Below, in pieces: positions 1-22,186 of a DNA stretch of 22,186 nt. The position numbers and the translations under genes were made by a program. Each line of letters starts with the position of its first letter. Within the stretch, counting starts at the first letter, position 1. The stretch is taken from positions 1 to 22,186 of the IMG/VR virus record IMGVR_UViG_3300033149_004376, one strand, 5' to 3'. This DNA comes from a virus. The notes below the pieces were generated by a model that was not told where the DNA came from, did not search any database, and saw only the letters and a list, made by a program, of their open reading frames with translations.

Positions 1-51
1 CTTTTGGTCGTAAAGGGGGGTACGAGTAAAAATGTTTCGCCAACACCACAT

Positions 52-69
52 TGTTTATGAGAATAAACA
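52..69. promoter_or_regulatory. Perfect dyad upstream of sigma-54 promoter 1
   Basis: TGTTTAT-GAGA-ATAAACA is a perfect 7-bp inverted repeat. Its left arm starts 70 bp before the GG of the -24 element at 122. A related half-site pair (TGTTTAT...AAACA) lies 90 bp before the GG of the second sigma-54 promoter. That position and symmetry fit an upstream activator site for a bacterial enhancer-binding protein. The binding function is inferred. Confidence 0.5.
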
Positions 70-99
70 CGAAAAGCTCTTAAACCCCCCTTCGTGATA
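70..99 (+). promoter_or_regulatory. Weak ECF-type promoter-like match
   Basis: CGAAAA, 17 bp, then CGTGATA. It keeps the spacing and half of the bases of the TGAAAC-N17-CGTCATA family seen at 860, 2582, 11647, 19905 and 19966, and has the C-rich spacer end followed by TT. It lies just upstream of the sigma-54 promoter, so the first unit may have tandem promoters. It is degenerate and may be chance. Confidence 0.3.
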
Positions 100-120
100 T
101 CGTCGTGGGGGTATGTAAAC

Positions 121-135
121 TGGCACGCGATTTGC
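121..135 (+). promoter_or_regulatory. Sigma-54 (RpoN) promoter 1
   Basis: TGGCACGCGATTTGC matches the -24/-12 consensus TGGCAC-N5-TTGC exactly, with 10 bp between the GG and the GC. Predicted start of transcription is about 147. It shares GGGGTAT upstream and a T-run downstream with the promoter at 2197. It would drive the gene at 207. Sigma-54 promoters need an activator ATPase, which is not seen in this window. Confidence 0.8.
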
Positions 136-155
136 GGTTTTTTTTTATGAGTACA

Positions 156-171
156 GGGGCCACATGGCTCC
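156..171 (+). other. 5' leader hairpin of sigma-54 transcript 1
   Basis: GGGGCC-ACAT-GGCTCC can pair over 6 bp (one G-U) starting about 9 nt after the predicted transcription start. The second sigma-54 transcript also opens with a 6-bp hairpin. A role in mRNA stability is inferred. Confidence 0.35.
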
Positions 172-206
172 GACGCAAACAAAACGACGTACGAAAGGAC
201 GAAACC

Positions 207-494
207 ATGAACGAAAACGAGGCAGTAAGATTAAACAACGCAGCGAGCGAAGCTTGGTATTGGGCTGCAATGATGTTCGAAGAGCATACCAGCGATTTCG
301 GACCAAGAGCTTTCCGACTAAGTGCTGCATTTGCTCATGCTGCAAGAAACAGAAACACCAGTCTTGAAGTGGTAGAAGAAGCGATACTTCTAACAAGTGA
401 TTTCAACGGCATAGCAGGAAAAAACTACTATCCGGAGGATGAAGCAACGTTGGTTTACTCCGCGATGGAAATAACCAAAAGACTGATGAATTAA
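207..494 (+). CDS. Hypothetical protein, first gene of sigma-54 unit 1
   Basis: A 95-aa soluble, Ala-rich, mostly helical-looking protein with no recognised motif. The frame stays open back to an ATG at 105, but that start would lie upstream of the sigma-54 promoter. The ATG at 207 has an AAAGGA ribosome site 8-9 nt before it and lies within the predicted transcript, so it is chosen here. It is the first gene after promoter 121-135 and is followed 25 nt later by the gene at 520, probably on the same mRNA. Regulation by sigma-54 plus a host or phage activator is inferred from the promoter. The function is unknown. Confidence 0.75.
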   Translation: MNENEAVRLNNAASEAWYWAAMMFEEHTSDFGPRAFRLSAAFAHAARNRNTSLEVVEEAILLTSDFNGIAGKNYYPEDEATLVYSAMEITKRLMN

Positions 495-519
495 TAAAAG
501 ACAGAAAGGAGAAAGACAA

Positions 520-906
520 ATGTTTGTACTACGAAAACAAGAATTTAAGTCTAAACCGGAAATCCTTCTTTTCGACAACAAAATAGCAGCCGAATTCTAC
601 CTGCGAAAGGTACATGGTGACATTGTGACTGATGACAAGATAAACCAACTAATTGAAAACTCAAGGGACACCAAAATAGAAGAGACAATGTACATCGTCG
701 GACCAGAAGTGATTGATTTTAGGGTCACCGAACAGCCGGAACCGGTAATAACAAACGCAGACGAGTTGGAGTTTTTCCGAGACGTGGTTGGCGGTAAGAT
801 TTGGGATGTGTACGCCGAATGGATGAATGAACGCGTCCAGAGCCACATCGAAGAGGTCATGAAACAGAATTTTCATCCCATTCGTCATATAGACGAAGGC
901 CAGTAA
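520..906 (+). CDS. Hypothetical protein
   Basis: A 128-aa protein of mixed alpha/beta character and acidic C-terminal half, with no recognised family. The start ATG has a strong AAAGGAG ribosome site 8 nt upstream. It follows the gene at 207 by 25 nt and precedes the DUF932-type gene by 1 nt, so the three look like one unit. The last 16 codons double as an ECF-type promoter (860-889), so the C-terminal residues may be shaped by promoter constraint as much as by protein function. Expression of the frame is well supported by spacing and ribosome site; its role is unknown. Confidence 0.75.
   Translation: MFVLRKQEFKSKPEILLFDNKIAAEFYLRKVHGDIVTDDKINQLIENSRDTKIEETMYIVGPEVIDFRVTEQPEPVITNADELEFFRDVVGGKIWDVYAEWMNERVQSHIEEVMKQNFHPIRHIDEGQ
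860..889 (+). promoter_or_regulatory. ECF-type promoter inside gene 3' end
   Basis: TGAAAC at 860-865, 17 bp, CGTCATA at 883-889. It belongs to the family of near-identical elements at 2582, 11647, 19905 and 19966. It lies in the last codons of the gene at 520 and 18 nt before the ATG at 908, so it would give the DUF932-type gene its own short-leader transcript. ECF sigma promoters typically have GAAC/AAAC at -35 and CGTC at -10. Confidence 0.6.
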
Positions 907-907
907 G

Positions 908-1813
908 ATGTCGGGCGTTTGTCCCGACTCAAAGACAGACAACAACACAGCAACCGAAGTAATTAGCAAAAAGATCGAACACAACAAAGCCATACTGGAA
1001 TCGGAGCATGTCTGGGAAATCAACGACCGATTCAGCCATGTTAAGGCTCTCCCAATTAAAACACCGCTTGGAGACAGAACCGATTTCGCGATGGTGTATA
1101 GCAAAAACCCGGATGATGGTATTTGGACACCAACAAGACCTGTCTCTATCGACCGATACCAGCCCATTTCAACGGCAATGATAGTTGATGCTATTCGTGA
1201 CCGATTCAACGACGAAGCAACCACAATCAATGAAAAGGTCCGGTACGGAACCAGAACCACCAAGCAAGAAATTTCTCTTATTCTTGATCTACACACGGTT
1301 AAGATTAACGGCAAACCAAGAGATGCTGGAACCATTTTCACCGAATTGGGCGAGAAAACCAATAACGAAGACTTGTGGAGGCCGACAATCAGGGTTCGAA
1401 ACGCATATGATGGGACCAACGCTGCCTCAGTTTATGCCGGATGGTATCGAATGATTTGCAGCAATGGCCTTATTGTTCCAGCTTGGGAAGGATCGACGTT
1501 TAAGGCACAAAACATTCATACTGTTCACCAGATCGAGCATCTGGTTAATAGCATAGGTAAAATGACCTTTAATGTCACCAAGTTTAGAAAAGCTATGACA
1601 AAAATGATAAAGACGCCACTTAGCGACAAAGAAATAGAAGAATTGCAGAAGCTTTTGCCCAAGAATCACCGAGAAAAATTTCTCGAAGCTCCGCACTCGA
1701 ACACGTACGAAGTCCTCAGCTTTCTCACGTACTTGCAGTCTCATGAAATGTCTTTGGCTCGTGGACGCGTCGTTCAACCTATCATTAATGATTTGATGAA
1801 CAACGCTGCATAG
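908..1813 (+). CDS. DUF932 (TIGR03299-like) phage/plasmid protein
   Basis: A 301-aa protein resembling the DUF932 phage/plasmid family. The central segment around residues 170-195 has the characteristic pattern RMICSNGL, followed by a helical C-terminal half. Family members are common beside replication or early genes on phages and plasmids, and their biochemical role is not established. The start ATG follows a GAAGG site and is 1 nt after the previous stop. An ECF-type promoter ends 18 nt upstream. A complex pair of alternative hairpins (1820-1884) follows the stop and separates it from the gene at 1901. The family call rests on the SNGL region and length. Confidence 0.65.
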   Translation: MSGVCPDSKTDNNTATEVISKKIEHNKAILESEHVWEINDRFSHVKALPIKTPLGDRTDFAMVYSKNPDDGIWTPTRPVSIDRYQPISTAMIVDAIRDRFNDEATTINEKVRYGTRTTKQEISLILDLHTVKINGKPRDAGTIFTELGEKTNNEDLWRPTIRVRNAYDGTNAASVYAGWYRMICSNGLIVPAWEGSTFKAQNIHTVHQIEHLVNSIGKMTFNVTKFRKAMTKMIKTPLSDKEIEELQKLLPKNHREKFLEAPHSNTYEVLSFLTYLQSHEMSLARGRVVQPIINDLMNNAA

Positions 1814-1819
1814 CAAGAA

Positions 1820-1884
1820 AGCCGGAATTATCGGTTCCGGCTCATGTTCCGTCAGTGGGACGGAATGCGACACGGAACCGATAA
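1820..1884 (+). promoter_or_regulatory. Mutually exclusive RNA hairpins between genes
   Basis: Two structures compete for the same bases. Hairpin A pairs AGCCGGAA (1820-1827) with TTCCGGCT (1835-1842). Hairpin B pairs TTATCGGTTCCG (1828-1839) with CGGAACCGATAA (1873-1884) and encloses a second stem, TTCCGTC (1847-1853) with GACGGAA (1859-1865), across matched 7-nt internal loops. All stems are perfect. There is no T-run after either, so this looks more like a processing, stability or switching element than a terminator. Confidence 0.5.
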
Positions 1885-1900
1885 GTGAAAGGGCAAAACT

Positions 1901-2107
1901 ATGGATGAAAGAATGAAGGAAATGTTGGAATCGGTAATTGATATGTGTGGAGTGAAAGAAACTTTAGAGGCAATGGGTGACATCTGCCATGAGAAAGCAA
2001 CACATATCAAGGTTAGTTATGGGGATCAAGCTCTTTCCGACGTATGGGACATAACCGGAACGTGGATTAAAGGAATGGCATCTCAGGCTGGAGACAAATT
2101 ACCTTAA
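1901..2107 (+). CDS. Hypothetical small protein
   Basis: A 68-aa Met-rich protein with no recognised domain. It is probably helical in its first 30 residues. The start ATG follows GAAAGGG with suitable spacing. It is separated from the DUF932-type gene by the alternative hairpins at 1820-1884, so it may be expressed by read-through from upstream and tuned by that structure. No own promoter was seen between the hairpin and the ATG. The function is unknown. Confidence 0.65.
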   Translation: MDERMKEMLESVIDMCGVKETLEAMGDICHEKATHIKVSYGDQALSDVWDITGTWIKGMASQAGDKLP

Positions 2108-2159
2108 TGTTTATTGACGGAAACATGTGTTGTATTTTGTAAACGTGACATCATGTCAC
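2107..2159. promoter_or_regulatory. Two dyads upstream of sigma-54 promoter 2
   Basis: ATGTTT-N8-AAACAT (2107-2126) and GTGACA-TCA-TGTCAC (2145-2159) are perfect inverted repeats. The first contains the TGTTTAT half-site also present at 52-58. The half-site starts 90 bp before the -24 GG, against 70 bp at promoter 1: a 20-bp difference, close to two helical turns. Both are candidate activator or repressor sites. The region 2108-2275 holds no gene. Confidence 0.5.
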
Positions 2160-2196
2160 ATCTTAAAGGAGAATCTTTTCTTGGGGTATCTCAAAT

Positions 2197-2211
2197 TGGC
2201 ACGTGATTTGC
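2197..2211 (+). promoter_or_regulatory. Sigma-54 (RpoN) promoter 2
   Basis: TGGCACGTGATTTGC matches TGGCAC-N5-TTGC exactly, with GG at 2198-2199 and GC at 2210-2211. Predicted transcription start is about 2223. It is flanked by GGGGTAT upstream and a T-run downstream, like promoter 1, so the two are probably duplicates or under common selection. It would drive the gene at 2276. Confidence 0.82.
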
Positions 2212-2226
2212 AATTTTTTAGGTAGA

Positions 2227-2242
2227 GGCGATAATGATCGCC
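2227..2242 (+). other. 5' leader hairpin of sigma-54 transcript 2
   Basis: GGCGAT-AATG-ATCGCC is a perfect 6-bp stem with a 4-nt loop, starting about 5 nt after the predicted transcription start and well before the ribosome site. It parallels the hairpin at 156-171. Confidence 0.4.
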
Positions 2243-2275
2243 GGTCAACAGTACCAAATATAAGGAGACAGACCA

Positions 2276-2572
2276 ATGACAGACGAACAACGGGCCAAAC
2301 AATGGAGAAAACGAGCCGAGACATTTGACAGTTTCGCGGAGCTTGGAATCGGAAATGGTCAGCTATGCCAAGTCCTCTGTTATCAAATCGCAGCATCATA
2401 TAGTGACAATTCTGGTGAATGGAATACATTGTACAACCGATTAAACTTCTTAATAGAACAGGTCAAACGTGGCGGGTATATGACAAGTTTTTCCCTTGCA
2501 ATAGAGAGATTAGTTGAAACAGATAGTAGATGGGATGGATTTAATCCGGACTGGAGAAAAGTCTATTCCTGA
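2276..2572 (+). CDS. Hypothetical protein, first gene of sigma-54 unit 2
   Basis: A 98-aa soluble protein of mixed charge with a Trp-rich C-terminus; no family recognised. The start ATG has a clear AAGGAGA ribosome site 8-9 nt upstream. It is the first gene after sigma-54 promoter 2 (2197-2211), with a leader of about 50 nt that begins with a perfect hairpin. It ends 9 nt before an ECF-type promoter that serves the next gene, so it may be the only protein made from the sigma-54 transcript unless there is read-through. It shows no clear sequence similarity to the gene at 207, the product of the other sigma-54 unit. Confidence 0.75.
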   Translation: MTDEQRAKQWRKRAETFDSFAELGIGNGQLCQVLCYQIAASYSDNSGEWNTLYNRLNFLIEQVKRGGYMTSFSLAIERLVETDSRWDGFNPDWRKVYS

Positions 2573-2581
2573 TCATAGGCA

Positions 2582-2611
2582 TGAAACCGAATCTGAATCC
2601 CGTTCGTCATA
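2582..2611 (+). promoter_or_regulatory. ECF-type promoter
   Basis: TGAAAC (2582-2587), 17 bp, CGTCATA (2605-2611). Its spacer shares CGAAT at the start and CCGTT at the end with other family copies. It lies between genes and 47 nt upstream of the ATG at 2659. The frame of the downstream gene stays open back to an ATG at 2581, which falls on this element and is therefore not a likely start. Confidence 0.65.
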
Positions 2612-2658
2612 AATATGACGTAGTTAAACCAATAACATCTAATAAGGAGAACCTGAAA

Positions 2659-2832
2659 ATGGCAGCAAAAGAACACAAGATTAAGATGAGTATCGACAAG
2701 ACGTGTAAGGCATCGGTTCGGTACGCAAATCCGGAAAGTGACGTTGCAACTAACGTTTACATTTCGAACAGTGCCCTTGAACAGATGGGCAATCCGGAGA
2801 AAATCGAAGTTACCATTAAAGCGGCCAAGTAG
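2659..2832 (+). CDS. Hypothetical small basic protein
   Basis: A 57-aa Lys-rich protein of beta-strand character, with alternating hydrophobic residues and no recognised family. The start is placed at 2659, where AAGGAGAACC precedes the ATG, and not at the in-frame ATG at 2581, which lies inside the ECF-type promoter. The same ribosome-site sequence, AAGGAGAACC, precedes the gene at 2919. It is transcribed from the promoter at 2582-2611 and is followed by a small hairpin with a TTTT tail at 2866-2887. The function is unknown; small size and basic charge leave open a nucleic-acid-binding or host-modulating role. Confidence 0.7.
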   Translation: MAAKEHKIKMSIDKTCKASVRYANPESDVATNVYISNSALEQMGNPEKIEVTIKAAK

Positions 2833-2865
2833 TACGGGTCGAACAGTAAGTCACGGAGCGGTGAT

Positions 2866-2887
2866 TGGAGCATGGAAGCTCCATTTT
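2866..2887 (+). terminator. Weak terminator or attenuator hairpin
   Basis: TGGAGC-ATGGAA-GCTCCA followed by TTTT. The 6-bp stem and short T-run suggest partial termination between the genes at 2659 and 2919. It is weak on both criteria. Confidence 0.35.
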
Positions 2888-2918
2888 CAAGAACCAATTT
2901 TTCTAAGGAGAACCAAGA

Positions 2919-3416
2919 ATGAATGTCAGCGACAAGTTAATGAAACTGGACAAGTTACCGAAGCTGAAACCAAGAACAGCAGCAAAGGGCAGCAAACGTC
3001 GTCGGGTTTGCAAAGGAAACCGCAACGATGCGATATCCGAAGCATTGGAAAAGTGCAGATCAGTGTCCGAAGTTGCTACCCTTGGAATACGTTTTGGCCT
3101 CACGGAAGCTGATATGCTCGAAAGAGCAAAGAAATCTTCCGGATTCGGTCAATTTCGTATGACAGTGGGAAATCTCTGCCGAGGTGTTGCTTCTCGCCTC
3201 ACGCAATGCAAGGAAAGAGGCGTAAAAGTCAAACCGGCAGACGTAGCCTATGCCACCGTTGCGGCAGCTTGCAAGGCGAAACAGCCGAAGAAAGCGGAAA
3301 CAAAGAAGAAAACCAAGGAAACCAAGGAAACCAAGGAAACCAAAGAAACCAAAGAAACCAAAGAAACCAAGAAAACCAAGAAAACCAAGAAAACCAAGAA
3401 AACCAAGAAGAGTTAA
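2919..3416 (+). CDS. Lys/Thr-rich protein with KET/KKT repeat tail
   Basis: A 165-aa, strongly basic protein. Residues 1-45 are Lys/Arg-rich, residues 46-120 look like a compact helical domain, and from about residue 125 the chain is a tripeptide-like repeat of K-E-T and then K-K-T ending in KKS. The tail resembles histone-H1-like or nucleoid-type basic tails, so DNA or RNA binding is plausible but not shown. The start has the same AAGGAGAACC ribosome site as the gene before it. A strong terminator follows the stop by 17 nt, so this is the last gene of its unit. The repeat tract is likely to vary in length between relatives. Confidence 0.7.
   Translation: MNVSDKLMKLDKLPKLKPRTAAKGSKRRRVCKGNRNDAISEALEKCRSVSEVATLGIRFGLTEADMLERAKKSSGFGQFRMTVGNLCRGVASRLTQCKERGVKVKPADVAYATVAAACKAKQPKKAETKKKTKETKETKETKETKETKETKKTKKTKKTKKTKKS
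3311..3411 (+). repeat. 9-bp coding tandem repeat in three homogenised blocks
   Basis: Units of ACCAAGGAA, then ACCAAAGAA, then ACCAAGAAA follow in blocks of about three, three and four copies. Each block is internally identical, which suggests recent slippage within blocks. The tract encodes the KET/KKT tail of the protein at 2919. Confidence 0.85.
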
Positions 3417-3432
3417 AAAGTAACAAAACGGG

Positions 3433-3492
3433 AAGGCGTTCTCATTTCCAACACATCACTACGTCTCAACAGAACGCCTTTCTTTTTTTTTA
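3433..3492 (+). terminator. Rho-independent terminator
   Basis: AAGGCGTTCT (3433-3442) pairs perfectly with AGAACGCCTT (3471-3480), with a 28-nt loop, followed by TTCTTTTTTTTT-type sequence. It ends the + strand unit before the methyltransferase gene. Confidence 0.8.
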
Positions 3493-3516
3493 ATACTGAT
3501 GAGAGAAGGGAATAAA

Positions 3517-4023
3517 ATGTCTAAGATTTATAAAACTATTTTAGCTGACCCCCCATGGAAATATGGGAAAGGATGGGGATGGGGTGCAGGAAAATACTAT
3601 TCGCTTATGTCTTTTGATGACATAAAAAACCTAAAGGTTCCTTCTGCTGAGAATGCTCACTTATATTTATGGGTTCCTAATGGAATAATTCAAAAAGGTT
3701 TAGATGTTATGAAAGCCTGGGGCTTTACTTATAAAACTGTTATTACTTGGGCTAAAACTCGTTCAATTTTTGGATATTATTTCAAAGGACAAACAGAGCA
3801 ACTGCTGTTTGGAGTTAAGGGAAAACTCCCCCCAAAAGATAGGTGTCAAACAACTTTGTTAATAGCAAAGAATAGAAAGCATTCTCAGAAGCCAGAAGAA
3901 ATGTACTCAAAAATTGAAGCCGTTTCTATAGGGCCTTACTTGGAATTGTTTGCTCGGCATAAACGAGAAGGTTGGGATGTTTGGGGCGATGAAGTAGAAA
4001 ATAGTATAAGGATTGTATCTTGA
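3517..4023 (+). CDS. MT-A70 family DNA N6-adenine methyltransferase
   Basis: A 168-aa protein with the catalytic DPPW motif at residues 11-14 and the rest of a short MT-A70-like fold: YLWVPN around residue 50, WAKT and the C-terminal HSQKPEE segment. It would transfer a methyl group from SAM to adenine N6 in DNA and may protect phage DNA from restriction. An upstream in-frame ATG at 3499 has no ribosome site, whereas 3517 is preceded by AGAAGGG. The gene is more AT-rich than its left neighbours, which suggests separate acquisition. If the phage genome carries 2-aminoadenine, as PurZ suggests, the substrate is puzzling. The length is normal for short phage members. Confidence 0.85.
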   Translation: MSKIYKTILADPPWKYGKGWGWGAGKYYSLMSFDDIKNLKVPSAENAHLYLWVPNGIIQKGLDVMKAWGFTYKTVITWAKTRSIFGYYFKGQTEQLLFGVKGKLPPKDRCQTTLLIAKNRKHSQKPEEMYSKIEAVSIGPYLELFARHKREGWDVWGDEVENSIRIVS

Positions 4024-4039
4024 TGTATTAGAATACATC
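4022..4039. promoter_or_regulatory. Perfect 18-bp dyad upstream of sigma-like gene
   Basis: GATGTATT-AG-AATACATC is a perfect 8-bp inverted repeat that begins at the methyltransferase stop codon and lies about 42 bp before the ATG at 4081. Its symmetry and position suit a repressor or activator site controlling the sigma-like gene. Confidence 0.45.
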
Positions 4040-4080
4040 GCATCATTAAAGATGAAGTTGGGGATGGTGGAAGCACAATT

Positions 4081-4683
4081 ATGGAGTTTAAGGATATATA
4101 CCTCAAGTACGGACCTCAAGTATGGCGAATTGCTAAACGATACGATGTTGGATTCGGTATTTGGGACGCCGATGATTTGTATCAGCAAACACTAATTCAT
4201 CTTTACGCCGGTTTCGATAGTGGAGTAATTGGTGACAATGAAAAAATAGTGACAAGCTATATTATCAGTTGCATTATTGACATTTTACGTGTTGAACGAT
4301 ATCGAGAAATGTTAAGTCTTGACTCTATGCAACAGAGGCAAAAGGAACGAGCAGAACCGGTTTCGATAAGAACGTACGAACAATATAAAGCTGAAGTTGA
4401 AAATCTCAAAACGTCCCTTGCGGAAAAATTACCGGAAATAATCTTCGAAACGATTTGGGAAATTATGTTTCCCCGCGAAGAAACGGTACAAAGAGCAATC
4501 ATAGAAAACTTAGAAGCATCGAAGGACAAGACAAGACTGAGGATGAATGTTAGAAAAGCAAAAGTGACGGGGAAACACGTACGGGATACGTTAGGTATTA
4601 GTAAAGCAACTCTATCGAGGAGATTACAGCAAGCACGAGAAATTCTTGGAGGATATTATTATGAAGAAGAAAATCAAGCATAA
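4081..4683 (+). CDS. Sigma-70-like (ECF-type) RNA polymerase sigma factor
   Basis: A 200-aa protein with two-domain sigma architecture. Residues 6-75 resemble region 2, with YGPQVWRIAKRY followed by DADDLYQQTLIHLY. Residues 160-190 form a region-4-like helix-turn-helix (VRDTLGISKATLSRRLQQA). It should bind host core RNA polymerase and direct it to phage promoters. The TGAAAC-N17-CGTCATA elements in this window are the obvious candidate targets. The start follows a weak GGTGG site. The 3' end overlaps the next gene by 23 nt, which holds that gene's GGAGG ribosome site. The linker is longer than in minimal ECF factors. It is divergent, so an alternative is a sigma-fold DNA-binding regulator. 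Confidence 0.65.
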   Translation: MEFKDIYLKYGPQVWRIAKRYDVGFGIWDADDLYQQTLIHLYAGFDSGVIGDNEKIVTSYIISCIIDILRVERYREMLSLDSMQQRQKERAEPVSIRTYEQYKAEVENLKTSLAEKLPEIIFETIWEIMFPREETVQRAIIENLEASKDKTRLRMNVRKAKVTGKHVRDTLGISKATLSRRLQQAREILGGYYYEEENQA

Positions 4684-5122
4684 GAAGGTCAAGCATAAGA
4701 AGGTCAAGCATAAGAAGGTCAAGCAAGTAAATGCTAAACGTTGCGATGTCCCAGATTGTAACCGGTCCTTTTCTGTTGGATGGAAAGCATCGTCAACGAA
4801 ATATAAATCAATAGGAAATCCGTACAAGAGAGTTTGCACATATCATTTCAACAAGCATATAGACCCGGATGATGATTTTTCACTTCATGAAATTTTCGGT
4901 TGTTTGCATCTTGGTGTAGATTGTGATCGATTTGGATTTCCGAAAGCTCCAGATGTGGAGGAAATGGCTAAACTGTCAGAGGAATTAGCAGAGAAGGAAA
5001 AGGATATAACAAAAAAGAAAATAGGAGTGAATATTAAAAAAGAAGCAGCGAAAAAGGAAAATAGACGATTCGCATCACCAATAAATGATGTTGCAGATGA
5101 AATCCTGAAAGGTTTTCTATGA
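4661..5122 (+). CDS. Lys-rich protein with KHKKV repeats and Cys/His cluster
   Basis: A 153-aa basic protein. The N-terminus carries three perfect copies of the pentapeptide KHKKV. Residues 25-85 hold several Cys and His residues (CDVPDC, CTYHF, CLHLGVDC) that could bind zinc, and the C-terminal third is charged and likely coiled-coil. The start at 4661 has GGAGG 8 nt upstream; an in-frame TTG at 4646 would place that site inside the gene. It overlaps the sigma-like gene by 23 nt, so the two are probably co-translated. It may act with the sigma factor or bind nucleic acid, but no family was recognised. Confidence 0.7.
   Translation: MKKKIKHKKVKHKKVKHKKVKQVNAKRCDVPDCNRSFSVGWKASSTKYKSIGNPYKRVCTYHFNKHIDPDDDFSLHEIFGCLHLGVDCDRFGFPKAPDVEEMAKLSEELAEKEKDITKKKIGVNIKKEAAKKENRRFASPINDVADEILKGFL
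4676..4720 (+). repeat. Three perfect 15-bp tandem repeats
   Basis: AAGCATAAGAAGGTC occurs three times without mismatch, in frame with the gene at 4661, and encodes KHKKV each time. The perfect identity suggests recent expansion. Confidence 0.9.
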
Positions 5123-5286
5123 AACGAAACAAAAGACAACGCAGAAAATACATATTGTTTTGGATAATAATAATCTTGATTTTCCTAATGGCATCAAGTT
5201 TAGGTGTTTTCATTGCTTTAGAATCTCTTTTATCCACCAAAACTTTTGCAATCAACGTAGATATCCTGCATTCTACTCAGTCTTAG
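5119..5286 (+). CDS. Small single-pass membrane protein (55 aa)
   Basis: A 55-codon frame that starts in an ATGA overlap with the stop of the gene at 4661. It has a very basic N-terminus (MKRNKRQRRK), then about 26 hydrophobic residues around FWIIIILIFL, then a short polar tail. This is the layout of a membrane protein with a cytoplasmic N-terminus. The 4-nt overlap supports translational coupling. It ends 57 nt inside the 3' end of the convergent primase gene. It could be a host-membrane modifier or a small holin-like protein; nothing decides this. There is no visible + strand terminator after it. Confidence 0.6.
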   Translation: MKRNKRQRRKYILFWIIIILIFLMASSLGVFIALESLLSTKTFAINVDILHSTQS

Positions 5287-6183
5287 ATTCCTCAAATGAT
5301 TGCAAACCCCCGACATTTGAGCCAATCCCAAATCCCCGGGATCTTTATCCCCGCCAAACATAACAGGCCAAGCTCTTAAGCCGGACCTATTAAGACGAAA
5401 AGCATTGTTTAAGCATTTGTCTGATGCGTCTGGGTCCATTAAAACAAAAATTCTCTCAATGTTATACTTTCTAAGGCTCGAAACCTGTTGTTCTGTGATC
5501 ATAGACCCAAGTATTGCGTAAGAATCTGGTGTCATCAGATGATCAAAGACACCTTCAACAAGGAAAACAACAGGTTTAGGACGTTTGACATGAAGACCGA
5601 AAAGAGGTTTTGTTGAGCTTTTCGGTTCAAGAGTTTTCGGTCCGTCATCATCAACAAATCTACGTCCAATGTAAAATGTTTGTTCCCCAGATTCATTCCA
5701 GTAGGGAAAATAGACCGTGGGTTCCCATTTGTGAACATATGGTTTATAAGAAATGATCTGCTGAATTTTAACTCCTCTGTTTTGAAGGTATTTGAATGCT
5801 TTCGTTGCGACCGAGAAGAAAACGTTTCCTGTATCGTCGGGATTATAAACTGGGGTTTTATATATGTCCATGATGTCCATGGATGGCTTAGAACAAACTT
5901 CTCGGTCAAAGGAAATATCCTTTCGAATTTCCCCTGATAGTATCTCACCATCTATCCGAGAGATCAGAGAACGCCATCTGGATATATCTCGTCCAATGTG
6001 TTCAAGAAAAAATCCCCCAACTATACATTTCCAGCAATTAAAACAGCCCTTTTTAATGTTAACGCTGAAATGTTCATCATCTCCACAACCGGGGCAAGAC
6101 ATCCATACTTCATCACCTTTTAGTGTGAAATCACCAGATGTTAACATGGATATCACATATTCATATATTTCAATCGTCTTCAT
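5230..6183 (-). CDS. DnaG-type DNA primase
   Basis: A 317-aa phage primase. Residues 30-53 form the N-terminal zinc ribbon (CPGC ... CFNCWKC). A TOPRIM domain follows, with VFLVEGVFDHL (Glu210) and RIFVLMDPDAS (Asp250, Asp252) and a later GDKDPGDLG segment, the metal-binding elements of DnaG-like primases. It makes RNA primers for lagging-strand synthesis and would work with the helicase encoded at 7158-8459. It is shorter than bacterial DnaG (about 600 aa) and has no visible helicase-interaction domain. The gene is the last of the - strand replication unit and converges on the + strand arm. Its start overlaps the upstream gene by 14 nt. Confidence 0.85.
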   Translation of the reverse strand: MKTIEIYEYVISMLTSGDFTLKGDEVWMSCPGCGDDEHFSVNIKKGCFNCWKCIVGGFFLEHIGRDISRWRSLISRIDGEILSGEIRKDISFDREVCSKPSMDIMDIYKTPVYNPDDTGNVFFSVATKAFKYLQNRGVKIQQIISYKPYVHKWEPTVYFPYWNESGEQTFYIGRRFVDDDGPKTLEPKSSTKPLFGLHVKRPKPVVFLVEGVFDHLMTPDSYAILGSMITEQQVSSLRKYNIERIFVLMDPDASDKCLNNAFRLNRSGLRAWPVMFGGDKDPGDLGLAQMSGVCNHLRNLRLSRMQDIYVDCKSFGG

Positions 6184-6457
6184 TCCAAGTTTTAAGCTTA
6201 AAAGAATTTTCTCTTATCCAATCCATATCAATATTAGATGACCAAGGGTCCATATCAAACGCCCAAAGACCACGCGTTGTCTCGTATTCGTGCAGAAGGA
6301 ATTGAAACAAACGATAAGGACCCATTTTATTGAAATCTTTGGCTATCTTATCTTCGAATCGTTTCTTTTCAAAAGTAGCACGATATGCGTATCCCATCAA
6401 AAACGATCCACATGTTAGTATAACCAACAAAATTTCCATAACAAATTTACCATCCAT
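6170..6457 (-). CDS. Hypothetical membrane-anchored protein
   Basis: A 95-aa protein with an N-terminal hydrophobic helix (about residues 7-24, MEILLVILTCGSFLMGYAY) and a charged soluble remainder. The start ATG at 6457 has AAAGGAG 8 nt upstream; an in-frame ATG at 6439 has no comparable site. It lies between the primase gene, which it overlaps by 14 nt, and an unknown gene 2 nt upstream. Its position in the replication unit raises the possibility of membrane tethering, but nothing in the sequence shows it. No family was recognised. Confidence 0.7.
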   Translation of the reverse strand: MDGKFVMEILLVILTCGSFLMGYAYRATFEKKRFEDKIAKDFNKMGPYRLFQFLLHEYETTRGLWAFDMDPWSSNIDMDWIRENSFKLKTWNEDD

Positions 6458-6459
6458 AA

Positions 6460-6828
6460 TTAATCTCCTTTCAACGATTTTGGTGTTGTTATTTTGGTAA
6501 TAACATCAGATGATTCATTGCGACTGAATTTACCTTTTTTAAAATCCTTAGGTTTCATTCCTAAAAATTTTTCAACTGAATATTTTATTCTTTTTTCAAT
6601 TGATATTCCCTCCGGAGAAGTAATAGGCCAAACCATACCGTATGAATATGGAATATTTCCAACCCATTTAGTCATTTTCATGTAGAAAAAATAGTCAATT
6701 TCACCTATTTTTCCGGCATCTCTTTGACAGAAAGTAATTTCAACACCTTTAGACACAAGACCTTTTATAATTTCCCAAACATCCGCCTGTTCCTCTTTAT
6801 TAATCCCTCGTCTGTTTTCTTTTCCCAT
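6460..6828 (-). CDS. Hypothetical protein
   Basis: A 122-aa basic soluble protein with no recognised domain. It has an aromatic-rich middle (around IDYFFYMKMTKWVG) and a Lys-rich C-terminus. The start ATG follows AGGAATTAAGTA. It sits 2 nt upstream of the membrane-anchored protein gene and 3 nt after the gene at 6832, so it is certainly co-transcribed with the primase unit. The function is unknown. Confidence 0.7.
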   Translation of the reverse strand: MGKENRRGINKEEQADVWEIIKGLVSKGVEITFCQRDAGKIGEIDYFFYMKMTKWVGNIPYSYGMVWPITSPEGISIEKRIKYSVEKFLGMKPKDFKKGKFSRNESSDVITKITTPKSLKGD

Positions 6829-6831
6829 TAC

Positions 6832-7161
6832 TTAATTCCTTTTATGTATAGTTTCGGTTGTATTTATTAAATCCATAAAAGAAGAATGACAATCTTCCCA
6901 TTCCAGGTAATAACCTGTTTTTCTAAGTTTCTCATATGCTTGTTTGCCGGTAATAATCCCGAAATTAGCTACTACAAACATTTGGTTCAGGTCTAAATAC
7001 TCAACCATATAAAGTTTCGGTTTTGGTCTTGGTAAACAAGATGTATCTAAATAAAATATTTTTTCTTCATCCAAAAAAGGTACTAAAATCAAATATATGC
7101 TTTCTTCGCCGTTATCCTCGTAAGTTTCAAAATCGTCAAATGAGATTTCGCTGACATTCAT
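6832..7161 (-). CDS. Hypothetical acidic protein
   Basis: A 109-aa acidic protein, rich in aromatic residues and apparent beta strands, with no recognised family. Its ATG overlaps the helicase stop codon as ATGA (7158-7161) and the ribosome site AGAGGA lies in the helicase 3' end, so translation is probably coupled to the helicase. A helicase partner such as a loader is one possibility from context only; no loader motif is visible. Confidence 0.7.
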   Translation of the reverse strand: MNVSEISFDDFETYEDNGEESIYLILVPFLDEEKIFYLDTSCLPRPKPKLYMVEYLDLNQMFVVANFGIITGKQAYEKLRKTGYYLEWEDCHSSFMDLINTTETIHKRN

Positions 7162-8459
7162 TCCTCTAAATCCTCTATTAATTGTCTTTCAAAATCTGCT
7201 ACTAATACGTGTTGTTGATGATCTTTATTGTCACGCATTTTAGAAGTAAATAATTTCATTCTCCCGATAGCCTCATCTTCAAGAGTTTGACCCAAACCAA
7301 TAACGATATCAGGCGATTCCATAGTCCCCCATGACTCTCCAGCATGTTCGTAACTAATAATATCTTTTCCGACTCTTGATTTATTAACTTGGCGTGCCGT
7401 CCAATGAACCACATTAAGATCACGTGCCATCCATTTACAATCCTCAGCAATTTCTCGTAAACCATGACGAGGTTCATTTGATCGGCTGGAAGAACGATAT
7501 CTATCCATGTAGTCAGAGATGATAAGATCAACTTTTCTTCCAGTTATTTCTTGTACATTCCGTATAAAAGCAGCCGCATCTTCAACCGAAGATCGTCTGG
7601 ACATAAGGTCCTTAATCTCACAACGTCCCCCATACTTAAGAAGGAATTTTTTTGTTCTTTTAACGTAAAGGTCTTTGTCATGAGCTAAATCTTGCCTTCC
7701 AACTCTACAAATAGATTGTATTAATCTTCGTCGTATTTTCTTCTCACCGTCTTCGAAAGTAAAATAAACAACAAATTTACCTTCTTTAATTGCTGCACGA
7801 GCTATATTAACCAAACTTGTTGTTTTTCCACCACTCACTACTGTTAGTATTATACATAAATCACCAATTTCTGGACCACCATCAAGCTCATCATTCAGCC
7901 AAACCCAAGGCGTAGGAATACATGGATTTTTCTCACTAACATTCGTGTCATTTTCTCCAAGTATTGTGTGATTGAATAAAAGATCATCACCGGTTCTTGC
8001 AGCCTTTGATATTTTCTCCGAAAAAGCATTAGCATCCTCTCCGTTATGTGTCATTAATATTCTATCTATTGCAGTCCATTTACTCCAATTCATCATTCTT
8101 TTAATGATGTAATCGAGATTTTCTGGCTCTTCAAAAGACTGAACAACATCTATTGCACCGGTTTTGTCACGATATTTGCTACGTCTTATTAAATCAGCTA
8201 AGATTTCTGTTGATGGAGATTCCCGATTTTCATCATAAAAATTTAGTACAGCATCAACTATAAATCTATGATGATCATGAATAAAAGCATCCCTACTAAT
8301 TATTGATCTGAATTTTGAAATAAAATCTCTTGATCTGCATATTGCGGCAACCACCAAGCTTTCAAAATCCGGACCGAACGTACTCGACGTGCTGACTGTA
8401 ACATTTTGTATTCCTTTGGTAATGCTTCCACTATCTTGTTTTTTATTAGAAAAGTCCAA
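7158..8459 (-). CDS. DnaB-type replicative DNA helicase
   Basis: About 433 aa. The N-terminal domain (roughly residues 25-130) resembles the DnaB N-terminal helical domain; the C-terminal part is RecA-like. It holds a P-loop TVVSGGKTTSL, a FTFEDGEKKIRRRL segment like the DnaB H1a motif, and a Walker B strand VDLIISDYMD. This is followed by WMARDLNVVHWTARQVNKS, which corresponds to the DnaB LAKELNVPVIALSQLNR region. The P-loop lacks the usual first Gly (Thr instead). The start is a TTG at 8459 with GGAGG 5 nt upstream; an earlier TTG at 8471 would contain the ribosome site. It would unwind DNA at the fork with the primase. The 5' end overlaps the HNH gene by 160 nt. Confidence 0.85.
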   Translation of the reverse strand: MDFSNKKQDSGSITKGIQNVTVSTSSTFGPDFESLVVAAICRSRDFISKFRSIISRDAFIHDHHRFIVDAVLNFYDENRESPSTEILADLIRRSKYRDKTGAIDVVQSFEEPENLDYIIKRMMNWSKWTAIDRILMTHNGEDANAFSEKISKAARTGDDLLFNHTILGENDTNVSEKNPCIPTPWVWLNDELDGGPEIGDLCIILTVVSGGKTTSLVNIARAAIKEGKFVVYFTFEDGEKKIRRRLIQSICRVGRQDLAHDKDLYVKRTKKFLLKYGGRCEIKDLMSRRSSVEDAAAFIRNVQEITGRKVDLIISDYMDRYRSSSRSNEPRHGLREIAEDCKWMARDLNVVHWTARQVNKSRVGKDIISYEHAGESWGTMESPDIVIGLGQTLEDEAIGRMKLFTSKMRDNKDHQQHVLVADFERQLIEDLEE

Positions 8460-9007
8460 TCTTGCCTCCAAATTGCTTGATTGCCTATTTGGTTGCGTTT
8501 GAGCTTGATTTTATCTTTTTGATCTAAATATGAATTAGTTATTCTGAAATTCCACCCATTCAATTCGGCAAAACGAGCGGTATTTCTCTTTCGATTCTTC
8601 GGTATGAGCTTCCCATTTTTTCCTCTTCTTGGAGGTATATCAATATGGGCTATATTAATATGACAATCCCAACAGAGCAGCACTAACCTCGTCAGGACTT
8701 CCACTGGAAATGGTTTTAAATTTCTACTCTTAGGAAACAGAACAAGAAGATGGCGAAACTCTTTGTGTACAAATAGATGATCAGTGCTACCACAACATTC
8801 ACATTTGTAACCGGCTCTCGCTTTAACCCAATCTTTACAAGTACGCCACAATCTACCCCCTTCGTGATTCATCATAAGGTAACTAATTCTGCTTTTAATG
8901 GGTGAAATTTGCAGACGTGCTCTTAAACCAATCTGCGTATGACATCCATGAAGGAGAGTAACGTCTTGATCGTATTCTATTCTCGGTTTCCATTCAGTTA
9001 TAACCAT
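8300..9007 (-). CDS. HNH-type endonuclease-like protein
   Basis: A 235-aa protein with a zinc-ribbon/HNH-like core: KCECCGS (Cys pair near residues 69-72), a histidine-rich HKEFRH strand, and LCWDCHINIAH (Cys112, Cys115 and His). It probably cleaves DNA as a homing or recombination-type nuclease, though a full HNH triad is not certain. ATG 9007 is preferred because it overlaps the true end of the methyltransferase frame (8998) by 10 nt; a TTG at 9064 would extend it. The last 55 or so residues lie wholly inside the helicase coding region in another frame. An alternative frame stops just after the helicase start, so a frameshift near 8450-8520 may have lengthened it. Confidence 0.6.
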   Translation of the reverse strand: MVITEWKPRIEYDQDVTLLHGCHTQIGLRARLQISPIKSRISYLMMNHEGGRLWRTCKDWVKARAGYKCECCGSTDHLFVHKEFRHLLVLFPKSRNLKPFPVEVLTRLVLLCWDCHINIAHIDIPPRRGKNGKLIPKNRKRNTARFAELNGWNFRITNSYLDQKDKIKLKRNQIGNQAIWRQDWTFLIKNKIVEALPKEYKMLQSARRVRSVRILKAWWLPQYADQEILFQNSDQ

Positions 9008-9093
9008 CTCACAACCGGTTCTATGTCTTCGTACCCACTTTCCCACACGTACCAAGCATGACAAAATTGACCACCCTGCTTAACAAATACTGA
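8998..9093 (-). pseudogene. Displaced C-terminus of the DNA methyltransferase
   Basis: In the +1 frame after the methyltransferase stop, about 31 codons read VKQGGQFCHAWYVWESGYED and end RWL-stop. This matches the AWFVW...W I-type C-terminal end usual in this methyltransferase family. It shows that the gene at 9080-9544 is cut short by a one-base shift near 9088-9096. Confidence 0.7.
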
Positions 9094-9544
9094 AAACATA
9101 AACAACCTTGAGAGGATAGTGGGTAAAAAGTGTCCTTCTCTTTTCAGTCTCCAGAAATGATAACCTCAGGAGCAAAGCAATTTTTCTATCAGAGGCAGGA
9201 GTTATTTCTATACAATGTCTTACAAATTCCACAGCCAAACAGTACGGGGGATTTGTAACAATACTACCATTTCTCCACTTTTTCCTTCTAAAGAAATCCA
9301 ATCCCGTTGTACCATAAATATTCGTTTCATTTCTTATATCGCTGCTGGTCACTACATAGCCGTTTCTCTCAAGGACCTTTGAAATATGACCTGCACCACA
9401 CGCCGGTTCCAAAACATGATTGTAGAATATTTCTCTATCCAACAAAGCTTGAATAGCTTCCGGCGGAGTAGCATAATTGTCGTGAATGGCTCTGTCCTGT
9501 TTTTTCTTCAACCGGACTCGACCACCAGCCAGCAAATGATTCAT
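9080..9544 (-). CDS. SAM-dependent DNA methyltransferase, frameshifted at 3' end
   Basis: The visible frame gives 154 aa. It has a TPPEA N-terminal segment (25-31), SAM-binding motif I LEPACGAGHIS (45-55) and catalytic NPPY (98-101), the pattern of phage adenine-N6-type or related DNA methyltransferases. The frame stops at VYVFSIC, but the expected C-terminal block continues in the +1 frame to 8998 (separate entry), so a one-base indel near 9090 is likely. The full protein would be about 180 aa. The start overlaps the corrected dUTPase stop as ATGA (9541-9544). The target base is unknown. The catalytic motifs are all before the shift. Confidence 0.75.
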   Translation of the reverse strand: MNHLLAGGRVRLKKKQDRAIHDNYATPPEAIQALLDREIFYNHVLEPACGAGHISKVLERNGYVVTSSDIRNETNIYGTTGLDFFRRKKWRNGSIVTNPPYCLAVEFVRHCIEITPASDRKIALLLRLSFLETEKRRTLFTHYPLKVVYVFSIC

Positions 9545-9654
9545 CTTCCACTACTCCCGAAACCTTTTTTCCCGCGTTCACTATCAGCAAACTTCGAAAC
9601 TTCCACTATTTTAATTTCCGGAATTGGTAAAACAACAAGCTGAGATTCACCGGT
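9541..9654 (-). pseudogene. Displaced C-terminus of the dUTPase
   Basis: In the -1 frame relative to the main dUTPase frame, 37 codons begin TGESQLVVLPIPEIK and end RGKKGFGSSGR. These are dUTPase motif 4 (QLV) and motif 5 (RGxxGFGSxGR). The stop TGA overlaps the methyltransferase ATG. A one-base deletion near 9655 explains the split. Confidence 0.8.
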
Positions 9655-9968
9655 TGATTATTATTAAAACCCGGATGCCAAACAAAGGAAAATAATGGTC
9701 CAATATAACCACTATCAATAGTACCACTTGTCACCAACAAACCACGTTTAAAAAACGTCGAAGAACGTGCTCTTATAAACCCGCAATACCCTTTCGGTAT
9801 ACAAACTGAAATACCAGCAGGTATTTGGATGGATTTTCCGGGTTCAATAGTGAGAGTCTTATCAGAAGCATTGTAAAGATCAATACCACAATCAGATGAA
9901 TATGTTTTTTTGACTTTTATGTGGTTTTTGATTCTGTCATTTTCGAATTTTACTTGTAGATCAATCAA
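9606..9968 (-). CDS. dut: dUTPase (trimeric Dut family), frameshifted
   Basis: A dUTP diphosphatase that converts dUTP to dUMP. The visible 120-aa frame has motif 1 CGIDLYNA (28-35), motif 2 RARSSTFFKRG (66-76) and motif 3 GTIDSGYIGPL (82-92, with the catalytic Asp and Tyr). It then runs off into a non-family tail after FNNNQ. Motifs 4 and 5 follow in the other frame down to 9541. The corrected protein would be about 140 aa, the normal trimeric length. Without motif 5 the enzyme would lose the flexible arm that closes its active site. It pairs logically with the uracil-glycosylase domain of the polymerase, as both limit uracil in DNA. Confidence 0.85.
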   Translation of the reverse strand: MIDLQVKFENDRIKNHIKVKKTYSSDCGIDLYNASDKTLTIEPGKSIQIPAGISVCIPKGYCGFIRARSSTFFKRGLLVTSGTIDSGYIGPLFSFVWHPGFNNNQPVNLSLLFYQFRKLK

Positions 9969-9981
9969 AACAAACTCCTTT

Positions 9982-10578
9982 CTATTTCAACTTTTCTCTT
10001 TTCAACTCAACGGGAATACTACCGTTATATTCCCATTCACTAATAACAATATTCCCCATTGAAGCAACATCTTTGAAATCCTGATTATGTTTTATGTATG
10101 AATGTACTCCACACAATAAAGCAGCAGATTTCTCAGAACGATTTTTCATTAAAAGAGTTTCTTCTGGGTTATTAGTAGTACGGGCTTTTCTGCGATTTTC
10201 CAAAATTAATTCGTCGCAGTAGATAAATCTAAACTCAAAAAAGCATGATCTTTTAGCTGCATCAGATGATAATAATAACCAATCAACCTGTTCCTTTTTC
10301 CGTGGAAATCCATCAAGGTACAGATCAACATTGTTTCCTCTTGCCAGTCTGAATGAATGATGAAAAATACTTTTGACAAAGTTGTCAGTTTCAACTGGTG
10401 CACTCGGATTATCTAAATGCTGGAAAAATCTCGGACCTAACATTTCCCGGAAAAATTTCCCAAAATGTACTGTGACAGGTCTTTTATCTCCACTTTCAGT
10501 GATTGTTTTCACTACATAATCAATGTATGTAGATTTTCCGACTCCTGATACACCTAAAACACAAATTATTCTCGTCAT
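9982..10578 (-). CDS. Adenylate-kinase-like nucleoside monophosphate kinase
   Basis: A 198-aa P-loop kinase. The Walker A motif is GVSGVGKST (9-17), and residues 89-93 are DGFPR, the adenylate-kinase signature that lies near the NMP site. The Arg-rich RRKART segment resembles the lid region. It would phosphorylate a (d)NMP with ATP. Its ATG overlaps the purZ stop by 4 nt, so the two are translationally coupled. This suggests it acts on the PurZ pathway, perhaps converting dZMP to dZDP, a step otherwise given to host guanylate kinase. The match to adenylate kinase is partial, so the nucleotide specificity is open. Confidence 0.75.
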   Translation of the reverse strand: MTRIICVLGVSGVGKSTYIDYVVKTITESGDKRPVTVHFGKFFREMLGPRFFQHLDNPSAPVETDNFVKSIFHHSFRLARGNNVDLYLDGFPRKKEQVDWLLLSSDAAKRSCFFEFRFIYCDELILENRRKARTTNNPEETLLMKNRSEKSAALLCGVHSYIKHNQDFKDVASMGNIVISEWEYNGSIPVELKREKLK

Positions 10579-11612
10579 GTTAATAACTCCATTTCACTAT
10601 TCTTTGCTCCTGTACCGAGAAGTTTCAATTGACAACCAGAATATTCCATCATAGTTTTTCCTATGAATTTTAGCCAGTTACTATCCTTACCATCCGGAAG
10701 ATAATTAACAAAATTCATAAACATGTAGTCTGGTTGACAATACCGAAGAAATCTGTATAATTGTTTCATACTAAATGAAAATACACGACGTACTCTTTTG
10801 GTTACTGATGTGTATTCCCTAACGTCTTTACCACACATTTGACTGATCTCTTCCCACACCATTTCTCGCTGATCGGTGTAACATGGTCCACTTGTACCTC
10901 CTTCAATGTTTCCAACTCGTATTGGGTGACACCGGATTGAACCTATAATCGAACCAAGCATTCTTGGATGAGCACCAGCATTATCAAGGAAACGACCAAG
11001 AAGACAATCTCTGCTTGTAACAAATGGCCAACTATGACCAGCATTCAGACTGAGATCGAAACCTTGTGAAGTTTCTATTAAAGTTGTGCACTCCGTTTTT
11101 GTAAGAAGTTGGTGTGTATCAGCAACAAAATGACTTAAATCACCATCAGAATACGCGAGAATACAATTATCTGGATTCCTACGCATTTTTCTTATCTGAG
11201 CTTCAGCACATCCTTGCATCGTACTGGCAACATGACGCAAATTCAAACTTTCCGCTTCTTTATCTTTATAAGAAAGAACCGAAGCAAAAGGATGAATGTA
11301 TAAAGGAACCTTTTGTTGTCTTACCCTACCGGCAATTTCTAATTCTTTGAAAAGAACTGGTTTGGAAATGACGGCATGTGGACCAATAAGGACTCTCTTA
11401 ACGTTTGGAAATAGAGAACCCATTGGAAGCATTTTAAACATAAATTTTTCAGTAGTGTCAGCAATAAAGGTGTGACCGGCGTTTGGCATAAAATCCGAAA
11501 CAACAGTGTCAATTTCAGAATAATGACTTAAAAGCCAACCAGCTAATTTACCTTTACCAGTTGAACCCCATTGACCATCAACTAATATATTAACAAAGCC
11601 CTTCTTAATCAT
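10575..11612 (-). CDS. purZ: PurZ, N6-succino-2-amino-dAMP synthase
   Basis: A 345-aa adenylosuccinate-synthetase homologue. It has WGSTGKGK (15-22), where host PurA has WGDEGKGK: the catalytic Asp is replaced by Ser, as in the phage PurZ enzymes of 2-aminoadenine (Z) genomes. Other PurZ-like blocks are MPNAGHT (42-48), TSRDC (199-203), CHPIRVG (228-234) and TKRVRRVFSFS (271-281). Its length (345) fits PurZ and is well short of bacterial PurA (about 430). It condenses dGMP with aspartate; host PurB then yields dZMP. It starts an operon from an ECF-type promoter 34 nt upstream and has an AAAGG ribosome site. No MazZ or DatZ partner is visible in this window. Confidence 0.9.
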   Translation of the reverse strand: MIKKGFVNILVDGQWGSTGKGKLAGWLLSHYSEIDTVVSDFMPNAGHTFIADTTEKFMFKMLPMGSLFPNVKRVLIGPHAVISKPVLFKELEIAGRVRQQKVPLYIHPFASVLSYKDKEAESLNLRHVASTMQGCAEAQIRKMRRNPDNCILAYSDGDLSHFVADTHQLLTKTECTTLIETSQGFDLSLNAGHSWPFVTSRDCLLGRFLDNAGAHPRMLGSIIGSIRCHPIRVGNIEGGTSGPCYTDQREMVWEEISQMCGKDVREYTSVTKRVRRVFSFSMKQLYRFLRYCQPDYMFMNFVNYLPDGKDSNWLKFIGKTMMEYSGCQLKLLGTGAKNSEMELLT

Positions 11613-11646
11613 AGTCTCAACCTTTCATATATGTCATCACCACTTA

Positions 11647-11676
11647 TATGACGATTGGTGCAAACATCTGGTTCCA
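11647..11676 (-). promoter_or_regulatory. ECF-type promoter of the purZ unit
   Basis: On the - strand: TGGAAC, 17 bp, CGTCATA. It has the same spacing and -10 element as the other copies, and its spacer shares ATGTTTGCACC with the copy at 19905. It ends 34 nt before the purZ ATG. It is preceded by the terminator of the upstream unit, so purZ and the genes down to 5230 form a separate transcription unit. Confidence 0.7.
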
Positions 11677-11681
11677 CTAAA

Positions 11682-11718
11682 TAAAAGAAAAGAGGAACCG
11701 ACCAACACAGCCGGTTCC
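11682..11718 (-). terminator. Rho-independent terminator of the SSB/polymerase unit
   Basis: On the - strand GGAACCG and CGGTTCC form a 7-bp stem (11712-11718 with 11694-11700) around a 10-nt loop, followed by TCTTTTCTTTTA. It lies 27 nt after the stop of the SSB gene and before the purZ promoter. Confidence 0.7.
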
Positions 11719-11744
11719 CCACGGAGAGAGGAAAAACATCAAGT

Positions 11745-13022
11745 TTATCCAAGAATGTCTGCTAAAACATCCTTTGATTCGTCGTCATCTTCGCTGTCGG
11801 ATTCTTCCTTCTTTCCTTTTTTCCCTTTCTTTCCTTTCTTAACCTTTGCCCCACATTTTTCAAAATGGGAACAGCCCTTACAATCAGCATCTTCTGGGTC
11901 GTAATAATCCTTGTCACCGAAACACTGAGGATCATCAGATGAAGATGTTTCCTCAGGCTCTTCCTCAGGCTCTTCCTCCATCTTTATATCTTCGTAAGGG
12001 AAAATATCGACATCACCATCATCGAAAGTAATTTCCGCTCCTTCTTTCGCGATTTTCGATACTTTACCGTGGTATGGCTCACCTTCAATTTCAGCCACTA
12101 CTCTCGAACCAATTTCGAATTCCGGTCCTTCTTCTTCTTCAACAAGCGTTAAGGTTGATAAATCTACGTTGTAGATCTCGCCCTTGGAATCACGGATAGT
12201 GACATTTCCTGTGGTTTCGTCAAAGTCGTCAACTTCACAGATTTCATCCTCATCTTCGTACTTGACTTTGGAACCGACTTCAATGCCAGAAGGCTTTTCT
12301 TTCTTTGACGTTTTCTTCGGAGTCTTTCCACTCTTGGCAGATACTTCTTCTTCTTTCTTTGCCTTGCCATCGGATTCTTCCTGTTCGATTTCATCCTCGG
12401 AGTAAATATCTTCAGGAAATAAACCTATACTTTCGCAGACTGATCTCATGGATGGTATTCGAATTTTATCGATTGGATCGACAACTTCATCAGAGATGCT
12501 CTTCTTTATCGGTGTGGGTTTTCTTTCCACTGAAGTTTTATATTCAGTATCAAGTCCGCTTCCGGTCACTTTAATTTTGAAACAGCAACCTTTCTTCGGT
12601 TCGAGAACGTCCTTCCAATCATCATCCGTGGCAAATGAACAGATAGCCTCAAATACTGTTTTGGGCATTACCCAAAGGCGAACATTATCTGGGTCATTGT
12701 CCACATCGACAGCGTTCATGACGTATCTTGTTCGAGTAGTAAATTTTTGATCCTTTCCGTTATCACGACGAATCTTGTTTACGCGGCAGATTGGACATGG
12801 TAGGTCGGCAAGCTCGAACCGACAAACCCCCAATCCTCTTCCACCTTGATCCTTAATACGATGCTCCGATCTGGGTTGAGCAAATCCAACTCTACCCTTG
12901 GAATTTGTGTATTCCAGAATCCGGAGTCTGTACGTGTTGCCGGACTTTGGATAGCGAAACATTCCGCTACGCCTCTGAGCTTCTTCCATTTGTTGGTCCA
13001 GCAAATCTCTGTCTACTGCCAT
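11745..13022 (-). CDS. gp32-like single-stranded DNA-binding protein with Tudor-like inserts
   Basis: A 425-aa protein. The N-terminal 200 residues look like T4 gp32: a FRYPKSGNTYRLRIL strand region and a zinc site His54, Cys67, Cys76, Cys79, whose spacing nearly equals that of T4 gp32 (His64, Cys77, Cys87, Cys90). After a charged linker come two SH3/Tudor-like segments (about 247-295 and 304-347) beginning GSKVKYE and GSRVVAE. Then comes a second Cys cluster (367, 381, 384, 390), a KKG repeat, and an acidic tail ending DVLADILG, typical of SSB partner-binding tails. It would coat ssDNA at the fork. It is much longer than gp32 (301 aa). The start has AAGGAAGG upstream. Confidence 0.8.
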   Translation of the reverse strand: MAVDRDLLDQQMEEAQRRSGMFRYPKSGNTYRLRILEYTNSKGRVGFAQPRSEHRIKDQGGRGLGVCRFELADLPCPICRVNKIRRDNGKDQKFTTRTRYVMNAVDVDNDPDNVRLWVMPKTVFEAICSFATDDDWKDVLEPKKGCCFKIKVTGSGLDTEYKTSVERKPTPIKKSISDEVVDPIDKIRIPSMRSVCESIGLFPEDIYSEDEIEQEESDGKAKKEEEVSAKSGKTPKKTSKKEKPSGIEVGSKVKYEDEDEICEVDDFDETTGNVTIRDSKGEIYNVDLSTLTLVEEEEGPEFEIGSRVVAEIEGEPYHGKVSKIAKEGAEITFDDGDVDIFPYEDIKMEEEPEEEPEETSSSDDPQCFGDKDYYDPEDADCKGCSHFEKCGAKVKKGKKGKKGKKEESDSEDDDESKDVLADILG

Positions 13023-13026
13023 AATG

Positions 13027-13311
13027 CTACCTTCCTTTCTTCTTAATTTGTCCCATTAATTCTAATGTTTCTTTAAGCTCTTTTGAGCAATCGTTCAAAC
13101 AGTCTTCGAAACACTCACTATATTTATCACCATCTTCCAGTGTTTTGCCCATCCCAAATTCAAGTCTTAGTGATTCATAATTCCCAAGATTAATTGTTTT
13201 TGCCACTGATACGAATACTCTATTTCCGTTTAACCCATCAGAAGCATGAGCAAAATTACCGGATTGAACGTTTGCCCTTCCTGTTTTATTCTTCTTCGCT
13301 TTCTTCGGCAT
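13027..13311 (-). CDS. Hypothetical basic protein
   Basis: A 94-aa protein with a Lys-rich N-terminus (MPKKAKKNK) and a middle of alternating hydrophobic residues. It has a Cys-containing helical stretch near residues 67-75. No family was recognised. It overlaps the previous gene by 26 nt and stops 4 nt before the SSB gene, so it belongs to the same unit. The start is supported by AGAGG 6 nt upstream. Its position between polymerase and SSB suggests a replication or recombination accessory, without direct evidence. Confidence 0.65.
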   Translation of the reverse strand: MPKKAKKNKTGRANVQSGNFAHASDGLNGNRVFVSVAKTINLGNYESLRLEFGMGKTLEDGDKYSECFEDCLNDCSKELKETLELMGQIKKKGR

Positions 13312-13675
13312 AAGAAACCTCTTGATTCAGGATATGTTTTATTTTGTGCCAATCTTCTTCGGCAAATTCCAACCCAGATTTCACTGATTTCATTCTTTCT
13401 TCTTTGTCTGGACTGTTGAATAAGGATTTTGCCAATTTCAAATAAGACATCAGGTTGATTATTGACTCATGGACTGTACGATTCAATTCGAATAACTTAT
13501 CAACTTTTATTGGTTTTAACTTTTCAGGTTCTATTCCCATAAATAATCCATTGCACATCACATCAAATTTACCATGTGCATTTAAACCTATGATTTGACC
13601 TGAATATTCTTTTCCATTTTCACCCGAAACTGTACAAAAATCTCCGGTTTTGAATGTTTGAGTTGAATCACTCAT
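13286..13675 (-). CDS. Hypothetical protein with SH3-like N-terminus
   Basis: A 129-aa acidic protein. Residues 8-52 look like a small SH3/Tudor-like barrel (FKTGDFCTVSGENGKEYSG followed by a glycine-rich strand). The C-terminal half is helical and ends SEEE. Its ATG overlaps the polymerase stop as ATGA, which indicates translational coupling. The barrel resembles, in type only, the two barrels in the SSB and the one at 17940, so these may share a binding partner. No known family was assigned. Confidence 0.65.
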   Translation of the reverse strand: MSDSTQTFKTGDFCTVSGENGKEYSGQIIGLNAHGKFDVMCNGLFMGIEPEKLKPIKVDKLFELNRTVHESIINLMSYLKLAKSLFNSPDKEERMKSVKSGLEFAEEDWHKIKHILNQEVSYAEESEEE

Positions 13676-16107
13676 TTGTCTAACTCCTTCATGTCGAATG
13701 GTTTTAATTGTAGTAGATTAGGACCAAACTTAATGTCCACTTCCATTTTTACCGGTTTATCTTTCCAATACCAATCGTTATTGTGTGACAAAAGACATTC
13801 CACAACATTTCTAATAACTGGTATCATGTGAATCTTATACGTATCCACAATAATACTATCATGAACAGTGCTAACCACCAAAGCAGGATAGTCTATAATA
13901 GCAAGTCTATCTCTTGTTCTACATAATCCAATAAGACAAAAAGAATTCCCTGTACTCTGGATTGGAAAATTAGAAGCTTGCCTTAAAGCTCTATTAGCTT
14001 TTGACTTATTAGCGTGCCTTGCATCTTTAAGATGACGAATGGCCCCAAATAAATCCTTAACTTCAAGAAATTTAACTGCCTCTGCGTGCTTTTCCATTCT
14101 CCAATTGTAAGCACCAACAAAACGTCTATTATAAATATCAACAATTTCTTGTGCTTTCTCTAATGATATATTACTTGCTTGGGCTAAACCGGCAGCAGTT
14201 TGACCATACATAGAACCGAGATTTCTTCTTTTACCAATACTTCTCTGTTCATCTGTAACATTTTCATAATCAACACCAAAAATTTGCCCAGCAACAAATC
14301 GGTGAAGGTCCATTCCTTCATTTAAGGCTTTACACATCAGGACGTCACCGGACCATCCAGCTAACAATCTCGGCTCAAGTTGCTTGTAATCAAATACCAG
14401 TAATACGCCATCTTCACCAAATCTCGACGTAAAAACTTTCTTCACTAATGAAGTACCGGGAATGTTTTGTAAATTTGGGACAGTAGAAGACAATCTGCCT
14501 GTCACGGTGACGTCCTGATTAAACATACTATGACAACATCCATCCGGACCAGTGTATTTTTCCCACTTAGATAAGAATCCACTCATCATACTGGATAAAG
14601 ATCGAACTCTTAATAGGTCAGATACTACTGTATTTTTCTTGAAAACTTCAAGAACATTTTTATCCCATCCAGTCTTTTTATCACTTTTATGACCAAACAA
14701 TTTAACATCAGAAACAGGCTTTAATTTTAATTGTTTGGCACACAAATAATCTGTCTGTTTTGGACTCTTTGGATTATAAACATCTCCGGGTTTAAAAGTC
14801 TTTATGTTTTCCTCTGCCCATGTTTCTGTCCGAATCACTTCTTTATGTCGTCTCAAATCATTCATTGCGACAGTGATTTGTTTTTTGGTTTCCTTTCTAA
14901 CAGTACCCAAAATACTCTTATTTACATACAAACCATCCATTTCAACACCGGCAAGATGCATGGAAAATAATCTTCTTTGATTATATACTTCATGCAATGG
15001 AACAAGATCGTGTCTCATCTTTCGCCATATTTGATATGTTAATAATGCATCAAGCGAATTATACCTAAGAAGCTTATCAAGTGGTACTTTAGCTGCATTT
15101 TCGGCAATATCACGCATTTCTATTTTGTACCCGGACCAAGGAATATGATAAAAATGTCCAACAGAGCCAAGTTTAGCACTTGACAATTCATTCATCACAT
15201 TCATACCCATTGCTGTATCTTCACAACGCCATGTTTCACCAAATATTTTTATATTACATTTATGTTCGTATTTGGAGTAGTGAGCAATGGTATTACCAGA
15301 TTTAAGTAGTCGTTGCCATTGAGCATAAATTTCAGGAACAAATGGAAAGGCAAAACCACCCTCATCACAACCTACACCAGCCGATAATATTTTAAATTTA
15401 TCACATAATTCCGGACGTAAAGCTGACGGTTGACCATCTGTTTCATAATCATATGCGAAAATATCTTTTTTATGAAGAGAAGCAAGAAATCTAAAAATAT
15501 CATTGTTGTCGGTTAATAGAGTTGTATCTGGTGCTTCTACCATCTTTTCATTTAGAAGGGATTGAGCTTTATCCCAACCATCGTACCAAGCATTAATAGC
15601 TTTTTCATTGGCTCCACCTTTTCGGCCTTGAATTCGCAAAATATAAGCTGGATGATAATTAAAAACCACCGGATACTCAGTATTCATAGGTCCAAGCTTG
15701 ACCTTGATTCCTTGTGCAACAATATCTTTCATATCCGGTTTTTTACCAAGTATCGCTTGGGCTGCATAAGCACCGAGAGCCATGATTATTTTTGGATTGT
15801 GTTTTAAAACTGTCCTACGCCAATTTCTTTTACATGCATCTATTTGTTTTGAATTTGGTTTTGAATTTGACCAACATCGCACCGTGTTATCAATAATATA
15901 ATTCTTGAAATATTGATTCAAAACTACACGTAGCACAGCCCCACTTCTACCAAAAAATGGTTTACCAGTTTTGTTTTCCTCCTCACCTGGACTCTCTCCA
16001 AGAATTAAGATATTCGGACGTTTACCTTTATAGTGAATCTCCGGGTACACTATAAGATCTCTTGTTTTATGACGAGAACATCTTGTACAACCAAAAAGAT
16101 CGGGCAT
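13672..16107 (-). CDS. Uracil-DNA glycosylase / family A DNA polymerase fusion
   Basis: An 811-aa protein. Residues 1-190 are a family 4-type uracil-DNA glycosylase: GESPGEEE (37-44), HPAY with His152, and all four cluster cysteines (7, 10, 78, 92), so a 4Fe-4S site is likely kept. Residues 215-375 are a 3'-5' exonuclease with DYETD (exo I), a Glu in place of the exo II Asp (AHYSKYE) and YNSLD (exo III). The polymerase domain has motif A DYKQLEPR (573-580), motif B with K626 and Y634, and motif C VHDS (748-751), where HDE is usual. Phage SPO1 polymerase has a similar N-terminal glycosylase domain. ATG 16107 follows AAAGGAG; an earlier TTG frame start at 16128 is rejected. It is probably the replicase and a DpoZ counterpart. 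Confidence 0.88.
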   Translation of the reverse strand: MPDLFGCTRCSRHKTRDLIVYPEIHYKGKRPNILILGESPGEEENKTGKPFFGRSGAVLRVVLNQYFKNYIIDNTVRCWSNSKPNSKQIDACKRNWRRTVLKHNPKIIMALGAYAAQAILGKKPDMKDIVAQGIKVKLGPMNTEYPVVFNYHPAYILRIQGRKGGANEKAINAWYDGWDKAQSLLNEKMVEAPDTTLLTDNNDIFRFLASLHKKDIFAYDYETDGQPSALRPELCDKFKILSAGVGCDEGGFAFPFVPEIYAQWQRLLKSGNTIAHYSKYEHKCNIKIFGETWRCEDTAMGMNVMNELSSAKLGSVGHFYHIPWSGYKIEMRDIAENAAKVPLDKLLRYNSLDALLTYQIWRKMRHDLVPLHEVYNQRRLFSMHLAGVEMDGLYVNKSILGTVRKETKKQITVAMNDLRRHKEVIRTETWAEENIKTFKPGDVYNPKSPKQTDYLCAKQLKLKPVSDVKLFGHKSDKKTGWDKNVLEVFKKNTVVSDLLRVRSLSSMMSGFLSKWEKYTGPDGCCHSMFNQDVTVTGRLSSTVPNLQNIPGTSLVKKVFTSRFGEDGVLLVFDYKQLEPRLLAGWSGDVLMCKALNEGMDLHRFVAGQIFGVDYENVTDEQRSIGKRRNLGSMYGQTAAGLAQASNISLEKAQEIVDIYNRRFVGAYNWRMEKHAEAVKFLEVKDLFGAIRHLKDARHANKSKANRALRQASNFPIQSTGNSFCLIGLCRTRDRLAIIDYPALVVSTVHDSIIVDTYKIHMIPVIRNVVECLLSHNNDWYWKDKPVKMEVDIKFGPNLLQLKPFDMKELDK

Positions 16108-16109
16108 TT

Positions 16110-16607
16110 TTACTCCTTTGTCCACCAATCTTTAAAATTATCTATTTCCTTCATAGTTTCTACCGGATCACCTCTGAATCTAATACTCCTATCATCAATA
16201 TAAAAGTTAGCGACTGGTTTTCCCGGATTATTTGCCACTAAACTTGAGTTTGTGTTTACTTCATCCACAAGCAAATCCAGACGATACGATTTTAACCAGT
16301 CATTTACTTCTACTTGCCCTCTTGTGGTGAATACAACAATCTTAAAACCACGTTTCTTTAAATCTTCCAAAAAACTTTCTGCCCATGGATAAGGTTCACC
16401 AATTTGGAAAGGTCCTTGGTAACCAGAATATTTAGCTAAAACGCCATCAAGATCAACACAAACTGTTCCATATGAATCTTGTCCATTAGTTTCGGCGTCA
16501 AGCTCATCTTTTAGAGCTTCAAGCATAGCCAAACCATTTGTCGTACCACCACCTTTGATGTGGTTCATTGCAATCTGTATTCTTGTTTTAATTTCGTCAG
16601 TTATCAT
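16110..16607 (-). CDS. HAD-superfamily phosphatase/hydrolase
   Basis: A 165-aa protein. A helical leader of about 45 residues precedes a HAD core: motif I VDLDG (Asp52, Asp54), motif II FTTRG (94-98) and motif IV YIDDR (137-141). The fold resembles phage polynucleotide-kinase phosphatase domains and 5'-nucleotidase-like HADs. It would hydrolyse a phosphate ester; a nucleotide or nucleic-acid 3'-phosphate is likely from context, which is all replication genes. A Z phage needs to deplete dATP, and a nucleotidase could help, but that role is speculative. It ends 2 nt before the polymerase ATG and starts after AAGGAG within the end of the sigma-like gene. Confidence 0.75.
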   Translation of the reverse strand: MITDEIKTRIQIAMNHIKGGGTTNGLAMLEALKDELDAETNGQDSYGTVCVDLDGVLAKYSGYQGPFQIGEPYPWAESFLEDLKKRGFKIVVFTTRGQVEVNDWLKSYRLDLLVDEVNTNSSLVANNPGKPVANFYIDDRSIRFRGDPVETMKEIDNFKDWWTKE

Positions 16608-17130
16608 TTGCCAATCTCCTTAATTCTAAAAATTGTTTGATTTCAAGGTGAAATCTTCTTCTTGTTCTTACTACAGATAGCCCGTATTTTTTAGCCATCA
16701 TTTGATGAGCACCGGCGAACACACCATTTTCTACAATATATTGAAGATATTGTTGAAGACGTGGTGTCAATGGTAAATCTTTTGTTTTATGATTACTTGA
16801 TTTGTTAACATTTTTACTATACTCCATCAAAAGAGAAAGGGAATTATTGCTAAATTGTATCGCGGCTTTTTTAATAGCATTAAGACCAATTTTGAGCAAA
16901 TAAGCTCTTATTGTCCCGCTATTTTTAAGATTAGCATTATCAAGTTTCTGCCAAATTTTCAATCGTGCTTCTTGCATTGCATCATCCACACAATGACGAG
17001 CATTCTTAAATGCCATTGATAATAGTATCGGTTCAAGTTTATTAATTAATATTTCAAATCCCTCATCCGATTCTTTTGCATTAATTAACAGACTCTTCCA
17101 TATTTTTGAATTTAAGTCCCGCATAATCAT
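16597..17130 (-). CDS. Second sigma-70-like (ECF-type) factor
   Basis: A 177-aa protein. Residues 31-90 resemble sigma region 2: LEPILLSMAFKNARHCVDDA followed by MQEARLKIWQ, the DAMQE...W core helix of ECF factors. A linker then leads to a region-4-like helix-turn-helix near residues 137-165 (AKKYGLSVVRTRRRF). It could recognise one of the phage promoter classes together with the factor encoded at 4081. The two are divergent in sequence, so they may have different targets or timing. The ATG has no strong ribosome site and lies 50 nt inside the nuclease gene. The match is by pattern; a structural comparison would be decisive. Confidence 0.6.
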   Translation of the reverse strand: MIMRDLNSKIWKSLLINAKESDEGFEILINKLEPILLSMAFKNARHCVDDAMQEARLKIWQKLDNANLKNSGTIRAYLLKIGLNAIKKAAIQFSNNSLSLLMEYSKNVNKSSNHKTKDLPLTPRLQQYLQYIVENGVFAGAHQMMAKKYGLSVVRTRRRFHLEIKQFLELRRLANDN

Positions 17131-17629
17131 CCGTGTAAAAGGTACTTAATTCATACCAAGTTATGCCAGAAACAGAAAACATTCTTATATTCTGGTTTCG
17201 AGTTTCAAACAATTTATTAATTCTCTTGCTCGAAACTTTACGTCTCACTGTAGCCCAAATGCCAGTCTCGTTCTTAACAATAATCATTATATCACTGTCA
17301 TCATCGAGGTCGTTCAACCATTTTTTAAGAACATCACTTATCATCCTCATAAAAGTTTTAGTCGGTTTTAGCATTGCATGAACCGAATAAGCTGATCTGT
17401 GCTTGCATTCCACAATTAGAGGAAAATTTGGTATTGATGGACAGTAAATATCACCCTTTAAATCGGTTCTGCCGCTATTTCTCGTGGTTTCCCATTTGAT
17501 ACCAGTCCATTCAGTGAAATATCGGGCAATTTCTCTCTCAAATGACTTTCCTTTCCTTCTCGACATTTTCCCAATCTCCGATTGCGTTCGCTTTCTTTTA
17601 CCTTTCTTCCCTGACTTAATTCTTGACAT
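17081..17629 (-). CDS. PD-(D/E)XK nuclease, Holliday-junction-resolvase-like
   Basis: A 182-aa nuclease. After a Lys/Arg-rich N-terminus (1-28) come the core residues: KGKSFEREIARYF with Glu31, GRTDLKGDIY with Asp60, and IVECKH with Glu74-x-Lys76. This E/D/ExK pattern is that of archaeal Hjc-type resolvases and related phage RecB-like nucleases. It would cut branched DNA such as Holliday junctions during replication or before packaging. The start ATG follows AGGAAGG. It overlaps the upstream gene by 172 nt and the sigma-like gene by 50 nt. Confidence 0.75.
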   Translation of the reverse strand: MSRIKSGKKGKRKRTQSEIGKMSRRKGKSFEREIARYFTEWTGIKWETTRNSGRTDLKGDIYCPSIPNFPLIVECKHRSAYSVHAMLKPTKTFMRMISDVLKKWLNDLDDDSDIMIIVKNETGIWATVRRKVSSKRINKLFETRNQNIRMFSVSGITWYELSTFYTDDYAGLKFKNMEESVN

Positions 17630-17907
17630 TTTTCGGTTTTCCTTCCTGGAAGTACACCACCATTAGCACGTTTTTTAGCCCACGTTTTTCTTGCTGCCAT
17701 ACTCTTTTTTGCGTTAAAATGAATACCAAATGGTAAACGTGTCAATTTTTGCGTTCTATTTGGGTCATAGGAAGGAGCAGATTTTGTCCATCTGTCCTCA
17801 CCCATCAATATATATCTTGATATACTACTATGACCGTCAGTAGCAACACATTGAAAACCAAGGATAGAACCGGAATGATTAAATAATCTGTAAAAAGTAG
17901 TTTTCAT
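17458..17907 (-). CDS. Hypothetical protein, 3' end likely over-extended
   Basis: About 149 aa; the first 95 or so residues look real and the rest lies inside the nuclease gene in another frame. ATG 17907 has AAAGG 8 nt upstream and is preferred to the in-frame ATG at 17958. The segment FNAKKSMAARKTWAKKRANG near residue 75-95 resembles basic surface helices seen in HNH-adjacent phage proteins, but no family was assigned. If one A is removed from the run of five before the nuclease ATG, the frame would stop about 10 nt into that gene. This suggests a frameshift rather than a real 172-nt overlap. Confidence 0.5.
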   Translation of the reverse strand: MKTTFYRLFNHSGSILGFQCVATDGHSSISRYILMGEDRWTKSAPSYDPNRTQKLTRLPFGIHFNAKKSMAARKTWAKKRANGGVLPGRKTEKCQELSQGRKVKESERNRRLGKCREGKESHLREKLPDISLNGLVSNGKPREIAAEPI

Positions 17908-17939
17908 TTTTAAACCTTTCTTTGCTATGCTTATAATGC

Positions 17940-18215
17940 CTACATAGGAAGCTCCCACGCCTTAGATGTATCAATTCCCTTTTCCTGCCATTGGTTATAC
18001 AAATCTTTGGAAACGTGACGTAGGGAACAGCCAGATATTTTCACCAACTCAGGCCGACCTTCCAATTCCACGGTGTAAGAACCGCCGTAACAGCCGTCAA
18101 GATCAACTGCCTTCACTACGCCACACACACCAGCAATCCCACGCTCGAAATTGTCCATCGTGCCCATCGGTTGGCAACGCTCACCCACCTTGAATACGGG
18201 TATTTGATCACTCAT
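17940..18215 (-). CDS. Hypothetical protein with SH3-like barrel pattern
   Basis: A 91-aa protein, one of the least AT-rich genes of the leftward cluster. Residues 6-60 (FKVGERCQPMGTMDNFERG onward) show a Gly-rich strand pattern like a small SH3 barrel, and the C-terminus is helical. ATG 18215 is preferred to an in-frame GTG at 18230; the GGTGA ribosome site lies at the end of the upstream nuclease gene, whose stop is at 18227. It has more G+C than its neighbours, which may mean a different origin. The function is unknown. Confidence 0.65.
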   Translation of the reverse strand: MSDQIPVFKVGERCQPMGTMDNFERGIAGVCGVVKAVDLDGCYGGSYTVELEGRPELVKISGCSLRHVSKDLYNQWQEKGIDTSKAWELPM

Positions 18216-18226
18216 ATTCGTTACTT

Positions 18227-19120
18227 TCACCTTTTCTCAACTTTTCCCTTACATCGTGCATAATAACCACAAAATTTCGCCGAACATTCCCAACCAACAG
18301 GATTTCTAACCGGAAATATTCCCTTCGAAATGGAATTTGCAATGTTTAAAACTAAATGACGATACCATTTAATTCTGGCAGGTGTTATTTGTATAGACAT
18401 CCACTGAGATTGAAAATTATCTTTTCGTATACAACAAAAACCCACGTATGGGGCCTTGGTTCGAAAAGCTTTCATCATCCACCAACCATAATGGGTCAAT
18501 TGGAAATCATTCTCCAAATCATCTTTAGTCTTTTTCCTTTTTACAGTTTTGTAATCAACACAAGCTTTAATCCTTTTGAAAGGAAATTCCATCAAACTTT
18601 TATTATTAACAAGTCCAGCGGCATCTACATATCCGAGGACTTCAACATCACCTATTTTATACCTTGATTCTTGCTCAACCACCTTCGGGAAAAAATGTGG
18701 TTGAAATTGTTTGCGATATTGTCTATGCATTTCCTTACCACGAGAAATAACATCACGAGTCTTTTCTCCCCACCATTTCCTAATTTGTTTTTTATTTTCA
18801 GCGAAATATTCTTCGAAAGTTTCAAAACTCGCTTTTAATGATGGCAACGAACGTCCGGAAATGATCCGCTTATTTATTTCCTCAATTGTTACATGATGAG
18901 CACTTCCCTCAATAAGTGCAACTCCGGGAGGACATTTTCTACCTTCAACATAGCGAAACTCGTATTGTCGAGCACACCTACAATACATTGCTAATTGAGA
19001 AGGGCTGAGATGACCATTACTGTGTTCAGGTAATTGGATTTCCGAGGCTGTTAGTAACTTTTGCTCCGCATTGCTTAAAACCGGTGATAATATCTTCGAC
19101 ACAGATTCTTTCTTGCTCAT
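18227..19120 (-). CDS. Cas4/RecB-like PD-(D/E)XK exonuclease with likely Fe-S cluster
   Basis: A 297-aa nuclease. LSPSQLAMYCRCARQYEFRY (38-57) is the N-terminal signature of the AddB/Cas4 (PDDEXK_1) family. GSAHH (72-76), EVLGYVDAAG (Asp) and CVDYKTVKRKK supply catalytic residues. Cysteines near residues 47/49 and 279, 284, 290 frame the domain as in 4Fe-4S Cas4 proteins. It probably degrades DNA 5'-3' and may serve recombination, host DNA breakdown or end processing. No CRISPR array is present. The start ATG follows AAAGGA in the 3' part of the upstream gene, which it overlaps by 95 nt. Confidence 0.75.
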   Translation of the reverse strand: MSKKESVSKILSPVLSNAEQKLLTASEIQLPEHSNGHLSPSQLAMYCRCARQYEFRYVEGRKCPPGVALIEGSAHHVTIEEINKRIISGRSLPSLKASFETFEEYFAENKKQIRKWWGEKTRDVISRGKEMHRQYRKQFQPHFFPKVVEQESRYKIGDVEVLGYVDAAGLVNNKSLMEFPFKRIKACVDYKTVKRKKTKDDLENDFQLTHYGWWMMKAFRTKAPYVGFCCIRKDNFQSQWMSIQITPARIKWYRHLVLNIANSISKGIFPVRNPVGWECSAKFCGYYARCKGKVEKR

Positions 19121-19565
19121 CTTTTAGAATCCTTTCACCAAGAATATTGACTAATCTTTGTCTTACAAATATAAAAACTTTAGTGCCACTATATATTGGA
19201 AAGGAATTAGTGTCAAAAACATTTCCACCCATTGAACCAATAACAATGCCAAAGTTATGTGATTTCCATCTATACATTAAAGCTGATAATGATTCTCTTA
19301 CTTTTATTACTTTCGTAAAAGTTTTACCAACAAAAATACATACAAATGGATAAGGTTTATTACATTCGACTACTTCCTTATCATCGGAATTAATAACGTC
19401 AAAAGGCCAAGTCTTACTAAGTTGTGTGAAAATCAGTCCTGCTACAGTTTTTTCGTCGATATCACAAGGTATTACCATTAATTTTAATTCATCAGGACGC
19501 GTCGTCAACACCTCTGGAGAGATATTCTTCATATTTTTCATAACCTGTTTTCCCAAAAACAACAT
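19026..19565 (-). CDS. Hypothetical protein
   Basis: Up to 179 aa of alpha/beta character, with strands such as LKLMVIPCDIDE and FGIVIGSMGG. No family was recognised. The start is uncertain: ATG 19565, 19541, 19532 and 19478 are all in frame and none has a good ribosome site. 19478 would remove the overlap with the upstream gene. The 3' 95 nt lie inside the nuclease gene at 18227. A one-base shift would give a stop 9 nt before that gene's ATG, so the overlap may be artificial. The function is unknown. Confidence 0.5.
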   Translation of the reverse strand: MLFLGKQVMKNMKNISPEVLTTRPDELKLMVIPCDIDEKTVAGLIFTQLSKTWPFDVINSDDKEVVECNKPYPFVCIFVGKTFTKVIKVRESLSALMYRWKSHNFGIVIGSMGGNVFDTNSFPIYSGTKVFIFVRQRLVNILGERILKDEQERICVEDIITGFKQCGAKVTNSLGNPIT

Positions 19566-19806
19566 TTGATGGTGGGTAGGGTTTCCGAAACTTCATCATA
19601 CACCATTCAGAAGGCATCCTTGCAAACTGAGCACGGATGTAAATGCCAGCAATGCGTGGGTCACATAATCGCTCTGCAGTCCTCTGCAGCAACTTTTCCG
19701 GAACCCTGCCCAACCATCGATTTTTCCCCAACCTGCCAGCTACAAGACGTCTGTATTCGGCAAGAAGGGCTTTTTCTGTTAAAAGATTTCTTACTTCCGT
19801 TTCCAT
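19492..19806 (-). CDS. Hypothetical basic protein, first gene of the leftward early unit
   Basis: A 104-aa, Arg/Lys-rich, mostly helical protein; no family recognised. It is the first gene after the ECF-type promoter at 19905-19934 and after the leader terminator at 19818-19894, so its expression should depend on read-through of that structure. The ribosome site before the ATG is poor (GAAAG), unlike most genes here. Being first in the unit that includes the polymerase, it is a candidate early regulator. The evidence for coding is its open length, position and overlap with the next gene. Confidence 0.6.
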   Translation of the reverse strand: METEVRNLLTEKALLAEYRRLVAGRLGKNRWLGRVPEKLLQRTAERLCDPRIAGIYIRAQFARMPSEWCMMKFRKPYPPSNVVFGKTGYEKYEEYLSRGVDDAS

Positions 19807-19817
19807 AAAACTTTCAG

Positions 19818-19894
19818 AAAAAAAAAGTGGCGACGTGGTGTTATATAAAAGACTAAATAGAACCCCACACTGTCTATATAAGCATCACGTCGCC
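19818..19894 (-). terminator. Leader terminator/attenuator or short structured RNA
   Basis: On the - strand GGCGACGTGATG (19894-19883) pairs with CACCACGTCGCC (19840-19829), 11 of 12 bases, with inner TTATATA/TATATAA pairing, then AC and nine T (19826-19818). This is a strong intrinsic terminator placed about 10 nt after the predicted start of the ECF-type promoter and 12 nt before the ATG at 19806. The product would be an approximately 80-nt RNA, or the element attenuates the whole unit. Confidence 0.65.
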
Positions 19895-19904
19895 GTGCAC
19901 TGTA

Positions 19905-19934
19905 TATGACGAACGGTGCAAACATTAGGTTTCA
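19905..19934 (-). promoter_or_regulatory. ECF-type promoter, leftward
   Basis: On the - strand: TGAAAC (19934-19929), 17 bp, CGTCATA (19911-19905). It would start transcription of the leader RNA and of the genes from 19806 to 11745. It forms, with the + strand copy at 19966-19995, a 30-bp imperfect inverted repeat (26 of 30 bases). Confidence 0.7.
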
Positions 19935-19965
19935 GGGTTATCTGAGAAGAGTTTGAGTTTCTCTA

Positions 19966-19995
19966 TGAAACCGAATGTTTGTCTCGTTCGTCATA
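19966..19995 (+). promoter_or_regulatory. ECF-type promoter, rightward (antisense to late genes)
   Basis: TGAAAC (19966-19971), 17 bp, CGTCATA (19989-19995). No + strand gene follows; the next genes are on the - strand, so any transcript would be antisense to the lysis-type and virion genes, or a short RNA. The region 19807-20104 holds no gene, only these control elements. Confidence 0.55.
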
Positions 19996-20015
19996 GACAC
20001 GTCCCTCTCGCCCGT

Positions 20016-20026
20016 CCCCCCCCCCC
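20016..20026. repeat. C11 homopolymer tract
   Basis: Eleven consecutive C on the + strand, between the rightward promoter and the late terminator. Such tracts slip easily and may vary in length. Confidence 0.9.
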
Positions 20027-20042
20027 ATAATTACTTAAATAT

Positions 20043-20071
20043 AAAAAACCGGGAGTCACTACAACTCCCGG
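20043..20071 (-). terminator. Rho-independent terminator of the late unit
   Basis: On the - strand CCGGGAGT-TGTAGTG-ACTCCCGG forms a perfect 8-bp stem followed by TTTTTT. It ends the - strand virion and lysis-type unit 34 nt after the holin-like gene stop. On the + strand no T-run follows the stem. Confidence 0.85.
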
Positions 20072-20104
20072 CTTCCACTCAGTTAGATAATTAGTCTAAC
20101 CGAA

Positions 20105-20302
20105 TTAAGGAGGACCTGATTTGTCAATTCCGGCTCTGAGCGATGAAATACCCAACGCAGCCAGAATATATTCGCCTGGATTTACAACTTCGGCTCCCGG
20201 AATATCAATTCCGAGGACCTTTTCGCAAATCACAATTAATACTAAGACGACTGCGATTATATAGGTCTTTTTTCCTTTTAAAACATTAACTAAACTGTTC
20301 AT
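20105..20302 (-). CDS. Holin-like small membrane protein
   Basis: A 65-aa protein. A short Lys-rich N-terminus (LKGKKTY) precedes a hydrophobic helix (about residues 14-31, IIAVVLVLIVICEKV). A second, milder hydrophobic segment (45-58) contains ALGISSLRAGI, a C-terminal pattern frequent in small phage holin-like membrane proteins. It would sit in the inner membrane and might form the lesion that releases an endolysin. It is the last gene before the late terminator and follows the spanin-like pair. The start follows TTGGAG. No endolysin is in the window, so the call depends on resemblance and position. Confidence 0.6.
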   Translation of the reverse strand: MNSLVNVLKGKKTYIIAVVLVLIVICEKVLGIDIPGAEVVNPGEYILAALGISSLRAGIDKSGPP

Positions 20303-20313
20303 AACTCCAATCC

Positions 20314-20568
20314 TTACTTCTTCTTTTTCTTATCAGTTAACGCCTTAATTATGGCGTACAATGCCCCACCAATTCCAACTAATGTAGCACTTTTTAACGC
20401 TACACCAATTGTCATAATTGCATTTGCTGAATTTTCAAGTACAGCAATAGTGTTTGCATCAACAGCAAATACTGGACCATTGGGGTCTGTGTTCAATTGA
20501 ACCTGTTCACAACTAACGATTAGGAACAATAAACACACAAGAAACAATAAACACAACAATTTTTTCAC
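20314..20568 (-). CDS. Small lipoprotein, possible outer-membrane spanin
   Basis: An 84-aa protein with a lipoprotein signal peptide: KKLLC, a hydrophobic run, then lipobox IVSC at residues 17-20. After processing it would have about 65 residues, with a Gly/Ala-rich hydrophobic segment (45-75) and a KKKKK end. The start is GTG, overlapping the previous stop as GTGA, with AAAGGAGG upstream. With the neighbouring membrane-anchored coiled-coil protein it fits the arrangement of a two-component spanin. It lacks the Pro-rich body of Rz1, and its second hydrophobic segment is unusual for o-spanins. Confidence 0.6.
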   Translation of the reverse strand: MKKLLCLLFLVCLLFLIVSCEQVQLNTDPNGPVFAVDANTIAVLENSANAIMTIGVALKSATLVGIGGALYAIIKALTDKKKKK

Positions 20569-20924
20569 TTTGGACCTCCTTTCAATAAAGTTTTAATCTC
20601 TTTTATTGATTCATTTATGTGTTCCTGCTCGGTCAGTATTTTTGTTTGCGTAATTTGTGCTTTAATCTGACTTTCTCGAATTACCATCTGTTCAAGATGT
20701 ACTTCTTTCTGCGAATCATTTATAGATTTGATTTGCATTTCCATTTTTGTAATACAATTGTGGTTATGATCAGCTAATGCTTTAGCTTTTACGCCCTCAT
20801 TAGCCTTATTATACAGAGTATTGTATGATACTCCCCACGTAATTGCTACACCTATAACAGACAATAACCCAACTATTATAGCTATTATCTTTCCATACCC
20901 GTTGAAGATATTTGACTTTGACAT
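20565..20924 (-). CDS. Membrane-anchored coiled-coil protein, possible inner-membrane spanin
   Basis: A 119-aa protein with one N-terminal transmembrane helix (about residues 12-32, IIAIIVGLLSVIGVAITWG) and a long charged helix (35-113) likely to form a coiled coil. This is the i-spanin (Rz) layout, with the coiled coil in the periplasm. It overlaps the lipoprotein gene by 4 nt, as many spanin pairs do. The start has AAAGGG upstream. Other single-pass coiled-coil phage proteins are possible. Confidence 0.55.
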   Translation of the reverse strand: MSKSNIFNGYGKIIAIIVGLLSVIGVAITWGVSYNTLYNKANEGVKAKALADHNHNCITKMEMQIKSINDSQKEVHLEQMVIRESQIKAQITQTKILTEQEHINESIKEIKTLLKGGPK

Positions 20925-20938
20925 TAATCAAATTCCCT

Positions 20939-21325
20939 TTAAGCGTCGTATAGAGTTCCGAAACATTTGTAGATATTACCAGCATTTCCATTAGCTGCAG
21001 TTACATCCACTTGAATCACAGTCCCCGCAGCATAGGATTTTTGCTTAACGGGTGGGTCAGCCTGAATTGGTTGAATTTTAACCATATCATATTGAGCGTC
21101 AAGATTGTCCAATTGAGTAGTACCTATAAAATCAGTCAAAGCCCCAACTTGTCCAATTGTTATATCGGTAGTCGCTTCATCTCCAGCGGCAATAATCTTA
21201 AGATGGTCTGGTACAAATCTTTTACCCGGAGGAACAGTATATATAGTAGTTTGTGCTGCTCCACTATGATCAACTGTGGTTGTACTTACCAGACAAATGC
21301 TATCTTCACTTAATTTACTACTCAT
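20939..21325 (-). CDS. Probable virion protein (decoration/fibre type)
   Basis: A 128-aa, beta-rich, Thr/Ala-rich protein. Its TTIYTVPPGKRFVPDHLKI segment (27-45) is the type of strand pattern common in small phage head or tail appendage proteins of beta-sandwich fold. No catalytic motif is present. The start follows AAGGAG. It is the third of the virion-type genes before the lysis-type cassette. A structural role is inferred from composition and neighbours. Confidence 0.55.
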   Translation of the reverse strand: MSSKLSEDSICLVSTTTVDHSGAAQTTIYTVPPGKRFVPDHLKIIAAGDEATTDITIGQVGALTDFIGTTQLDNLDAQYDMVKIQPIQADPPVKQKSYAAGTVIQVDVTAANGNAGNIYKCFGTLYDA

Positions 21326-21336
21326 TAGTTTTCTCC

Positions 21337-21843
21337 TTAGTTGTAAACAACTTCACCGTTATGTGTTACTACACTTCCTTCATCATTCACTACTATTTCA
21401 TAAGTACGTTCCAAACTCGGCATTACTATTAATTCAGTTGCAGTCCGAGCATAACCCACTTTATGAGCTTTTTCTGGTTTTGTTTGAGTAAGACTACCGG
21501 CTGTTTCTGATGTATAAACAACTAAACCCGGACTCCAACTCCAACCAGCGTTAGTTATGTTACCGAATACCACTATTCTTCCATAATCTCCTGATGTTAC
21601 AGCAGCTACGGAGATTCCTCTTGCCGGAAGCTTGGCATCAAAAGTAGCATCGGCTTTATACATCTTTCCGTCCGTGTTAATAAATACAGCGTCATATTGA
21701 GCAATATCTTCACCAGCTTGAAGGTAAAGATGTTTTCCTTCATCCCAATCTTCAAACGCACCATTAATGATTGCTCCCCATGCGTATGTTACTCCCTCTT
21801 CAAATAATGGTAAACGTTCGTGTGTTGAATAACTAATTGACAT
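21337..21843 (-). CDS. Probable virion protein with fibre-type repeat domain
   Basis: A 168-aa beta-rich protein. The C-terminal half carries GLVVYTSETAGSLTQTKPEK followed by KVGYARTATELIV. This block is found in many phage appendage and capsid-associated proteins (GDxVYLSxTAGxLTQTxP, then a VGxAxTAT strand). The N-terminal half holds an Asp/Gly-rich region. The start follows AAAGGTG near the previous stop. It would be a surface or fibre component of the particle; its exact location is unknown. Confidence 0.65.
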   Translation of the reverse strand: MSISYSTHERLPLFEEGVTYAWGAIINGAFEDWDEGKHLYLQAGEDIAQYDAVFINTDGKMYKADATFDAKLPARGISVAAVTSGDYGRIVVFGNITNAGWSWSPGLVVYTSETAGSLTQTKPEKAHKVGYARTATELIVMPSLERTYEIVVNDEGSVVTHNGEVVYN

Positions 21844-21845
21844 TT

Positions 21846-22151
21846 TTAGTCACCTTTCAATACGTCAAACATAAATCCAACAATAATTGGGGTAAAGAGA
21901 ATTCCAATTCTGTTTTTCACAATATTTAATTCAGAATCACTTAATTCAATTTCTCCAGATTTACCCCAACTTTCGGATATTTTCTTAGCTAATTTATATC
22001 TACATAGTTTTTGATCAGCATCACATTGTTCGTTATTCGTCATTATAGTTAACGAATCTATTATCACCTTTCCAACAACAAGTTTTTCATTGTTTACTTT
22101 TAATGTTTGGTCCTTCAAATTTAACAATTCTTTGTTCAGATCAATCATCAT
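21846..22151 (-). CDS. Phage small conserved protein, virion-assembly region
   Basis: A 101-aa protein that starts MMIDLNKELLNLKDQTLKV. It ends with a helical segment containing ELSDSELNIVKNRIG and FTPIIVGFMFDVLKG. This layout, a short beta N-terminus plus a LS..E..LIK..I...FTPLIVG tail, is widespread among small phage proteins next to virion genes; their function is not settled. The start ATG has AAGGAG 8 nt upstream. The unit continues beyond the right edge of the window. Confidence 0.55.
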   Translation of the reverse strand: MMIDLNKELLNLKDQTLKVNNEKLVVGKVIIDSLTIMTNNEQCDADQKLCRYKLAKKISESWGKSGEIELSDSELNIVKNRIGILFTPIIVGFMFDVLKGD

Positions 22152-22186
22152 AATTGTTCTCCTTAAGTCGGTGTTCCTAATTTATT

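Follow-up and report, generated by a model that had tools for sequence, protein, structure and literature searches.

Two intergenic promoters, P1 and P2, were analysed in a phage contig of 22,186 bp (the window) and are best read as sigma-54 promoters which, with a probability of about 0.8, would recruit the RpoN polymerase of the host together with a host AAA+ enhancer-binding activator (bEBP). The observed basis comprises the promoter cores, the tandem dyads upstream of them, their syntenic conservation and a search of family records that found no rpoN or bEBP gene; from this we infer bEBP binding, RpoN dependence, early timing and a sigma cascade. At the level of sequence, P1 and P2 belong to a known class, the sigma-54 promoter with an enhancer. 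The window is the whole of an IMG/VR contig, which is itself a genome fragment, and the remainder of the genome could therefore be checked only through relatives.

The pattern TGGCAC-N5-TTGC occurred exactly twice in the window, both times on the + strand, at 121-135 (P1, -24/-12 core TGGCACGCGATTTGC, start predicted near A147) and at 2197-2211 (P2, TGGCACGTGATTTGC). Both perfect cores are intergenic, are oriented toward genes and lie 65-72 bp ahead of the ATGs at 207 and 2276, each having a ribosome-binding site. They carry the GG of the -24 element and the GC of the -12 element at the fixed spacing, and 14 of 15 core bases are common to the two (TGGCACGNGATTTGC). In dinucleotide-preserving shuffles the mean number of copies per window was 0.022 and two or more copies appeared once in 1500. 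The original prediction of two perfect intergenic cores in the coding direction was borne out. That prediction also described a wider frame shared by the two promoters. The shared core bases held, and GGGGTAT was present at both (at 108 and 2183, 13 and 14 bp 5' of the cores), but this heptamer was absent from the relatives; it is thus local to the window and was rejected as a conserved promoter element. A T-run occupies 138-146 (+) between the -12 element and the predicted start of P1, and TTTTTTAGGTAGA at 2214-2226 (+), 3' of the -12 element of P2, is common to the G004 and G017 promoters described below. The predicted initially transcribed regions are alike as well, with TTTTTTAGGTAGAG in P2 and TTTTTTAGGTGGG, TTCTTTAGGGTGGAG and TTTTTAGGGTAGAG in G004. 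The core TGGCACG-N4-TTGC and the T-rich melting region resemble those of bacterial RpoN promoters with tandem activator sites.

Upstream of each core, two abutting 18-bp dyads of the form TGTT-N10-AACA start at about -90 and -69 from the core, within the range of about 80-150 bp before the start that is expected of upstream activator sites. The candidate enhancer of P1 consists of a distal dyad TGTTTCGCCAACACCACA at 33-50 (about -88; 7 of 8 consensus bases) and a proximal dyad TGTTTATGAGAATAAACA at 52-69 (-69; 8 of 8), and that of P2 of a distal dyad TGTTTATTGACGGAAACA at 2108-2125 (-89; 8 of 8) and a proximal dyad TGTTGTATTTTGTAAACG at 2128-2145 (-69; 7 of 8). The TGTTTAT half-sites first noticed are indeed present at 52 (-69) and 2108 (-89), but each promoter has both positions filled, and what had been taken for a 20-bp difference between the promoters is actually the spacing within a tandem pair common to P1 and P2. 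Bacterial RpoN promoters likewise have dimeric sites in tandem on one helix face, about 85-110 bp ahead of the transcription start. The dyads bound by the bEBP-type regulators TyrR (the TyrR box), GlrR and NifA have outer TGT...ACA bases, and these are conserved in the phage dyads also; the phage half-site TGTT(G/T)(C/A) is no exact fit to any of the three consensus sequences.

The tandem dyads were scored in six promoters of three phages (the window and the relatives G004 and L004), in which they have a spacing of 19-21 bp and stand at -90/-69 or -112/-91. The summed score was 85 compared to 57 +/- 2.2 in shuffles of the same upstream DNA (maximum 66), and none of 5000 shuffles reached the observed value; the consensus was taken from the very promoters that were scored, so these P values are flattering. 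Single promoters gave P <= 4e-4 in five of six cases, and the sixth, the G004 promoter at 61619, has weak dyads and was not significant (P = 0.087). Four of the five exact dyads in G004 fall within 150 bp upstream of its three cores (P about 3e-9). Other palindromes were also found between enhancer and core. The palindrome GTGACATCATGTCAC at 2145-2159 (-52) of P2 is perhaps a candidate operator of another regulator. ATATACAACCGGTTGTATAT-like palindromes at -60/-59 and -29/-27 of two G004 promoters, with copies of the type also in G012 (locus L049, judged by eye), are perhaps sites for another regulator too; the ATATACAACCGGTTGTATAT repeats lie at G004 64227-64398 and 67295-67346 (6228-6399 and 9296-9347 of the stretch L021).

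The cores were used to search for relatives. A core-only scan of IMG/VR with TGGCACG-N3-TTTGC-N2-T5 gave seven contigs, among them G004 (L006) and L004. G004 (92,205 bp) is distantly related and syntenic, with 15 blastp matches to window ORFs and proteins 33-55% identical (DnaB 55%, PurZ 49%, DUF932 44%, sigma factor 33%). Its PolA is in two parts, one at each end of the contig (39 and 55% identity to the window), and the ends share an exact overlap of 127 bp; G004 is therefore an effectively complete, circularly permuted genome. The perfect cores in its 92 kb number exactly three (at 61619, 64408 and 67354), all on the + strand and all within its single rightward block; two of the three have perfect tandem dyads at -112/-91. 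The DUF932 operon is preceded by P1 in the window and by the 67354 promoter in G004. The single core of L004 (5.9 kb) is flanked by terminase genes that run leftward and by a block that runs rightward. L004 is a probable family member; its terminase (35%) and one of its block proteins (47% over a stretch of 51 residues) have counterparts in G004. L003 is a fragment of the replication part only (95-100% identical to the window). A scan by DnaB alignment found G004 as the sole relative, and among 50,697 phage records there was neither a near DNA relative of window 1-8000 nor any protein related to DUF932 of G004.

A second IMG/VR scan, for one dyad followed by a core, gave 22 places, 18 of them distinct. 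In 12 of these 18 the dyad stands at -68 to -71 or -89 to -92, out of 29 allowed offsets (P = 6e-4). Two of the records, G012 and G017, are family members with homologues of PurZ, PolA, DnaB, primase, the sigma factor and DUF932. Both have a divergent pair of cores about 200 bp apart that surround or neighbour dyads (G012 12445-12687, L049; G017 3747-3968, L061). One core of each pair precedes and faces the sigma/DUF932 genes, with one mismatch in G017 and with the nearest full dyad at -161 in G012; the other points toward the primase operon at its 3' end, has no ORF downstream and perhaps drives a small RNA or an antisense transcript. The -24/-12 consensus is exact in nine of ten family cores, with a single mismatch in the tenth. 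Further copies of the core beyond the window were thus found in G004, L004, G012 and G017. Their recurrence at equivalent loci of distant relatives, mostly accompanied by helically phased tandem dyads, supports, together with the cellular loci described below, the initial reading, in which sigma-54 promoters are paired with activator sites upstream. Perfect cores with TGTT-N10-AACA dyads were also present in unrelated phages: in L052, L060 and L063 (which has three dyads) the core is found where leftward terminase genes meet a rightward block of small genes, lying between the two or next to them, and L045 and L047/L058 have it at the same junction, as assigned by gene resemblance. Matches inside genes (L048, L050, L053, L055 and L056) are probably due to chance.

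The same arrangement was sought in cellular DNA, where 84,980 bacterial and archaeal genomes were scanned for a tandem dyad followed by TGGCAC at 46-76 bp. The scan gave 16 places, six of them having a -12 element (TTGC or TGC) also, and four of these six (L029, L031, L036 and L038) adjoin or drive a gene taken to encode a sigma-54 activator. For L029, L036 and L038 the stretch examined contains the Walker motif, as GESGTGKE or a sequence close to it; L031 drives a PAS-domain protein whose reading as an activator rests on domain order, as the stretch ends before the Walker motif. The combination of tandem dyad and core thus has the layout used by cellular enhancer-binding proteins.

The protein which would read these promoters was searched for in the phage records. 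No Sigma54_activat domain was found in the nine records searched, G004 included, and neither HTH_8 (Fis-type helix-turn-helix) nor Sigma54_DBD (the RpoN DNA-binding domain) in G000, G001, G002 and G004. The search for an AAA+ activator that the original prediction proposed thus came out negative in the family records searched; neither rpoN nor a bEBP gene was found there, even in the effectively complete G004, and host RpoN with a host activator is therefore most likely used. As a candidate, a phage-borne activator was rejected on the lack of an activator domain in the family records searched. An arrangement in which a phage-encoded activator works with host RpoN later in infection, making P1 and P2 middle promoters, is accordingly regarded as unlikely. 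The window is a fragment that may lack its own activator gene, many phage proteins are without a family and the palindromes adjoining the cores could be sites of a phage regulator; the effectively complete G004 has no Sigma54_activat or HTH_8 domain, however, and the dyads are of the type seen at cellular bEBP genes. The host was sought through DUF932 relatives, and none were found in the genome contigs searched with narrow patterns, in 395 + 125 genomes of two candidate phyla or in the seven genomes having dyad and core loci; tRNA genes, sought as a further clue, gave no hit.

It is quite improbable that the repeats serve a phage repressor as operators, or a phage sigma factor as promoters, and that their resemblance to sigma-54 sites is coincidental. 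The phage does encode sigma-70-like factors and has palindromic operator candidates at these places, but the -24/-12 match is exact in all family cores except one, the dyads sit at enhancer distance and are helically phased, and the independent bacterial scan found the same arrangement beside bEBP genes. Hexamers of the sigma-70 type near the cores are weak, matching at most 9 of 12 bases, and sigma-70 promoters were rejected as the main reading on this ground. Pure chance, that is two 10-base matches followed by pattern-seeking upstream, is hardly credible: any 22-kb window holds many motifs and some matches of the collection scan are intragenic, but the shuffle tests of cores and tandem dyads, the distant syntenic relatives with the same promoters to which the motif itself led, and the phased offsets concentrated in two 4-bp windows all stand against it.

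The rightward block of the window (207-5122, all genes on the + strand) holds ORFans, DUF932, a methyltransferase and a sigma factor. Downstream of P1 are a gene for a protein of 95 aa without a family (207-494), an ORF of the P1 operon without a family (520-906), the DUF932 gene (908-1813; kept in G004, G012 and G017 at 36-43% identity) and a small ORF ahead of P2 (1901-2107). P2 is followed by a gene for 98 aa (2276-2572), a conserved block protein (2919-3416; 35% to its G004 homologue), an MT-A70-type DNA methyltransferase (3499-4023), a sigma-70-family (ECF-like) factor (4081-4683; kept in G004, G012 and G017) and the final gene of the block (4661-5122; kept in G004). The product of 4081-4683 matched Pfam Sigma70_r2 with 25.8 bits (cut-off 24), and the Foldseek best matches of its predicted model (mean pLDDT 73) were nearly all sigma factors, the best E value being 6.7e-3 and none <= 0.001; the region 2 match and the sigma-like predicted fold place it in the sigma-70 family. 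A second sigma-70-like protein is encoded leftward at 16597-17130 and matched the same PHROG weakly. From 5230 on the genes run leftward and include primase, DnaB, a dUTPase-like protein, PurZ, an ssDNA-binding protein and PolA, among others.

In the mechanism proposed, host bEBP dimers would bind the two abutting dyads of 18-20 bp on one face of the DNA (-90/-69, or -112/-91 in G004). The DNA would then loop, and at TGGCACG-N4-TTGC-N2-T6 the closed RpoN complex would be opened by ATP hydrolysis. Transcription from P1 and P2 would read the one block that runs rightward, with its small ORFans, DUF932, methyltransferase and phage sigma-70-like factor, and later genes would be left to the phage sigma. 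This factor, by its region 2 match in Pfam and its predicted model, suggests a cascade in which sigma-54 would come first and the phage sigma later. T4 and SPO1 also encode a sigma factor of their own. The present phages resemble them in having a sigma-70-family factor, here inside the rightward block, and differ in that host sigma-54, and not host sigma-70, would transcribe the first block. The difference from bacterial RpoN promoters is that the promoters lie in phage genomes in which no rpoN or activator gene was found and would drive a viral block, not a cell pathway.

The first step of a phage is generally thought to use the housekeeping polymerase of the host, which is always available. 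The promoter type proposed here is one that the host cell ordinarily keeps for genes of its own under signal control. The start of infection would here hinge on a host regulator absent from the virus, and the need for RpoN and an activated host bEBP would make infection conditional on a physiological signal of the host and tie host range to a regulator, a clear and testable case of signal-gated infection. In the literature searched, outside subscription journals, no description of phage sigma-54 early promoters was found. The tandem dyad with core could serve as a sequence signature for finding more such phages, and the binding site of the activator could match uncultured phages to hosts.

The window encodes a PurZ homologue at 10575-11612 (phrog_1211, E = 5e-61) adjoining DNA polymerase I, and PurZ is present in G004, G012 and G017 also. 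Where PurA has its catalytic Asp (GDEGKG), the window and G004 have Ser (GSxGKG, within GQWGSTGKGK), a substitution which we take to mark PurZ, 2-aminoadenylosuccinate synthetase; the family probably swaps adenine for 2-aminoadenine in its own DNA. The Z-genome phages Vibrio phage phiVC8 and Vibrio phage 69E27.1 are alike in their PurZ homologue (41% over 98%) and DNA polymerase I, and no perfect sigma-54 core was found in either genome. Sigma-54 use as a general trait of Z-phages was rejected, and PurZ alone has no explanatory power for the cores because these two known Z-phages are without them. A tentative wider view, somewhat doubtful at present, is that sigma-54 early promoters recur as a phage strategy, the early block of several unrelated groups opening with a promoter under host-bEBP control so that the lytic programme waits for a particular host signal, and that in PurZ phages the ATP-driven opening could also help to melt the stabler 2-aminoadenine promoter DNA.

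Minor features were also observed. The G+C content is 43.6% in window 1-3500 and 37% in the remaining contig. The gene at 2919-3416 ends in KET/KKT repeats at 3300-3416 (tandem ACCAAGGAA / ACCAAGAAA), and its G004 homologue has a lysine-rich tail as well. In L004, the short hairpin GGTCATTGCGACC and its variants are repeated within 4730-5860 ahead of several rightward-block genes.
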